From Reichenbachiella sp. 5M10 (lineage in GTDB: Bacteria > Bacteroidota > Bacteroidia > Cytophagales > Cyclobacteriaceae): 64,000 nucleotides of DNA. The position numbers were made by a program, and so were the translations under genes. Below, piece by piece: positions 1-64,000 of the stretch (positions within the stretch are counted from its first letter, which is position 1; every line of letters begins with the position of its first letter). The notes under the pieces were generated by a model that made no database searches, was not told the DNA's origin, and saw only the letters and a program-made list of their open reading frames with translations. The stretch spans positions 2,050,501 to 2,114,500 of the forward strand of contig NZ_MDGR01000007.1 in the NCBI RefSeq assembly GCF_002742335.1. Reading direction: 5' to 3'.

Positions 1-27
1 CTTGTGAAGAAAACATTGAATAGGTAA
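1..27 (+). CDS. possible 3' end of an upstream gene (partial)
   Basis: Frame 1 is open from the first base and ends in TAA at 25-27, five bases before the ATG of the next gene. Only eight codons are visible, so no function can be assigned. The close spacing would fit an operon with the rubredoxin-domain gene, but a chance open frame of this length is equally possible. Confidence 0.25.
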   Translation, partial: LVKKTLNR

Positions 28-32
28 TAGGA

Positions 33-1463
33 ATGAAGAAAAAGGATCTTGTCAGAGTATTTGTCAAAGGGGGGATATTGTCAACCGGTGATTTTTTTAA
101 AATCATCAAAACAGCACATCAGTTAGGAAGTGACTACATCCATTTAGGGTCTAGACAAGACATACTTTTTCCTGTCAAAGAGAAAAGCAAAGCGGTGCTC
201 GATGAGACATTTGCAGCAATTCAAACGGATTATCAAATCAATGAGTTTACCCACCAAAACATTCTCAGTTCATACGTAGCTCTAGACGTAATGCCACACC
301 GGGTTTGGCTGGTTCCTCATGTATTTCATCACATCTTGGACAGTATAGAGGTCAAACCTAAATACCGGGTAAACATCGTCGATCCACTACAAAGTATCGT
401 ACCACTATTTACTGGCAACATCAATTTCATTGCTTCTAAACAGGACAACTATTGGTATCTATATTTGCGTTTCAAGAACCAAGACAACAAACCTGTCGCC
501 TACTCCAAAATCATCTACGGCTATGAATTGCATAAGGTCATCTCACTCATAGACAAGATGAATGTCGTCGAAGACAACGTCTCTACACAAGAGATCTTTG
601 AAGCCATTGATCGCCTCGACCTTACCAAACAAAACCCCCTTGAGGAGTTACAATATCCAAAATCCAACTTCCCCTATTACGAAGGTCTCAACAGAGAGCC
701 TGGGGGTAGCTATTGGCTTGGTCTCTATTGGAGGAATAATAAATTTTCCATCAATATACTGGCTGACATTTGTCAGCGATGCATCGACACCAATGTGGGC
801 CGTGTGAGCCTTACACCTTGGAAGTCTTTCATTGTACAAGGCATACAAGAAAAACACCTCATCGGTTGGGACAAACTCATGGGAAAATCAGGCATGAACC
901 TGAGACACTCTTCACTAGAGCTCAACTGGCACTTACCCGTACTCCACGAGGATTGTCTCGAACTCAAAAACTACCTCGTACGAGCGTTGGACCAGCAGGA
1001 TATCAGCACCTCTGGTTTGACTTTCAGCATCAAACCCAACGACGACATTCACCTATTCACTTCGGTGGTTATCGAGTTTGATGAGAAGGTCAGCAAGTCA
1101 GAGAGAACCTACAACATCCAATACTCGACAGACTTCAACCCGAACTCTGGTGAGTACCAGACATACGTCGAAAATGTCCCTCAAGAAATCTTGCCCGCGC
1201 TGTTGATCGAGCTCAGTCACTTGTACTACGAGCAACTGGAAGAAATCCCAATGGACAACAAAAAGCCAACCGACACCTCTAGTGCGACTACTGGCACCTC
1301 CATAAACTTCCAATGCGAAAGCTGTCTCACAATCTATGATGAGTCATATGGGGATGAGTCTCAAGACATCGCTCCAGGCACACCGTTTGAGAAATTGCCA
1401 ATCAACTATCTCTGCCCTACTTGTGGAGATGACAAATCCCATTACCACGAACTGAAGAAATGA
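33..1463 (+). CDS. rubredoxin fused to nitrite/sulfite-reductase-like half domains
   Basis: 476 aa, predicted cytoplasmic. The C-terminus is a rubredoxin: Cys428-x2-Cys431 and Cys461-x2-Cys464, with the PGTPFEKLP loop between them, should hold one iron atom for electron transfer. The first ~380 residues resemble the ferredoxin-like half domains of nitrite/sulfite reductases (LGSRQDILFPV near residue 40; a second one around GLYWRNNKFSINILADICQ near 230). The Cys-x5-Cys...Cys-x3-Cys set that binds siroheme and the 4Fe-4S cluster in true reductases is absent, so catalysis of sulfite or nitrite reduction is unlikely. Inference: an electron-transfer or scaffold protein. Rubredoxin call is sure; half-domain call is moderately sure. 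Confidence 0.8.
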   Translation: MKKKDLVRVFVKGGILSTGDFFKIIKTAHQLGSDYIHLGSRQDILFPVKEKSKAVLDETFAAIQTDYQINEFTHQNILSSYVALDVMPHRVWLVPHVFHHILDSIEVKPKYRVNIVDPLQSIVPLFTGNINFIASKQDNYWYLYLRFKNQDNKPVAYSKIIYGYELHKVISLIDKMNVVEDNVSTQEIFEAIDRLDLTKQNPLEELQYPKSNFPYYEGLNREPGGSYWLGLYWRNNKFSINILADICQRCIDTNVGRVSLTPWKSFIVQGIQEKHLIGWDKLMGKSGMNLRHSSLELNWHLPVLHEDCLELKNYLVRALDQQDISTSGLTFSIKPNDDIHLFTSVVIEFDEKVSKSERTYNIQYSTDFNPNSGEYQTYVENVPQEILPALLIELSHLYYEQLEEIPMDNKKPTDTSSATTGTSINFQCESCLTIYDESYGDESQDIAPGTPFEKLPINYLCPTCGDDKSHYHELKK

Positions 1464-1563
1464 TCGAAAGCATGTCTCTCGATAACTGACATTGAGAGTT
1501 GCAACGGGTTCTCTGTAAGCCTAGCCTTTTTGCCTGAGTATGCCCACCAACTTTACTGAACCA

Positions 1564-2052
1564 TCAACGAAAGTAATCCTTGACTACAATGTACAAGGCA
1601 AACAAGACAATGACTAAAGTGGCTGCTCCAAAGTTCTGAATGGTTTCATCCTCCTTGGCACGTAAAGTCAAGACCGAAGAAAAGATAAGTATCACAGGTA
1701 AAAATGAAAACCAAGAGTACATGAAATTACTCGTCTCTGCCAGAACACCCTGCCTCTTCAAGTAAATCTTCTTTCCAATTCTGCACAAAAATGATTGGGA
1801 GATAACCACCGAATCGCCGGCATGAATTGCATCCAAATGGTAAGGAAATACTTTAATTCTACCTTTCGTTGTATCTATAATCACTTCCTCTTTGGACAAA
1901 CTTCTAGACCGTGGTGTATAGCTGAGCGGTCTATGAGTAGAAATCACCTGTGCCTCACTTGTCACCAAAGGCAAAACCCAATCCAGTACAAAAAAACCAG
2001 AAAACACCAATGACACAAGACTTACAGTCTTCAACAATCTAACAATATCCAT
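1564..2052 (-). CDS. small membrane protein, unknown function
   Basis: 162 aa. One hydrophobic segment at residues ~8-30, a polar and probably beta-rich stretch at ~35-105, then two membrane segments at ~108-128 and ~138-158. The layout, an N-terminal helix followed by a soluble loop and a C-terminal helix pair, is like DUF3592-type membrane proteins, but no diagnostic motif was recognised. It stands alone on the minus strand between plus-strand genes. Function not assigned. Confidence 0.7.
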   Translation of the reverse strand: MDIVRLLKTVSLVSLVFSGFFVLDWVLPLVTSEAQVISTHRPLSYTPRSRSLSKEEVIIDTTKGRIKVFPYHLDAIHAGDSVVISQSFLCRIGKKIYLKRQGVLAETSNFMYSWFSFLPVILIFSSVLTLRAKEDETIQNFGAATLVIVLFALYIVVKDYFR

Positions 2053-2222
2053 ACATGTAAAAATGTTGAATCCAGACTATACAAACAACCACTCAAGTGG
2101 CATGGAAGAAAAACAAAATAAGTTGTACTATAAAAGGTCTTCTAGCATGTTTTTTAGCTTAAATCACTGACTACCTGCTTTTTGGTACGATTTTGTATAC
2201 ATATTGGCAAAGGACCTACATC

Positions 2223-2387
2223 ATGGGACACATCGAATTATTTGCGATTGGCTGGGGACTTCTGGCACTATTCATTTTTGGCTTTCAAGCCAAGAAAATA
2301 CACCTGCATGACGAAGAAGAACACTGGCATATCAAGTCACCTCATGACGAAAAGCCTGATCACACTCCCCCTACCAGCGAGCAGTAA
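2223..2387 (+). CDS. 54-aa single-pass membrane protein
   Basis: The ATG at 2223 gives a 54-aa protein with one hydrophobic helix (residues ~4-22) and a very charged, His/Asp/Glu-rich tail containing six histidines. An in-frame start at 2193 would add ten unlikely residues. The size and shape recall small accessory subunits of membrane complexes, and the His-rich tail could bind metal, but this is inference. Its stop lies 10 bases from the stop of the convergent CBS-domain gene. Confidence 0.55.
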   Translation: MGHIELFAIGWGLLALFIFGFQAKKIHLHDEEEHWHIKSPHDEKPDHTPPTSEQ

Positions 2388-2397
2388 ATTCTTGGCA

Positions 2398-2865
2398 TCA
2401 ATGCCAATTTTCACTTTTCAAATTCTTGACTGCACGCATCACATCTTTTTGGCTGATCTGTCCAATCAACCGACCATGATCGTCTTGTACTGGAAACCTC
2501 CTGATCTTCAGCTCCAAAAACATCTTAGCTGCCTCAAACACATTGGTATCCGGGTGTATACGCATGACATTAGTAGCCATATGATCAGCAACCTTGCCGC
2601 CTAGTATGGGTAGATTGTGGTACTTTCCTTTGACTACTTCCTTGAGGCAATCACCTTCGGAAATCACACCTACCAATTCTCCCATGGTATTGACCACAGG
2701 TGCACCTGATATACGATTGGACAACAATTTATCCACCACTTCCATGATAGACTGATCGGGATGAAAGGTAATGAGTCTCGTCGACATATAGTCGCGGACG
2801 GATATTCTCTGGGTTTCGGTGGCTACAGGTTTCTCCATTTGCACACCACGATAACTTTTTACCAT
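2398..2865 (-). CDS. CBS-domain protein
   Basis: The ATG at 2865 gives 155 aa; a longer open frame to 2982 adds about 39 residues without CBS similarity, and an internal ATG at 2838 is also possible. It contains two tandem CBS motifs: the first opens with RDYMSTRLITFHPDQSI and runs to GELVGVISEGDCL; the second runs from MATNVMRIHPDTN to GRLIGQISQKDVMRA. Paired CBS motifs bind adenine nucleotides and act as energy or ligand sensors. No fused catalytic domain is present, so the partner is unknown. Confidence 0.85.
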   Translation of the reverse strand: MVKSYRGVQMEKPVATETQRISVRDYMSTRLITFHPDQSIMEVVDKLLSNRISGAPVVNTMGELVGVISEGDCLKEVVKGKYHNLPILGGKVADHMATNVMRIHPDTNVFEAAKMFLELKIRRFPVQDDHGRLIGQISQKDVMRAVKNLKSENWH

Positions 2866-3041
2866 GACTTTGGGATTTAGAGTGAATGTAGAAGATAACA
2901 AACAACGGTCTAAAAACCAAAGAAAAACACGCGTAACTACCTGAATACAAACATCATAACAAAAAACCTCAGAATAAACCATATACTGAAACCCTATCCG
3001 GGGCGCACTACAACCTTCTCAAATGCCCCCCTGATACATAA

Positions 3042-4376
3042 TTACTTCATCAATTTGTGAATGGCATCCTCTGCTTTATCAAAACCAAATCCTGCCAAAA
3101 CAGTCTTTAGCTTCGCTTCAACTTGATCATTGGCAGGATCCCCGATACTACCAAGATGCGTATGTTTCACTTCCTTAGAAAGCTTGTCAGACCCCTCTTG
3201 GATCGCTTGACCCACTTGGATATACGCATCTCTAAATGGTACACCTTGCAGTACTTGTCGATTGACTTCCTCTACACTGAATAGATCCTTGTACTTCTCA
3301 TCTTGAATGATACCGTCTTTGACCTTGATGTTCTTCATCGCAAAGATGGCTATCTCTAGAGTAGATTTCAGTTCATAGAAAGCAGGCAAAAAAGTCTCCT
3401 TGATCGTCTGCATATCTCTATGATAACCAGAAGGTAGATTGGTAGTGATCAAACTGATCTCAGTGCTAAGCGACTGCAGCTTGTTCATTTTTGCGCGGAT
3501 GAGCTCAAAGACATCCGGGTTCTTCTTGTGCGGCATGATACTAGACCCAGTCGTCATCTCTGCGGGCAACTCTAGAAATCCAAAATTCTGAGAGTTATAC
3601 AGACAGATATCCATGCTCATTCGTGCCAAGGTTGACGCGATGCTGTTCATGGCGAATGCCACTGTTTTCTCCACCTTGCCACGACTCATCTGCGCATAGA
3701 CGACATTGTAACTAAGATCATCAAACCCTAGTAAGTCGGTCGTCATCTGTCTATCGAGTGGAAATGAAGACCCGTAGCCTGCCCCTGAACCTAGCGGGTT
3801 TTGGTTGGTTACCTTGTAGGCCGCCTGCAAAAGATGCATATCATCGGTCAGACTCTCGGCATAAGCGCCAAACCACAACCCAAAAGATGAAGGCATAGCC
3901 ACCTGCAAATGCGTATAACCTGGTATCAGCACGTCCTTGTGCTGTTTGCTGAGGTCATTGAGTGTTATGAAGAGTTCCGTCACCAAATCAGCAATGGTTT
4001 TGATCTCATCACGGATAAACAAACGGAGATCAACCAAAACTTGGTCATTGCGCGAGCGACCACTGTGGATCTTCTTGCCTGTATCTCCTAGCTTTCGGGT
4101 CAGCATCAGTTCCACTTGTGAGTGAACGTCTTCTATACCATCCTCGATGACAAAATCACCTGCTTCGATGATGCCCAAAATCACTTTGAGTTCACGGTGT
4201 ACCTCGGTCAGCTCTGCTGACGTCAGCAGGTCGATACTCTCTAGCATCGTCGTATGCGCCATCGAGCCATATACGTCAAAGCGAGCCAACAACAAATCCA
4301 GTTCTCTGTCTCGTCCGACGGTGTAGTTTTCTATGTCCTTAGACACCTCTGTATTGCCTTTGTCCCAAAGTTTCAT
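3042..4376 (-). CDS. argH: argininosuccinate lyase
   Basis: 444 aa from the ATG at 4376; the upstream in-frame ATG at 4454 adds a low-quality extension. It splits argininosuccinate into arginine and fumarate, the last step of arginine synthesis. The fumarase/aspartase-superfamily signature GSSIMPHKKNP is present, as is the SGRSRNDQV active-site segment. It is last in the arginine operon but is separated from argE by about 150 bases, the largest gap in the cluster, so it may also have its own promoter. Confidence 0.95.
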   Translation of the reverse strand: MKLWDKGNTEVSKDIENYTVGRDRELDLLLARFDVYGSMAHTTMLESIDLLTSAELTEVHRELKVILGIIEAGDFVIEDGIEDVHSQVELMLTRKLGDTGKKIHSGRSRNDQVLVDLRLFIRDEIKTIADLVTELFITLNDLSKQHKDVLIPGYTHLQVAMPSSFGLWFGAYAESLTDDMHLLQAAYKVTNQNPLGSGAGYGSSFPLDRQMTTDLLGFDDLSYNVVYAQMSRGKVEKTVAFAMNSIASTLARMSMDICLYNSQNFGFLELPAEMTTGSSIMPHKKNPDVFELIRAKMNKLQSLSTEISLITTNLPSGYHRDMQTIKETFLPAFYELKSTLEIAIFAMKNIKVKDGIIQDEKYKDLFSVEEVNRQVLQGVPFRDAYIQVGQAIQEGSDKLSKEVKHTHLGSIGDPANDQVEAKLKTVLAGFGFDKAEDAIHKLMK

Positions 4377-4528
4377 GTTGTATTGCTTTTTCTTATTGAC
4401 CTGAGTCCTATTATCAAATATTGAAACACACTCATTAAATGTATTTTTTGTCACTATGCTTAAATATCATCCTCTCAACAAATCCCAGAGACTTTACAAA
4501 GCACTTTTATTAGTCTAACCCCTTCAAA

Positions 4529-5608
4529 CTATATCTCCAGCCCATCCAACAATTGGATGTAAAGCTGTATTCCTTTTTCGATCTCATCGACGTAGATGAA
4601 CTCATCTGCCGTATGCGACCTTGCCGAATCACCTGGGCCAATCTTGATGGAATCAAAAGGCATTAGGGCTTGGTCTGACATGGTTGGTGATCCATATTTT
4701 TTCATTCCTAAGTGATCCCCTCGCAGCACAATAGGATGCGTATTCGATATACCCGATGAGTTGAGTCGCAGCGACCGAGGCTTGAACTCCACGTCGATCT
4801 CACGCGCCAATATTTCTACAACCTCTTGGTTGGAGTAGGCGTCTGTAGTACGCACATCTAGAACGAACTTGCATGAGTCTGGCACGACGTTGTGTTGTGT
4901 ACCTGCTTCGATCAACGTGACAGTCTTCTTGATCGGTCCGAGGTAGTCCGATTCTTTCTCGAACTGATAGTTCTGCAATTTCTCTATTTCGGTCAGCGCC
5001 TTGTAGATGGCATTGACACCCTCATCACGTGCTGCATGACCACTCACTCCTTTGGCCTCACAGTCGATGACGATCAATCCCTTCTCGGCAATCGCCATAT
5101 CCATGAGTGTCGGTTCGCCTACTATAGCCAAATCGATTTTGCCTAAAACTGGCAACAGCGATGCTACGCCGTTGGCTCCTGACACTTCTTCCTCGGCTGT
5201 CGCTGCTAGAATCAGGTTGTAGGGCAAGTTTTCTTGTGCATGGAAATGCAGAAAGGTCAAAATCAACGAGACCAATGGACCGCCTGCATCATTACTCCCT
5301 AGACCGTGCAACTTGCCATCAATGATCTGCGCTTTGAATGGGTCCAATGTATAAGTCTTGGCAGGTTTGACCGTATCGATGTGGGAGTTCAAAAGTATCG
5401 TGGGTTTCTCATCAGAAAAATACTTGGATAGCGCCCAAATATTATTTCCCTGTTGCTGTACCTCTACTCCTTTTTCTTCCAAGAATGTTCGAACCACTCG
5501 GGCTACATTTTCTTCCTCGCGACTAAAAGACTGCGTCTCTATCATAGCCGCCAATAGTGCCACTGCCTCTCGAGTATACCTGTGATATGATGCGTCTATT
5601 TCAAGCAT
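4529..5608 (-). CDS. argE: M20-family deacylase, acylornithine/acylcitrulline deacylase (ArgE-like)
   Basis: 359 aa from the ATG at 5608, which overlaps the end of argB by 13 bases; the frame extends to 5665 but that would run deep into argB. M20 metallopeptidase motifs are visible: LNSHIDTVKP (His ligand), GLGSNDAGGPLVS (bridging Asp) and AATAEEEVSGANG (catalytic Glu pair). In the Bacteroidota pathway the acyl group is removed after carbamoylation, so the expected substrate is N-succinyl- or N-acetyl-citrulline rather than acylornithine. The operon position strongly supports a role in arginine synthesis; acyl specificity is inferred. Confidence 0.9.
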   Translation of the reverse strand: MLEIDASYHRYTREAVALLAAMIETQSFSREEENVARVVRTFLEEKGVEVQQQGNNIWALSKYFSDEKPTILLNSHIDTVKPAKTYTLDPFKAQIIDGKLHGLGSNDAGGPLVSLILTFLHFHAQENLPYNLILAATAEEEVSGANGVASLLPVLGKIDLAIVGEPTLMDMAIAEKGLIVIDCEAKGVSGHAARDEGVNAIYKALTEIEKLQNYQFEKESDYLGPIKKTVTLIEAGTQHNVVPDSCKFVLDVRTTDAYSNQEVVEILAREIDVEFKPRSLRLNSSGISNTHPIVLRGDHLGMKKYGSPTMSDQALMPFDSIKIGPGDSARSHTADEFIYVDEIEKGIQLYIQLLDGLEI

Positions 5609-6378
5609 AATGTCGTACCAGGATAATCCACAGATTGCACTTTGTCTAGTGCTTCGAAATGACATATTTTCACCGTATCAACGCCCGCATTGATCGCATC
5701 AAAAGCATTGTCGAGTTTAGGAATCATCCCATCGACAACCACACCTTCTTCCTTGTATTTGACATAACCCTCAGGAGTAATCTCAGGAATCACTACTTTG
5801 TTCTCAAAGTCACTCAATACCCCTGGCTGCTCAAAACAGTAGACTAAATCCACTTGATAGTGATCTGCTATGCCGCGAGCCAGTTCAGAAGCGATTGTAT
5901 CCGCATTGGTGTTGAGCAATTGACCTTGATTGTCATGCGTCAATGCACAGACTACTGGAACCATCCCCAAGTCAAACAAAGACTTCAAAAAAGAAGCATT
6001 AACTTCTTCTACATCACCTACATAACCATAATCAATGGTGGTAACACTTCTCTTGCGAGACCGAATGAGGTTTCCATCCGCCCCAGACACGCCAAGAGAC
6101 TGAATCCCAGCTGACTGTAGCTTGGCAACAATCTTTTTGTTGAGGCCACTAAAGACCATCGTCACGATATCGATAGCGTCTGCATCAGTGATGCGTCTCC
6201 CTTCGACCATTTTGGGCGGTATACCCATTTTGTTTTGCACGACAGAGGCGATATTCCCTCCCCCATGTACCAGTATTTTATTGCCCTTGAGTGCTGCGAA
6301 CTTCTTCAAAAAGATATCCAACTCAGCCTCTTCGTTGATGACTTTTCCTCCTATTTTGACAACTGTCAAAGACTCCAT
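5596..6378 (-). CDS. argB: N-acetylglutamate (or N-succinylglutamate) kinase
   Basis: 260 aa amino-acid-kinase fold protein. It phosphorylates the acylated glutamate, the second step of arginine synthesis. The N-terminal VVKIGGKVI and KILVHGGGN segments hold the phosphate-binding loop. The length is normal for ArgB. It lies 11 bases after argF' and overlaps argE by 13 bases, consistent with translational coupling. Succinyl rather than acetyl preference is inferred from the neighbouring argF'. Confidence 0.95.
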   Translation of the reverse strand: MESLTVVKIGGKVINEEAELDIFLKKFAALKGNKILVHGGGNIASVVQNKMGIPPKMVEGRRITDADAIDIVTMVFSGLNKKIVAKLQSAGIQSLGVSGADGNLIRSRKRSVTTIDYGYVGDVEEVNASFLKSLFDLGMVPVVCALTHDNQGQLLNTNADTIASELARGIADHYQVDLVYCFEQPGVLSDFENKVVIPEITPEGYVKYKEEGVVVDGMIPKLDNAFDAINAGVDTVKICHFEALDKVQSVDYPGTTLCLK

Positions 6379-6389
6379 TCTGTATTTGA

Positions 6390-7346
6390 TTATTTGATAT
6401 TGAGCAATTTCTGAAGCACGGCTTGTGCGGATGTGATACGATGATTAGCCTGTGCAATCACGATCGAACTGTCGTGATCCAACACACCGTCTGTCGCGAT
6501 AACATTGCGACGTATCGGCAGACAGTGCATGAACTTAGCCGCATTGGTCAACGCCATTTTTTCGGGTGTGATCGTCCATGTAGGATCTTGAGAAACAACC
6601 TGTCCATAGACCTCATCCTTGAAAGCCGACCAGTTCTTCGCATAGATAAAATCGGCTCCTTCAAAGGCCTTGTTTTGATCATACTCTACGGTTGCATTCC
6701 CTACGATTCCAGCTTCCAACTCATAGCCTTTGGGATGTGTCACGACCAATTCATAATCCATTCGATTGCTCCAGTTGAGAAACGAATTGGCTACAGCCTG
6801 AGGCAATGCTTTGGGGTGTGGTGCCCATGACAATACGACTCTAGGCTTATCGACTTTCTTGTATTCTTCGATCGTGATCATGTCTGCAAACGACTGCAAC
6901 GGATGAGAAGTGGCTGACTCCATGTTGATCACGGGTACCGAGCAGTGCTTGACGAACTGACTCAATATTTTCTCTTGATAGTCTTCCTGCTTATTGGTCA
7001 AAGAAGCAAAGGCTCTGATACCAATCGCATCAAAATAACTACTCATCACTCCTGCTGCCTCGATAATGTGCTCGCTCGTATTGCCGTTCATCACGACTCC
7101 ATCGCCGAACTCCAATTGCCAGCCTTCGGTATTGAGGTTGAAGATAAAAGACTCTATCCCCAAATTGAAAGATGCCTTTTGCATACTCAACCTCGTCCTC
7201 AGACTTGGATTGAAAAACAAAAGGCACACTGATTTCCCACTCTTAGCGAACGGGCCATCTCGCTCTATTTTTTTCTTTAACTCTACTGCACTTTGGATCC
7301 ACCCAACGGGATCATCTACATCATCGATCGAGCAAAAGTTTGTCAT
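6390..7346 (-). CDS. argF': N-succinylornithine (acylornithine) carbamoyltransferase
   Basis: 318 aa. The carbamoyl phosphate loop FFNPSLRTRLS (residues ~45-54) and HCLPIRRN near residue 275 identify the transcarbamylase superfamily. The form is that of the Bacteroidota enzymes acting on acylated ornithine: an alternative branch in which carbamoylation precedes deacylation. Classical OTCases carry STRTR at the equivalent loop, where this protein has SLRTR. Known work on the Bacteroides fragilis homologue showed a succinylornithine preference; the same is inferred here. It overlaps argD by four bases. Confidence 0.92.
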   Translation of the reverse strand: MTNFCSIDDVDDPVGWIQSAVELKKKIERDGPFAKSGKSVCLLFFNPSLRTRLSMQKASFNLGIESFIFNLNTEGWQLEFGDGVVMNGNTSEHIIEAAGVMSSYFDAIGIRAFASLTNKQEDYQEKILSQFVKHCSVPVINMESATSHPLQSFADMITIEEYKKVDKPRVVLSWAPHPKALPQAVANSFLNWSNRMDYELVVTHPKGYELEAGIVGNATVEYDQNKAFEGADFIYAKNWSAFKDEVYGQVVSQDPTWTITPEKMALTNAAKFMHCLPIRRNVIATDGVLDHDSSIVIAQANHRITSAQAVLQKLLNIK

Positions 7347-8467
7347 ACTAATTCTTTTATTGCATTGATTAAAATATCTGCGTCAGCCTTGGTCACCGTC
7401 ATCGGTGGCAACAATCGCAACACCTTCGGGTCTGTAGCTGCACCCGTAAATATCTTATATTTTTTCAACAATTCGCCTCTTAATTCCTTGACAGGCTCAT
7501 CAAACACCAAACCAAGTAACAATCCTTTGCCACGAACCGATTTGATCGCACTCACTCCTTCGAGTTCAGAGAGGATGTACTTCCCTATCTCTGTACTATT
7601 GCGCATCAAATCTTCATCTTTGATCACGTCCAGTACAGCATTGCCCGCCGCACATGCCAAATGATTGCCACCGAACGTTGTACCCAACTGACCAAAAGCC
7701 GCTTCAAAATCAGGAGTAATGATCACTCCACCTATCGGAAAACCGTTTCCCATACCTTTGGCGATGGTGATAATATCTGGTTGGATATTTGCATATTGGT
7801 GTGCAAAGAACTTACCCGTACGCCCATAACCTGACTGCACCTCGTCTAGTATAAATACAGTACCTGTCGCATGGCATGCTTCTTGGAGGCCTTCTAAAAA
7901 CTCAGCCCCTGGATCATTGATTCCTCCAATTCCTTGAATGCCTTCGATGATCACGCAAGCCACATCCTTGGCAGCCAAAGCATCTTTGACCCCTTCCAAG
8001 TCTCCTAGTTCAAACAATTGGATATTGTCTGTAAAGTTAACTGCGGCTTGAATCTTGGGGTTGTCAGTAGCTGCTACAGCGAGTGACGTACGTCCATGAA
8101 ATCCATTTTTGAAGGCAACAATCTTTCTTCTTCCGTTTTGGAATGAAGCCAGTTTCAAGGCATTCTCATTGGCCTCTGCACCTGAATTGCAGAGGAAGAG
8201 ATTGTAATCCTCATAGCCACTCAACTTACCGAGCTTTTCGCTCAATTCTTCTTGCTGTGGTATCACTACAGAGTTGGAATAGAATCCAATCTTACTCACC
8301 TGCTCTGTCAGTGCTTTCACGTAAGTAGGATGAGAGTGCCCTATTGAGATGACCGCATGACCACCATAGAAGTCAAGGTATTTTTCACCATCCGTATCGT
8401 ACACATAATTCCCCTCTCCTCTTTCGATGGTGATATCGAACAAAGGATAAACCTTGTAATTTTTCAT
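7343..8467 (-). CDS. argD: acetylornithine/succinylornithine aminotransferase
   Basis: 374 aa class-III PLP aminotransferase. It converts acylglutamate semialdehyde to acylornithine using glutamate. The cofactor lysine sits in ITIAKGMGNGFPIGG, and FILDEVQSGYGRTGKF holds the PLP-contacting aspartate. Length is slightly below the usual ~400 aa, with a compact N-terminus starting MKNYKVYPLFDI. It starts two bases after the proC stop and its end overlaps argF' by four bases, so it sits in the tightest part of the operon. Confidence 0.94.
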   Translation of the reverse strand: MKNYKVYPLFDITIERGEGNYVYDTDGEKYLDFYGGHAVISIGHSHPTYVKALTEQVSKIGFYSNSVVIPQQEELSEKLGKLSGYEDYNLFLCNSGAEANENALKLASFQNGRRKIVAFKNGFHGRTSLAVAATDNPKIQAAVNFTDNIQLFELGDLEGVKDALAAKDVACVIIEGIQGIGGINDPGAEFLEGLQEACHATGTVFILDEVQSGYGRTGKFFAHQYANIQPDIITIAKGMGNGFPIGGVIITPDFEAAFGQLGTTFGGNHLACAAGNAVLDVIKDEDLMRNSTEIGKYILSELEGVSAIKSVRGKGLLLGLVFDEPVKELRGELLKKYKIFTGAATDPKVLRLLPPMTVTKADADILINAIKELV

Positions 8468-8469
8468 TG

Positions 8470-9276
8470 TTATTTTTCGGTCATGATTTGAGATATCTTT
8501 TCGTAGGATTTCATCAATCCTTTGATCAATGCAGAGCTAAGTCCTTCGTGCTCCATTTCGTTCAACCCTGAGATGGTACAGCCCTGTGGAGTCGTCACTT
8601 TATCTATTTCTTCTTCTGGATGATTACCTGATTCGAGGAGAAGCGTCGCTGCACCCATACACGCTTGAGTCGCCATATGCTTGGCCTCTGGTGCATCAAA
8701 CCCAAGTTGAATGGCTCCCTGCGTCGTAGCTCTGATCAGTCGCATCCAAAACGCAATCCCACTCGCACACACCACCGTAGCAGCCTGCATCTTGTTCTCA
8801 TCAATGACCAGTGTCTCACCCATTGCATTGAAAATCTCCTCTGCCAAACCGATCTTAGCCTTGCCTGTTCCGTTGGTAGAGAGGCAGGTCATCGATTCTC
8901 CTACTGAGATCGCAGTGTTCGGCATACTACGAATGATCGCCACTTTGTTGCCGACAATTTCGGCAATCTCACTGATCTTGCGGCCTGTGATCGTTGAGAT
9001 CAATACATGTCTCTTCTCGTCTAGTTCATCCTTTATTTCATTTAGGATTGTATTGATCTGACTCGGTTGCACACACAGAATGATGATATCCGAAGCCCTC
9101 ACTGCATCAATATTGGATGGAGTCACCAGTACATGAGGATGCTTTTTCCAACCATCGAGATTAGAGACATTCCTTTTGGTCAGTACCAGTTGCTCTATGT
9201 CAAAATTGGTTTGGTCTACGAGTCCTTGTGCAATCGACAATCCTAAGTTTCCTACTCCTATTAATGCAATTTTCAT
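8470..9276 (-). CDS. proC: pyrroline-5-carboxylate reductase
   Basis: 268 aa. The N-terminal Rossmann motif GVGNLGLSIAQG binds NAD(P)H. The C-terminal P5CR dimerisation domain carries TTPQGCTISGLNEMEH, matching the family signature. It reduces pyrroline-5-carboxylate to proline. Placement between argC and argD is typical of Bacteroidota arginine operons and may let ornithine- or glutamate-semialdehyde-derived P5C be drawn into proline in step with arginine flux (inference). Confidence 0.93.
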   Translation of the reverse strand: MKIALIGVGNLGLSIAQGLVDQTNFDIEQLVLTKRNVSNLDGWKKHPHVLVTPSNIDAVRASDIIILCVQPSQINTILNEIKDELDEKRHVLISTITGRKISEIAEIVGNKVAIIRSMPNTAISVGESMTCLSTNGTGKAKIGLAEEIFNAMGETLVIDENKMQAATVVCASGIAFWMRLIRATTQGAIQLGFDAPEAKHMATQACMGAATLLLESGNHPEEEIDKVTTPQGCTISGLNEMEHEGLSSALIKGLMKSYEKISQIMTEK

Positions 9277-9319
9277 CGGGTAATAATTTATATGATGGGT
9301 GTGTTATCCTAATTCTTAT

Positions 9320-10285
9320 TTAAAATCCTACGCTCTTGAGCTGTAGTCCTGTTTTTTGATCCAATCCAAACATTAAATTCATATTCTGAACAGCTTGTCC
9401 AGAAGCTCCTTTGACCAAGTTATCGATACATGAAGTCACCAAAACGGTATCTCCATGCTTCTCCACATGGATCAAACATTTGTTGGTGTTGACCACTTGT
9501 TTCATATCAGGTGCATAGTCCAACACGTGGACGAATGCAGCATCCTTATAAAACTCCCTATACATCTCGATCACTTCCTCTTCACTGAGCGTACATTTGG
9601 TGTACAAGCTAGCAAAAATCCCTCTTGGGAAATTGCCACGGACTGGGAGAAATTTCACCTCATGACCGTAATCACTTTGCAACTGCTGAATCGACTGATT
9701 GATCTCACCTAGGTGCTGATGGCTAAATGCCTTATAGATCGATACGTTATTGTTTCTCCAACTGAAATGGCTCGTTTTACTTGGGTTTTGCCCCGCTCCT
9801 GTGGATCCTGTAATTGCATTGACATGTACATCCTCGTTCAACTCGCCATTGGCTGCTAGTGGTAGAATCCCCAATTGGATCGCCGTAGCAAAACAGCCAG
9901 GATTGGCTATTTTAGTTGCCTTCTTGATCGCTCCCAAATTCAGCTCAGGCAATCCATATACAAAACCATCGGCATCAGCCTTGAGTCGGTATTCATTGCT
10001 CAAATCTATGATCTTGACACCTGCTGGGATATCATTCCCTTCCACAAACGTACGCGAGTGACCGTGCCCTGAGCAGATAAATAATACGTCTACATCAAAA
10101 TTTAGCTGATCCGTAAAGTCTCCTTCTATATCTCCCACGAGATCCTTGTGTACCGAATCAATCGAATTACCTGCATTGCTCGTACTGTGTACGAAAGCTA
10201 CATCCGTCTCCGGATGCCCTGCCAATACTCTCAACAACTCACCTGCTGTATAGCCAGCTCCACCTATTATCCCTACTTTAATCAT
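9320..10285 (-). CDS. argC: N-acyl-gamma-glutamyl-phosphate reductase
   Basis: 321 aa. It reduces acylglutamyl phosphate to the semialdehyde. The N-terminal GIIGGAGYTAGELLRVL is the NADP-binding Rossmann motif with the ArgC-specific GYTG-like variation, and NPGCFATAIQLGILPL contains the catalytic cysteine. Length is normal. The start overlaps the end of argG by eight bases, supporting one transcript. Confidence 0.95.
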   Translation of the reverse strand: MIKVGIIGGAGYTAGELLRVLAGHPETDVAFVHSTSNAGNSIDSVHKDLVGDIEGDFTDQLNFDVDVLFICSGHGHSRTFVEGNDIPAGVKIIDLSNEYRLKADADGFVYGLPELNLGAIKKATKIANPGCFATAIQLGILPLAANGELNEDVHVNAITGSTGAGQNPSKTSHFSWRNNNVSIYKAFSHQHLGEINQSIQQLQSDYGHEVKFLPVRGNFPRGIFASLYTKCTLSEEEVIEMYREFYKDAAFVHVLDYAPDMKQVVNTNKCLIHVEKHGDTVLVTSCIDNLVKGASGQAVQNMNLMFGLDQKTGLQLKSVGF

Positions 10286-11465
10286 TGTTAATCGAGCTAT
10301 AAATTTTCGTTTGGTTTGCTAATATCTTTGTAAAGCCTTTGACATCTTCACCCGACCATCCGTTGTTCATTTCACCATACTGCCCAAAATCCGATGACAT
10401 CAGATCCTTGTCAGATTCGATCCCTATCACTTGGAAACGGTAAGGTGCCAATTTTACTTTAACAGTCCCTGTAACGTTTCGCTGCGTATTTTCTAAAAAC
10501 ACTTCAATATCTCTCATCACTGGATCTAAAAACTGCCCTTCGTGTAGTAGCATTCCGTACCAGTTGGCCAGTTGCTCCTTCCAGTGTTGTTGCCACTTGG
10601 TCAAGTTGTGCTTCTCTAACAGGTGGTGTGCCTTCAATATCACGACCGGTGCTGCTGCCTCGAATCCCACACGACCTTTGATTCCGATGATCGTATCCCC
10701 GACATGCACATCACGTCCGATTCCGTACTTGGAAGCAATATCGTTGAGCGTTTCGATCACCTCGACCGCCCCCATAGTCTTGCCATTGAGACCTGTCAAC
10801 TGACCTTTATCGAAAGACAAGACCACTTCTTCACTTCCCTCCTTTTCTACTTGGCTAGGATAGGCCTCTTCGGGCAATGTCAAATTAGACGTCAAAGTCT
10901 CGTCACCTCCAACTGAAGTCCCCCACAATCCTCTGTTGATCGAGTATTTGGCTTTCTCCCAAGAGATATTGACACCCTTTTCTTTCAAATATTCTATTTC
11001 CGCCTGACGCGAAAGTTTGTTATCTCTGATCGGTGTAATTATCTCTACATCTGGACAGATTATTTGGAATATCAAATCAAAACGCACTTGGTCGTTGCCT
11101 GCGCCTGTGCTACCGTGCGCGATATAATCTGCATTGATAGACTTGGCATATTTAGCAATCGCCAAAGCCTGAAACGCTCGTTCAGCACTCACTGACAAGG
11201 GGTAAGTATTGTTTTTCAAGACATTGCCATAGATCAAATACTTGAGGCATTCGTCATAGAAGTCCTGAGTTTTTTCGAGATTGACATGCTCCACTACACC
11301 GTATGATCTCGCCCTGCTTTCGGCCTCTGCCATTTGCTCAGCAGTAAACCCTCCCGTATTGACAAGAGCGGTATATACATCCAGATTCAAACCTTGTAAA
11401 TAGAAAGCGCAATACGTGGTGTCCAATCCACCACTGAAGGCCAATACTACTTTTTTGTTACTCAT
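10278..11465 (-). CDS. argG: argininosuccinate synthase
   Basis: 395 aa. It joins citrulline and aspartate at the cost of ATP. The PP-loop motif LAFSGGLDTTY is at the N-terminus and AHGSTGAGNDQVRF is the nucleotide/citrulline-contacting segment. TTY replaces the TSV/TSI seen in many orthologues after SGGLD; this looks like a lineage variant, not damage. It overlaps the preceding GNAT gene by four bases (ATGA) and argC by eight. Confidence 0.95.
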   Translation of the reverse strand: MSNKKVVLAFSGGLDTTYCAFYLQGLNLDVYTALVNTGGFTAEQMAEAESRARSYGVVEHVNLEKTQDFYDECLKYLIYGNVLKNNTYPLSVSAERAFQALAIAKYAKSINADYIAHGSTGAGNDQVRFDLIFQIICPDVEIITPIRDNKLSRQAEIEYLKEKGVNISWEKAKYSINRGLWGTSVGGDETLTSNLTLPEEAYPSQVEKEGSEEVVLSFDKGQLTGLNGKTMGAVEVIETLNDIASKYGIGRDVHVGDTIIGIKGRVGFEAAAPVVILKAHHLLEKHNLTKWQQHWKEQLANWYGMLLHEGQFLDPVMRDIEVFLENTQRNVTGTVKVKLAPYRFQVIGIESDKDLMSSDFGQYGEMNNGWSGEDVKGFTKILANQTKIYSSINND

Positions 11466-12085
11466 TTCTTCTTCTGTTTTCTTTGATTCTTGAAATTTGC
11501 TAGACGCTGAAAACGCTTGGCAATGATTCCTTTTTCTTTGATTACAAATTTATTGGAAGCCTCGTGAAGAAGCATCCCCGTACAGAGACAATTTCTGCGT
11601 TCATTTCTTTCTAGTATATCATAATTGGGACAACTACGACATCCATTCCAAAATTCCGTGTCTGTTGTCAGTTCTGAAAACGTCACTGGTCGGTAGCCCA
11701 GTTCATAGTTGATTTTCAATACCGCCAAACTAGTGGTGATACCAAAAATCTTTGTTCCTGGAAATTTCTCTTTGGAAAGTTTGAGAACCTTGAGTTTAAT
11801 CTTCTTGGCCAACCCTAGATTTCGAAAATCTGGATGCACAACGAGACCGGAGTTAGCAAGGTACTCCTTGTTTTGCCAGGTCTCAATGTATACGAAACCC
11901 GCCAAGTCCCCCTTGTCACTCAAAGCGATAACCGCTTCACCATTGTTGATTTTCTTCTCGATGTATTTTGGATCGCGTTTAGCAATCCCAGTACCTCGCG
12001 CTTTTGCTGCGGATTCAATCAACTCACATATAGCTTGGGCATATTTAGCATGCTCAGGCGTTGCATAATGCACATCAACGTTCAT
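11462..12085 (-). CDS. GNAT N-acyltransferase with C-terminal cysteine cluster, first gene of the arginine operon
   Basis: 207 aa. Residues ~1-135 form a GNAT domain; VVHPDFRNLGLAKKI (83-97) has the basic acyl-CoA pyrophosphate loop. After it comes Cys149-x2-Cys152-x13-Cys166-x-Cys168, a spacing suited to a zinc or iron-sulfur site, followed by a Lys/Arg-rich tail. It overlaps argG by four bases and so is translationally coupled to the arginine genes. No argA- or argJ-like gene is in the operon, so this protein is a good candidate for the glutamate N-acetyl- or N-succinyltransferase opening the pathway. That function is inference; the GNAT fold and cluster are seen. Confidence 0.85.
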   Translation of the reverse strand: MNVDVHYATPEHAKYAQAICELIESAAKARGTGIAKRDPKYIEKKINNGEAVIALSDKGDLAGFVYIETWQNKEYLANSGLVVHPDFRNLGLAKKIKLKVLKLSKEKFPGTKIFGITTSLAVLKINYELGYRPVTFSELTTDTEFWNGCRSCPNYDILERNERRNCLCTGMLLHEASNKFVIKEKGIIAKRFQRLANFKNQRKQKKK

Positions 12086-12429
12086 AGTTTATGAACTTAG
12101 TTAAGTAAAAAAATATTTGGTGTTTATATATACGATATGCGACTACCACGTAGGTAATCCTTAATTAGCTGACCCCAAAGGGTCTCCTGTTCCTCCTAAG
12201 GCTAAGAGTAACTGTAGTGAAATCGATATGTGAAGCGAGTGCTTTCATTATATTATAGCTCAAAGAAAACGGTATTTATTGAAAACACTGTCAATCATTG
12301 AGCCATTTTTTAACGAAACAGATAAAATTTGTATTTATCTTAAAATTTAAAGTCAATAACTACCATTTTTACAATTAACCCCTCTCCTTACCGTTTATTT
12401 TAAAAGGCTCATACTAGCCCGTAGTAGCA
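12086..12429. other. 344-base intergenic region upstream of the arginine operon
   Basis: AT-rich region between two minus-strand genes. It must hold the 3' end signal of the GSCFA gene and the promoter of the arginine operon. I see no clean TAnnTTTG -7 element and no convincing E. coli-type ARG box. A short GC-rich hairpin (arms 12171-12175 and 12180-12184) lies about 90 bases upstream of the GNAT start and could be part of a leader. No open frame or tRNA-like fold was found. Confidence 0.4.
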
Positions 12430-13389
12430 TCAAAGAGTGGCCAATTGCTGGGTAAACCAAGCATATTCTTCTCGAACATCTACTACGTCCTTCCATACAG
12501 AAAGTTTTGCTTGAGTTTGCAATAAAAATTGGCGATGTGCTGCAGTATGTGGATTGAAAGGTCGGTGAGCCATCGCTCTTCGAATCAACTCCCACTGCTT
12601 GACAAACTCCTGGCTTGCATCATCCAGTGCAACCTGCTCAAAGCAACTCCAAATATAATCTTCTGCCTCCGCTGTAGGATGAAGCCTATCAGACTTGTAG
12701 AAGCGGTAGTCCCGCAGATCATCCATCATTATTTCGTATGCGGGGAAGTAGTACACTCCATTGCGATGAGTCAGTTGAGCGCAAAGCACACGAAGCATAG
12801 ACTTGCTCAACTGGTCTTGGACCATGCCGTCCTTGAGGTGACGCACAGGGCTGACAGTCAATATCACCTTCAATTTAGGATTATCCCGCAACAGCATATC
12901 TAGAAGCTCCTCCACAGTACTCTTCATTTCTTCGAGCGACAGCATGCGCTTGTCAAACAAAGACTGGGGTTGCTTGTGGCAATTTGCGACTACTAGGCCA
13001 TTTAGCTCGTATACCGTCGCACTACCTAATGTGATTATCAACCAATCTGCAGATCGTAGATAGCGCTGTACCTCCTGCTTCTTTTTATTGATATGCTCTA
13101 TCAGTTGCTCTTGACTGTCTGCCCGTAAATCAAAATGATAGTCATAGTGACAAAACATGCCATCACGCTCCACAAAAAGCGACTCTTCGAGTGGGGCCAA
13201 CACTCTAACCAAAGAAACAGGGTTAAAAATCACACCAAATGGATTGACCAGAGCATCGAACTTGAATTGTTGCAAACGTTCACCCATACCCTGTGCAAAA
13301 CAAGAGCCTAGCGTCACGATCTGCTGACCAATCCGGACGGACTCTTTCAGTGGTTTGAGATCAATATCGGTTTTGAGAGGGCATAGCAT
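12430..13389 (-). CDS. GSCFA family protein
   Basis: 319 aa. The family-naming motif GSCFAQGMGERL appears at residues ~28-39, and ILTVSPVRHLKDG, TLGSATVYE and SDRLHPTAEAEDYIW follow, the last resembling the DxxH block of SGNH/GDSL-type hydrolases. No signal peptide, so probably cytoplasmic. GSCFA proteins are common in Bacteroidota; their substrate is not known to me. It is a lone minus-strand gene read toward the arginine operon. Confidence 0.85.
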   Translation of the reverse strand: MLCPLKTDIDLKPLKESVRIGQQIVTLGSCFAQGMGERLQQFKFDALVNPFGVIFNPVSLVRVLAPLEESLFVERDGMFCHYDYHFDLRADSQEQLIEHINKKKQEVQRYLRSADWLIITLGSATVYELNGLVVANCHKQPQSLFDKRMLSLEEMKSTVEELLDMLLRDNPKLKVILTVSPVRHLKDGMVQDQLSKSMLRVLCAQLTHRNGVYYFPAYEIMMDDLRDYRFYKSDRLHPTAEAEDYIWSCFEQVALDDASQEFVKQWELIRRAMAHRPFNPHTAAHRQFLLQTQAKLSVWKDVVDVREEYAWFTQQLATL

Positions 13390-13404
13390 GAATCAAATAT
13401 AGGC

Positions 13405-13440
13405 ACAAAAAAACCTCTGACACAGGCCAGAGGTTTCGTT
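13405..13440 (-). terminator. terminator of the rpsF-rpsR-rplI operon
   Basis: Inverted repeat with arms 13412-13419 and 13428-13435 (AACCTCTG/CAGAGGTT), eight-base loop. On the minus strand, just after the rplI stop, the stem is followed by a run of seven T residues: a standard intrinsic terminator. Confidence 0.8.
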
Positions 13441-13460
13441 ATCTTGAGTATTGAGAGTGA

Positions 13461-13904
13461 TTATTCTGCTACTACGTTTACAGTAACATCATGCTTCACT
13501 TCTTTGTGCAAATCCAAAGTCACTACGTACTCACCCACATTCTTGATTGACGTGTTGAATCCGATTTTCTTACGATCTACTTCGAAACCTTTCACAGCCA
13601 AAGCGTCAGAAATCTGAAGTGCAGTCACTGCACCAAATATTTTTCCACTTTCTCCAGCTTTGGTTTTAATTTCAATAGCACTATCCCCAATCTTCTTCGC
13701 CAATTCTTCAGCATCTTGCTTGATTTTCTCTGCTTTGTGAGCAGCTTGACGTACGTTTTCAGCGATCATCTTTTTGTTAGATGGGCTACCGATGATAGCA
13801 AATCCTTGAGGAATCAAGAAATTTCTACCATATCCTGGCTTTACAGCTACAATATCGTTTTTATAACCAAGGCCTTTAATATCTTCTTTCAATATAATTT
13901 CCAT
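13461..13904 (-). CDS. rplI: 50S ribosomal protein L9
   Basis: 147 aa, normal length for L9. The N-terminal domain has the classic start MEIILKEDIKGLGYKNDIV followed by the VKPGYGRNFLIPQGFA rRNA-binding segment, and the C-terminal domain is joined by a long helix. It is the third gene of the rpsF-rpsR-rplI operon, nine bases after rpsR, and is followed by an intrinsic terminator. Confidence 0.97.
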   Translation of the reverse strand: MEIILKEDIKGLGYKNDIVAVKPGYGRNFLIPQGFAIIGSPSNKKMIAENVRQAAHKAEKIKQDAEELAKKIGDSAIEIKTKAGESGKIFGAVTALQISDALAVKGFEVDRKKIGFNTSIKNVGEYVVTLDLHKEVKHDVTVNVVAE

Positions 13905-13913
13905 GTCCTTGTA

Positions 13914-14165
13914 TTATTTTAATGAATCCGTAACATATGGTAACAAAGCTAGGTGTCTCGCTCTTTTGACAGCTTGAGAAACTTTACCTTGGAATTTCTG
14001 GCTCGTACCAGTCAATCTTCTTGGCAAAATTTTACCTTGCTCGTTGACGAACTTCAATAGGAAGTTAGCGTCTTTGTAATCGATATACTTGATACCGTTT
14101 TTCTTGAATCTGCAGTACTTTTTCTTCCTGTCAGTTCTGTTCATTGGTTCGTTAACTAATGTCAT
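13914..14165 (-). CDS. rpsR: 30S ribosomal protein S18
   Basis: 83 aa. Typical S18 features: [20 protein letters not shown] and [19 protein letters not shown], the latter binding 16S rRNA with S6. It overlaps rpsF by four bases (ATGA), which couples synthesis of the S6-S18 pair. Basic N-terminus. Confidence 0.97.
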
Positions 14166-14518
14166 GATGCAGCCTCCTCTTTCTTTTTGTTAAATGCTCC
14201 GCCTTTTCTCTTCACGTTGTAAGCCAACGCATGTTTGTCCAAAGCAGTAGTCAAAAATCGCATGATCTTCTCGTCACGTCTGTACTCAGTTTCTAGAGCA
14301 TCAACAATGGTAGTTTCACCTTCGAATTCGAACAATTGGTAAAATCCTGTTGATTTGTGCTGGATCGGATAAGCTAACTTTTTCAAGCCCCAGTTCTCTT
14401 CGTTGGTGATCTTAGCACCATTATCTTCAAGAACCTTTTTAAACTTTCCGACAGCATCCTTCATCTGATCATCAGACAAAACGGGAGTTAAAATGAATAC
14501 CGTCTCGTAATTTTTCAT
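14162..14518 (-). CDS. rpsF: 30S ribosomal protein S6
   Basis: 118 aa. Starts [18 protein letters not shown], the usual S6 opening, and contains [20 protein letters not shown]; the tail is Lys/Glu-rich. First gene of the S6-S18-L9 operon. The replication-linked ssb often found between S6 and S18 in other phyla is absent here, as is usual for Bacteroidota. Confidence 0.97.
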
Positions 14519-14577
14519 TATGAAATATTTAGTTTTAAAAATCGAGGGGCAAAATTAGAAAAACATTACTTGAAATA

Positions 14578-14585
14578 CAAAAGTA
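14578..14585 (-). promoter_or_regulatory. candidate -7 promoter element for rpsF operon
   Basis: On the minus strand the sequence reads TACTTTTG, a full match to the Bacteroidota -7 consensus TAnnTTTG, 59 bases upstream of the rpsF ATG. No TTG -33 element is found at the usual 17-23 base spacing, so confidence is modest. Confidence 0.4.
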
Positions 14586-14680
14586 TTGACAAGATACTGA
14601 GAAGCTGGAAATCAACTAATCTCCCCTACGTACAATTAGGAAACAGCCACCCATTGTCTACAAGATCCCTAACAATACAA

Positions 14681-14708
14681 ATCCCCATCGGAAAAACCCG
14701 ATGGGGAT
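14681..14708 (-). terminator. hairpin downstream of the lipoprotein gene
   Basis: Perfect 11-bp inverted repeat, arms 14681-14691 and 14698-14708 with a six-base loop, directly downstream of the minus-strand lipoprotein gene. The following T tract is short and broken (ATTTGTATTG), so termination may be partial. Confidence 0.6.
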
Positions 14709-14737
14709 GTATATCTATTCTCTGTCAAGGGAATCTT

Positions 14738-15544
14738 CTACTCACATTCGGTATCCATCAAATCAGCATCCCAACAGTGGTACTCTGAATCTTGAAAGTG
14801 TGCTTCGCTCATCACTCGTCCCTGCCCAGAGGCTTGGCTCCACATGATGCTTACTTCATTGTCTATTGATGCATCATAGATGGTCACCATACGGTCCAAA
14901 TCAGTGCTCGCATCTGCTTCGTACTCAATCGAGCTACCTTCATTATCACCTTCCTTTTGGACTGTAAAGGTCACATGAGCTATATCTGAATCATCTTCAT
15001 TCGTCCAATCACTCGTCAACCACACACTTGGGTTCTCTGGGCTTTCGTACAACATCCAACTTCCTGATTCACCATTGACTGTTGATTCACCTTCAAACCA
15101 CATAAACTCATCCAAATCCGTCCCATGAGATATATAACCTTTCCAGTCGACATCATCACCATCTACATCAGCGGTCAGTTTGATTTGATAATCACTTTGC
15201 GCGGGGACATCAAAGTTCCTCTCCCATACCCACAGCTCTGTTTCCTCGTCAAAGTACGCCTCGGCACCCACTGTGGCTTTGAATGCTGTCACAGGGATCA
15301 CCAAGTGCTGATACAGTATACTTGAATATACCCCTACATTGATGGCTGCATAGCCCCAGTTGCCGACCATGGCCTCACGAGCGCCTTCATCTGTGGCATC
15401 ATTGAACTCACCAAAATCAGGAGCCATTGTGGAAGAGCTAGGTACAGTAGGAGCTGTATCAGTACTCATGTTTTCAGAATCATCTTCTGTACAAGCACTC
15501 AATACTACTATGGGGATCAAAAGGGTTGCAATAAATCGTTTCAT
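14738..15544 (-). CDS. lipoprotein of unknown function
   Basis: 268 aa from the ATG at 15544; the frame reaches 15583 but the extension precedes the signal peptide. Starts MKRFIATLLIPIVVLSACTED: a lipoprotein signal with the lipobox cysteine followed by acidic residues, a pattern that in Bacteroidota can direct surface exposure. The remainder is acidic, rich in Trp and Ser/Thr, and probably all-beta. No domain recognised. Solitary gene with a 274-base upstream region in which no clear promoter motif was seen. Confidence 0.75.
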   Translation of the reverse strand: MKRFIATLLIPIVVLSACTEDDSENMSTDTAPTVPSSSTMAPDFGEFNDATDEGAREAMVGNWGYAAINVGVYSSILYQHLVIPVTAFKATVGAEAYFDEETELWVWERNFDVPAQSDYQIKLTADVDGDDVDWKGYISHGTDLDEFMWFEGESTVNGESGSWMLYESPENPSVWLTSDWTNEDDSDIAHVTFTVQKEGDNEGSSIEYEADASTDLDRMVTIYDASIDNEVSIMWSQASGQGRVMSEAHFQDSEYHCWDADLMDTECE

Positions 15545-15818
15545 ACTATTCGTTTTTGATTTAACATGTCTATTCATACCCACTCAATAGCCAAACACCA
15601 TGCCATGTCAGAACCATGAAGAAAGAGTTCTATATTTACTCACAGAGAAACTCCTGCTCCCAAAAAACAATACACTGATATACAGCAAACTATAAGATCC
15701 AATCCCATACCACTTCAACATCTCTCAGGAACCAATTCACTTCTTTGATTACCCAAAACTGTGGAACTCTGTAGAGTTTTTTTCTCAATATGAGAAGTCT
15801 CCACTAAAAATGAGACCT

Positions 15819-16589
15819 TCAAATGTCCCATTGTTCGTTGAGCGAAGCAATGGCATGGTATCCCGTCAAATCAAATTGACAGGGCACAACGGATACATAG
15901 TTGTCAGAAATAGCCCACTCATCGTTGTCTTCTCCTTTGTCATGATTGACAAAATTGCCTACCATCCAATAGTAGTTGCGTCCATGAGGGTCTAGGCGTT
16001 TATCAAACTCCTCCTCCCATCGGGCATTGGCTTGACGACAAATCTTGATTCCTTTGAGCTTTTCATTCTGCTTGGGAGGAAAATTGACATTCAGTGCTAT
16101 CCCCGTCGGAAGGCCATGATCAAGTACGTTTCGCGTAATTTTGAGCACAAACTCGTCTACATGTGAAAAATCGGCATCCGCACTAAAATCACATAACGAA
16201 AAACCAATAGCGGGTCCACCTTCGATAGCACCCTCGATAGCTGCAGACATAGTCCCTGAGTAAAGCACACTGATACTTGTATTAGACCCATGATTGATCC
16301 CACTGACAACCAGGTCTACTTTGCGATCACGCAGCACCTCACGCTTGGCGAGTTTGATACAATCCGCAGGAGTACCTGAGCATTCGTAGGCGAGAATATC
16401 CCCAAACAAGTCTGACTTGACCAACCGAAGCGTATCTCCTACAGTGATGGCATGTCCCATTCCGGATTGAGGCTTGTCCGGGGCGACCACCACGACTTCA
16501 CCGAGAGTTGACATCAGTTCGACAAGTTTTCTAATACCATTGGAGGTGATACCATCATCATTTGATATAAGGATCAAGGGCTTTGCCAT
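15819..16589 (-). CDS. surE: 5'/3'-nucleotidase SurE
   Basis: 256 aa, normal length. The metal-binding N-terminal motif ISNDDGITSNGIRKLVELM is characteristic, with SGINHGSNTSISVLYSGTMSAA forming the second active-site loop (Asn and Ser ligands). SurE removes phosphate from nucleoside monophosphates, a stress-linked housekeeping role. Cytoplasmic. Stands alone on the minus strand. Confidence 0.95.
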   Translation of the reverse strand: MAKPLILISNDDGITSNGIRKLVELMSTLGEVVVVAPDKPQSGMGHAITVGDTLRLVKSDLFGDILAYECSGTPADCIKLAKREVLRDRKVDLVVSGINHGSNTSISVLYSGTMSAAIEGAIEGGPAIGFSLCDFSADADFSHVDEFVLKITRNVLDHGLPTGIALNVNFPPKQNEKLKGIKICRQANARWEEEFDKRLDPHGRNYYWMVGNFVNHDKGEDNDEWAISDNYVSVVPCQFDLTGYHAIASLNEQWDI

Positions 16590-16740
16590 AGTCGTTTTCT
16601 TTTTGCTTTAAAACTAAACTAAGCCTACGGTATAGTCCATGCAATTCACAAAAAAAGCCCAAGTCAACTTGAGCTTTTCTTTCATAACTGAACCTCATCC
16701 TGCTGGCTGTAGCGCTTACCTACGACAAGGCTCTGATCAC

Positions 16741-17427
16741 TTATCCTTTGTGTACTTTTCCGCTACTCGATGTATCTATATCTACGGTCTCTGGATCTCC
16801 ATGATAAGTCACTTTGCCACTACTACTGACTGTAGCTGACAATTCTCTACTCACATCAACAGTAGCCTTGCCAGACGAACTCACCTTGACACGTGCTCCT
16901 TTGGACTTCAAATTCACTCCATGGTATTTACCCGAAGAGCTCACTTCTATATCTTGTGTACTCACTTCACCGCTCAATGTCACCTTGCCACTGCTAGACA
17001 CCTCCAACTTGAGCCTCTCTACATCTAAAATCAAGATCATCGTCCCAGAACTGCTGCACTGGACATACAACTCATTGGACTCAATCTCAGAGGCTGACTT
17101 GACTACCGCAGATGAACTACAACGAATCTCACGCAAATCCTCAGAATAAGTCAACACTACGTCTACAGATTGACTACCATAGCTACCACGATCCATATGG
17201 ATATTTAGCGTATTTCCTTTGATCTCTGTCAGTACTTTGTCAACAGACACACCATCAGTCATCACGACTGCTTCGTTTTTTTCCCCTTGAACCAAAGTCA
17301 CTTGAATGGACTCCCCGACACTCACTGCTTCAAAATTATCCAAGTTCCGTGTTTGTTCGTTGGTTTGAGCATATGCACTGATAGCTAGTACACACAAACC
17401 GGTTATGATCGTATATATTCTTTTCAT
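16741..17427 (-). CDS. secreted DUF2807 (head GIN domain) protein
   Basis: 228 aa with signal peptide MKRIYTIITGLCVLAISAYA. The mature part opens with TRNLDNFEAVSVGESIQVTL, the usual DUF2807 entry, then forms a right-handed beta-helix-like repeat: the tetrad SSSG recurs six times at ~20-residue spacing (as SSSGT once and SSSGK five times) and ends with SSSGKVHKG. Such proteins are exported in Bacteroidota, with unproven adhesin-like roles. The regular Ser-Gly turns are probably stacked corners of the helix. Confidence 0.85.
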   Translation of the reverse strand: MKRIYTIITGLCVLAISAYAQTNEQTRNLDNFEAVSVGESIQVTLVQGEKNEAVVMTDGVSVDKVLTEIKGNTLNIHMDRGSYGSQSVDVVLTYSEDLREIRCSSSAVVKSASEIESNELYVQCSSSGTMILILDVERLKLEVSSSGKVTLSGEVSTQDIEVSSSGKYHGVNLKSKGARVKVSSSGKATVDVSRELSATVSSSGKVTYHGDPETVDIDTSSSGKVHKG

Positions 17428-17515
17428 GTTTTAAAATTTGTTTCTCATAAGACAACTACTCTCTTAGAAGAGTTGCATAGTCCGCACAATTATTACATCT
17501 CAAACGATATTTGAT

Positions 17516-17523
17516 TAGTTTTG
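17516..17523 (+). promoter_or_regulatory. candidate -7 promoter element for mtaB
   Basis: TAGTTTTG matches the Bacteroidota -7 consensus TAnnTTTG, 16 bases before the mtaB ATG, which would give a short leader. No TTG -33 partner is seen at the expected distance. Confidence 0.3.
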
Positions 17524-17539
17524 CCAAAATTTCCCAGAA

Positions 17540-18853
17540 ATGAAAAAGGTCGCATTTTACACACTCGGTTGCAAACTCAATTTTTCGGAGACATCTACCA
17601 TAAGTAGATTGTTTGAAGAGGAGGGCTATGAAAAAGTCGCCTTTGAAGAAAAATCTGACATCTATGTCATCAATACCTGCTCGGTCACCGAAAATGCAGA
17701 CAAGAAGTGTAAGCAAATTGTCAAGAGTGCCAAGAAAACTTCACCTGATTCATTTGTAGTGATCATCGGTTGCTTTGCACAATTGAAACCAAAGGAGATT
17801 TCAGAAATCAAAGGTGTAGATGCGGTATTGGGTGCTGCCGAAAAATTCAAATTACTGGAACATCTCAAAGAATTTGAAAAGTCGAAAGAAACCATAGTAT
17901 GTGCTTCGGAGATTTCCAACGCGACGGAGTTCAACAACGCATACTCCAAAGCAGATCGTACACGTACCTTCCTCAAAGTACAGGACGGGTGCAACTACGG
18001 CTGTGCCTTTTGTACTATACCTCTCGCAAGAGGCAAGAGCCGGAGCGACACCATCGCCAACATCCTACTCTCTGCACAGGAGATCGCAGCATCAGGGGTC
18101 AAAGAAGTCGTACTCACTGGAGTCAACATTGGAGACTTCGGTGTTCAGAATGGCCGCCGCAGGGAGAACTTTCTCGACTTGATCAAAGCGCTAGACGAAG
18201 TAGAAGGCATTGAGCGATTTAGAATTTCATCCATCGAACCCAACCTTCTGAGCAACCAAGTCATTGAATTTGTAGCACAAAGCAAACGCTTTGTACCGCA
18301 CTTTCATATCCCACTGCAGTCCGGTAGCAATAAGATTCTCAGGCTGATGAACCGCCGATATTTGCGCGAACTCTACGTAGAACGCGTCGCAAAGATCAAA
18401 GAACTGATGCCTGACTGTTGCATTGGGGTAGATGTGATTACAGGATTTCCAAATGAATCCCACGAAGACTTCTTGGACACTTACAATTTCATCAACGAAC
18501 TGGAAGTCTCCTACTTGCATGTATTTACATATTCCGAAAGGGACAACACTCAAGCCATCACCATGGATAACCCTGTCCCCTACGCAGAAAGACAAGACCG
18601 CTCCAAAATGCTACGTATTCTATCAGAAAAAAAGAAACGAGCGTTCTATTTGAGTCAAGAGGGACGTAATGCTGAGGTACTCTTAGAAGGTGATATCAAA
18701 GATGGTGTGATGCATGGATTCACTGCCAACTACATCAAAGTGGAGTTTCCACACGATGAAAACTTGGTCAATCAGTTGATTCCCATACATTTGAAACAAA
18801 CCACCGATGACTTGACCATGCAAGTCACGGTACCTCTAGACACACCTGCCTAA
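17540..18853 (+). CDS. mtaB: tRNA ct6A/t6A37 methylthiotransferase MtaB
   Basis: 437 aa radical-SAM methylthiotransferase. N-terminal UPF0004 domain with three cysteines in FYTLGCKLN, VINTCSVT and IIGCFAQ for the auxiliary cluster; radical-SAM motif DGCNYGCAFCTIPLARG (Cys-x3-Cys-x2-Cys) at ~residue 150; C-terminal TRAM-like region. It adds a methylthio group to t6A at position 37 of tRNAs decoding ANN codons. The KLNFSETS N-terminus is MtaB-like rather than MiaB/RimO-like. Confidence 0.93.
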   Translation: MKKVAFYTLGCKLNFSETSTISRLFEEEGYEKVAFEEKSDIYVINTCSVTENADKKCKQIVKSAKKTSPDSFVVIIGCFAQLKPKEISEIKGVDAVLGAAEKFKLLEHLKEFEKSKETIVCASEISNATEFNNAYSKADRTRTFLKVQDGCNYGCAFCTIPLARGKSRSDTIANILLSAQEIAASGVKEVVLTGVNIGDFGVQNGRRRENFLDLIKALDEVEGIERFRISSIEPNLLSNQVIEFVAQSKRFVPHFHIPLQSGSNKILRLMNRRYLRELYVERVAKIKELMPDCCIGVDVITGFPNESHEDFLDTYNFINELEVSYLHVFTYSERDNTQAITMDNPVPYAERQDRSKMLRILSEKKKRAFYLSQEGRNAEVLLEGDIKDGVMHGFTANYIKVEFPHDENLVNQLIPIHLKQTTDDLTMQVTVPLDTPA

Positions 18854-18866
18854 TTGATACCCTGAT

Positions 18867-19487
18867 CTATTCAGCAGTAACGGGGATATTTTCGACAGGA
18901 AATGTAAATCGGAGATATTCCCAAGAAAATGAGACGACGCCTTCTTTCGAAATATCAAAAAGCATTTTCTCCTGCAAGTTACCTACCCGAGTGGGCACGA
19001 CACTAAAACGCAAGACATCCAGAGTCTTGTCATAGTCGTAGGCTCCCCATACATCATACTTGGTATTGAGAATAATTTCCCATTGCCCCTCTGATGGGAT
19101 AGTATAGAGCGCATAGTTACCGGTTTTGATGGTCTGTCCTGCGATTTGAATATCTGCATCAGTCGTAAATACCGTCGCTTCGTTGGCCCCAGTCCGCCAT
19201 ATTTTGTCATACTTCACCAAGTCACCCCAGATCACACGCCCCTTGACAGAGGGTTGACTATAGGTGATAAACACCTCGGCACCTCCAACCTGGCGACTAG
19301 CCCTAGCTGGTGGAGAAGGACGATTACTTGCCTCCTTCTTGTATTGTTCGAAATTACCCGTATCAGATGACACGTAATTTTGTGAATATTCTGGTCGGTG
19401 ACAACTCGAACATATCACCATGATGGACGCCATCAACAAAAACCCTTCCTTCACTCTCTTCATCTTCTTATTCATCATGTTATTCAA
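18867..19487 (-). CDS. DUF2911 lipoprotein
   Basis: 206 aa. The N-terminus has a lipoprotein signal ending at SSCHRPEY. The DUF2911 core is clear: FITYSQPSVKGRVIWGDLV, WRTGANEATVFTTDADIQ, GNYALYTIPSEGQWEIILN and WGAYDYDKTLDVLRF. The family is widespread and exported in Bacteroidota; its biochemical role is not known to me. Convergent with mtaB, 13 bases apart. Confidence 0.88.
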   Translation of the reverse strand: MNNMMNKKMKRVKEGFLLMASIMVICSSCHRPEYSQNYVSSDTGNFEQYKKEASNRPSPPARASRQVGGAEVFITYSQPSVKGRVIWGDLVKYDKIWRTGANEATVFTTDADIQIAGQTIKTGNYALYTIPSEGQWEIILNTKYDVWGAYDYDKTLDVLRFSVVPTRVGNLQEKMLFDISKEGVVSFSWEYLRFTFPVENIPVTAE

Positions 19488-19614
19488 ACTTTCATACGAA
19501 GTTCTACCAAAATATGTTTAAACATCTAATTTCAAATCACACCCAATCCCTCCTTCTATCACTATGACAGGAGGAGATGTATTGAATAAAGGTTGGTGGT
19601 TGAGTAAATTCTCT

Positions 19615-20226
19615 CTACAAAGAATTGTAGAAAGCAACAATCCGTATCAAGTCACGAACTTCCGAAACACTCAGTCGGTTTTTTCGAATGTACTCTTTGA
19701 CTTGATCTCCATGTAAATCTAGGATCATGAATAGATCCGCTTTTTTACCACTATACTGTACAATCTCTCCAGTACGAAAAGCAAAATAATACGTCAAAGC
19801 CAGCTGCTCATGCATGGGCATGGCTCCTGAATAATAATAGCCCTGACTATATGCTTCAGCTTCCATTACGATTTTCTCCCTGCATAGCAACGTCGTAGGT
19901 CCCTCATAGAGCACCTCAAACAGAATAGGTGCCCGAAAATCAGTTCTTACTTCGTACGGAATCGCATAAAACTGGCGGTAATTTTTAAGTATACTATCAA
20001 AAAACTCAAAGTACAAAATCCTCTTGCTGTTGAGGGTATTCACCTTCTGACTTGGATCCAACACCTGTACAGTGTTGGTTTCCATATCGTACTTGAGCTC
20101 ACCTCGGAGTGTATCCCCATCCAAGGTCACCAACCAGCCTTTGTGCCAAACGCGAGACGAAAACTCTTGAGCTTTCGTCTCGGTCAAAAGCAGGAACAAC
20201 GATATGCAAATTAGCATGCCTCTCAT
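19615..20226 (-). CDS. exported protein of unknown function, coupled to ribBA
   Basis: 203 aa with a signal peptide ([20 protein letters not shown]). The mature part begins with [21 protein letters not shown], a beta-rich opening common in Bacteroidota exported proteins, and ends with a helical segment. Its ATG overlaps the ribBA stop by four bases, so it is the third gene of a dnaG-ribBA operon; the link to riboflavin synthesis or replication is unclear and may be only positional. Confidence 0.75.
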
Positions 20227-21425
20227 TTCTTCAAGATGCTATGCCCCATCTTGTCCCTTTTGGTTTCGAGATATTTCTGATTGTGTTGATTGGGAGATAC
20301 TTCGATAGGAATATTCTCAACGATCTCCAAGCCATAGCCCATCAAACCTACACGTTTGGTGGGATTATTGGTAATCAATCGAATTTGGCTCACGCCCAAA
20401 TCATGCAAGATCTGTGCCCCAACACCATAATCTCTATGATCTCCTTGGAAGCCTAACTTTTCATTTGCCTCCACCGTATCCAGGCCTTCTTCCTGCAACT
20501 TGTATGCCTTCAGCTTGTTGATCAACCCAATACCTCGGCCTTCCTGGTTCATATAGAGCACTACACCTTGCCCCTCTTCCTCTACCATTTTCATAGCTTT
20601 GTGCAGTTGTGTCCCACAGTCGCAACGGCATGAACCAAAAATATCACCCGTCACACAAGAAGAGTGCACGCGTACCATGACTGGATCCGTCTCTTTCCAC
20701 TCTCCTTTGACCAAGGCAAGATGGGTCTCTCCTGTACTGAGCTGCTTGTATGAGGTCAATTTAAAATCTCCCCATTCGGTAGGCATATCCACCGTAATCT
20801 CCTTTTGGATCAACGATTCCTTCTCCATACGGTAGCTGATCAAATCCTTGATAGAGATAAGCAGCAGGTTGAACTTTTCCGCCACTAACCTCAGATCAGG
20901 CAGCCGTGCCATAGTACCGTCTTCATTCATGATTTCCACCAAGACACCTGCAGGCTGCATACCTGCCAACCTAGCCAAGTCAATGGCTGCTTCGGTATGA
21001 CCAGCACGTCGAAGCACCCCTCCTTTTTTTGCTCTCAGCGGAAAAATATGCCCTGGTTTCCCCAGTTCTTCGGGTTTGATTGTGGGGTCTACAAGTGCCT
21101 TGATTGTTTTGGCTCTATCACTTGCAGAAATCCCCGTAGTACACCCATGTCCAATCAAGTCTATAGATACAGTGAATGGTGTCTCATAAGCTGCAGTATT
21201 CTTACCCACCATCAGTTCCAGTTCCAATTCATCACATTTCTCTTCGACCAAAGGAGCGCATATCAGGCCTCTACCATGAGTAGCCATGAAATTGATGATT
21301 TCGGGTGTCACGCTCTCAGCGGCACACACAAAATCCCCTTCGTTCTCTCTATCTTCATCATCGACTACTATGATGACCTCACCTCGCTTTATGGCTTCTA
21401 TTGCATCTGATACTTTGTCTAACAT
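20223..21425 (-). CDS. ribBA: bifunctional DHBP synthase / GTP cyclohydrolase II
   Basis: 400 aa. N-terminal RibB domain (residues ~1-200) with [17 protein letters not shown] and [11 protein letters not shown]-terminal RibA domain with the zinc motif [20 protein letters not shown] and the arginine-containing NQEGRGIGL. It supplies both early riboflavin precursors from ribulose 5-phosphate and GTP. It starts two bases after dnaG and overlaps the following exported-protein gene. Confidence 0.96.
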
Positions 21426-21427
21426 AT

Positions 21428-23416
21428 CTATCTTACGGTAACGTTTCCTAATTCTTTTGCGATGGCCATTTCCATCTGTTTCAACCCTGTTTGCATCGAC
21501 AATAGCTCATCTATTTCAGCTTCATCGGTACTATTTTTAATATTCTCAATGTTTTCAGCAATCATCTTACGGATGATTCTGAACTTTAATCTAAGGATGT
21601 TTCCAAACGCCGATTTTTTCAACGCGTCCCTCTCATGTGCTACAGAGATTTGAAACTTATCCGACCAATTTGGACTCAGTTCATAGCGATCCGTAGACAA
21701 GTCTACGGCTACCTTTTTTATTTCTTCACTCCCTCCCATCAAATCATGTAAGTTGGTCACCTTGCCAGCTGCGAGACTTGATTTAAACATGTCCATCATT
21801 TCGATGTATATCGGAGTGGTAAATTCGATATCCTCACACTCCGTAAGGATATATTGCGCCAATTGAGTCTCTTCTCCTTCAAAGCCCTCTACCAATTCCT
21901 CGCCATAGTTGATCAACATACGAATACTTTCCCGCTCTTGTTGCTGGATAATGTCAGACGGTGTAGCCTTCTCTTCCAGATCTGTAGGATCTGCAAACAA
22001 ATCTGGCGGTGGCTCCATGGGTATTCCGAACGGAGACATATCTGGAGGAAAATTCCCCATAGACGGGGACGGGTTGGATGGACTACCCGAAGTGTAGTTG
22101 GTACGAGGCTTGTTGCTTTCTTTGAGCAACAGTTTATTGAGTTCGGTAACCAACGTACCCTCATCTATACCCAGCTTGTTGCTGCACTGCTGCGTGTACA
22201 CCGTTCTCTTGATCGGATCAGGAATCAGCGATATGCTGTGTACAATCTCCCTAATCGCCTCTGCCCGTTTGATTGGATCATCTGTACCCGAAATGTATAG
22301 CTCCGTCTTGAACGAGATGAAGTCCAGACTGTTTTCTTCAAGGTAGGTTTTGAACGCCGTCCCCCCAAGTTGTTTGCAATAGCTATCCGGGTCTTCTCCT
22401 TCAGGAAATCGCACTGCCTTGACATTGAGCCCTCCTGAAAGCATCATATCTATCCCACGCATAGACGCCTTGATCCCTGCCTTGTCCCCATCAAACAATA
22501 CCGTAACATTCTCCGAATACCGCTTGATAAGCTTGATTTGATCTTCGGTCAAAGAAGTGCCTGAAGAAGCCACGACATTCTTGATCCCTCCTTGATACAG
22601 CGACGTGACATCTGTATAGCCCTCTACCAAATAGCAGTTGGCTTGATTCCTTATTTCATTCTTAGCCTGAAATATACCATAGAGAATTTTACTCTTGGTA
22701 TACAACTCCGTCTCCGGGCTATTGAGGTATTTGGGGCCCTTCTCGTTGCTTTTGAGTGTACGTGCTCCAAACGCGATAACTTTTCCAGATACATTGTGTA
22801 TCGGAAAGGTTACTCGCCCTCTGAATCGATCATAAGCCTTGTCCTCTTTGACTATTTTGAGTCCGGCACGTTCGAGATAAGACTCATTGTAACCTTTTTG
22901 AGCTGCAGCATCCATGAGACCTTGCCATTGATCCAACGCATAACCAAGCTCGAAAGTCTTGATGGTTTCGTCCGTAAAATCACGCTCTTTGAAATAACTT
23001 AAGCCAATATTCTTCCCTTCCTCGGTATCCCAGAGGTTTTTGACAAAATGATCTTTGGCAAAATTCAATGCGATGAATAAACTCTCTCGTTCATTTTGTG
23101 CATTGACCTGTTCTTCTGTCTGCTCCTCTTCTTCGAGTTCAATGCCATACTTCTTCGCCAAAAATCGCAAAGCCTCCATGTAACTAAGGCCATCCAACTC
23201 CATGAGAAAGGTAATCGCGTCCCCTCCTTTACCTGTACTGAAGCACTTGAAGATGTTTTTGGCGGGAGACACCATAAAAGAGGGAGTCTTCTCGTCCGTA
23301 AATGGGCTTAGGGCCTTAAAACTTGACCCTGATTTTTTGAGATCCACGAACTCACTGATCACTTCATAGATATCCATACGGTTTTTAATCTCCTCTATGG
23401 TATGATTGCTGATCAC
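21428..23416 (-). CDS. dnaG: DNA primase with degenerate zinc ribbon
   Basis: 662 aa. Order: zinc-ribbon region (1-100), primase core with TOPRIM fold ([35 protein letters not shown]), linker rich in Pro/Ser (~435-475), and a helicase-binding C-terminal domain. The ribbon normally uses Cys-His-Cys-Cys; here the matching positions are Ser37, Thr40, Cys58 and Thr61 within [14 protein letters not shown] and KCFSTGKGG, so zinc cannot be held in the usual way. I recall similar loss in flavobacterial primases, so this is probably a lineage trait. First gene of a dnaG-ribBA operon. Confidence 0.95.
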
Positions 23417-23450
23417 TTAATTCAAATTCGTTTTAGGGTCTTTAGAAATA

Positions 23451-23458
23451 CAAATCTA
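23451..23458 (-). promoter_or_regulatory. candidate -7 promoter element for dnaG operon
   Basis: On the minus strand TAGATTTG matches TAnnTTTG, 34 bases upstream of the dnaG ATG. No TTG -33 element sits at the usual spacing. Only the -7 match supports it. Confidence 0.35.
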
Positions 23459-23542
23459 GCACGAAATTAGTCAAGTATATGATACAAAAACGCTATATCG
23501 TTTAACTTGCAACAAATTTGAATCTATAGCGACACTAGAGCA

Positions 23543-24631
23543 TTGAAAATCACAGATAAAGACGTACTCCAAGCACTCTCAACCGTGCAAGATCCCGACC
23601 TCAAGCAAGACCTTGTCACCCTCAAGATGATCAAAGACCTCAAGGTGGACGACCAGAAAATCAGCTTTACCGTAGAGCTGACCACTCCTGCCTGTCCACT
23701 CAAGGAAATCATAAAAAATGATTGTTTGAAGGCTGTCGGCTCTATAGCTCAGGGACTCGAAATACAAATTGACATGTCTGCTCAAGTCACCTCAACTAGA
23801 GAGCAGTCATTCACCCTACCTAAAGTAAAGAATATCATCGCAGTGTCCTCTGGCAAAGGTGGAGTAGGCAAATCTACAGTCACTGCCAATCTTGCTGTGG
23901 CTTTGGCCAAAAGCGGTGCATCTGTGGGCATCATCGATGCGGACATCTTCGGTCCATCTATCCCTACGATGTTCAACTGTGAGTACGAGCAACCAGAAAT
24001 GATCAAAGAAGGAGATCGCAACCTCATCGTCCCTATCATGCAGTACGGTGTGGAGCTCGTATCCATTGGTTTCTTAACTCCCAAAGACAACGCCATCGTA
24101 TGGAGAGGCCCAATGGCGAGCTCAGCTTTGAAGCAATTCATTTCTGATGTCAAGTGGGGTGAACTCGACTACCTCTTGATTGATCTACCTCCTGGGACTA
24201 GCGACATCCATCTTACCCTCGTGCAATCTGTACCCGTCACTGGTGCGATCATTGTCACTTCTCCACAAAAAGTAGCTATCGCTGATGCAAAAAAAGGATT
24301 AGCGATGTTCAAATTACCACAAATCAATGTACCGGTTTTGGGTGTAGTTGAGAACATGGCTTATTTCACCCCGGATGAGTTGCCAGACAATAAATATTAC
24401 ATTTTTGGACAAAATGGAGGGAGAGAATTAGCCGAAAAAGAAGAAGTGCCGTTTTTAGGAGAGATCCCTATCGTACAATCTATCCGAGAAAGTGGGGACA
24501 GTGGGTACCCTGCGGTCATGAAAGATGGGATCACCGAAGAGGCCTTCATGGGACTGGCTCAATCCGTCGCAAGACAGGTTGCCATCAGAAATGCGAGCAA
24601 AGAGAAAACAAAGATCGTACAAATGAGTTAA
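23543..24631 (+). CDS. mrp: Mrp/ApbC-type iron-sulfur cluster carrier ATPase
   Basis: 362 aa. N-terminal MIP18/DUF59 domain (1-80; LTTPACPLKE) followed by a deviant-Walker P-loop NTPase with VSSGKGGVGKST (102-112) and DADIFGPSIPTMF. It carries and transfers Fe-S clusters. The CxxC usually found in the C-terminal part is missing: the equivalent stretch reads MAYFTPDELPDNKYY. The start codon is TTG at 23543; no ATG gives the complete DUF59 domain. A NifU-like scaffold gene follows 21 bases later, supporting an Fe-S role. Confidence 0.93.
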   Translation: MKITDKDVLQALSTVQDPDLKQDLVTLKMIKDLKVDDQKISFTVELTTPACPLKEIIKNDCLKAVGSIAQGLEIQIDMSAQVTSTREQSFTLPKVKNIIAVSSGKGGVGKSTVTANLAVALAKSGASVGIIDADIFGPSIPTMFNCEYEQPEMIKEGDRNLIVPIMQYGVELVSIGFLTPKDNAIVWRGPMASSALKQFISDVKWGELDYLLIDLPPGTSDIHLTLVQSVPVTGAIIVTSPQKVAIADAKKGLAMFKLPQINVPVLGVVENMAYFTPDELPDNKYYIFGQNGGRELAEKEEVPFLGEIPIVQSIRESGDSGYPAVMKDGITEEAFMGLAQSVARQVAIRNASKEKTKIVQMS

Positions 24632-24652
24632 ATTTGATTATTCAATACAATT

Positions 24653-24916
24653 ATGGATAACAACACAAAAGAAACGCTTTTAGAAAAGATCAATGGAGCC
24701 ATTGACAACATCCGCCCTTATTTGGAAGCGGACGGAGGAGACGTCAGAGTAGTCGATATAGATGACAACTTCGTTGTATTTGTTGAGCTTTTGGGAGCCT
24801 GCGAAGCGTGTCCTATGTCACCGATGACCATGAAAGCGGGCATAGAAGAAGCCATCAAAAGAGTAGCTCCTGAGGTGACTAGCATCAAAGCTATCAACAC
24901 TCAGCCGGCTGAGTAG
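24653..24916 (+). CDS. NifU-like C-terminal domain scaffold protein
   Basis: 87 aa, a stand-alone NifU C-terminal (Nfu-type) domain. The cluster-binding LLGACEACPMSPMTMKAG has the Cys-x2-Cys pair, and IRPYLEADGGDVRVVDID is the typical entry helix and strand. It receives and delivers Fe-S clusters. It lies just after mrp on the same strand, so the pair probably forms one assembly unit. Confidence 0.93.
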   Translation: MDNNTKETLLEKINGAIDNIRPYLEADGGDVRVVDIDDNFVVFVELLGACEACPMSPMTMKAGIEEAIKRVAPEVTSIKAINTQPAE

Positions 24917-24954
24917 TTTTCAAAACTCCTTGAAATGATTATCTTTCAGAATCG

Positions 24955-27900
24955 TTGGAACTCGTATTGGTTTCAACGAATTCAAAACTTGTGCGAAGAT
25001 CGCTCCTATATATCCTATGCTTACTGAATAGTTTTGTGTCTCTCGCGCAAGACCGATGCGGCACTGTGCCTTTCAACACATATCAGAAGCAGAAGTTTTT
25101 CCTGCCCGAATCCAGCGAACAGTTTGAAGGTTGGATGCAGCGCAAAATCAACAATAGACCATTGCTCCGTCTCCAAAACTTACAAGCGGATCAAGTGTAT
25201 ACTATACCCGTCGTAGTACACATCCTACATCAAGGAGAAAATACTGGTACAGGATCCAATATCCCTGACGAGCAGATTTTCTCACAAATCGAAACACTCA
25301 ACGAAGACTTTAGGCGTCTCAATGCCGACGCAACTGACACTCCGAATGAATTTTTGGCCGTAGCGGCTGATGTCCACATCGAGTTTGTATTGGCCCAGCG
25401 AGATCCCGAAGGACTCCCTACCAATGGCATCACACATACTCAAGCACAAAAGGATGTCTACGGCATCTACGAATTGGCAGACTTGGCTGCTGAAAAATAC
25501 TGGGACAGTGACCAATACTTTAACATTTGGGTGAGTACGCTCAATGACTTCTTGGGGTATGCCCAGTTTCCTATATCCAATCTAGAAGGTATGAACATCG
25601 ATCAAAACACCAATGCTGTATCAGACGGGATCTTCATCGACTACCGCTACTTCGGTACAGGGTACAATGCAGATGACTTCTCCAAAGGACGTACCGTGAC
25701 TCACGAGACGGGACATTGGTTGGGCCTGCGTCATATCTGGGGGGATGCATCCAGCTGTAGTGCAGACGACTACTGCATCGATACTCCATCTCAAAGAACC
25801 AATACCTACGGCTGCCCTATACATGGCGAAGAAGTATCCTGCGACTCCAATGACATGTTCCAAAACTACATGGACTATACCGACGATGTCTGCATGAACC
25901 TGTTTACCCTCGACCAAAAGAGTCGAATGAGAACTGTGCTAGAAAATAGTCCAAGAAGAAAGTCTCTATTGACCAGCCCCGCACTAACCCCAGCCATCCA
26001 AGTAGCCAATGATCTAGGAGTATACGCCATCACCTCTCCTCTTTCTGGCGAATGCCAAGCCGACATCACTCCAACAGTAGTCCTCAAAAACTACGGTACC
26101 AACGACATCTCCCAATTCAAAATCACACTGCTAATCGATGATTTAGAGATCGAAACATTGGAATCCACCCAAGTCCTCACCCCATTATCCAGTGCAGATG
26201 TAACCTTTGCTCCGCTAAACTCTTTCAACCTTTTCACAACCTTCACCTATCGCATCGATGAAGTCAATCATACCATCGATGGCAATGACGAAAACAATTG
26301 CGAATGGATCGCCAGCTATTTTGCACCTGACGCCAGCATCCCAACTAGCGAAGACTTCACCAACAGTACAACGAGCTACTCATCGACTTGGCAAATCAAA
26401 CCTGGATCCTCATGGGAATATCAGCACGCCCCTTCCAGTGATCTCAGCAACGAAGCTATCGCCCTACTATATGCAGCAAGTGATGCAGATGAGTTTGGGA
26501 CACAAGACTACTTGATCAGCCCGGCCCTGAGCATGATTGGAGTCGCTAGTGCTGAATTGCAGTTTGACTATGCTTATGCCGCAAAATCAGACATCATTGC
26601 TGACGGCCTTGCTGTCTATATTTCTACCGATTGTGGCGCAACTTTCCCTCTCGAAAACAGGCTATTTCAGCGCTGGTCTCCGAACCTCGGCACTACCTCA
26701 GCCACCAACAGTGATTTTGAGCCCAGCGGTGCGGGTGACTGGGAAACAGTCTCTCTCAACCTCAGTCAGTACACGGGCGAAGATCAAATTGTACTCGCCT
26801 TCGTAGGGTACAACGGCAATGGCAACAATCTCTACCTTGACAACCTCAAACTGATCTCCACGAGTACCACCAACTATGATATCAGTATTCAAAATATAGA
26901 AGGAGTACCCGTTGTGAGCTGTACTGATAATTTTGACATCTCCGCTGAAGTCAAGAACTACGGCTATCTCAACTTGACCTCATTCGAAATTCGAGGACAA
27001 ATCGGTGATCAAATAGAATCTGGAACCGTCACACACTCCGATCTGTCTCCTGGCGAAAGCATGTGGGTCACTTTAGAATTCGAAGGATTGGCAGTCGGTG
27101 AAGATGTGGTCACCATCGACGTATACTCTCCCAATGGACAGGAGGACGAATCTCCAGACAACAATAATCTAAGTACACATTTCATCATAGACGATGACAC
27201 GGAGGGTATTCCAATACGCCTCGACTTCCTCTCCAACAGCCCCTTGGAAAACTGGAATTATTATAGCGCCAGTGCTTTGCAGTTTTGGGAAATATACATC
27301 GATGACCGAGACTCTAGAGTTCGCTCACTCTACTACAACGCCTACGACAACATCAACCTTGGACTCACCAATCTATTCGTCAGCCCAATACTGACACTCC
27401 GAGAGCAAGATCAAGCCTCTGTAAGATTTGACTACTCCTATGCCTATCGCATCGGCAAAAATGATCGCTTACAAGTATTGGTTTCCACGAACTGTGGAGA
27501 GAGCTTTGACGATGTAGTATTTGACAAGAATGGATCGAGTCTTGCAATAGTAGACACAAACTCCGAGTGGTTTCCAGAAACAGAGGATGATTGGATCACC
27601 GAAACCATCGATTTGAGTGCCTACACTGGGCGAAACGACATCCGATTGGCCTTTGCCTTTACCAACCAAAATGGCAACAACCTTTTCATCGATAACGTTG
27701 AGTTTTTCGACGTAGAACAGCCCGACACACTGGCATTAGAAGAAAAACTTCGAATATATCCCAACCCCGCCACGACACAGTTTAGCATCAAACTCAACTT
27801 CAACATCAAGCAAGACGCCATGATACGTCTCATCAGTATGAACAGCGAGGTAGTATTGGAATACCCAATCAAAAACGCCCTCAACCAAGTCTACCTTATC

Positions 27901-27987
27901 GAAGACCTCCAGGTAGGTGCTGGGGTGTACATCCTCCAAATCCTCGGAGATGTCGATCAAGTCTCTAGCCGAGTTTTGATTCAGTAA
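24955..27987 (+). CDS. secreted M43-family metalloprotease with type IX sorting domain
   Basis: About 1010 aa. Signal peptide RRSLLYILCLLNSFVSLAQ, a propeptide-like region, then a zinc metalloprotease domain with VTHETGHWLGLRHIW (HExxHxxGxxH; His250, His254, His260) of the pregnancy-associated M43 type. Two jelly-roll-like 'choice-of-anchor' repeats follow (each ending with GNGNNLYLDNLKL or QNGNNLFIDNVEF) with CARDB-like segments between. The C-terminus (RIYPNPATTQFSIKL to the end) is a Por/type IX secretion sorting domain. No in-frame ATG precedes the signal: TTG at 24955 or GTG at 24991 must be used. Likely nutrient-acquiring exoprotease. Confidence 0.9.
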   Translation: MELVLVSTNSKLVRRSLLYILCLLNSFVSLAQDRCGTVPFNTYQKQKFFLPESSEQFEGWMQRKINNRPLLRLQNLQADQVYTIPVVVHILHQGENTGTGSNIPDEQIFSQIETLNEDFRRLNADATDTPNEFLAVAADVHIEFVLAQRDPEGLPTNGITHTQAQKDVYGIYELADLAAEKYWDSDQYFNIWVSTLNDFLGYAQFPISNLEGMNIDQNTNAVSDGIFIDYRYFGTGYNADDFSKGRTVTHETGHWLGLRHIWGDASSCSADDYCIDTPSQRTNTYGCPIHGEEVSCDSNDMFQNYMDYTDDVCMNLFTLDQKSRMRTVLENSPRRKSLLTSPALTPAIQVANDLGVYAITSPLSGECQADITPTVVLKNYGTNDISQFKITLLIDDLEIETLESTQVLTPLSSADVTFAPLNSFNLFTTFTYRIDEVNHTIDGNDENNCEWIASYFAPDASIPTSEDFTNSTTSYSSTWQIKPGSSWEYQHAPSSDLSNEAIALLYAASDADEFGTQDYLISPALSMIGVASAELQFDYAYAAKSDIIADGLAVYISTDCGATFPLENRLFQRWSPNLGTTSATNSDFEPSGAGDWETVSLNLSQYTGEDQIVLAFVGYNGNGNNLYLDNLKLISTSTTNYDISIQNIEGVPVVSCTDNFDISAEVKNYGYLNLTSFEIRGQIGDQIESGTVTHSDLSPGESMWVTLEFEGLAVGEDVVTIDVYSPNGQEDESPDNNNLSTHFIIDDDTEGIPIRLDFLSNSPLENWNYYSASALQFWEIYIDDRDSRVRSLYYNAYDNINLGLTNLFVSPILTLREQDQASVRFDYSYAYRIGKNDRLQVLVSTNCGESFDDVVFDKNGSSLAIVDTNSEWFPETEDDWITETIDLSAYTGRNDIRLAFAFTNQNGNNLFIDNVEFFDVEQPDTLALEEKLRIYPNPATTQFSIKLNFNIKQDAMIRLISMNSEVVLEYPIKNALNQVYLIEDLQVGAGVYILQILGDVDQVSSRVLIQ

Positions 27988-27991
27988 TTAC

Positions 27992-29080
27992 TCAAATAGA
28001 CGTCCTCAATCCAGACACCTTCTCGTGACGAGCTATGCCCAGGTCGATGAGTTGTGAAATCAAGTCTGTGTACAAGACTCCACTGGCCTCCCATAATTTG
28101 GGGTACATACTGATTTTGGTAAATCCTGGTATGGTGTTGATTTCATTGACAAGGATACGCCCCTCTTTGGTCAGAAACACATCAACTCGAGAGAATCCTT
28201 CACACTCCAATACTTGAAAGGTCCGTACGGCAATGTCTTGCACTTCTTTGATTTGCTCCTCAGTGATTTTGGCAGGGATATCGATGCGATAACCTTTGTC
28301 ATCGAGATACTTGGCCTCATAGGAATAAAAGTTCGCCGAAAACGAAATCTCACCTGGGACCGAAGCTTTGGGTTCTTCATTGCCTAGGATTGCACACTCG
28401 ATCTCACGACCGTCTACAAACTCTTCTATGACGATCTTTCGATCAAAAGCAAAAGCTTCATCCAAAGCTCGGTTGTACTCATCCTCTGTATCTGCCCTAT
28501 TGATCCCTACAGAGGATCCTAGGTTAGCTGGCTTGACAAAACACGGGATTCCTAGCTCGGTAGAAATCTCTGCAAAGGTAGGCCGCACCTCATGTGAGCG
28601 CAGTGCGATGTATTTACCTATCGGCAATCCTGCATCACGCAAGATACGTTTCATCACGTCTTTGTCCATACCCACAGCAGATCCTAATACGTCGCACCCG
28701 ACGAAAGGTACATTTGCGAGTTTTAGCAATCCCTGTGTCGCTCCATCCTCCCCCATCGGGCCATGCAAAATCGGAAAAACCACATCAACTTTCTCCGCCC
28801 ATTTTCCATTGGCTACATAATGTATCTGCCCTCCACTATTGGGCACGAGAGCTACTTCGCTGCTATCTATATTCAGAGACAGGTTTTCCCCTTCGCCAAG
28901 AATCAACTCAGACGCTTCATCATACAACCATTTGCCTTGCTTGGTGATCCCGATCAGTACCGGGTAAAAACGTGACGTATCCAATGCTTCGATGACATTT
29001 TTGGCAGAGCGCAATGAAATTTCATGCTCTGCTGACTTTCCTCCAAAGAGGATTCCGACGTTGATCCTATTGTTTGCCAT
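27992..29080 (-). CDS. ddl: D-alanine--D-alanine ligase
   Basis: 362 aa from the ATG at 29080; the frame also opens with TTG at 29089. ATP-grasp enzyme joining two D-alanines for peptidoglycan. N-terminal GILFGGKSAEHEISLRSA and C-terminal RVDVFLTKEGRILVNEINTIPG (metal-binding Glu/Asn) are diagnostic; HGPMGEDGATQGLLKLANVP is also conserved. It is divergent from the PASTA-domain gene, an arrangement common in Bacteroidota, and ends four bases from the convergent metalloprotease. Confidence 0.96.
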   Translation of the reverse strand: MANNRINVGILFGGKSAEHEISLRSAKNVIEALDTSRFYPVLIGITKQGKWLYDEASELILGEGENLSLNIDSSEVALVPNSGGQIHYVANGKWAEKVDVVFPILHGPMGEDGATQGLLKLANVPFVGCDVLGSAVGMDKDVMKRILRDAGLPIGKYIALRSHEVRPTFAEISTELGIPCFVKPANLGSSVGINRADTEDEYNRALDEAFAFDRKIVIEEFVDGREIECAILGNEEPKASVPGEISFSANFYSYEAKYLDDKGYRIDIPAKITEEQIKEVQDIAVRTFQVLECEGFSRVDVFLTKEGRILVNEINTIPGFTKISMYPKLWEASGVLYTDLISQLIDLGIARHEKVSGLRTSI

Positions 29081-29196
29081 AATTGGCAAAACTATGAATA
29101 AGTTTGATTTGAAATAAGACCTAGATGTTTATTTCAGAAATATTTCCCATCCATAGGAAATAGGTATTAATTTGCCTCTTTACAATATTCAAATCA

Positions 29197-30060
29197 ATGG
29201 AAGAAATCGAAGCAAAGAAAAAGACGACCAAGAAGCAATTCCTTATCCATCTCGGACTTGCCATTGCCACCCTGATTTTCATGGTCTACGCTATTTTCAA
29301 TATCTATTTTCCTATCGTCACCAATCACGGCGAAAGCATGACTGTCCCCAATTTGGAAGGCATAATGATCGAAGACCTAGAAGAATTCTTGGAAGAGCGA
29401 GATTTACGCTATGCTGTAGAACCGGACTCAGGTTATTCGGCCAAATACCCTGCCCTTGCGGTATTGAAACAGTTTCCACTCCCAAATTCAAAGGTCAAGC
29501 AAAATCGAAAAATCTACGTCACTCTCAATGCCAAACAACCTCCAGTCGTCAAGATGCCTTCCTTGACGGGTCGCTCTCTCAAGAATGCCCAACTGGAACT
29601 AAGAAGCCTCGGACTCTCTCTAGGTGAGATTCGGTACAAGCCAGACTTTGCCCTCAACACCATCTTGGAGCAATACCATCAGGGTAAAAAGATCGCGTCA
29701 GGCTCAGAGATAGCCAAAGGCTCCAAAATTGATTTTGAAGTGGCTGATGGCTTGGGCAATCAAAATTTCCAAATGCTCAACCTCAAAAACCTCAGTCTGG
29801 ATGAAGCCATCTTCGTCTTGCGCGGATATGGGCTCAAGGTCGGGGACGTTTTTTATGAAAATGAGGGATTTATCAACAAAGAAACCAAAGACGACTTAGG
29901 AGAAACCGTCTACAAAAAAACACCTGTCAAAGGAGGTCATGTATTCAAACAAAGCCCCAATGCTGAAAATAGCGCACGAATCGGGCAAAGCATCGATCTA
30001 TGGGTCGTAGAGGTAGACTCTACAACGCTAGAAACTCCGAGTTTAGAGATTGCTCAGTAA
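29197..30060 (+). CDS. membrane-anchored PASTA-domain protein
   Basis: 287 aa. Short basic cytoplasmic N-terminus (KKKTTKKQFLIH), one membrane helix at ~20-42, then three PASTA repeats in the periplasm: VPNLEGIMIEDLEEFL, MPSLTGRSLKNAQLELRS and LNLKNLSLDEAIFVLRGYG mark their starts. PASTA domains bind muropeptides or lipid II. No kinase or transpeptidase is fused. Placement opposite ddl supports a cell-wall role. The gene is followed 15 bases later by a sorted secreted protein. Confidence 0.9.
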   Translation: MEEIEAKKKTTKKQFLIHLGLAIATLIFMVYAIFNIYFPIVTNHGESMTVPNLEGIMIEDLEEFLEERDLRYAVEPDSGYSAKYPALAVLKQFPLPNSKVKQNRKIYVTLNAKQPPVVKMPSLTGRSLKNAQLELRSLGLSLGEIRYKPDFALNTILEQYHQGKKIASGSEIAKGSKIDFEVADGLGNQNFQMLNLKNLSLDEAIFVLRGYGLKVGDVFYENEGFINKETKDDLGETVYKKTPVKGGHVFKQSPNAENSARIGQSIDLWVVEVDSTTLETPSLEIAQ

Positions 30061-30075
30061 TCCGAACATACAATC

Positions 30076-31905
30076 ATGTCCAAGCAGTGTTTTACATACC
30101 TCATAGGCCTACTGATCATGACGTCTCAGTTGCAAGCACAACTCATCGTCAAACCTATCAGGCACACCTATTTGGACTCCAAGAGCACTGCGACACAAGG
30201 ACGATTCAAAATCCATAGTGACACACTTTCACTTCCGTTTTGGGATGATTTTTCGACTTCTTATCAAGTCGCTGATTCTACGCTATGGTACAGTGGTGAG
30301 AATGTATGGATCAACGCAACCACGGCTATTACACCTCCAAGCATCAATGTAGCGAGCTTTGATGGAGTAGATGGCTCAGGAACACCTTATGGCACTGACT
30401 CCAACAATTCGACAATCACCGATATACTCGAATCACAAGCCATCAATTTGGCCGGACTGACCTCTACAGACAACGTCTACCTGAGCTATTACTGGCAGCA
30501 ACAAGGCTATGGCGAGATTCCCGAACCTTCAGATTCTTTGGTGGTCAAATTTTGGACAATCAACAAAGAATGGGTCACACCTGAGGGAGGTCGTATCATC
30601 GGTGATCCGGATACTCCAGACGATGTTTTCACCAAGAACAGCATACACCTCAATGAAACAGACTACCTACATCCAGGGTTTAAATTCAAGTTTGTAGCAT
30701 ATGGCAATCCTACGGGTCCCTTTGACGTATGGCATGTAGATTATGTTCTTTTGGACAAAAACAGAACAATCGCTGGAGAGTCAATCGATGATTATGCTAT
30801 TTCCACACAACCTACGTCACTATTCAACCGCTATTCTAGCATTCCTTTCGATCAGTTGTTTCACTACCCAGACAGTATTTTTGCTCCCATTGACTTCACC
30901 TTGACTTCCTTTCAGGACGCTCAAGGGCGCAACGTGGCTTTTGAACTCATCGTCACAGATACCTTGAATCAAACCATAGTCTACAACAAACCACAAGACC
31001 CCGACCAACTTGTACTCAATGGGGTAGATGACCAAAACCAATACCAAACCTACCCGCTGACATTAGCCGATTTCGCTCCATACAGTGATCAAGATTCTTT
31101 ATTCCTGAGTACGACGATCATTTTCAACAGCTCAGATGACCCAAAGTACCAAATCAATGATACGGCACGCTACTACAGTACGGTGCACGAGACCTTAGCC
31201 TATGACGATGGCTCTGCCGAATACTCCGCAGGCATCAATCAGACGAGTGGAGAACTGGCCGTACAGTTTAGCACCCCTTCTCAAGACACGCTCACACACA
31301 TAGACATTCATTTCCCGCAGATTTACCCGACACCGGACATCAGTACCATCACGCTCTATGTCTACAAAGACCTCTCTGGTGCAGATGCCTCCACACTCGG
31401 TGCAGGAGAGTTCAGTGCCATCTATGCCACCAAACAAAATGAATTTGCACGCTATACGCTCCCCACTCCTATTGTACTCAAGCAAGGCACTTTTTTCATT
31501 TCCATGAAGCAATTCACCAACAATTATATCCCCGTCGGCTTAGATAAAAATACGCAAAACCAAGACCTAATCTACTACAAAACTGGACAGGACTGGGTTC
31601 AAAACAACGCACAAAACCTGAAGGGAACACTGATGATTAGAGCGATATTCGCAGACAATGATTTCGTAGTGGCGGCAACTCCAGACGCTGTGCCCCCCTT
31701 GCGTTTTTTTCCCAATCCTGCAAATCATCAAATCACTATAGAATCGCCTATCGATGAACTACGTATACTCAATCTGTCTGGGCAGACCGTACTCCATAGC
31801 ACCAATCAAACGGTCAAGGTATCTCAACTCCAAGAGGGACTGTATATAATTAAAATTAGAAAAGGGAGCAGTATCACGACTGAAAAACTACTAATCAAAC
31901 ACTAG
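30076..31905 (+). CDS. secreted protein with type IX sorting domain
   Basis: 609 aa. Signal peptide MSKQCFTYLIGLLIMTSQLQAQ; a long beta-rich mature region beginning with a jelly-roll-like portion (LPFWDDFSTSYQVADSTLWY ... VWHVDYVLLDKN); C-terminal LRFFPNPANHQITIESP and EGLYIIKIRKG form a Por sorting domain. No catalytic motif recognised. Probably exported and attached to the cell surface. Its TAG stop overlaps the convergent nspC stop in a shared CTAG. Confidence 0.87.
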   Translation: MSKQCFTYLIGLLIMTSQLQAQLIVKPIRHTYLDSKSTATQGRFKIHSDTLSLPFWDDFSTSYQVADSTLWYSGENVWINATTAITPPSINVASFDGVDGSGTPYGTDSNNSTITDILESQAINLAGLTSTDNVYLSYYWQQQGYGEIPEPSDSLVVKFWTINKEWVTPEGGRIIGDPDTPDDVFTKNSIHLNETDYLHPGFKFKFVAYGNPTGPFDVWHVDYVLLDKNRTIAGESIDDYAISTQPTSLFNRYSSIPFDQLFHYPDSIFAPIDFTLTSFQDAQGRNVAFELIVTDTLNQTIVYNKPQDPDQLVLNGVDDQNQYQTYPLTLADFAPYSDQDSLFLSTTIIFNSSDDPKYQINDTARYYSTVHETLAYDDGSAEYSAGINQTSGELAVQFSTPSQDTLTHIDIHFPQIYPTPDISTITLYVYKDLSGADASTLGAGEFSAIYATKQNEFARYTLPTPIVLKQGTFFISMKQFTNNYIPVGLDKNTQNQDLIYYKTGQDWVQNNAQNLKGTLMIRAIFADNDFVVAATPDAVPPLRFFPNPANHQITIESPIDELRILNLSGQTVLHSTNQTVKVSQLQEGLYIIKIRKGSSITTEKLLIKH

Positions 31906-33032
31906 GACAAGCGGTCTCTGAAATCAGCATAACCAAACTCCTTGACCCGTTCGAATCTCCCATCACTATACACTATCGCAATGGATGGGTGCGCCACGCC
32001 ATTGAACGTAGATGTCTTGACCATCGTATAATGGATCATATCCAAAAAAGTAATCGAATCACCTACTTGCAATTCATGATCAAATCCATAGGCCTCTAGG
32101 TAGTCCCCTGCCAAACAACTCACCCCGCCCAAACGGTATGCGCGTTGGCCATCTTTGACCTCTCTGTCTCCCTCTACCAGCTTAGGCCGATAAGGCATCT
32201 CCAGACAATCCGGCATGTGGCAAGTAAACGACGCATCAATGATGGCCGTCCGCACACCATTGCGCTCGACCACATCGAGCACTGAGGTTTTCAAAAAACC
32301 CGTCTCCCAAGCAAAAGCACTGCCCGGCTCTAGCAAAATATCCACCTGGTGTTTGGTCTTGAACGCTCGGAGTATCTCGATAAGGTGCTCTACATCGTAT
32401 CCCTCACGAGTCATCAAGTGTCCTCCACCCAGATTGAGCCATTTGGCATTCGCCAAAAGGTGGCCAAACTTGGTTTCGATGGCTTGTAAGACTTTCTCCA
32501 AGGCATACGAATCACTCTCACAAAGCACATGCGAATGAAGGCCTTCAACTCCGTCAGGCAAGCCTGTAGACAATTCTGATTCCGTGATACCTAGACGAGA
32601 ATGAGGCGAAGCAGGGTTGTACAAATCTGTCTCTACATCAGATTCCTGTGGGTTGATACGTAAACCAATGGATACCCCTGCAGCAAGGCATTTATCCTTA
32701 TATTGCTTGTACTGGGACAAAGAATTGAAAGTCAAGTGACTTGACCCCTTGATGATTTCATCGATATCCTGAGGACTATAGGCCACACAATACGTATGAG
32801 AAAGCGTACGCATATGTTCATTGCAAAGCAATACTTCATTGAGGGAGCTTGCAGTCGCTCCCTCAATGTATTCTTTGACTATTGGAAAAGCACTCCACAT
32901 TGAAAACCCCTTGAAAGCCAGGATAATCTCCACCCCAGCCTCATGGCTTACACGCTGTATCAATTCAAGGTTGCTCCTCAACTTATCTTCTTCCAGTACG
33001 AAACAGGGAGAAGGAATTGTGTAATCACTCAT
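31902..33032 (-). CDS. nspC: carboxynorspermidine decarboxylase
   Basis: 376 aa PLP fold-III decarboxylase. IPSPCFVLEEDKLRSNLELI is the typical opening; ILAFKGFSMWSAFP holds the PLP lysine; HSHVLCESDSYALE and WLNLGGGHLMTREGYD follow. It decarboxylates carboxynorspermidine or carboxyspermidine to finish triamine synthesis. It starts two bases after the dehydrogenase stop, giving a two-gene operon. Confidence 0.93.
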   Translation of the reverse strand: MSDYTIPSPCFVLEEDKLRSNLELIQRVSHEAGVEIILAFKGFSMWSAFPIVKEYIEGATASSLNEVLLCNEHMRTLSHTYCVAYSPQDIDEIIKGSSHLTFNSLSQYKQYKDKCLAAGVSIGLRINPQESDVETDLYNPASPHSRLGITESELSTGLPDGVEGLHSHVLCESDSYALEKVLQAIETKFGHLLANAKWLNLGGGHLMTREGYDVEHLIEILRAFKTKHQVDILLEPGSAFAWETGFLKTSVLDVVERNGVRTAIIDASFTCHMPDCLEMPYRPKLVEGDREVKDGQRAYRLGGVSCLAGDYLEAYGFDHELQVGDSITFLDMIHYTMVKTSTFNGVAHPSIAIVYSDGRFERVKEFGYADFRDRLS

Positions 33033-33034
33033 TC

Positions 33035-34240
33035 TTACTTGACCTCTAGATCCACATCATGCTGCTCTACCCACGGCAAACCTTGAGTCATGAGTTGTTC
33101 CATGAATGGATCTGGGTTGAACTCCTCTACGTTAAAGACTCCCGCTCCTGTCCATTTCTGAGTCAGTACCATCATCGCGCCGATCATGGCAGGTACCCCA
33201 GTAGTATATGACACTCCTTGTGCACCTGTCTCATCAAATGCGGCTTGATGGCTACAGTTATTGTAAACATAATAGGTCTTATCCTTGCCATCTTTTTTGC
33301 CTTGGATACGACAGCCAATAGAGGTCTCTCCTACATAGTTGTCCCCCAGACTACCCGGGTCTGGCAATACAGCCTTGAGAAACTGCAAGGGCACAATTTG
33401 CTTACCTTCATAGTTGATGGGCTCGATGCCTGCCATTCCTATATTTTGAATGACACGAAGATGTGTCAAGTACTCGTCACCAAAAGTCATCCAAAACCTC
33501 GCACGCTTGAGCGATGGAAAATTTTTCACCAAAGACTCTAGCTCTTCATGATAGATCACATAGCTAGCTCTTGACCCTATGTTTGGGTAGTTGAGTTCTT
33601 GTCTGATCTCATGCGGTTCCGTTTCGATCCATTGACCATTTTCCCAATACTTCCCTTTTTGGGTCACCTCTCTAATGTTGATCTCTGGATTGAAGTTGGT
33701 TGCAAAGGCCTTGCCATGATCTCCCCCATTACAATCCACGATATCTAAATATTCGATCTCATCGAAATGGTGCTTGGCTGCATAGGCAGTATAAATACTA
33801 GTCACCCCAGGATCAAACCCACAGCCCAATACAGCCGTCAAGCCCGCCTCTTTGAACTTATCTTGATAGGCCCACTGCCAGCTGTACTCAAACTTGGCCT
33901 CATCTTGCGGTTCGTAATTGGCTGTATCTAGATAATGTACCCCTGTCTCTAAACAGGCATCCATGATCGTCAAATCTTGGTAAGGCAAAGCAACATTGAT
34001 AACCATTTCAGGTTTGACCTCATTGATCAAAGTCACCAATTCTGGGACATTATCCGCATCGACACGAGCCGTAGATATACTCACACCAGTCTCTTTCTGG
34101 ATATCAGCTGCGATCACATCACACTTAGACTGTGTCCTGCTTGCTAAACATATCTCTGTAAATACACTGCTATTCAAGGCGCATTTATAGGCTACTACTC
34201 TGCCGACTCCCCCAGCACCGATGATTAATACTTTGGACAT
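33035..34240 (-). CDS. carboxynorspermidine dehydrogenase (saccharopine dehydrogenase family)
   Basis: 401 aa. N-terminal Rossmann motif LIIGAGGVGRVVAYKCA; long C-terminal catalytic domain with GCGFDPGVTSIYTAYAAKH, typical of the saccharopine dehydrogenase/CANSDH family. With aspartate semialdehyde and a diamine it forms carboxy(nor)spermidine, the substrate of the next gene. The alternative, lysine catabolic saccharopine dehydrogenase, is disfavoured by the nspC neighbour. Confidence 0.92.
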   Translation of the reverse strand: MSKVLIIGAGGVGRVVAYKCALNSSVFTEICLASRTQSKCDVIAADIQKETGVSISTARVDADNVPELVTLINEVKPEMVINVALPYQDLTIMDACLETGVHYLDTANYEPQDEAKFEYSWQWAYQDKFKEAGLTAVLGCGFDPGVTSIYTAYAAKHHFDEIEYLDIVDCNGGDHGKAFATNFNPEINIREVTQKGKYWENGQWIETEPHEIRQELNYPNIGSRASYVIYHEELESLVKNFPSLKRARFWMTFGDEYLTHLRVIQNIGMAGIEPINYEGKQIVPLQFLKAVLPDPGSLGDNYVGETSIGCRIQGKKDGKDKTYYVYNNCSHQAAFDETGAQGVSYTTGVPAMIGAMMVLTQKWTGAGVFNVEEFNPDPFMEQLMTQGLPWVEQHDVDLEVK

Positions 34241-34399
34241 TTTATTCTTGTTTAATTTTTTGTGTAAATGTAAAAGAAAGCTAGACTTGAAAAGGGTCAG
34301 GACAAAAAAAATTACACACTAGACCAACGCCTACTATTGATTCTTGCATCATATTTTGCTAACTTATAACTCATATCCAATTACTTAAGCTGACTTCTC

Positions 34400-35008
34400 A
34401 TGTACAAACACACTATCTTTTCGCTTTTGCTATTGTCCATAGTCCTATTGGCATGTTCTAGCCAAAAGGATTTTGTCATTGAGTCTGACTATAGCTATAG
34501 TGGGCGCTTCAAAAAGTACAAGACATTCGATTTCATCATGATGTCAGAAAATGACTCGTTCGTACACAAGGGATTGGTAGAAAAAACCATCTCCTCTCGT
34601 ATGCATGCCCAAGGATATAGGTACACCGTCGACAAACCTGATTTGTTGATTACCTATAAGATTTTCTCGGAAAACTTTGCCATGAAAGGCTACTCTCAGC
34701 CCAATTTTGACCGCTGGGTACAAGAAAACTGGGGAGAAAAGCTCATGGTAGATGACAAGTTTGTACAAAATTCCAATTCGGATATCACTGCCGAATACAA
34801 CGACCAAAAGCACTACATGTACGATGGCACAATGCTTATTTCCTTTTTTGACCGAAAAAAGCGACAAACAGTCTGGCAGGGGTACGCCTCTGGGGTTTTT
34901 AGTGAAGGCAAAGAAACCTCCGAGCGTAGTGTCAAAATCGCCACTGCCAAAATATTCAGGGAGTTTCGTATCGTAGCGAATGGCTACATCATCAAAAAGG
35001 ATGTCTAG
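34400..35008 (+). CDS. DUF4136 lipoprotein
   Basis: 202 aa. Signal and lipobox in FSLLLLSIVLLACSSQ. The mature part fits DUF4136: DYSYSGRFKKYKTFDF near the start, KPDLLITYKIFSE in the middle and GTMLISFFDRKKRQTVWQG near the end. These are outer-membrane or periplasmic lipoproteins of unknown function. It is one of three such genes in the window (others at 53.9 and 54.6 kb). Confidence 0.82.
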   Translation: MYKHTIFSLLLLSIVLLACSSQKDFVIESDYSYSGRFKKYKTFDFIMMSENDSFVHKGLVEKTISSRMHAQGYRYTVDKPDLLITYKIFSENFAMKGYSQPNFDRWVQENWGEKLMVDDKFVQNSNSDITAEYNDQKHYMYDGTMLISFFDRKKRQTVWQGYASGVFSEGKETSERSVKIATAKIFREFRIVANGYIIKKDV

Positions 35009-35070
35009 CCATACATCTCCAATTTGACGTACGTTTCTTTCTTAATGGATTACCCAATCACACAGTATGC

Positions 35071-35523
35071 CTACTCTCCTAAAATCTGAGCGGTGTGTTC
35101 TTTGGTTTTGACTTTGCCTATGATCTCCTCAATCACTCCTTGCTCATCTATGACAAAAGTCGTACGAAATGTCCCCATGTATTTTCTACCATACATCTGC
35201 TTTTCTCCCCAAGTACCAAAAAGGTCGTGTACAGCTTTGTCCGTGTCAGCCAGTAGATCAAACGGCAGCTCATGTTTGTCAATGAACTTCTGATGTGATT
35301 TTTCATTATCAGTACTCACACCTAGCACTTGGTATCCTTTGGCAAGCAGGTTCTCGTAGTTGTCTCTCAAATTGCATGACTGGGTAGTACAACCAGGAGT
35401 ATTGTCCTTGGGATAAAAATACAGCACGAGTTTCTTACCAGCATAGTCAGCAAGTCTGATCGTTTCTCCTTTTTGGTTCACACCTTCGAATGCCGGAGCG
35501 ACATCTCCTATTTTCAATTCCAT
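35071..35523 (-). CDS. bcp: thioredoxin-dependent peroxiredoxin (Bcp/PrxQ)
   Basis: 150 aa from ATG 35523. Motif YFYPKDNTPGCTTQSCNLRD contains the peroxidatic cysteine (in PGCT) and the nearby resolving cysteine five residues later, as in atypical 2-Cys PrxQ. It reduces hydroperoxides with thioredoxin. It begins two bases after the receiver-CRP gene stop, so a redox-responsive regulator and a peroxide scavenger are probably on one transcript. Confidence 0.95.
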   Translation of the reverse strand: MELKIGDVAPAFEGVNQKGETIRLADYAGKKLVLYFYPKDNTPGCTTQSCNLRDNYENLLAKGYQVLGVSTDNEKSHQKFIDKHELPFDLLADTDKAVHDLFGTWGEKQMYGRKYMGTFRTTFVIDEQGVIEEIIGKVKTKEHTAQILGE

Positions 35524-35525
35524 AT

Positions 35526-36584
35526 TCAATAACCTCTAGATATAATAATAGCTAATTCCTCGACATCCAGCAGCTTGATTTTGTTGGATTCGATGGCGAT
35601 CAACCCCTCCGTCTTGAAATCGGACAATGTCCGAATCACAGACTCAGGAGATGTACCCACAATATTAGACAAATCTTCGCGCGAGATCGAGAATGCTTCG
35701 CTTTCCTTACCGTAATTTTTCTGTACAGACAACAAGGCCTCCGCGACCCGCTGGCGCACAGTGTTGTATGCCAAGTGCAGCATCTTCTCCTCTATATCCA
35801 AGATACTCTTGGATAGGATCTTGATGAAACTACTTGCTACGCCTCGATCCTTGTATATCAACTGAATGAAATCCTCTTTGGGGATGAAGTATGCTTCGAC
35901 CTCCTCAATCGACATGGCTCCCTCGCTATGATCGGAGAGAGTGATCAGATCATTGAACCCCAAAAAATCTTCAGCACCATGGATGCCTGTAATGAGCTCT
36001 TTGCCATCCGAATTGGTTTTGTACGTTTTGATTTTTCCTGATTTGATATAGATCAAGTGGTTGGGGTAATCACCCTGATGATAGAGTACTGTCTTTTTTT
36101 TGAAACTACGCAGCTTCTTTTCACGAGAAAGTTCCTTCAAGCTCTCAACCTCTTTGACATCATGAAAAAAATCATCCAACCCTGACACACTCGTCTCATA
36201 ATCCTTCTGCATCTGACGTGTACGTTCTATCCTAGCCTCTACTGCATCCAATAGTTCTACGTCATCATAAGGTTTGGTCAGGTAATCATCCGCCCCCAAA
36301 TTCATTCCTTTGCGCATATCTGACCGTTCGGCTTTGGCAGTCAAGAAAATAAACGGGATATGTGAAGTTTCTGGGTTGCGCATGACAATGTGCAACACTC
36401 CATAACCATCCAACCCAGGCATCATGATATCACAAATAATGAGATCCACAGAGTGTTCACGCAGCATCTTCACGCCTTCCTTGCCATCAGCAGCAGTGAG
36501 CACCTCATAATCTGCAAGTTCTAAGATCTCAGCAGTATTTTCTCTTACACTCGCATTGTCTTCTATCAGTAGTATTCGTACCAT
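35526..36584 (-). CDS. response regulator: receiver domain fused to CRP/FNR-type DNA-binding protein
   Basis: 352 aa. Receiver domain at 1-125 with ILLIEDNASVREN, the phosphoacceptor Asp52 in LIICDIMMPGLDG and the Lys in DDYLTKPYDDVE. A cyclic-nucleotide-binding-like beta-barrel (~155-270, VLYHQGDYPNHLIYIKSG) and a C-terminal Crp-type winged helix (~275-345, FSISREDLSNIVGTSPESVI) follow. No N-terminal Fe-S cysteines as in FNR. The natural input is the histidine kinase encoded five bases upstream. Expected DNA target is a TGAT-N4-ATCA-like palindrome; see the sites at 37.9 and 43.9 kb. Confidence 0.92.
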   Translation of the reverse strand: MVRILLIEDNASVRENTAEILELADYEVLTAADGKEGVKMLREHSVDLIICDIMMPGLDGYGVLHIVMRNPETSHIPFIFLTAKAERSDMRKGMNLGADDYLTKPYDDVELLDAVEARIERTRQMQKDYETSVSGLDDFFHDVKEVESLKELSREKKLRSFKKKTVLYHQGDYPNHLIYIKSGKIKTYKTNSDGKELITGIHGAEDFLGFNDLITLSDHSEGAMSIEEVEAYFIPKEDFIQLIYKDRGVASSFIKILSKSILDIEEKMLHLAYNTVRQRVAEALLSVQKNYGKESEAFSISREDLSNIVGTSPESVIRTLSDFKTEGLIAIESNKIKLLDVEELAIIISRGY

Positions 36585-36589
36585 GGGTA

Positions 36590-37873
36590 TTAGTTTTTTT
36601 TCAGTATTACTTCAAACTTGGCTCCTTCCCCCTCTACACTTTCAAAAGCAATCTCGCCCTCCAAGAGGTCTACATATTTGCGCACGATATTCAGGCCTAA
36701 ACCTGTCCCTTGAATGTGGTGTGAATTGTGCGCACGAAAGAATTTTTCAAACAAATGCTTCTGATCATTGAGGGGAATTCCCATTCCTTGATCCGTCACA
36801 GTGATACACACTGTCGTATCATCCTGTGTCAAAGCAACACGAATTATTGAATCCTCCTCAGAATATTTGATGGCATTGGAGACCAAATTGGTCACCACCT
36901 GCCGCAGCATTTGAGGGTCGGTCTTGAGTATACATTCTCCCCCAGTCTCGACCCAATCGATCGTCTGATTAACTTTGGTAACAGTACTCAAATCTGAGAT
37001 CAATCCAGACAACAATGCATTGATTTCTACTGCTATCAATTCAATTCGCATCTTTCCTGCATCGATTTTCTCCAAAGAGAGAAACTCATTCAAAATACTT
37101 GTCAATTCGGACACATTGGACTTGATTCTACTGATATGTTTGTCGCGTTTATCCTGTGTATCCGTCGTAGCATATTTGGCAATCAAAGCAGCAGAGGACA
37201 ATATTGTGCTCAGAGGTGTACGGAACTCGTGAGAAGCCATCGATACAAAGCGACTCTTCATCTCGTTGAGTTCCTTTTCTTTGTGCAATGCCTTTTTAGC
37301 CTCTTCTTCAGCTTTGACTCGCTCCCGTATCTCTGCTTCAAGATGAATGTTGGTTTTCTTGAGGTCCGTGACTACATCGGCTAGCTCTTTGGTGCGTTCT
37401 TCTACCCGTCTCTCAAGCTCAGCAGCATAGCGAATCAACTGCTCCTCGCTGTTCTTCAGATCCAATTCGACCTTCTTTCGTACCGTGATGTCAATCACTT
37501 GTGCAATCACCACGTCTTCGCCATCGATGTTGGCTGGGTTCAAGCTGATCTCTATGGGAAATGTACTCCCGTCTTTGCGCAAAGCCAACAAGTCACGTCC
37601 TACTCCCATTTGCTTGCTCACGGGAGCTCTTGTGTATTCTTCCCGTAGATGCACATGATTTCCCCGCAGGTTTGAAGGTACCAACTCTTCGACTTTCAAC
37701 CCAATGATTTCATTGGCTTCATAGCCAAACAACTCCCCAAACTGCGGATTGGCCTTGATAATCACCCCACCTTTTACAATGAAAATCCCCTCCACACAGG
37801 AATAGTAGATTTCTCTATAGACATTTGAGTTTTGCACAAATATGATTTTGTTTTTCACGACAAATCTAGTCAA
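36590..37873 (-). CDS. soluble PAS-domain sensor histidine kinase
   Basis: 427 aa, no membrane segments. PAS domain ~20-135 (GIFIVKGGVIIKANPQFGEL), a coiled coil ~135-210, then HisKA with SMASHEFRTPLSTI and HATPase with LVSNAIKYSEED, DQGMGIPLND and GTGLGLNIV. The partner regulator lies just downstream. PAS could sense redox or oxygen, but no heme or Fe-S ligands are obvious. No ATG lies before the PAS domain: possible starts are TTG 37873, GTG 37858 and GTG 37837. Confidence 0.92.
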   Translation of the reverse strand: MTRFVVKNKIIFVQNSNVYREIYYSCVEGIFIVKGGVIIKANPQFGELFGYEANEIIGLKVEELVPSNLRGNHVHLREEYTRAPVSKQMGVGRDLLALRKDGSTFPIEISLNPANIDGEDVVIAQVIDITVRKKVELDLKNSEEQLIRYAAELERRVEERTKELADVVTDLKKTNIHLEAEIRERVKAEEEAKKALHKEKELNEMKSRFVSMASHEFRTPLSTILSSAALIAKYATTDTQDKRDKHISRIKSNVSELTSILNEFLSLEKIDAGKMRIELIAVEINALLSGLISDLSTVTKVNQTIDWVETGGECILKTDPQMLRQVVTNLVSNAIKYSEEDSIIRVALTQDDTTVCITVTDQGMGIPLNDQKHLFEKFFRAHNSHHIQGTGLGLNIVRKYVDLLEGEIAFESVEGEGAKFEVILKKN

Positions 37874-37890
37874 TCACGCTACTCAGAGAA

Positions 37891-37904
37891 ATGACTTTAA
37901 TCAT
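37891..37904. promoter_or_regulatory. FNR-like operator, one mismatch, divergent histidine kinase / usp-ccoI region
   Basis: ATGACTTTAATCAT: TGAC-N4-ATCA, one base from the symmetrical TGAT-N4-ATCA found upstream of ccoNO. It lies about 17 bases upstream of the kinase start and, on the other strand, about 60 bases upstream of the predicted usp-ccoI transcription start, a class-I activator distance. Confidence 0.45.
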
Positions 37905-37929
37905 ATTTCGAGATGACAGACTCCCTTAC

Positions 37930-37956
37930 TTGCCTCCATCGTCTCTGCTACTTTTG
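37930..37956 (+). promoter_or_regulatory. candidate promoter of the usp-ccoI-ccoS operon
   Basis: TTG at 37930-37932 and TACTTTTG at 37949-37956, a full TAnnTTTG match, 16 bases apart, close to the known TTG/TAnnTTTG promoter of Bacteroidota. A start near 37960 would give a ~160-base leader before the ATG at 38120 and place the FNR-like site centred near -62. Confidence 0.45.
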
Positions 37957-38119
37957 AAAACATAAACTAAAACCATCTAGACCAAGACTTGATTATAGAA
38001 GAACATGGGGCACAAGATCGCCTCTTCATAACTCGGTACAACGAACATAGCCCACTACACCCCATTGTACAACACTCCAAAAAAGCAATACATCAACTCA
38101 CCACATCTTCCTAATTACA

Positions 38120-38755
38120 ATGGACTCACCACCGCTTCACCTTATCATCCCAATTGATTTTAGCACCGCGACAGTTACCGCCCTGCGCCTAGCCCACCAG
38201 TGGTCCCTCGCCTACCCACTCCAAGTGAGCATGATCCACCCCTATCGATTGATCTCGAGCATACAAGGACAGCATACTACTGGTCAGGAAATCAAAAGCC
38301 AAATTGAATCAGACTGTTTCAAAAAATTTGGAAAACTAGAAGCTCAACTCGACTTTACCATTCCACATGCCTGGGAGCTCAAATTGGAACCCGGTTTTTT
38401 GCAACACATCATTGGACACATGACTATACCCTCAAGCGAACACAGTGTACTCCTCTATCCCATCCGTATGCAACATGCCGATGGGGATACCGAGACTATT
38501 GAATCACTTATCTACTCCACTGACATCCCTATCTTGATGATCCATGAAGAGTATGATTCGGCTTTCGCACCAAAAGCCCCCCATACCCAATGCATCAATC
38601 CCCTCCGCCAACAAGATTGCTTCCCACAGGATTTCATCGTCCAATTGATACAAAAACCTCACACCTTGGCGATGGTCTACGATCAAGACAAAGCCTCAAA
38701 ACAATTCATAGATTTTTTGGATTCTATCTCTCCAAATATGGCTAATTTTAACTAA
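38120..38755 (+). CDS. divergent universal-stress-like protein
   Basis: 211 aa. The N-terminus (LHLIIPIDFSTATVTALRLAHQWS) matches the opening of UspA domains (IPVDFS...ALRxA), but the ATP-binding GxxGxxGxxxGS loop near the end of the usual domain is not visible, so nucleotide binding is doubtful. Predicted soluble. It precedes ccoI by 21 bases and opens the oxidase-assembly operon. Function inferred only from fold and place. Confidence 0.65.
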   Translation: MDSPPLHLIIPIDFSTATVTALRLAHQWSLAYPLQVSMIHPYRLISSIQGQHTTGQEIKSQIESDCFKKFGKLEAQLDFTIPHAWELKLEPGFLQHIIGHMTIPSSEHSVLLYPIRMQHADGDTETIESLIYSTDIPILMIHEEYDSAFAPKAPHTQCINPLRQQDCFPQDFIVQLIQKPHTLAMVYDQDKASKQFIDFLDSISPNMANFN

Positions 38756-38776
38756 TCAATTGTAGAATAACCGTAC

Positions 38777-41152
38777 ATGCAAATAACTGACAATGTAAAG
38801 TGCTTTCACTGCGGTGAGGACTGTAAAGATTCTACACTGCACCTGGCTGAGAAGCATTTCTGCTGTCTAGGATGTCAGACGGTTTTCCAACTCCTCGAAG
38901 AAAACGATCTCTGCGAATACTACGAGCTCGAGCACAATCCAGGCAACCCACTCAAGGACTTCTTTGCCAACAAATACAATTTTCTCGAGAACGAGATCAT
39001 CGTCGACCAACTACTAGATTTCAAATCAAACGACTACCACAAAATCACTCTAGACATCCCGACGATTCACTGCAGCTCATGTATATGGCTACTCGAAAAC
39101 CTCCGTCGATTTGATGAACACATCATCCACTCTCGCATACAATTTAGTACCAAGCAACTCACCATCGACTATCACCCTACTGGCACAACACTCAAAGCCA
39201 TCGTCGAACTTCTCTGCCAACTTGGGTACGAACCCGAAATCACACTAGAGACGCGAGACAAGGACAAAAAACCAAGTACGTCAAAAAACAACTTGATCAA
39301 ACTAGGCATTGCAGGGTTTACCTTCGGCAACATCATGTTGTTCTCCTTTCCCGAATATTTCGGAATGGCTATCAGTTCGGATTTCGTACACTACTTTGGC
39401 TACCTCAACCTCCTACTCTCACTCCCTGTGCTATACTGTGCGCAGGAATTTTTCGTTTCGGCCTACCGCGGTCTGCAAAAGAGAATACTCAACATCGACC
39501 TACCTATAGCCATTGGTATCCTAGCCTTGTTCGTGCGGAGTAGCTACGAAATCTTAAGTCAGAGTGGAGCGGGCTACTTCGACTCTATGGCAGCCTTAGT
39601 CCTTCTGCTATTAATTGGTCGGTGGTTTCAAGGACAAACCTACCGCCAACTCTCCTTTGACCGCAACTACAAATCCTACTTTCCGCTCGCCGTATACCGT
39701 ATCGAACAAGGCCAAAAAAAGAGTGTCCTTGTAGAAGAACTCCAAGCTGGAGACAAAATCGAAATACGAAACGAAGAAATTGTACCCTGTGACGCCATAC
39801 TCAACGCTGCAAGCACACAAATTGACTACAGTTTTGTAACGGGTGAATCCTTGCCAATTGCCGTTTCGGAAGGTGAAAAAATCTATGCAGGAGGTCGCAT
39901 CAAGGGTCCAGCCGTCCAAATGAACATCTTGCAAGCCGTCTCTCATAGCTACCTCACTCAGCTTTGGAACAACGATGTATTCTCCAAACCCCATGTGAAA
40001 GAAGAACGCCTACTTATCAACCGTGTCAGTCGATATTTCACACCTGCCATACTCCTGTTAGCGATCAGCGCTGGCATCTTCTGGATGTTCATCGATAGTT
40101 CTAAAGCTCTCAATGTCTTCTCCTCAGTACTCATCATCGCCTGTCCCTGCGCTTTGGCACTTGCTAGTCCTTTTGCACTTGGCACCGTCCTCAACGTCCT
40201 CTCCCGTCATAAGTTCTACATCAAAAACACACAGGCGCTGGAGAAAATATGGCATATCAAACACCTCGTCTTTGATAAGACAGGTACAATCACCAACAAC
40301 CATCAATCCAATATCTCCTTCGAGGGCTTGCCTCTAAGCCACGAAGAAAAATCTTGGGTGCTCAGCCTCGTGACACATTCCACTCATCCCTTGAGCCAAA
40401 GTATCTGTCAGCTACTGTCAGATAACTCAAGGCACGATGTGAGGGATTTTGCTGAACGAAAAGGCAAGGGACTAGAAGGCAAAGTCAGCAACCATCTCAT
40501 ACAGATTGGCTCTGCAGATCTTCTCGGCATCAAGACAAAGCATATCCCCACCCAGTCTCGGGTATACCTAGGTATCGACGGCATACTGCGTGGATATTTT
40601 TCTATCCAGGGCGCATACCGCAAAGGGCTCCAGTCAGCCATAGACCAACTGAAAGACAGTTTCCAGTTCACCATCCTGTCTGGTGACAACAGTGCGGAAC
40701 GAGAATCGTTAGAAGATCTTTTTCCAAAAGGTACCCAAATACATTTCGGTCAAAACCCGCTCGATAAACTAGAAAAAATCAAGTCTATCGAAAGCACGCA
40801 TCCTTGTATGATGATCGGCGATGGGCTCAACGATGCAGGAGCGCTCAAAGCCAGCAGTGTTGGAATCTCGATATCTGACAACCTCTCCTCCTTCACCCCT
40901 GCAAGTGACGGGATCTTACTAGGCAATCATCTGCCTCAATTGGCAGGTTACTTACACTTCATCACACAATCTCGTACCGTCATCATCCTAGCAATTCTCC
41001 TATCTTTCGCATACAATATCGTCGGTCTGAGTTTTGCTGTATTGGGCTGGGTTACTCCAGTTTTTGCTGCACTACTTATGCCTATCAGTAGTATCACTGT
41101 CGTTGCATTCGTCACACTCACCATCAAATGGCTCGGAAGCCGTCTTCTATGA
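38777..41152 (+). CDS. ccoI: Cu+-exporting P1B-type ATPase for cbb3 oxidase assembly
   Basis: 791 aa. N-terminal metal-binding part with HCGEDC and CLGCQTVFQLLEEN, then a heavy-metal-associated domain with IPTIHCSSCIWLLEN. Six to eight membrane helices include the copper motif ACPCALALASP; DKTGTIT holds the phosphorylated aspartate and GDGLNDAGAL the hinge. It moves copper across the inner membrane for CcoN. Its stop overlaps ccoS by four bases. Confidence 0.95.
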   Translation: MQITDNVKCFHCGEDCKDSTLHLAEKHFCCLGCQTVFQLLEENDLCEYYELEHNPGNPLKDFFANKYNFLENEIIVDQLLDFKSNDYHKITLDIPTIHCSSCIWLLENLRRFDEHIIHSRIQFSTKQLTIDYHPTGTTLKAIVELLCQLGYEPEITLETRDKDKKPSTSKNNLIKLGIAGFTFGNIMLFSFPEYFGMAISSDFVHYFGYLNLLLSLPVLYCAQEFFVSAYRGLQKRILNIDLPIAIGILALFVRSSYEILSQSGAGYFDSMAALVLLLLIGRWFQGQTYRQLSFDRNYKSYFPLAVYRIEQGQKKSVLVEELQAGDKIEIRNEEIVPCDAILNAASTQIDYSFVTGESLPIAVSEGEKIYAGGRIKGPAVQMNILQAVSHSYLTQLWNNDVFSKPHVKEERLLINRVSRYFTPAILLLAISAGIFWMFIDSSKALNVFSSVLIIACPCALALASPFALGTVLNVLSRHKFYIKNTQALEKIWHIKHLVFDKTGTITNNHQSNISFEGLPLSHEEKSWVLSLVTHSTHPLSQSICQLLSDNSRHDVRDFAERKGKGLEGKVSNHLIQIGSADLLGIKTKHIPTQSRVYLGIDGILRGYFSIQGAYRKGLQSAIDQLKDSFQFTILSGDNSAERESLEDLFPKGTQIHFGQNPLDKLEKIKSIESTHPCMMIGDGLNDAGALKASSVGISISDNLSSFTPASDGILLGNHLPQLAGYLHFITQSRTVIILAILLSFAYNIVGLSFAVLGWVTPVFAALLMPISSITVVAFVTLTIKWLGSRLL

Positions 41153-41304
41153 AAATCATCCTTCTACTCATATGTATCAGTCTTATCGTTGCACTGATCT
41201 TCCTTTGGCTTTTCGTCTGGTCAGTACGCTCTGGGCAGTACGACGACACGGACTCTCCAGCCGTCCGTATACTTATGGATGACTCCAAAAAGAAGAAAAA
41301 GTGA
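41149..41304 (+). CDS. ccoS: cbb3 oxidase maturation protein CcoS
   Basis: 51 aa, starting at the ATG in the ATGA overlap with ccoI. One N-terminal membrane helix (ICISLIVALIFLWLFVWSV), then SGQYDD, the conserved patch of CcoS, and a Lys-rich tail. Needed for cofactor insertion into cbb3 oxidase in other bacteria. Confidence 0.9.
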   Translation: MKIILLLICISLIVALIFLWLFVWSVRSGQYDDTDSPAVRILMDDSKKKKK

Positions 41305-41370
41305 TGCAAATCATATACTTGACTGATCTGTGACTTATACATTGTGACTACACAGGTGTTCTTTTGTTTC

Positions 41371-42744
41371 ATGAACAAAGCACTGACACCACCCGAACTG
41401 ATTCGAAAATACAACATCCCAGGTCCACGATACACCAGCTACCCTCCGATACCTGATTGGACCGAAAAAACGCTACAACCTACTGACTGGGCACATCGTG
41501 TGGCTGAGAGCTTTCGGATGCATCACGCAAATAATGGATTGAGTCTCTATATTCACCTGCCCTATTGCGAGAGTCTGTGTACCTACTGCGGATGCAACAC
41601 GCGTATCACAGTCAACCATGCTGTCGAAGAGCCATATATAGACGCATTGTTGCAAGAATGGCAGCTCTACTTGGCACTATTCGACCAACGTCCTCACTTG
41701 GCCCAAATCCACCTAGGTGGCGGTACCCCAACCTTTTTCAGTCCAGACAATCTTCAGAGACTCATCGACGGATTACTCGCACAAGCAGACCTCACCCCCC
41801 ATGCTTCCTTGAGTTTTGAAGCCCACCCTAACAATACCACTGCCACACACCTTCAAACCCTATATGATCTTGGGTTCCGTAGAATAAGTCTTGGAATTCA
41901 AGACTTTGATATAGAAGTACAAAAAATAGTACATAGAATTCAAACCTTCGAAACAGTATCCGAAGTGGTTGAAAATGCAAGAAACATCGGTTATAACTCC
42001 ATCAATTTTGACTTGATCTATGGGTTACCCAAACAGACCTTGGAATCTGTCCGCATGACCTTTGAAAAAGTCGCCCAATTAGTACCCGACAGGATCGCAT
42101 TCTATAGTTACGCTCATGTACCTTGGGTCAAACCAGGCCAACGTAGTTTCTCCGAGGCAGACCTTCCTTCCCCACAAGACAAACGCGACCTTTATGAACT
42201 GGGCAAAGTGAGACTTTCCGAACTAGGATATCACGAGATCGGTATGGACCATTTTGCACGAGCGACAGATGAGCTATATATCGCTGCTCAAACAGGAAAA
42301 CTCCATCGAAACTTCATGGGCTACACCACGCATACGAGTGACCTACTACTTGGCCTAGGAGCCTCTTCTATAGGGGACACCGGAGAAGCCTACGGCCAAA
42401 ACATCAAAGGAGTAGAAGCCTACATGCGTACCGTAGCAGCTGGCCACCTCCCGGTATACAGAGGACACCTCCTTAGTCCAGAGCAACACAGCATCCGCAA
42501 ACATATCACCAACCTGATGTGTCGATTTGAAACAAAAGCGGAAGTCACGTTTGACCAGCAATTGTTTGAATTGGCAATCCCCAAACTTGATGAACTTGTC
42601 CGTGACGAATTGATCAATCTGGATGGGTACAAAATCCGCATCAAAGAATCCGGAAGACCCTTTGTCCGCAACATCAGCATGGCATTTGATCAACAACTAT
42701 GGAAAAAAAACGATACACATGCTGTTTACAGCCAGACGATTTAA
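41371..42744 (+). CDS. hemN: oxygen-independent coproporphyrinogen III oxidase
   Basis: 457 aa from ATG 41371 (the frame opens at GTG 41344). Radical-SAM motif YCESLCTYCGCNT with the HemN-specific fourth cysteine; RYTSYPPIPDW near the start and GLGASSIGD near the end are family hallmarks. It makes protoporphyrinogen without oxygen, supplying heme when the cbb3 oxidase is needed. It follows ccoS by 66 bases. Confidence 0.95.
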   Translation: MNKALTPPELIRKYNIPGPRYTSYPPIPDWTEKTLQPTDWAHRVAESFRMHHANNGLSLYIHLPYCESLCTYCGCNTRITVNHAVEEPYIDALLQEWQLYLALFDQRPHLAQIHLGGGTPTFFSPDNLQRLIDGLLAQADLTPHASLSFEAHPNNTTATHLQTLYDLGFRRISLGIQDFDIEVQKIVHRIQTFETVSEVVENARNIGYNSINFDLIYGLPKQTLESVRMTFEKVAQLVPDRIAFYSYAHVPWVKPGQRSFSEADLPSPQDKRDLYELGKVRLSELGYHEIGMDHFARATDELYIAAQTGKLHRNFMGYTTHTSDLLLGLGASSIGDTGEAYGQNIKGVEAYMRTVAAGHLPVYRGHLLSPEQHSIRKHITNLMCRFETKAEVTFDQQLFELAIPKLDELVRDELINLDGYKIRIKESGRPFVRNISMAFDQQLWKKNDTHAVYSQTI

Positions 42745-42863
42745 CAGATAGCAGCATTCGACAATTATTGTGTCAAAGCTTTCGTATTTTGTCAAGTTAG
42801 TATGAACTTTAAATCCGACCTCACAAACTGTGGAGTCCCCTTTCAATTACAAACTTTATTACC

Positions 42864-43712
42864 ATGAAAAAGATATTGGTCCCTTATGATTTCAGTGAGT
42901 ATGCAAAAGCTGCACTGGCACTCGCTTTAGAAATAAGTGATGCTTCCCAAGGGGAAGTCACCCTACTCCATATCATCGAATACCCTACCACAACGACGTT
43001 CAACGTTTCGGGAGAGATATCCTATGACAGTCCCATGGACAAGTTATTTACCATGCAACTGATCAATAGGACGAAAGAGCAACTACAAGCAGTACTCGAC
43101 CAACCAGAGCATAGTCAACACAACCTGACCTACCGCACGATGATGGGCAACACCTACACAGGGATCAGTGCCGAGATTGAGGCAGCCAATCCAGACTTGA
43201 TTGTCATGGGGACCAAAGGAGCTACGGGGCTACAAGAATTGCTTATCGGGTCCAATACCGAAAAAGTGGTTCGCACAGCTAAATGTCCCGTCTTAACCGT
43301 ACACGAAGCACGGGCCATGAGCAAAATCAAAAACATCGTCTATCCCACAGACTTGGATACAGACGCTAGTCACGTGTTGGCCAAGTTCAAAGAATATCAA
43401 GCCTTCTTTGGAGCAAAGATCCATCTCGTCTATGTCGACACACCACACAGCGTCATGGATGATGAGATTGCACGCAATGCACTCAACAAGTTTGCAGAAA
43501 ACAATGAGTTGACAAACTACGACACACACATCGCCAAAGGGTTTCAGCCTGACGAAGCGATCATGAATTTCACCAAAGACATCAATGCAGACATGATTGC
43601 CTTGGCAACACATAGCCATCGTGGTCTTTTGCATTTGTTTGTAGGCAGTATAGCCGAAGACCTCGTCAATCACAGTATCGTCCCAGTATGGACGATGAGT
43701 CAAAAGAAGTAA
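42864..43712 (+). CDS. universal stress protein with two Usp domains
   Basis: 282 aa in two tandem UspA domains. The first (1-148) has MKKILVPYDFSEYAKAAL and the ATP-binding loop GTKGATGLQELLIGSNTEKV; the second (150-282) has KNIVYPTDLD and ATHSHRGLLHLFVGSIAEDL. Soluble. Usp proteins near cbb3 operons are typical of low-oxygen or energy stress regulons. A terminator-like hairpin follows the stop. Confidence 0.92.
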   Translation: MKKILVPYDFSEYAKAALALALEISDASQGEVTLLHIIEYPTTTTFNVSGEISYDSPMDKLFTMQLINRTKEQLQAVLDQPEHSQHNLTYRTMMGNTYTGISAEIEAANPDLIVMGTKGATGLQELLIGSNTEKVVRTAKCPVLTVHEARAMSKIKNIVYPTDLDTDASHVLAKFKEYQAFFGAKIHLVYVDTPHSVMDDEIARNALNKFAENNELTNYDTHIAKGFQPDEAIMNFTKDINADMIALATHSHRGLLHLFVGSIAEDLVNHSIVPVWTMSQKK

Positions 43713-43719
43713 GTACAGA

Positions 43720-43766
43720 GGAGAGCGATTGATCCAAGCTAATACTGCGTAGATCGTTCTCCTTTT
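43720..43766 (+). terminator. terminator after the tandem-Usp gene
   Basis: Arms 43720-43729 and 43753-43762 form a 10-bp stem with one G-U pair, large loop, followed by TTTTACTTT. It starts eight bases after the Usp stop and separates that gene from the cco structural operon. Confidence 0.6.
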
Positions 43767-43937
43767 ACTTTATACTGATTATGAATAAAGCAATCTGCTT
43801 CCTAAATCGATCAAAATCCAACATTTGTCTAGTACACACTCTGTATTCGCACAAGGTCTCTTTGATTGGAGGGAAATTACTGCAAAAAAATATTTAAATT
43901 AATGCCTAATTGTAGTGATTCGATCATGACCATACAG

Positions 43938-43953
43938 CATGATTTTAATCATG
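43938..43953. promoter_or_regulatory. FNR-like operator upstream of ccoNO
   Basis: CATGATTTTAATCATG: a 7-bp inverted repeat around two bases whose core TGAT-N4-ATCA equals the FNR consensus core. It ends 80 bases before the ccoNO ATG. A near-match -7 element (TAATTTAG, 43998-44005) would put the site centre close to -62. The rest of the 321-base gap 43713-44033 holds only the Usp terminator and no open frame. Confidence 0.6.
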
Positions 43954-44033
43954 AAAATTACCAGGCATGTGAGGTGGGTCTCCATTCCAAACTAACATAA
44001 TTTAGCAACCGATCAATAACACTATTCTAACAC

Positions 44034-46151
44034 ATGGAACTTGAAAAATTCAGTTACGACAACAAAGTCGTAAAGTATTTCACCATTGCGTCTATTATCT
44101 TTGGTGTCATCGCCATGCTTGCAGGACTGACTGCAGCCATCCAATTGTTTCATCCCGCATTCAACTTTGACTTGCAGTACACGACCTTTGGACGAGTCAG
44201 GCCTTTGCATACCAATGCCGTCATCTTTGGCTTCATAGGCAATGCCATGTTTGCTGGCATCTACTACTCACTCCAGCGACTATTGAAAGCCCGGATGTTC
44301 AACGACACTTTGTCTTGGATCAATTTTTGGGGTTGGCAGGCCATCTTGGTTGCAGCTGCGATTACCCTACCGTTAGGTTTCACCAGTAGCAAAGAGTACG
44401 CCGAGCTCGAATGGCCCATTGACATTGCCATCACCCTCATTTGGGTAGTTTTTGGTATCAACTTGATTGGTACGATCATCAAACGCCGCGAACGACACAT
44501 GTATGTAGCGATCTGGTTTTACATTGCGACTTTTGTGACCGTAGCTGTACTGCATATTGTCAATTCATTTGCCATCCCTGTCAGCTTTTTCAAAAGCTAC
44601 TCATGGTACGCGGGTGTACAAGATGCACTCGTACAGTGGTGGTATGGACACAATGCCGTGGCATTCTTCCTGACTACTCCATTTTTGGGATTGATGTATT
44701 ACTATCTTCCGAAAGCCGCTAAACGACCTGTATATTCCTACAAACTCTCCATCATTCATTTTTGGTCCCTGATTTTCATTTATATCTGGGCGGGACCTCA
44801 TCATTTGCTTTACACTTCATTGCCAGACTGGGCACAATCGCTAGGCACCGCCTTTTCTATCATGCTCATCGCCCCCTCTTGGGGTGGAATGCTCAACGGC
44901 CTATTGACACTGAGAGGAGCTTGGGATCGCGTGCGTGAAGACCCTATCTTGAAGTTCATGGTGGTAGCTATCACTTGCTACGGTATGGCAACTTTCGAAG
45001 GTCCCATGCTCTCACTCAAAGAAGTCAATGCCATTGGTCACTTCACTGACTGGATTGTAGCACACGTACACGTCGGAGCTTTAGGATGGAACGGTTTCAT
45101 GATCTTCGGAATGTTCTATTGGCTCGTGCCAAAAATGTGGAACACCAATCTACACTCTGTCAAACTCGCCAACGTTCATTTTTGGTTGGGGACACTTGGA
45201 ATCATCTTCTATGCCCTACCGATGTATGTCGCAGGGATTGTACAGAGCTTGATGTGGCAACAATTTGATGCAGACGGTTTCTTGGTTTACAAAAACTTCC
45301 TAGAAACCGTCATCCAGATCGTACCTCTCTACATGTTAAGAGCCATTGGAGGCATCCTCTACTTGTCGGGAGTTTTTGTGATGATTTTTAATTTGATCAA
45401 AACGTCAAGCAGCGGTGAATTCATCGCCGAAGAAGAAGCAGAAGCCCCTGCACTCGTCAAGAAAAAAATCACCGGAGGACACTGGCACTCTGCGTGGGAA
45501 AGAAAACCCGTTTTCTTTACTGTATTGACTTTGATTGCTATCCTGATTGGTGGAGTGATTGAAATGGTACCCACATTCTTGATCAAGTCCAACATCCCTA
45601 CAATCTCTTCTGTCAAACCTTACACCCCATTGGAGCTGCAAGGCCGTGACATCTACATCCGTGAGGGATGCAACAACTGCCACTCTCAGATGGTCAGACC
45701 GCTACGATTTGATACCGAGCGCTACGGAGAGTACTCCAAGGCGGGTGAGTTCGTCTACGATCACCCATTCTTGTGGGGATCCAAACGTACCGGTCCAGAT
45801 CTAGCACGCGAAGGGGTCGGCAAACTCAAAAAGTCTGATACCTGGCACTACAACCACCTCTTGGCTCCAGACGCTGTATCTGCAGGGTCTATCATGCCAG
45901 CCTACCCTTGGTTGTTCGAACAAGCCATAGATATGGAAAGTACCGCTGACAAAATAGCTGCGCTCCGATCAGTAGGTGTACCCTACGAGGAAGGTTTCGA
46001 AGAAACAGCCAATGCAGTTCTGAAAATACAAGCTCAAACCATCGCTGCTAACCTAAAAGCCGATGGAATAGATGCCACTGGTGAAGAAGAAATCATTGCG
46101 CTGATCGCCTACTTGCAACGATTGGGAACTGACATCACTGTAACACAATAA
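44034..46151 (+). CDS. ccoNO: cbb3-type cytochrome c oxidase, fused subunits I and II
   Basis: 705 aa. The CcoN part (1-480) has the heme and copper ligands: PLHTNAVIFGFIGNAM, WWYGHNAVAFFLTTP, WAGPHHLLYTSLP and AHVHVGALGWNGF. The CcoO part (~500-705) has a membrane anchor and one heme c site, EGCNNCHSQMVRPL (Cys546-x2-CysHis550), with the likely Met ligand in SIMPAYPWL. Two subunits fused in one chain is the common form in Bacteroidota. Terminal reductase of low-oxygen respiration, inner membrane. Confidence 0.96.
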   Translation: MELEKFSYDNKVVKYFTIASIIFGVIAMLAGLTAAIQLFHPAFNFDLQYTTFGRVRPLHTNAVIFGFIGNAMFAGIYYSLQRLLKARMFNDTLSWINFWGWQAILVAAAITLPLGFTSSKEYAELEWPIDIAITLIWVVFGINLIGTIIKRRERHMYVAIWFYIATFVTVAVLHIVNSFAIPVSFFKSYSWYAGVQDALVQWWYGHNAVAFFLTTPFLGLMYYYLPKAAKRPVYSYKLSIIHFWSLIFIYIWAGPHHLLYTSLPDWAQSLGTAFSIMLIAPSWGGMLNGLLTLRGAWDRVREDPILKFMVVAITCYGMATFEGPMLSLKEVNAIGHFTDWIVAHVHVGALGWNGFMIFGMFYWLVPKMWNTNLHSVKLANVHFWLGTLGIIFYALPMYVAGIVQSLMWQQFDADGFLVYKNFLETVIQIVPLYMLRAIGGILYLSGVFVMIFNLIKTSSSGEFIAEEEAEAPALVKKKITGGHWHSAWERKPVFFTVLTLIAILIGGVIEMVPTFLIKSNIPTISSVKPYTPLELQGRDIYIREGCNNCHSQMVRPLRFDTERYGEYSKAGEFVYDHPFLWGSKRTGPDLAREGVGKLKKSDTWHYNHLLAPDAVSAGSIMPAYPWLFEQAIDMESTADKIAALRSVGVPYEEGFEETANAVLKIQAQTIAANLKADGIDATGEEEIIALIAYLQRLGTDITVTQ

Positions 46152-46161
46152 AGGAAAAGCC

Positions 46162-46323
46162 ATGTTTAAATATTATTTCGAACAAATACATAATGTGGAA
46201 ATTTGGCCCATAATTTCCCTTGCGATCTTTTTCGTTTTCTTCATAGGACTCTTGTGGTGGGTATTCAAAGTGGATCGCTCCTATATAGACAAAATGAAAA
46301 ACTTACCTATTGACGAACTTTGA
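46162..46323 (+). CDS. ccoQ: CcoQ-like small subunit of cbb3 oxidase
   Basis: 53 aa, ATG 46162. One membrane helix (IISLAIFFVFFIGLLWWVF) followed by KVDRSYIDKMKNLPID; the shape fits CcoQ/FixQ. It lies 10 bases after ccoNO and 12 before ccoP in the usual order N-O-Q-P. Confidence 0.85.
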   Translation: MFKYYFEQIHNVEIWPIISLAIFFVFFIGLLWWVFKVDRSYIDKMKNLPIDEL

Positions 46324-46335
46324 AAAACTACAGAG

Positions 46336-47244
46336 ATGAAACTATTCAATCATACCTATATTAAACTATTGCTATCCCTGCTACTCATCGTCTGCGGATC
46401 ACTCAGTGCTCAAGCACAACCCAACTCCATGGGACTCAGTGCTACAGACATGACACTGCTCTCGATGATACTAGTGTTGTTCGTCGTGATGCTGGTACTC
46501 GTAGTGGCCATCGTGCTTCTCAACCTTCTCAAAATGATGCTCAATGCAGAACTAGAAGCCAAAGGTATCGTCATCGAGGAAACCAGTGTATGGAAGCGCC
46601 TCAATGACCAACTCACAGGTGCCGTACCACTAGAGGAAGAAGATGCCATAGAGCTTGATCATGATTACGACGGTATCAAAGAATTGGACAATCACCTACC
46701 GCCTTGGTGGAAATGGTTGTTTTATTTGACGATTGTATTTGCAGTGATTTACTTACTCAACTACCACGTACTCAAAATCACACCACTACAGCATGAGGAA
46801 TACACCCAATCTATAGCCAGAGCAGAAGCCATGAAATCAGCGAACCAAGACGATACTGAAGAGGCCATTGATGAATCCAACATCACCTTCTCTGATGATC
46901 CCCAACTACTCGCTACTGGCAAGACCATTTATGAACGTAACTGTGTCGCTTGTCATAAAGCTGGTGGAGAAGGTGGTATTGGTCCAAACTTGACTGATGA
47001 TTACTGGTTGCATGGTGGCTCAGTGCAAGACACTTACCACACAATCTCCAATGGTGTCGTAGAGAAAGGTATGATCGCTTGGAAAGAAGTACTGTCTCCT
47101 GCCAACATGAATGCCGTCAACTCCTACATCTATACACTCAGAGGCACCAACCCTCCAAATGCTAAAGCAAAACAGGGTGAACTGTACCAGGAAGAAACCG
47201 CAACAGCTCCAGTAGCTACCGATAGCACCGCAGTGATGCAATAA
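46336..47244 (+). CDS. ccoP: cbb3 oxidase diheme/monoheme subunit III (CcoP)
   Basis: 302 aa. Signal-like helix with LLSLLLIVCGSLSAQA, a second membrane helix (SMILVLFVVMLVLVVAIVLL), then the conserved HLPPWWKWLFYLTI region and third helix. A single heme c motif, NCVACH (Cys203 to His207), is followed by IGPNLTDDYWLHGG and KGMIAWKEVLSP with the Met ligand. Proteobacterial CcoP has two hemes; here there is one, as in other Bacteroidota. Confidence 0.94.
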   Translation: MKLFNHTYIKLLLSLLLIVCGSLSAQAQPNSMGLSATDMTLLSMILVLFVVMLVLVVAIVLLNLLKMMLNAELEAKGIVIEETSVWKRLNDQLTGAVPLEEEDAIELDHDYDGIKELDNHLPPWWKWLFYLTIVFAVIYLLNYHVLKITPLQHEEYTQSIARAEAMKSANQDDTEEAIDESNITFSDDPQLLATGKTIYERNCVACHKAGGEGGIGPNLTDDYWLHGGSVQDTYHTISNGVVEKGMIAWKEVLSPANMNAVNSYIYTLRGTNPPNAKAKQGELYQEETATAPVATDSTAVMQ

Positions 47245-47248
47245 GACT

Positions 47249-48667
47249 ATGGAAAACCACTACGAATACGAAGAAGAGTATCGAGACACCATTGCGACCG
47301 TAGATGAATCTGGCAAACGGGTTTGGGTTTATCCCAAAAAACCGAAGGGTCGTTATCACAACTACAGAATCATCGTCACGGTGGCACTGTTGTCTTTGCT
47401 GTTCAGTGGACCCTTCCTCAAAATCGGGGGACAGCCGCTCTTGCTCCTCAATATATTTGAGCGGAAGTTCATCGTCTTTGGCCAAGCTTTTTGGCCACAA
47501 GACTTCTTCCTTTTGGCTATCCTATTGGTCACCTTCTTTGTATTCGTCATCCTCTTCACCGTTGCTTTTGGGAGGGTATGGTGTGGCTGGGCATGTCCTC
47601 AAACGTTGTTCATGGAGATGGTCTTTCGCAAAATCGAATACCTAATCGAGGGAGACGCCAACAAGCAGCGCAAGCTCAACCAAGCCCCTTGGAACAAGGA
47701 AAAAATCATCAAAAAGGGATCGAAACAACTGATCTTCTTACTGATCTCCTTGTTGATAGCACACACGGTCATGGCCTACCTCATTGGCATTGATCAGGTC
47801 TTAGATATAGTGACTCAGCCACCAACTCAAAATCTATCTGGATTCCTAGGGCTACTCGCTTTCACGGGCATCTTCTATTGGGTCTTCGCTTATTTCAGGG
47901 AACAAGCATGCGTAGCTGTCTGCCCCTATGGTCGATTGCAGAGTGTCTTACTCGTCAAAGAATCCATCGTAGTGATGTATGATTGGATCAGAGGAGAACC
48001 TCGGGACAAAATCAAGAAAAAGACAGAGCAAAAATCTGATGCCGGTGACTGTATCGATTGCAAGCTATGCGTACACGCATGTCCCACAGGAATAGATATC
48101 CGCAACGGCACGCAGCTCGAATGCGTCAACTGTACCGCATGTATGGATGCCTGCGATGAGGTCATGCACAAAATAGACCGGCCAGAAGGTCTCATCCGGT
48201 ACAGCTCCCATACCGCTATAGAAACGGGGCAGTCCAAACTCTTCAACGCGCGTGTGGCAGGGTATTCCGTCATCCTGGTGGCACTTGTGGGCTTTTTGTC
48301 ATTCATGCTGATCTCACGCTCCGACATAGATATCAATGCACTCAAGGTACCTGGCACACTCTATGAAAAGCTTGAAGGAGACACCATCAGCAACTTGTAC
48401 AACATCCAATTGATCAACAAGACCTTTGACACCAAAGAACTACACCTCAAGGTGCTGAATTTTGACCATGCTGTAATCCAACAGGTAGGGTTCAATAAGA
48501 TCGAATTGGACTCGAATGAAAAATTTTCTGGAACCTTTTTCATCAAAATACCCAAAAGTGACCTCCCATCGACCAAATCAAAAATAGATTTAGGAGTCTA
48601 CTCTGAAGGAGATTTAATTTCTGATTTTAAGGTGAGTTTTTTGGGACCTGTCGTACTAAAAAAATAA
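47249..48667 (+). CDS. ccoG: CcoG-type 4Fe-4S ferredoxin, cbb3 oxidase accessory protein
   Basis: 472 aa. Several membrane helices; GRVWCGWACPQTLFMEMVF and EQACVAVCPYGRLQ; two cluster motifs, DCIDCKLCVHACPTGID and CVNCTACMDACDEV; a C-terminal Ig-like domain. CcoG reduces copper during delivery to cbb3 oxidase. It starts four bases after ccoP. Confidence 0.95.
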   Translation: MENHYEYEEEYRDTIATVDESGKRVWVYPKKPKGRYHNYRIIVTVALLSLLFSGPFLKIGGQPLLLLNIFERKFIVFGQAFWPQDFFLLAILLVTFFVFVILFTVAFGRVWCGWACPQTLFMEMVFRKIEYLIEGDANKQRKLNQAPWNKEKIIKKGSKQLIFLLISLLIAHTVMAYLIGIDQVLDIVTQPPTQNLSGFLGLLAFTGIFYWVFAYFREQACVAVCPYGRLQSVLLVKESIVVMYDWIRGEPRDKIKKKTEQKSDAGDCIDCKLCVHACPTGIDIRNGTQLECVNCTACMDACDEVMHKIDRPEGLIRYSSHTAIETGQSKLFNARVAGYSVILVALVGFLSFMLISRSDIDINALKVPGTLYEKLEGDTISNLYNIQLINKTFDTKELHLKVLNFDHAVIQQVGFNKIELDSNEKFSGTFFIKIPKSDLPSTKSKIDLGVYSEGDLISDFKVSFLGPVVLKK

Positions 48668-48670
48668 ACC

Positions 48671-49099
48671 ATGAACTGGGGACATAAGATAACCATCACC
48701 TTTATCCTTTTTGCCATCCTGATCATCACGATGGTGACCATCAGTGTGCGCCAAGAAATACATCTTGTCGCACCAGACTATTACGAAGAAGAACTCGCAT
48801 ATCAAGATCAAATTGATCGAATGCATCATTACAATGCATTGCCCAACAAACCCAGTCTCGTCAAGGATAACGGACGCCTCATTCTGACATTCCCAGATTC
48901 ACTAAATATCACTCAGGGGGAAATCTTATTCTTTCGCCCCTCCCATTCAGGTATGGACCAAAAATTCCTTCTTCGATTGGACGAACACAATCAACAAACA
49001 TTTGTACAAAGTGACTTCCAAAAGGGGCTATGGAAAACCAAACTCAGTTGGCAGGATCAAAACCAAGATTATTTCGTCGAACAGACCATCATTCTCTGA
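48671..49099 (+). CDS. ccoH: CcoH/FixH assembly protein
   Basis: 142 aa. N-terminal membrane helix (ITITFILFAILIITMVTISV) followed by PDYYEEELAYQDQIDRMHH, the FixH signature segment. Needed for cbb3 oxidase assembly or stability. Three bases after ccoG; its TGA shares its last base with the ATG of the next gene. Confidence 0.92.
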   Translation: MNWGHKITITFILFAILIITMVTISVRQEIHLVAPDYYEEELAYQDQIDRMHHYNALPNKPSLVKDNGRLILTFPDSLNITQGEILFFRPSHSGMDQKFLLRLDEHNQQTFVQSDFQKGLWKTKLSWQDQNQDYFVEQTIIL

Positions 49100-49803
49100 T
49101 GTACTGGAGCGCTATTATATTGGGCTTCTTGGGTAGCATGCACTGTGTAGTCATGTGTGGACCTATTGCACTCACTCTCAAAAGCCAATCCTCACTCAAT
49201 CGATTTGTAGGATCCCGACTTCTCTACAATGCAGGTAGAATCACCACCTATGCAATGTTCGGAGTGATTTTTGGTACTCTAGGTCAAGGACTACTCCTAG
49301 CCAACTACCAGCAGGGGCTTTCCATTCTTTTGGGCCTTATCATGATCTTCTTGGCTATCGCCCTATACAATCGTCTAGACACTACCAGACTAGGAGGAAT
49401 ACTGAGTCGCTTGACGCAAAGGCTAAGAAAACTCTTCGGATCAGTTCTCAAAAGCCCAGGTTTGCTTAGGAGTTTCCTTACAGGACTCATCAATGGCTGC
49501 TTACCCTGTGGACTCGTCTACGCCGCGCTTCTAGGAGCATTAGCCACTGGAGGACTCCCTGAGGGAGTTTGGTACATGGTGGCTTTTGGCTTAGGTACGT
49601 TCCCTGCCATGCTCGTCGTCTCTCTCACAGGTACGCTCATCAGTCAGCGTATCACTATTCAAATCCACAAAATATCCGCCAGTTTTGTCATGTTACTTGG
49701 CATCCTACTGATTGTCCGAGGATTAGAACTGAGTATCCCCTACCTCAGTCCAGTGATTGGTTTTTTCTACCCGATAGATGCAGGCATCCCTGTCTGTCAA
49801 TAG
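49099..49803 (+). CDS. sulfite exporter TauE/SafE-like membrane protein of the cco operon
   Basis: 234 aa from ATG 49099 in a TGATG overlap with ccoH; the longer frame back to 49030 would overlap ccoH by 70 bases. Six membrane helices. GFLGSMHCVVMCGPIALTL at the N-terminus and NGCLPCGLVYAALLGAL mid-protein carry paired cysteines characteristic of this DsbD-like family, which in cco operons is linked to copper handling for cbb3. Metal role is inference. Confidence 0.9.
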   Translation: MYWSAIILGFLGSMHCVVMCGPIALTLKSQSSLNRFVGSRLLYNAGRITTYAMFGVIFGTLGQGLLLANYQQGLSILLGLIMIFLAIALYNRLDTTRLGGILSRLTQRLRKLFGSVLKSPGLLRSFLTGLINGCLPCGLVYAALLGALATGGLPEGVWYMVAFGLGTFPAMLVVSLTGTLISQRITIQIHKISASFVMLLGILLIVRGLELSIPYLSPVIGFFYPIDAGIPVCQ

Positions 49804-49973
49804 CCCCTCTTTCCTCTCCGCACCCATATCACGTGTCCAAAAATCGCACGTATCAATACAACAAAGAAGTCGAGACAGAACAATCACTCGTCGAAAAATA
49901 TTCATCTGTATCTTTTATTAATCATAAATAATATAATATTGTTCCAATTTTAAACCAATTAAATAATTCACCT

Positions 49974-50453
49974 ATGAAAAAGCTAACATACGTATGTTTA
50001 AGCTTTGCACTCTGTGCAATGGTCGCTTGCGACAAAGAAGAAAACCTGTTCGAAACCACTACAGGTACCGCCACTATCGAAGGAAAAGTAGAATTTGACG
50101 AAGATCAAACAGATGGAACAACAGAATACTCCCCTGCTGTAGGCGCCAAAATAAAGGTTACTTACGAATCGGATGACCTGTCCTACACTGGAAGCAATGG
50201 CGTCTCTGTCACCAAAGTAATTGATCTTGAAGTAGACGCTGATGGCAGATTCACTGCAGAAGTCCCTGCGATCTCCAACAATGTCACCTATACTGTCAAG
50301 CCGTTGGACTACTTGACAGACTATAAAGGATACGATGGCTCAACTACTACCAACAAACAAGGATACTTTACAGCAGGTGACAGAACAGTGAGTATGACCG
50401 AAGGTGAAGTGAAGTACATCACTATACAATATGGATTTGGAGCAGATTTTTAA
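49974..50453 (+). CDS. lipoprotein with carboxypeptidase-regulatory-like beta domain
   Basis: 159 aa. Lipobox at LCAMVACDKEEN, then an acidic beta-rich domain: GTATIEGKVEFDEDQTDG and later ADGRFTAEVPAISNNVTYTV, the pattern of carboxypeptidase-regulatory/transthyretin-like folds. Ten bases upstream of an outer-membrane barrel gene on the same strand, so probably a surface pair. Function unknown. Confidence 0.75.
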   Translation: MKKLTYVCLSFALCAMVACDKEENLFETTTGTATIEGKVEFDEDQTDGTTEYSPAVGAKIKVTYESDDLSYTGSNGVSVTKVIDLEVDADGRFTAEVPAISNNVTYTVKPLDYLTDYKGYDGSTTTNKQGYFTAGDRTVSMTEGEVKYITIQYGFGADF

Positions 50454-50462
50454 TCAAGAGCT

Positions 50463-51362
50463 ATGACAAAGTATTTACTAATCTTAGCACTTGCGCTCCC
50501 TATGAGTGCTTTTGCACAGGACACTACTGAGAGTAGCCCGTCCTCGTATACGTCTGACGAACCGTCATTCAAGAATAAAAATGGGGTCGAAGTACTACCG
50601 CAAGCCGGAGACTGGTCAGTGGGAATCAACGCAACTACTGCATTGAACTATGTAGGTAACATATTTACCAGTACTAGCAACAACAACTCAGCCTGGTGGC
50701 AATACAAAGGCTCTGTAGCACCTTTGGTGATTCAGGGCAAGTACTTTGTATCAGGAACCACTGCATACCGATTGGGACTTAACTTGAACTTTCACTCCTC
50801 AACAGACTACTACCAAGTAGTGGACGACAATGCTACGTCTCCTGATGCCTACGTGGAGGATGTATTGAAAGCGTCACGAGGTGGAGCTACCATCCTAGTA
50901 GGTATAGAAAAAAGAAAAGGGTCTGGACGTGTACAAGGAGTGTACGGTGCGGATGTATACTTTTCTTTTGCATCAAGCACGAAGTATAGCTATGAATATG
51001 GAAATGCCATCACGGAGACCAACCAAACACCATCCTATTCTGCGCCGCAATATTCTACAGGCACAAATACTCCTTCGCAAGGATACAGAAACTCTGAATT
51101 GAAGTACTCTTCCAATTGGGGAGCTGGAGTTCAAGGTTTCATCGGTGTAGAAGTCTTTGTATTCCCAAAGATCTCATTGGGCGGCATGTTCACATGGGCC
51201 GTCACATACACCAACCAAGGTCCGGAGTATGTCAGCGAGGAAGCATGGGATGCGCAAGCAAGTAAAGTGGAAGAATATACCGTTGCGTCGGACAATGGGT
51301 ACGACCTCAATGCAGGCATTGGAAATATGGGAGGCCAAGTCTCTCTGAATTTCTACTTCTAG
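50463..51362 (+). CDS. outer-membrane beta-barrel protein
   Basis: 299 aa with signal peptide MTKYLLILALALPMSAFAQ. Alternating polar/apolar strands such as GDWSVGINATTALNYVGN and TAYRLGLNLNFHSS, and a last strand GQVSLNFYF ending in Phe, are typical of barrels inserted by Bam. Ser/Thr/Tyr-rich loop at ~195-225. Cotranscribed with the preceding lipoprotein; followed by a strong terminator. Confidence 0.78.
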   Translation: MTKYLLILALALPMSAFAQDTTESSPSSYTSDEPSFKNKNGVEVLPQAGDWSVGINATTALNYVGNIFTSTSNNNSAWWQYKGSVAPLVIQGKYFVSGTTAYRLGLNLNFHSSTDYYQVVDDNATSPDAYVEDVLKASRGGATILVGIEKRKGSGRVQGVYGADVYFSFASSTKYSYEYGNAITETNQTPSYSAPQYSTGTNTPSQGYRNSELKYSSNWGAGVQGFIGVEVFVFPKISLGGMFTWAVTYTNQGPEYVSEEAWDAQASKVEEYTVASDNGYDLNAGIGNMGGQVSLNFYF

Positions 51363-51397
51363 AAGACACAAGACAGACAGCTCATACATGGCTGAAA

Positions 51398-51443
51398 CAT
51401 CAAATAAAAACACCAAGGTAATCCTTGGTGTTTTTATTTGATG
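51398..51443. terminator. bidirectional intrinsic terminator
   Basis: Perfect 21-bp inverted repeat, arms 51398-51418 and 51423-51443, loop TAAT, with A and T runs on both sides of the GC-rich core CACCAAGG. It lies between converging outer-membrane protein genes and can serve both. Confidence 0.9.
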
Positions 51444-51463
51444 TGGTTAGATTTTGATGGTTG

Positions 51464-51994
51464 TCAAAATCGCTTGCCAACACCTAAGCCCAGAATCCAA
51501 GAATTGTAAGCATCAATTTTGAAATCTGACATCAAGCTCGCAGAGAGCTCCCAATCATTTTGGAGCTCCCATCCATAGTCTATGCCCACTCGCACGATAG
51601 TCAGGTCCTCTTCCTTAGCCAGTTCAACGCCTCCACCAGCCATGACGGTAAGGTGCTCTCCAAATTTTCTACTACCCGTCAATATCATTGAGAAAGGACG
51701 TGTCCGCTTGTATATGATATCTTCTTCATACTCATAGCTCTCTATGGCCATATCGGTATGCATGCCAATAGCCCACTGCTCAGTCAGTGCATAATCATAA
51801 TCCAACCCCCAGCTTGGCACAACAGTCCATGCCTTGTCTCCATCTATATTGATCCCTGCAGGCACATGTACATTGCCCATCACGAGCATCAGCTTGTGAC
51901 GCTTGGCGCCCTCTGACTGTTTCTCCTCCTTCTCTTGGGCATACAAAACGGAAGTCATCGCAAGCAACATTAAAATTACAATCTCTTTTCTCAT
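51464..51994 (-). CDS. small outer-membrane beta-barrel protein
   Basis: 176 aa; signal peptide MRKEIVILMLLAMTSVLYAQ, then strand-turn-strand pattern (SWGLDYDYALTEQWAIGM, LTVMAGGGVELAKEED) ending in GLGVGKRF. Probable 8-strand barrel. Last gene of the minus-strand envelope island. Confidence 0.72.
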   Translation of the reverse strand: MRKEIVILMLLAMTSVLYAQEKEEKQSEGAKRHKLMLVMGNVHVPAGINIDGDKAWTVVPSWGLDYDYALTEQWAIGMHTDMAIESYEYEEDIIYKRTRPFSMILTGSRKFGEHLTVMAGGGVELAKEEDLTIVRVGIDYGWELQNDWELSASLMSDFKIDAYNSWILGLGVGKRF

Positions 51995-52051
51995 CGTTGT
52001 TATCTGTTCATATCATTCACTAATTAATAAATTCAACAATCACACCTGCCT

Positions 52052-53200
52052 CTATGATTTGGGCCATGCAGAGCCAAACGTAATGTAGTATCCAAAATCA
52101 TCATTGGATAAGGCCAAGTCAATCCCCATACGCAAACCAAACTTCCTCGCTATCAAATACCTGAATCCCGAACCATAACTATACACCCATGGAGCCTCTT
52201 CAAACGAATAAGTACCACCAAATGCCTTGGCAACTCCTCCAAAAACCACAGCACTCCATCTCATCGTAAAATCGTATCGCTGTTCGGTCTCTAATAAATA
52301 AGCCTGTCTACCCTGATATCTCGAACGCGGCACGCCTCTCATGTTGATCATCGGAAGCACATAAAACGGCGCATCACCCCAAATCACCTTACCATCGAGA
52401 TGAAAAGCATTGACCCACCTGTCATTCATCTGAAAATACTGCTGCAGGTTGAACGAGTAGTTCTGAAAATTATAATCACTCCCCGTCCAGCTGGCATTGA
52501 TTCGATAATCATTGCTAAACAAAGTCCCTGTATTTGGGGTAAAAATATTGTCTCTCCCATCATACTCTACGAGTATCCCAGGACTACTCATCATGTGCTC
52601 AGGATCATATTTTTCCAAAAAATCAGGTGGATCGGTCATATCAAACTCTGGTCTCACCTCATTGACCAAAAACAAATACTCTACCCCCGCATACCACTGG
52701 GTATTGCCAATCTTCTTGGTCAACGAACCAAAGACCGGTATAGCTTTAAAATTGAAAGAAAAGCTCTTTTCTCCTACTAAGGGGACATCACGATAAAAAT
52801 CAACATTGGCAGAAGTATAAGCCGTCCCAAAGCGGTACTTTAATCCATACTGAGGCAAATGAGCAATACGCATACCTCCGACAATCCAAGTCTTGTTGGC
52901 AGTCACCCCTGCAAAACCAACCGTAATATTGGGCGGCACATAGCCATCAGTCTTCTTGGCGTATTTGTTTGGATGAATGAATATAGGAGCAAACACCAAC
53001 CCGAAATAACCAAGGGAGGGTTCCGTAATAATCTGAGGCATGGGTATAAACCCATTTGCATCTATCAGAAAATCACTCGCATCAAGTTTTCCATCCAGTG
53101 AATCTTTAAGTGCAAATTTCTTTTCTTTGGACTGAGCAAAACTTGACGTACTGCATACAATAAGGAAGAGTACAACCAAGACAAGTCGCTGAAAGGGCAT
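52052..53200 (-). CDS. Omp85-superfamily outer-membrane protein without POTRA domains (copy 1)
   Basis: 382 aa from ATG 53200 with signal FQRLVLVVLFLIVCSTSSFAQ. A short lead (LKDSLDGKLDASDFLID) precedes a 16-strand-type barrel. MRGVPRSRYQGRQAYLLE is the Omp85 L6-loop RG...RYQG motif. The protein is far too short to hold POTRA repeats. Ends in Ser, not Phe. Closely similar to the gene at 59.2-60.3 kb (for example PQIITEPxLG and PPNIT shared). Confidence 0.85.
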   Translation of the reverse strand: MPFQRLVLVVLFLIVCSTSSFAQSKEKKFALKDSLDGKLDASDFLIDANGFIPMPQIITEPSLGYFGLVFAPIFIHPNKYAKKTDGYVPPNITVGFAGVTANKTWIVGGMRIAHLPQYGLKYRFGTAYTSANVDFYRDVPLVGEKSFSFNFKAIPVFGSLTKKIGNTQWYAGVEYLFLVNEVRPEFDMTDPPDFLEKYDPEHMMSSPGILVEYDGRDNIFTPNTGTLFSNDYRINASWTGSDYNFQNYSFNLQQYFQMNDRWVNAFHLDGKVIWGDAPFYVLPMINMRGVPRSRYQGRQAYLLETEQRYDFTMRWSAVVFGGVAKAFGGTYSFEEAPWVYSYGSGFRYLIARKFGLRMGIDLALSNDDFGYYITFGSAWPKS

Positions 53201-53331
53201 GTTTAGGTGTTTATAGGTTGACAATGGCTTGATACCAAAGATAATCAGTTGCACAATACAAGCATCCTATTATCAGTACCAAAAAAAGCCCATACTACAT
53301 CTGTAGCATGGGCCCTAAATTCTGTAATCTA

Positions 53332-53925
53332 TCAAAGAGTAATTCCTATGCTGAATGCCAAAAAGGATTGCGAAGCATCTAACTCATCCCCAGCCTTGAA
53401 CCCATTCAAGTACTTGGCTGAGAGTAGAATTGACTTGCCAGATAGGATCTCATATTTCAAACCTACCTCAGGAGACAATGCAAATGCCCAAGCCTCCTCT
53501 TCTATGCTATACAATCCCATGTCTGTGTCTCGACGGGTATACATAGTACCCAAGCCCAGTTGCACAAAGGGTTTCAGCTGGCCATCTGTACTCAGATAAT
53601 ACGACCCTGTCACCATTAGCGGTACATGGTTGCTGTACCTAAACTGCTTTCCTGATATAGATCCATTACTCGTTACATAAGTATCGTCTGCCTTTTCTTC
53701 GTAAAAAGTCGTCAAGCCAGCACTCAGACCTACAGCGATGTTGTCATAGAAATAATGATTGTAGTTGAAATATACCCCTCTAGGGCTGACATTGGAAATA
53801 TAGTCCCCTACATCACCCAAAGGTATTGCCACCGAATAGGACAAAGCTATTTCACGTTCTTGTGCCTGCGTGGATGTCGCCATGGCAAAAATCATTGTCA
53901 ATAGAAAAAATATCTTCTTCATCAT
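53332..53925 (-). CDS. outer-membrane beta-barrel protein
   Basis: 197 aa, signal MMKKIFFLLTMIFAMATSTQAQ. Barrel strands such as NIAVGLSAGLTTFYEE and FVQLGLGTMYTRRD; final strand FLAFSIGITL. Resembles small OmpA-/OmpX-type barrels. Ten bases from the DUF4136 gene upstream, same strand. Confidence 0.75.
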   Translation of the reverse strand: MMKKIFFLLTMIFAMATSTQAQEREIALSYSVAIPLGDVGDYISNVSPRGVYFNYNHYFYDNIAVGLSAGLTTFYEEKADDTYVTSNGSISGKQFRYSNHVPLMVTGSYYLSTDGQLKPFVQLGLGTMYTRRDTDMGLYSIEEEAWAFALSPEVGLKYEILSGKSILLSAKYLNGFKAGDELDASQSFLAFSIGITL

Positions 53926-53935
53926 TTTCGATCGT

Positions 53936-54547
53936 TTAGTTGATTTTCAAATATGGGGACTGCTCAAAACTCTGATCAATCGCATGAGTCACACGGCTGA
54001 CATCATAGTTGTAATTCAATATACCGTTGCTCACGGATACCCAAGGAGCTTGAGATTGTCCAATGGGGCTGTCCTCATCCGGGTGTGCCATCACCAATAC
54101 CAACGTACCCACAGTATAACTGCTCACGCTATAGTACGGAGGATAGTACCATCCCCACCAATCATACGGATACCACCAGTCATACCAATAATTGTAGAAA
54201 TAATTGGTGTTTGACATCCCTGCTGGCATGATGATCATGTCAGGACTTTCGTTTGATGCGACTTTGGTCCAGCCATAATCCTGCATATTGTCCTCAATCT
54301 CCGTGAATATGTCTTGAGCATACTTGTCTTTCATGTAGACAAGCGTTGTATCTCCATTCCTTTCGATTTCAATATCAATGACAATTTTATCAGGCATTGC
54401 ATAAGTACTTTGCGATGCAAAATCAAACGATTCGTCATAGGTGGTGTAGACTACATCCAACTCCTCGGCATGATTGGGGCCTTCAGGATAGCACCCTCCA
54501 AGAAGCAGCATGGCAAATGCTACCAAAACCATTAGGTTCTTCTTCAT
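53936..54547 (-). CDS. DUF4136 lipoprotein
   Basis: 203 aa, lipobox in FAMLLLGGCYPEG. DUF4136-like DESFDFASQSTYAMPDKI at the start and SPDMIIMPAG in the middle; a Tyr/Trp-rich segment (NYFYNYWYDWWYPYDWWG) forms an unusual aromatic insert. Cotranscribed with its DUF4136 neighbour and a barrel gene. Confidence 0.8.
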   Translation of the reverse strand: MKKNLMVLVAFAMLLLGGCYPEGPNHAEELDVVYTTYDESFDFASQSTYAMPDKIVIDIEIERNGDTTLVYMKDKYAQDIFTEIEDNMQDYGWTKVASNESPDMIIMPAGMSNTNYFYNYWYDWWYPYDWWGWYYPPYYSVSSYTVGTLVLVMAHPDEDSPIGQSQAPWVSVSNGILNYNYDVSRVTHAIDQSFEQSPYLKIN

Positions 54548-54583
54548 AGGATAATTCTTTACAGTGAATGATTACTCTTCGTA

Positions 54584-55153
54584 TTACTTCTTCGCAGCAA
54601 TCGGGTATTTTGACATTAGTTTCTTGATCTTCTTAGGGATTGTCTTGTCTCGTTTCTCTGGTTTCTCTTGTACATCGGTGGTCAAGATACCTTGCCATAC
54701 CAATGCTTTGGACTCACCATCATACATGTCCACCACAAGGGTCCCTTGAATGTAGTCGTCCTCACTATAGGTAGTCGTGGCGGTGCCTCCAGCACCCATG
54801 CCCCAGCCCCATCGCGGACCATACCCCATGCCTCCCATATAATCTGTATAAGCTGTTGTACTCGTTTTTTTGTCCAATACGATGTATAATGCTATGCCTG
54901 CATCTGCTTCCCCATCAGTTACCAGTTTCATGTCTCTTTTTTCAAACTCCGCTTTGAGCGCATCCAAAAGCCTTTTTTTATCAAAATCATTGAGCTGCTT
55001 GTCACTGTCTTTTTGCCAACCCTCAAACGAATAGGTCTTGTATTTTGTAAAATCAGCATTCTTGTCATAGTCGCTCTTGACTTGAGCATACCCTAAACTC
55101 ACGACGAACATCAGTCCTATGAGTAATACATTCATTTTAAAAAGTGTTTTCAT
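54584..55153 (-). CDS. DUF4136 exported protein
   Basis: 189 aa with an N-terminal signal (LLIGLMFVVSLGYAQ). Good DUF4136 match: KSDYDKNADFTKYKTYSFEG, then GTLVVDMYDGESKALVWQG. A Gly-rich insert (YMGGMGYGPRWGWGMGAGG) lies in the middle. Second DUF4136 gene in tandem; role unknown. Confidence 0.82.
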   Translation of the reverse strand: MKTLFKMNVLLIGLMFVVSLGYAQVKSDYDKNADFTKYKTYSFEGWQKDSDKQLNDFDKKRLLDALKAEFEKRDMKLVTDGEADAGIALYIVLDKKTSTTAYTDYMGGMGYGPRWGWGMGAGGTATTTYSEDDYIQGTLVVDMYDGESKALVWQGILTTDVQEKPEKRDKTIPKKIKKLMSKYPIAAKK

Positions 55154-55260
55154 GATAGATTATAATTAATTAAGTAAAAATTCAATTCATATAATTTGCT
55201 CCCCATCTGCTGATCATCCACAAGCCTATAAGGACTAGTTAGAGATACTTTCATTGTCAT

Positions 55261-55500
55261 CTATTGGCACCATTTGACGACCTGGTAGACATTCTTCCCC
55301 TCCTGTGTCAAAGACTGAAAGCAAGTATCATTGTACTTGACATACTTTTGTCCCTCTATTTCCACTTCCTCTCCACCGTCAGGGATGTTTTGCACGATTG
55401 CACCATCTGGCGCGACGATTACTGTAAACCCGTCGCTCGATTTGGTATAAAAAGTTCCCGCATAATAGTGGCAAATATGTTTAGGTTTTGCATTTCTAAT
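55261..55500 (-). pseudogene. remnant of a small exported beta-repeat protein
   Basis: 79 open codons on the minus strand from 55500 to the TAG at 55261-55263, with no start codon and an in-frame stop just upstream. The translation (CHYYAGTFYTKSSDGFTVIV then APDGAIVQNIPDGGEEVEIE) resembles the VVVAPVGA...LPxG repeats of Bacteroidota exported proteins of DUF6515 type. A neighbouring frame carries ATG codons at this 5' end, so a frameshift is likely. The rest of the gap 55154-55551 shows no other feature. Confidence 0.5.
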
Positions 55501-55551
55501 TTAATCACTGTTATTGAAAACATAAATTCATTTGCTCTCAGTTTTGACTTT

Positions 55552-56712
55552 TTATCTACCAAAGGTCTCTCCGATTCGAAATGTCAAGCTCCAATCCTCT
55601 CTGCCTACTCCTACATCCAGTCCGATATTGATCTTTTCCGAAGGAATCATCCTGTACCGAAGACCTGCTCCAACACTAGGAAGTACCGGAGCCTCAGACA
55701 AGTCTTGCAATTGATCCACAGCCGTACCTACTCCAAGAAAGGCTACCATTCCAAACCTTTTGTAAAGATGCTGACGTAACTCTGCCTGAATGGCATACAC
55801 TTGATCACCTCTGTACTTCCCTTGAGAATACCCACGGAGATCATCCCTCCCAATGAAGTTTTGCCCTTGAAAAGGCACATCACCATCCGCAATATTCGCA
55901 TAGATACGAGAGACCAAGATGGTATTGCTGTTCTTCTTGATGTCCCAAAAATTATTGGCTGCAATTTCATATTGATTGTAATCACTGGTCGCTCCCAAAG
56001 CTTCTCGAATAAAGGAATTTTTGAACTGAATAAAATAGCCATTCGTGGGGTAATTGACGTTGTCTCTACTGTCGTAGAGCATACTGTAGCCTACACTCAT
56101 CATATTCGCACTTTTCGAAGGCAGTTCACCTGTGAGCGGATTTTCTATATCATAGACAGTAGTAGCCCATTGTGCATTGAACAATCCTCCCACATAGAGT
56201 TTGGGTAGTACTCTACGCCTGGCATCCAAGACCAAAAACTGTGTATTGGTAGTAAAGTCCACCCATATGCCACCGTCATATACTTCGCCAACAGGTGGAG
56301 GCAAATTGGGCAAGCCTTGAAAATACTGAAAGAAAATCTCTCCCGTCCCCCCTACCAGTTTCAGCCGCCATCGATCCTCTCTCAGATAGAATTGCTGAAC
56401 ACCCAAAGCCATGTAGGTTTTGCTTGTCGAATACATCCCCATGAGCATCGTCGATGATGAAGGAGATAGCGTATCCTTTGGGCTGACTTTGTAATACATG
56501 GACCCCATCACCCCCAGCATGAAGCCAAAAGACCGGTTGTAGTTGGGCATTGGGATGGCTGCAAAGGTAACTTTCTTGGTAGAGTCCTTAGGAGCTCGTT
56601 TGACTTGAGCCTGCACTGGTGTACTTGCCCATGGTAATACTAAACACAGCGACAGCATCCATCGCACAATGAGAAATTTGAACCGAGTGAAAAAAGGCAA
56701 AACAACAGGCAT
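55552..56712 (-). CDS. Omp85-superfamily outer-membrane protein (copy 2, divergent)
   Basis: 386 aa. Signal with LIVRWMLSLCLVLPWASTPVQA. LRGYSQGKYRGDQVYAIQAE is the conserved Omp85 L6 motif; LYDSRDNVNYPTNGYFIQFK is the strand-turn typical of D15 barrels. No POTRA repeats. Ends with TFRIGETFGR. An FNR-like palindrome lies 81 bases upstream of the start. Confidence 0.85.
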   Translation of the reverse strand: MPVVLPFFTRFKFLIVRWMLSLCLVLPWASTPVQAQVKRAPKDSTKKVTFAAIPMPNYNRSFGFMLGVMGSMYYKVSPKDTLSPSSSTMLMGMYSTSKTYMALGVQQFYLREDRWRLKLVGGTGEIFFQYFQGLPNLPPPVGEVYDGGIWVDFTTNTQFLVLDARRRVLPKLYVGGLFNAQWATTVYDIENPLTGELPSKSANMMSVGYSMLYDSRDNVNYPTNGYFIQFKNSFIREALGATSDYNQYEIAANNFWDIKKNSNTILVSRIYANIADGDVPFQGQNFIGRDDLRGYSQGKYRGDQVYAIQAELRQHLYKRFGMVAFLGVGTAVDQLQDLSEAPVLPSVGAGLRYRMIPSEKINIGLDVGVGREDWSLTFRIGETFGR

Positions 56713-56793
56713 GTTAGAGAGAATTGAAACGAATACGTATGAAGTTATAATTTTATACTTAGAATAAAAGGCATCTACATGTTTGACATCCCG

Positions 56794-56805
56794 TGATTTT
56801 GATCA
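56794..56805. promoter_or_regulatory. FNR-like palindrome upstream of Omp85 copy 2
   Basis: TGATTTTGATCA: exact TGAT-N4-ATCA core, 81 bases upstream of the Omp85 ATG, almost the same distance as the ccoNO site. It overlaps the stop codon of the preceding gene. No convincing -7 element is seen between it and the gene. Confidence 0.4.
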
Positions 56806-57183
56806 TAATACATGGTACCACTGCTCAATTGTAGGCCAATACTGCTCCCTGCCCTTCCCGCTCATCCAATAGCTCACTGCATTCACTACGTTGCTCCAGA
56901 GGGTTCTCTCAGTCCTAGCGTTCATGATTTCATCTACCAACCACTTCTCATCAAAACCTGTCCACTCCCCTGCTATGCTATACAAATTCTTTTGCAAAAC
57001 AGGAAACACCTCGAGACGATCAATGGACCTTACTTCTTTCAGCGAATATGGGCTATCCTTGATCTTTCCAGCGATATATTTCAATTCAGCTTCTCCTAGC
57101 TGGGTATCAAGGTACAACTGTGACAAGACGACCCACATCTCCCTCCGCTGTGCCTGTTCTAGTAGTGTTGACATAGGATTCAA
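56803..57183 (-). CDS. DUF7079-like cytoplasmic protein
   Basis: 126 aa, no signal. WVVLSQLYLDTQLGEAELKY, DSPYSLKEVRSIDRLEVFPVL and NLYSIAGEWTGFDEKWLVD match, from memory, the order of blocks in a small family (DUF7079) known mainly from proteobacteria. Function unknown. The only clearly non-exported product in the envelope island, 28 bases after the preceding barrel gene. Confidence 0.65.
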   Translation of the reverse strand: MNPMSTLLEQAQRREMWVVLSQLYLDTQLGEAELKYIAGKIKDSPYSLKEVRSIDRLEVFPVLQKNLYSIAGEWTGFDEKWLVDEIMNARTERTLWSNVVNAVSYWMSGKGREQYWPTIEQWYHVL

Positions 57184-57211
57184 TAACTAAAGCACTGCAA
57201 ATCATCAACCA

Positions 57212-58048
57212 TCACATGGGCAAATACCATCGAAAACCCAACCGAACACCAAAATTATTGAGATTTCGTGAGTAGCCCTTTGATCGATAAGCCATAAACT
57301 CAGGCTCTATGTACGCGTTGTACTTCAGTTTGCCGGCCCACACATACCCGATGCGAAAATCCATGGGGAGAGCCACTTTGCCCGTCTCATAGTCAATTTG
57401 CCATTCGGGTTCGATTCCAGCATAGACTCCATTGGCCCAAGTATAGAAAATGTTGGGTTGTAGCACAGCATACATGGACTCTCCATATTCATCATTTTTG
57501 CTGACACTAAAAAAATTTTCCCAGATCCAATACATTTGCCAATTTCCAATATCTGTAAAGGTCACTGTAAAAGCAGGTCCGACTTGCCACTGTGGCGAAC
57601 CGAGTTCATTTTTTGATGCCGTAGGAATTGTCAAATTCCATCCAGCCCCAAACTGACCCCAATCCTTTTTGGCCAAAATAAAAAATTGATTCAAGGTCAG
57701 ATCGCCAAGCCCTGTGGGCTTTCCTCCTGGAGCGGTATTGACAAACCCAATGATTCGGATCAACTGCGAAAATGGCAAAACGAGTCCCTTTTGGACGGGG
57801 ATGATCCCCCGCACACGAAAATTCTGAGCCACTCCACTTTGGTTCTCAGTATGGGTAATGATGAACTCCTCGAGTTGCAACTGCCAAGCGAGCGTCGTAG
57901 GATTAATCACTTCTTGAGAAAGAGCTACTGAGGTCTTGTCTCCCGATTGCTCTTCTTGTGCACGACCCTCCCACGAGCCCAACAAAATCAAGATCAGCAG
58001 TGCACAACTGCTGATCTTGATAAAACCACGATACATGATGCTACTCAT
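57212..58048 (-). CDS. outer-membrane barrel, neuromedin-U-like porin family (copy 1)
   Basis: 278 aa, signal ISSCALLILILLGSWEGRAQ. Barrel strands with NFRVRGIIPVQKGLVLPFSQ, GLGDLTLNQFFILAK and IPTASKNELGSPQWQVGPAF; the GLGD and PTAS...LG...W.VGP pattern recurs in the barrels at 62.2 and 63.1 kb. Likely passive channel. Six bases after the HAD phosphatase gene. Confidence 0.78.
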   Translation of the reverse strand: MSSIMYRGFIKISSCALLILILLGSWEGRAQEEQSGDKTSVALSQEVINPTTLAWQLQLEEFIITHTENQSGVAQNFRVRGIIPVQKGLVLPFSQLIRIIGFVNTAPGGKPTGLGDLTLNQFFILAKKDWGQFGAGWNLTIPTASKNELGSPQWQVGPAFTVTFTDIGNWQMYWIWENFFSVSKNDEYGESMYAVLQPNIFYTWANGVYAGIEPEWQIDYETGKVALPMDFRIGYVWAGKLKYNAYIEPEFMAYRSKGYSRNLNNFGVRLGFRWYLPM

Positions 58049-58054
58049 CAGTCA

Positions 58055-59104
58055 CTATTTCAATTCAAAAGGATAGATTACTTTCCAGTCGTCCTTCATG
58101 CTAGCCACGGTCCATCCTTTTTCTGTGGCTTCATCGAGACCTTTGTCAAAATGCCCCACCGCCGATTTTCTATCATATGCCCATTCTCTGACCGAGTCTG
58201 TATGATGGATATACAGCTGAAACGATTTCAATTTATTAGAATCTGCCCACCTAAGCATCTGCAAATCTCCATCAGAGTTGCCCACAGCAAACACTGGCTT
58301 ACTACCGATGTATCTATGAATCCCTACAGGTTTTCCTTCTTTGTCGTCATTGAGATCCAGCTCCGGGAGTCGGTTGATGACTGGTTTGCCATCATTATAA
58401 TCATATTCGATCTTGAAACTACTCCCTACCACTTGATTGCGCGGGATACCATACACACCTTCTGCCCATGGTCTCATGAAATCAATCCCACCGCCTGATA
58501 CAATGAAGGTTTTGAATCCGTTGGCTCTCAAATACACGAGCAATTCCAGCATCGGTTGATACACCAATTCTGTAAAAACCTTATTTTTAGTCGGGTGCTT
58601 GGCTGTAGCGATCCAATCTTTTACCAAAGTCTCAAATTGATCGGTAGTGATCCCTGCATGAGTCGTCATGATAAGCTCCACCAACCCCTTTTCACCTTGT
58701 GCCATCAAAGCCTGCATGTCGCCTTCGAGAACTGCTTGAAAGGGCTGCTGATTTTTCCACTCCGGGTGATCCACCGCCATAGCTTTCACTCTATCCAGTG
58801 CAAAATATAACTGTACATACATTGGTTTTTCGGTCCACAGCGTACCGTCATTGTCCAAGGTCGCAATACGGTCTGCTTTGGGTATGAAACTGGCACTATT
58901 TCGATCAGTCACTTCATGGACATAACTGAGGATGGCCTTTTTAGTTGGACCATCGTTCCACGAAGGCAAGGGATCCTTGGATTCTGTTATCTCTGACTGA
59001 GCCTCAGTTTGCTTTTCTGTAAGAGAACTGCAGGCAAACCCACCTATACATACGAAAGCATACAGCATCGTTTTTACATGGGATATAAAGCGAATTTTAT
59101 TCAT
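58055..59104 (-). CDS. HAD-family phosphatase lipoprotein
   Basis: 349 aa. Lipoprotein signal ending at IGGFACSSL, so envelope-located. HAD motif I is RIATLDNDGTLW (DxD), motif II FIVSGGGIDFMRPW, motif IV region FAVGNSDGDLQMLRW. An acid phosphatase-like activity in the periplasm or at the surface is expected; substrate unknown. Placed between a barrel gene and Omp85 copy 3, near a sulfatase, suggesting removal of phosphate and sulfate groups from one class of compounds (inference). Confidence 0.85.
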   Translation of the reverse strand: MNKIRFISHVKTMLYAFVCIGGFACSSLTEKQTEAQSEITESKDPLPSWNDGPTKKAILSYVHEVTDRNSASFIPKADRIATLDNDGTLWTEKPMYVQLYFALDRVKAMAVDHPEWKNQQPFQAVLEGDMQALMAQGEKGLVELIMTTHAGITTDQFETLVKDWIATAKHPTKNKVFTELVYQPMLELLVYLRANGFKTFIVSGGGIDFMRPWAEGVYGIPRNQVVGSSFKIEYDYNDGKPVINRLPELDLNDDKEGKPVGIHRYIGSKPVFAVGNSDGDLQMLRWADSNKLKSFQLYIHHTDSVREWAYDRKSAVGHFDKGLDEATEKGWTVASMKDDWKVIYPFELK

Positions 59105-59158
59105 TTTTATGATCAGTTATTGGTTTTACATATGTACAAATGTCCCTTGAGACACAAA

Positions 59159-60313
59159 CTAATTTCTATCATTCCAGAAAGAGCCTATCACAATATACCA
59201 GCCTATGTCATCATTGGACTTGGCGATATCTACCCCAGCACGCAACTTGAATTTACGCGCCATCAGGTAACGAAACCCCGTTCCATAATTGTGCACTAGT
59301 TCCACATCGGCAAAAGATTCTTCCTTGGTGGGTGCTTTGGCTAATCCGCCAAATGCGACTACACTCCATCTCAAAGTCAGATCATAGCGTTGCTCTGTTT
59401 CAAGCACGTACGTTTGATCACCCTGGTAGCGTGCCTTAGGTACTCCTCGCAAATTGATACTTGGTTTCATATAAAAAGGTGCGTCCCCAAACTGCATCGC
59501 ACCTTCAAAACGAAAGCCACTCACCCAGTTTTTTGTAGGCTGGATGAATTCAAAAATACCGATATGAAAATTTTGAAAACTAAAATCACTACCTGTCCAA
59601 GGCTCACTCACACGGTAATCCGATGTCACGTACAACCCCTTGTCTGGCGTAAAGACATTGTCTCGTTTGTCAAAGTCCAACGTAATCCCTACGTTGCTTA
59701 TAGAATGGGGGTCAATGGCATTTTTGATAAAATCCGGCGTTTGGTTAAACTCAGGATGCACATCATTGTGCAAATAAAAATACTCCACTCCCATGTATAG
59801 ATCCGTCTCTGCTACTTGTCTCAGTAGTGCACCATATGCACCGAGCATGTCCATATTGAATGAGAACTCTCTGTCACCCAATACCGGTAGGTTTCGGTAA
59901 AAATCCATATTGACATCTCCGTACATCGCTCCCACACGGTACTTGAGATGATGCTGAGGCAAAGAAGCGACCCTCATCCCACCAAAAGCCCAAGACTTGT
60001 TGGCAGAATACCCCACAAAGGCTGCAGTGATATTGGGCGGAGTGTATTTCCCTTCGACTTGGTGTTTGTTGGGTGCGATAAATATCGGTGTAAACATCAC
60101 TCCAATGTTGCCTAGAGCTGGTTCGGTAATAATTTGTGGTACTGGAATGAAGCCATGATAATCTATCAAGAAATCACTCATATCTATTTTGCCATCTAGC
60201 GAATCCTTGAGCACTTTCAAACTCATTTTTTCTTTGGTCTCAGCGTGATCATCTTGTGCAACAGACACCAAGTTTTGAGTGAGCCAAAACAAAAGTAAAA
60301 TCTTATATTTCAT
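59159..60313 (-). CDS. Omp85-superfamily outer-membrane protein without POTRA domains (copy 3)
   Basis: 384 aa, signal MKYKILLLFWLTQNLVSVAQ. L6 motif LRGVPKARYQGDQTYVLE; D15-type DFDKRDNVFTPDKGLYVTSD. About half identical by eye to copy 1 at 52 kb over the whole length (SDFLID, PQIITEP, PPNIT, YFYLHND/YLFLVNE regions), so the two are true paralogues. 54 bases before the HAD gene in the same orientation. Confidence 0.85.
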   Translation of the reverse strand: MKYKILLLFWLTQNLVSVAQDDHAETKEKMSLKVLKDSLDGKIDMSDFLIDYHGFIPVPQIITEPALGNIGVMFTPIFIAPNKHQVEGKYTPPNITAAFVGYSANKSWAFGGMRVASLPQHHLKYRVGAMYGDVNMDFYRNLPVLGDREFSFNMDMLGAYGALLRQVAETDLYMGVEYFYLHNDVHPEFNQTPDFIKNAIDPHSISNVGITLDFDKRDNVFTPDKGLYVTSDYRVSEPWTGSDFSFQNFHIGIFEFIQPTKNWVSGFRFEGAMQFGDAPFYMKPSINLRGVPKARYQGDQTYVLETEQRYDLTLRWSVVAFGGLAKAPTKEESFADVELVHNYGTGFRYLMARKFKLRAGVDIAKSNDDIGWYIVIGSFWNDRN

Positions 60314-60399
60314 ACAGGTTGAATCAAAAACACAACAATAGACAAGTGAAGATAAACAGTATCAACAACAACGCCTTATGAGACCATACATTTGATAAA

Positions 60400-60449
60400 A
60401 AAGGCTGTCCCAGTCTCTCCAGATTACGGATCAAACTAGAACAGCCTTT
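60400..60449 (-). terminator. terminator after the sulfatase gene
   Basis: Arms AAAGGCTGT (60400-60408) and ACAGCCTTT (60441-60449) with a long loop; on the minus strand the stem is followed by a T run. It lies just downstream of the sulfatase stop. Confidence 0.55.
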
Positions 60450-60469
60450 GTTCAAAGATTTACTTGCAC

Positions 60470-62023
60470 CTAATGGCCGGCATGAGCCGAGTCTTGTAGT
60501 TTTCTCATCACCTCATCCAAATTGAAAGAAGCAGGTTTTTGTCTTGGTGGATAATCCACAAATGTCTGTAGAAACTGCCCCACATAAGCCTGTGCAGGTA
60601 CAAACACATAGGCATTGGACAACACCCAATCCCAATAAGTATTGGAAATAAAGTCCGCTGTCTCGTAAGGATCTGCTCTGAGATCAAACAACTTAGGCAA
60701 CCTCAAAGGAACGAAAGGCTCTGCCCAAACATCCAAAGTACCTTTCGATCGCTGTTCCATAAATACCAACTTCCAATTTTCGTAACGCAAGCCTACCAAC
60801 TGTCCATCGTCATTGAAGTAAAAGAAAGATTCACGAGGAGATCTTTCTTCCTTGCCTGTAAGGTATGGCAAGATATTGTATCCATCCAAATGCACTTTGA
60901 AAGTCTTTCCATCTGCCTTATGTCCTTTCAACAGTTTGTCACTGATTTTAGGTTCACCGGCTGCTGCCAGCAAAGTCGGCAACCAATCCAAGCCACTGAC
61001 GATCTCATTGGAGATACTGCCTGGCTCAATCTGACCTGGCCATCTGATCATAGCAGGTACACGATAGGCTCCTTCCCAGTTGGTCACTTTCTCACTTCTA
61101 AACGGGCTCAAACCTGCATCAGGCCAAGAGTTCTTGTGTGGACCATTGTCTGTAGAATAGATCACGATGGTATTGTCATCCACTCCTAGCTCCTTGAGCT
61201 TATCCAAGATTGTACCAACATGCCTGTCGTGCTCCATCATACCGTCCGCATATTCGGTCGGTGCAGTGAGTCCTGCAGGGCTACGGTTCTCTTCTTTCAC
61301 GTGGGTATAGAGATGCATTCTAGTAGCGTTCCACCACACGAAAAATGGCTTATCATCGTTCACTTGACGTTCCATAAAATCCATAGCTGCAGCAGACGTC
61401 TCATCATCGATGGTTTCCATTCTCTTCTTGGTCAATGGTCCCGTATCTTCGATTTTGCCATCGGCAGTACTATGAATCACACCTCTTGGTCCAAACTTCT
61501 TTCTGAAATCATCTCCTTGTGGGTAGTTGTGTCTTTCTGGCTCCTCTTCCGCGTTGAGGTGGTAGAGGTTCCCAAAAAACTCATCAAAGCCATGGGCCGT
61601 AGGCAAAAATTTATCTTTGTCGCCCAAGTGGTTTTTCCCAAACTGGCCAGTCGCATATCCCAAAGGCTTGAGCAACTCGGCTATCGTCGGATCTTCGGCT
61701 TGTAGACCCAGATCAGCTCCTGGCATTCCTACTTTGGCAAGACCTGTACGATATGTACACTGCCCGGTGATAAAAGTCGAACGACCCGCTGTACAAGATT
61801 GCTCCGAATAGTAATCTGTAAAAATCATACCATCTTTGGCAATCTGATCAATGTTGGGGGTACGGTACCCCACCAGACCCATAGAATAGGCCGAAATATT
61901 GGTTTGCCCAATATCATCACCAAATATCACCAAGATATTTGGCTTTTTCTTTTTCTGAGCTTCCGCTAGGGGCGCGCACAACACGGCGGCTACCAGCAGA
62001 AGTAAGGCTGATTTTCGTTTCAT
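60470..62023 (-). CDS. exported Cys-type sulfatase
   Basis: 517 aa, signal KSALLLLVAAVLCAPLAEAQ. Sulfatase family S1: ILVIFGDDIGQTN (metal-binding Asp pair), SCTAGRSTFITGQ with the modifiable Cys77 in C-x-A-x-R, and YSTDNGPHKNSWPDAG. Cys77 must be converted to formylglycine; no formylglycine-generating enzyme is in the window. Substrate cannot be told from sequence; arylsulfatase-like. The neighbouring HAD and porins suggest uptake after desulfation. Confidence 0.92.
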   Translation of the reverse strand: MKRKSALLLLVAAVLCAPLAEAQKKKKPNILVIFGDDIGQTNISAYSMGLVGYRTPNIDQIAKDGMIFTDYYSEQSCTAGRSTFITGQCTYRTGLAKVGMPGADLGLQAEDPTIAELLKPLGYATGQFGKNHLGDKDKFLPTAHGFDEFFGNLYHLNAEEEPERHNYPQGDDFRKKFGPRGVIHSTADGKIEDTGPLTKKRMETIDDETSAAAMDFMERQVNDDKPFFVWWNATRMHLYTHVKEENRSPAGLTAPTEYADGMMEHDRHVGTILDKLKELGVDDNTIVIYSTDNGPHKNSWPDAGLSPFRSEKVTNWEGAYRVPAMIRWPGQIEPGSISNEIVSGLDWLPTLLAAAGEPKISDKLLKGHKADGKTFKVHLDGYNILPYLTGKEERSPRESFFYFNDDGQLVGLRYENWKLVFMEQRSKGTLDVWAEPFVPLRLPKLFDLRADPYETADFISNTYWDWVLSNAYVFVPAQAYVGQFLQTFVDYPPRQKPASFNLDEVMRKLQDSAHAGH

Positions 62024-62231
62024 AGGATAATCATTAAGTTTATATACAATTGTCTAAAGTTAGTACATGCTACAATAAACAAGCTTTGATTTTTTTGCTT
62101 TTTTGATGATCATATTAGCTACCCTCACCCCCCTACATCAGTTAATCACTTGACTGACAAACAAATACAACTCATCGTAGTACATACAAAGTCTCATTAG
62201 GCACTCATGAACTACAAAAGTTCAACAACAA

Positions 62232-63035
62232 CTATGGTTTGATGAACTGCAAGTTGATCCCTGTGAAGACTTGCAACTGTGGCTGTGTGCCTTTGTGCAG
62301 CATGGAATACTGAGGTTCTATGAAACAGTTGAATACCGTATTGCCCACTTTGACCACCTTGCCGATCCCTAAGGCCATAGGCACGGCATAAGACTCGTTT
62401 TCAAAATCAAAGTACCAGATTGGTGCACCTCTCAGGTAGAGTCCTTTGCCCAACTGCCAGAAATAGAAGGGCTGGATCGCGGAGTTGTTGGTATCCGCAC
62501 GATCATCATCTCCCGCGATAGAGGTCTGCCAAGTAATCAATCCCCCAAGTTGAAACTGTGGAGACTTGACCACAAAAGCTACAATAGCAAAGCCTGCCTG
62601 CCACTTGCCCGTGCCTAGTGCATCCTCCGAAGCGGTCGGTGCGGAAATCATCGGGCCGACACCTACCGTAGCATTAGCCTTGGAGATGAAATTGTACGAC
62701 ATGAAGGCATTGATATCACCCAAGCCATTTTCAGCGTTGACGATCCCTGTACCATCTGGCATAGCAACTGTACTGAGTGGTGCAGACACCCTCAGCAACA
62801 GCTTGCCAGACGAGAACGGCTTGGCAAATCTCACCCACGAGGTATTAAGGTATGCATCGTCAGGTGCGTCTGTCAGCTTAGGCATGTAGTAGTTGTGAAA
62901 ATTAAGTGCTGTCATGTTTGCCAGTGGATTGTTGGCCTGTGCAGCGCTTGGCGCTGCTTCCTTTTGCTCCTCTTGGGCATAACTCATCCCAAGTGAAAGG
63001 ATCATGATACAAAGAGTTAATAATGTCTTTTTCAT
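62232..63035 (-). CDS. outer-membrane barrel, neuromedin-U-like porin family (copy 2)
   Basis: 267 aa, signal MKKTLLTLCIMILSLGMSYAQ. ENGLGDINAFMSYNFISK and ISAPTASEDALGTGKWQAG show the same GLGD/PTAS...LG pattern as the 57-kb barrel; GGLITWQTSIAGDD and final strand GINLQFIKP complete a 12- to 14-strand-type barrel. 21 bases after the third family member. Confidence 0.8.
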   Translation of the reverse strand: MKKTLLTLCIMILSLGMSYAQEEQKEAAPSAAQANNPLANMTALNFHNYYMPKLTDAPDDAYLNTSWVRFAKPFSSGKLLLRVSAPLSTVAMPDGTGIVNAENGLGDINAFMSYNFISKANATVGVGPMISAPTASEDALGTGKWQAGFAIVAFVVKSPQFQLGGLITWQTSIAGDDDRADTNNSAIQPFYFWQLGKGLYLRGAPIWYFDFENESYAVPMALGIGKVVKVGNTVFNCFIEPQYSMLHKGTQPQLQVFTGINLQFIKP

Positions 63036-63056
63036 GGTGAATGTTTTTGTGTCTGT

Positions 63057-63905
63057 TTAGAATATTACTTGAAATTGCACAATTGCTTCCCAATTTCCAA
63101 CAATGGAAGGTCTTACTGCATTGTAAAATAGTTGCGCTGTAGCGCAGTAAAACAGACCGGACTTTCCGATCTGAAAAGTTTTGCCTCCTCCTCCGCCCAC
63201 CGGCAGTAGCAGTTGCTCGCCCTCGTCGGCTCGCCAGTTGTTGATCACCGTGGCGTTGCTCTCAATAAACCAGCCCTTGGGCAGGTTGTAGTAAGTGAAG
63301 TATTGGAAGTTGAAGCTGTTGACCTGATTGACTCCCTCACCTCCGAGCGACCAATAGTTTTGCACTACAAAACCACCCGAAAACTTGTCGCCACCGTGAT
63401 TCAACAAGAAAGAGGGCCCCATGCTCACGCGGTTGCTACCCAATGCTGCATTGGTGCGGGTGGGCAGCTGTATCGCCGGGCCGATGCCCCAGCTTACCTG
63501 TCCCTTTTTCTCTATCGAAGAAAAGTAGCCATTGAAAAGGATGTTGCCCAGACCACTGGCTCTCGCCGTAGCATCTCCAGAAGAAGAAACTGACACTAAA
63601 GGCACATGCGACACCCCCCCTACAGCAGGTATCCCCTGAAATGGAATAATGGTATAGGTGATCAGCTTGATATTTTTAGCGATTTTGAATGGCCAAACAG
63701 GCTGGACCGAGAAAGACTGTGCCACGCCTTCACCGACGGGCAGTAGGACTTCCTGCAAATAAACACTCCGCAAACCTGCGACGGGGTCTTGTCGCTTTTT
63801 GGCCATTTCTTCTACGGAAAGGGTCTGTAGGCTGTCGGTTTGGGCGAGTGTGCTGAAAGAAATACTCAGACAGAGTACAAAAAGGTATGATTGAAGAGGT
63901 TTCAT
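63057..63905 (-). CDS. outer-membrane barrel, neuromedin-U-like porin family (copy 3)
   Basis: 282 aa, signal MKPLQSYLFVLCLSISFSTLAQ. ASGLGNILFNGYFSSIEK and IQLPTRTNAALGSNRVSMGP are the family landmarks; ends in VIF, a Bam-targeting terminal Phe. First complete gene of the minus-strand run ending at 51.5 kb. Confidence 0.8.
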   Translation of the reverse strand: MKPLQSYLFVLCLSISFSTLAQTDSLQTLSVEEMAKKRQDPVAGLRSVYLQEVLLPVGEGVAQSFSVQPVWPFKIAKNIKLITYTIIPFQGIPAVGGVSHVPLVSVSSSGDATARASGLGNILFNGYFSSIEKKGQVSWGIGPAIQLPTRTNAALGSNRVSMGPSFLLNHGGDKFSGGFVVQNYWSLGGEGVNQVNSFNFQYFTYYNLPKGWFIESNATVINNWRADEGEQLLLPVGGGGGKTFQIGKSGLFYCATAQLFYNAVRPSIVGNWEAIVQFQVIF

Positions 63906-63918
63906 TCGTAGTTAAAAG

Positions 63919-63951
63919 AGCCCTTCAAGGGTTTTGAACCCTTGAAGGGCT
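63919..63951 (-). terminator. hairpin upstream of the porin gene
   Basis: Perfect 15-bp inverted repeat, arms 63919-63933 and 63937-63951, loop TTG. It lies 13 bases before the start of the barrel gene and after the possible end of another minus-strand gene. On the minus strand the stem is followed by TTTTAAC, so it may terminate that upstream gene or attenuate the island. Confidence 0.6.
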
Positions 63952-63962
63952 AATCATCAAAA

Positions 63963-64000
63963 TTATTTCACCTTTACAAAATCGCCCGGGCTTGTACGTG
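63963..64000 (-). CDS. possible 3' end of a minus-strand gene (partial)
   Basis: Open frame from the window edge to TAA at 63963-63965, ending RTSPGDFVKVK. The hairpin just downstream makes a real gene end plausible. Too short to identify. Confidence 0.35.
   Translation of the reverse strand, partial: RTSPGDFVKVK

Follow-up and report, generated by a model that had tools for sequence, protein, structure and literature searches.

The first gene of the arginine operon in the window, by which we mean the whole 64,000-nucleotide stretch of DNA analysed here, is a member of the described ArgA2 family and not an orphan. Very probably it encodes the enzyme with which Bacteroidota begin the succinyl-arginine pathway, an N-acylglutamate synthase. 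Its four cysteines would form a structural site for which zinc is the likely metal. An earlier note on this DNA had put forward the protein, a GNAT, as the first enzyme of arginine synthesis. Family membership, operon and co-occurrence support this assignment well, although the idea is not a new one, as the role has already been proposed under the name ArgA2. The family is described and, according to our literature search, biochemically almost unassayed, and it stands at the start of arginine synthesis in one of the major bacterial phyla. The stronger lead, and the most interesting outcome of the survey reported here, is a candidate replacement enzyme in genomes that lack the GNAT.

The arginine operon and its first gene

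The operon is located on the minus strand in the order argA2-argG-argC-proC-argD-argF'-argB-argE-argH and comprises the following features:

11462..12085, minus strand: argA2, a 207-aa open reading frame with ATG start; GNAT with four-cysteine insertion, probable N-succinylglutamate synthase
11462..11465, minus strand: ATGA, four bases shared by the argA2 stop and the argG start
10278..11465, minus strand: argG, argininosuccinate synthase (TIGR00032, 272.1 bits, cut-off 268.2)
9320..10285, minus strand: argC, N-acyl-gamma-glutamyl-phosphate reductase (TIGR01850, above cut-off)
8470..9276, minus strand: proC, pyrroline-5-carboxylate reductase (TIGR00112, above cut-off)
7343..8467, minus strand: argD, acylornithine aminotransferase (TIGR00707, 363 bits, below the cut-off of 410)
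6390..7346, minus strand: argF', N-succinylornithine carbamoyltransferase type (best PDB match 1js1; S91, P182, I283)
5596..6378, minus strand: argB, acylglutamate kinase (TIGR00761, above cut-off)
4529..5665, minus strand: argE/dapE-type M20 deacylase, probable N-succinylcitrulline desuccinylase (TIGR01910, 156 bits, below the cut-off of 217.6)
3042..4454, minus strand: argH, argininosuccinate lyase (TIGR00838, above cut-off)

As had been claimed, the operon lacks none of the steps between acylglutamate kinase and argininosuccinate lyase, both included, and it also contains proC. The start codon of the argE reading frame is uncertain, and in its full length it overlaps that of argB by 70 bases. 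The GNAT is indeed the first gene of the operon, since the nearest upstream reading frame of at least 90 aa on the same strand (12430-13389, a GSCFA protein) lies 344 bases away, and its four-base overlap with argG could be confirmed. The reported lack of a recognisable argA or argJ extends to the entire genome (4.64 Mb, 98.6% complete): ArgJ (PF01960), which belongs to an unrelated family and fills the same pathway step as ArgA2, has no match in it, and the sole match to the ArgA model (TIGR01890) is argB itself.

The window protein is recognised by the GNAT model PF00583 with 28.3 bits (cut-off 20.7). In a scan against NCBIfam no model, that of ArgA included, exceeded its cut-off, and the matches were generic or weak GNAT models. 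A search for a specific family model in NCBIfam and Pfam likewise returned generic GNAT models, with NF005840 matching 22 of 28 members weakly. Two annotated records name the family protein merely GNAT family N-acetyltransferase.

In excerpts of PMC7311316, BT3761 of Bacteroides thetaiotaomicron is placed in arginine synthesis by fitness data and considered a probable N-succinylglutamate synthase (GapMind); there it is also given as more than 50% identical to Cabys_1732, and the same pathway is identified in Echinicola and Pedobacter. The family name ArgA2 is found in PMC9026213. An extract of it states that each of the 194 Bacteroidetes genomes in its set that have no ArgA carries a family member, and that the defect of BT3761 was rescued by arginine. 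BT3761 is also mentioned in a portion of PMC9765024, in a different context. Cabys_1732 of Caldithrix abyssi resembles the window gene in being the first gene of its arg locus (argAGCBEH) and differs in its reported substrate: part of PMC5317091 refers to it, from unpublished results, as a newly characterised N-acetylglutamate synthase isoform, limited to Bacteroidetes and C. abyssi. An enzyme assay of a Bacteroidota member of ArgA2 was not found in our literature search.

With BT3761 (Q8A1A5) the window gene shares the position of the GNAT before argG-argC-argD, the pathway, the missing ArgA and ArgJ, and the succinyl-type carbamoyltransferase. For the detailed comparison a homologue from Bacteroides finegoldii, located in the neighbourhood argR-GNAT-argG-argC-argD-proC, stands in for BT3761. 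It is 48% identical to the window protein over residues 2-185 and has the same four cysteines. The arrangement differs in two aspects: argR directly precedes the GNAT gene in B. finegoldii and 12 bases separate the latter from argG, whereas in the window no argR is found directly upstream and the two genes overlap.

Outside the genus, the top matches of the window ArgA2 and ArgF' belong to another family, f23 (best 66% and 59-60% identity, respectively), and other genera of the window's own family score lower (up to 56% for ArgA2 and up to 54% for ArgF'). That f23 outranks these genera suggests that the operon may have been exchanged between families.

The four-cysteine segment

Two segments of the GNAT protein are of particular relevance:

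11582..11686, minus strand: residues 134-168, located between the last two strands of the GNAT fold and carrying Cys149, Cys152, Cys166 and Cys168 (from positions, invariance and model secondary structure)
11975..11998, minus strand: R30-G-T-G-I-A-x-R37 motif, a putative acceptor-binding segment; R30, G33, I34 and R37 occur in 137 of 137 members

The cluster Cys149-x2-Cys152-x13-Cys166-x-Cys168 had been described exactly, and the only further cysteine of the window protein is Cys20. To judge its conservation we used a set of 137 family members, namely eight from the window genus (its own genome included), 29 further loci from the phylum survey and 100 fetched stretches, six of which are second copies. 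All four cysteines are kept in all 137. A scan of genome contigs supplied 80 named loci, of which 79 align with all four cysteines and the remaining one is truncated by its contig end. The cluster is far beyond chance and a genuine invariant feature of the family. Further positions without exception in the 137 members include S79, G80, L81, R88, K97, N126, G130, W146 and N154.

An AlphaFold2 model of the window protein (pLDDT 89.6) has the GNAT fold. The cysteines are located in a confidently predicted segment between the strands 131-134 and 169-173, with short helices in between, and a C-terminal helix (185-206) is distinct from them. Solved GNAT domains align structurally with the model from residue 1 to about 177 and hence through both flanking strands, which makes the cluster an insertion inside the fold. 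The earlier placement of the cluster after the acyltransferase core does not agree with this model. Of the proposed metal-bound tail, the invariant cysteines and a plausible metal site stand, but the site lies within the fold and is no tail.

We consider metal binding by the four cysteines plausible. The site would be structural, most likely for zinc, and could pin the segment between the two strands near the acceptor pocket. The cysteines might instead, with no metal site, control entry into the pathway as a redox or disulfide switch, and their invariance and the two possible pairs would fit such a role. We regard this as quite unlikely, since the cysteines are alike in many other genera and in the Bacteroides relatives, which are anaerobes, and since the pattern C-x2-C ... 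C-x-C resembles metal knuckles. The spacing is exactly C-x2-C-x13-C-x-C in 207 of 217 sequences. Apart from one truncated sequence the exceptions are nine Bacteroidales sequences with a longer first spacing, and that four cysteines still align in these nine also speaks against a switch. A description of a metal or four-cysteine site in this GNAT family was not found in our literature search, nor was a solved structure of the ArgA2 family found among the sequence matches to solved structures.

The best Foldseek match of the model is the GNAT domain of the Neisseria N-acetylglutamate synthase (NAGS) 2r8v (Z 17.0, rmsd 2.9, 152 aligned residues), a classical ArgA of the type also found in E. coli. 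In contrast to classical ArgA, the window protein, with 207 aa in all, has no kinase-like N-terminal domain and no match to TIGR01890. Rv2747, the ArgA of Mycobacterium tuberculosis (5yge, 5yo2), follows at Z 16.1; like the window protein it is a stand-alone GNAT, and it was solved with AcCoA and glutamate. It differs in sequence: identity is 13-17% in the structural alignments, and a sequence search at E up to 1 did not return it. As Ard1 and other GNATs lie within one Z unit of the NAGS matches, the fold is compatible with the proposed activity rather than diagnostic of it.

In six genomes (L125, L128, L131, L133, L136, L137) a second four-cysteine GNAT of the family is found outside the arg operon, and the cysteines by themselves are consequently no marker of this activity. 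Four of these six copies form one group in a quick tree, on which our statements about the grouping of second copies and fusions rest, and the copy in L137 has an argE-like gene directly downstream.

Pathway type and distribution in the phylum

The acyl group handled by the pathway may be read from its carbamoyltransferase. The best PDB match of the window ArgF' is the transcarbamylase 1js1 (E 3e-110), which we take to be the N-succinylornithine carbamoyltransferase of Bacteroides fragilis; this would fit the source cited next. In an excerpt of PMC4581275, acetyl enzymes carry Glu, Asn and Lys at three positions, and succinyl enzymes A/S/P/V/Q, P and V/I/E. The window ArgF' has S91, P182 and I283 and is of the succinyl type at all three. 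We further read 48 other argF' sequences from 48 of the 145 argF' genomes described below, one of which ends before the second and third positions. The acetyl-type Glu at the first, key position occurs in none of them. At the first position five sequences depart from the succinyl set with Thr and one with Gly; two do so with Ala at the second, and two with the acetyl-type Lys at the third. An acetyl-type carbamoyltransferase in genomes where the GNAT is absent or far from argG was considered and rejected on the same count, 0 of 48 with Glu at the key position.

ArgA2 would acylate L-glutamate at its alpha-amino group, using an acyl-CoA that is most likely succinyl-CoA. The succinylated intermediate would then pass through ArgB, ArgC, ArgD and ArgF', the N-succinylornithine carbamoyltransferase, the ArgE-like hydrolase would take off the succinyl group, and ArgG and ArgH would complete arginine.

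The donor of ArgA2 could be acetyl or succinyl, as Cabys_1732 is called an N-acetylglutamate synthase in part of PMC5317091. The same family in the same pathway might thus be an N-acetylglutamate synthase, or use both donors, with succinyl specificity set only later. In favour of this are the identity of more than 50% between Cabys_1732 and BT3761 noted in PMC7311316 (seen in excerpt), the acetyl-CoA-dependent NAGS among the structural neighbours, and the two argF' sequences with the acetyl-type Lys. Given the three succinyl-type residues of the window ArgF' and the lack of Glu at the key position in the 48 others, we judge an acetyl donor to be unlikely and prefer the succinyl donor for ArgA2.

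The distribution of the GNAT was surveyed in a single sample of the phylum, comprising 296 genomes, with argF' counted at E up to 1e-40. The GNAT occurs in 124 genomes, argF' in 145 and ArgJ in 122; 31 have none of the three. Every one of the 124 GNAT genomes also has argF', and 123 of them are without ArgJ, the exception being G234. Without correction for relatedness, Fisher's test yields p = 9e-62 for the association of GNAT with argF' and p = 4e-40 for the exclusion of ArgJ by GNAT. The earlier note had asked whether Bacteroidota with argF' and without argA always keep this gene: 124 of 145 argF' genomes do, but the other 21 do not, and in their arg operons another protein is encoded between argG and argC.

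In 104 of the 124 genomes the start of an argG match lies no more than 500 bases downstream of the GNAT, in three the two are fused, and in 17 there is no argG that near. Eight operons from genomes with a distant GNAT and without the P-loop gene described below were inspected; argG and argC are adjacent in seven, and the eighth stretch stops before argG.

These data also bear on the possibility that the GNAT is an accessory acyltransferase, e.g. for proteins or antibiotics, which resides in the operon by chance while another enzyme provides acylglutamate. The generic or weak models that match it would allow for this. Against it stand the lack of ArgA and ArgJ in the window's own genome, its near-perfect association with argF' and its exclusion of ArgJ, the fusions with ArgG, and the published Bacteroides fitness data (PMC7311316 and PMC9026213, both in part), and we consider an accessory role highly improbable. 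ArgA2 as the first enzyme of the pathway remains our preferred explanation.

Fusions of the GNAT with argininosuccinate synthase (584-588 aa) were observed in L051, L054 and L092, which belong to the same genome family, and in L208 and L215, with L208 apparently on the same contig as L054. The three survey fusions group together in the quick tree and L215, from a Bacteroidales genome, falls apart from them; a single origin of L215 and the other fusions is possible. ArgJ is combined with an argF' operon in G234 (L041) and G230 (L277), and in the latter, which also has the P-loop operon, about 2.5 kb separate ArgJ from a second ArgB-like gene. Candidatus Azobacteroides pseudotrichonymphae (L182) has kept the four-cysteine GNAT with argG downstream.

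A P-loop protein in genomes that lack the GNAT

Of the 21 argF' genomes without the GNAT, 20 are also without ArgJ, G230 being the one that has it. A more sensitive profile search of the 21 recovered no missed GNAT. The ArgA model, which was searched in the window's own genome and in these 21, found no classical ArgA above cut-off. What all 21 have in common is a protein of about 355 aa with a P-loop (GTSMNTGKT in L262), encoded for example at:

L262:12569-13630, minus strand: P-loop protein gene; same operon position in 22 genomes (L259-L278, L287, L288)

At E up to 1e-100 the protein occurs in 22 of the 296 genomes, namely the 21 and G037, which has the P-loop gene in the arg operon and the GNAT outside of it; the weaker matches, near 1e-21, represent distant relatives. 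Among the 145 genomes with argF' this amounts to 21 of 21 without GNAT compared to 1 of 124 with GNAT (Fisher p = 2e-24). In all 22 the gene is found between argG and argC, in the order argG-X-argC-argD-argF'-argB. A similar alternation is seen within a single family, f29, for which 27 genomes were included, six of them part of the first sample: the GNAT is found in five and the P-loop protein in 19, in one case only a part of it, while no genome has both and three have neither. Two of the latter three are less than 80% complete and the third is 95% complete.

Six members of the P-loop family were compared with Pfam and NCBIfam, and no model reached its cut-off. For 20 members, the Pfam models that came closest (E up to 0.01) were DUF1611_C (16 members), CbiA (9) and MobB (8), and the nearest solved structure, weakly, is BioD. 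DgcN, a DUF1611 protein, is reportedly a D-glutamate N-acetyltransferase, a function that our literature search did not confirm. Our literature search returned nothing on the P-loop protein, an assay included.

The simplest reading of this pattern is that the P-loop protein probably replaces ArgA2 in a non-orthologous manner, with its activity deduced from gene content and position. One must keep in mind that the NAT part of the ArgA model finds weak matches in 10 of the 21 genomes, where a short ArgA of another type is possible, and that G230 also carries ArgJ; both speak against a replacement. On balance we lean towards two interchangeable, unrelated first enzymes: the four-cysteine GNAT, and a P-loop protein that would make N-succinylglutamate either from succinyl-CoA or as a ligase. 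In the boldest version the P-loop protein would be an ATP-dependent glutamate-succinate ligase; to our knowledge such chemistry has no precedent for this step. If the replacement is confirmed, lineages without ArgA2 would have their first step filled by a glutamate N-acyltransferase or ligase whose fold would be new among the enzymes of this step.

Both proteins were also sought outside the surveyed genomes. The viral contigs contained one GNAT relative and no relative of the P-loop protein; this GNAT relative, with 56% identity, is located at L298:5001-5522 on an IMG/VR contig of 348 kb, which may be viral or host DNA. Plasmid records yielded distant P-loop relatives only; where more than half of the query was aligned, identity did not exceed 30%. 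Distant P-loop relatives with 25-26% identity are also present in L284, L285 and L286, each with a gene directly upstream on the same strand that by eye resembles an M20 peptidase, and the one in L286 matches argE.
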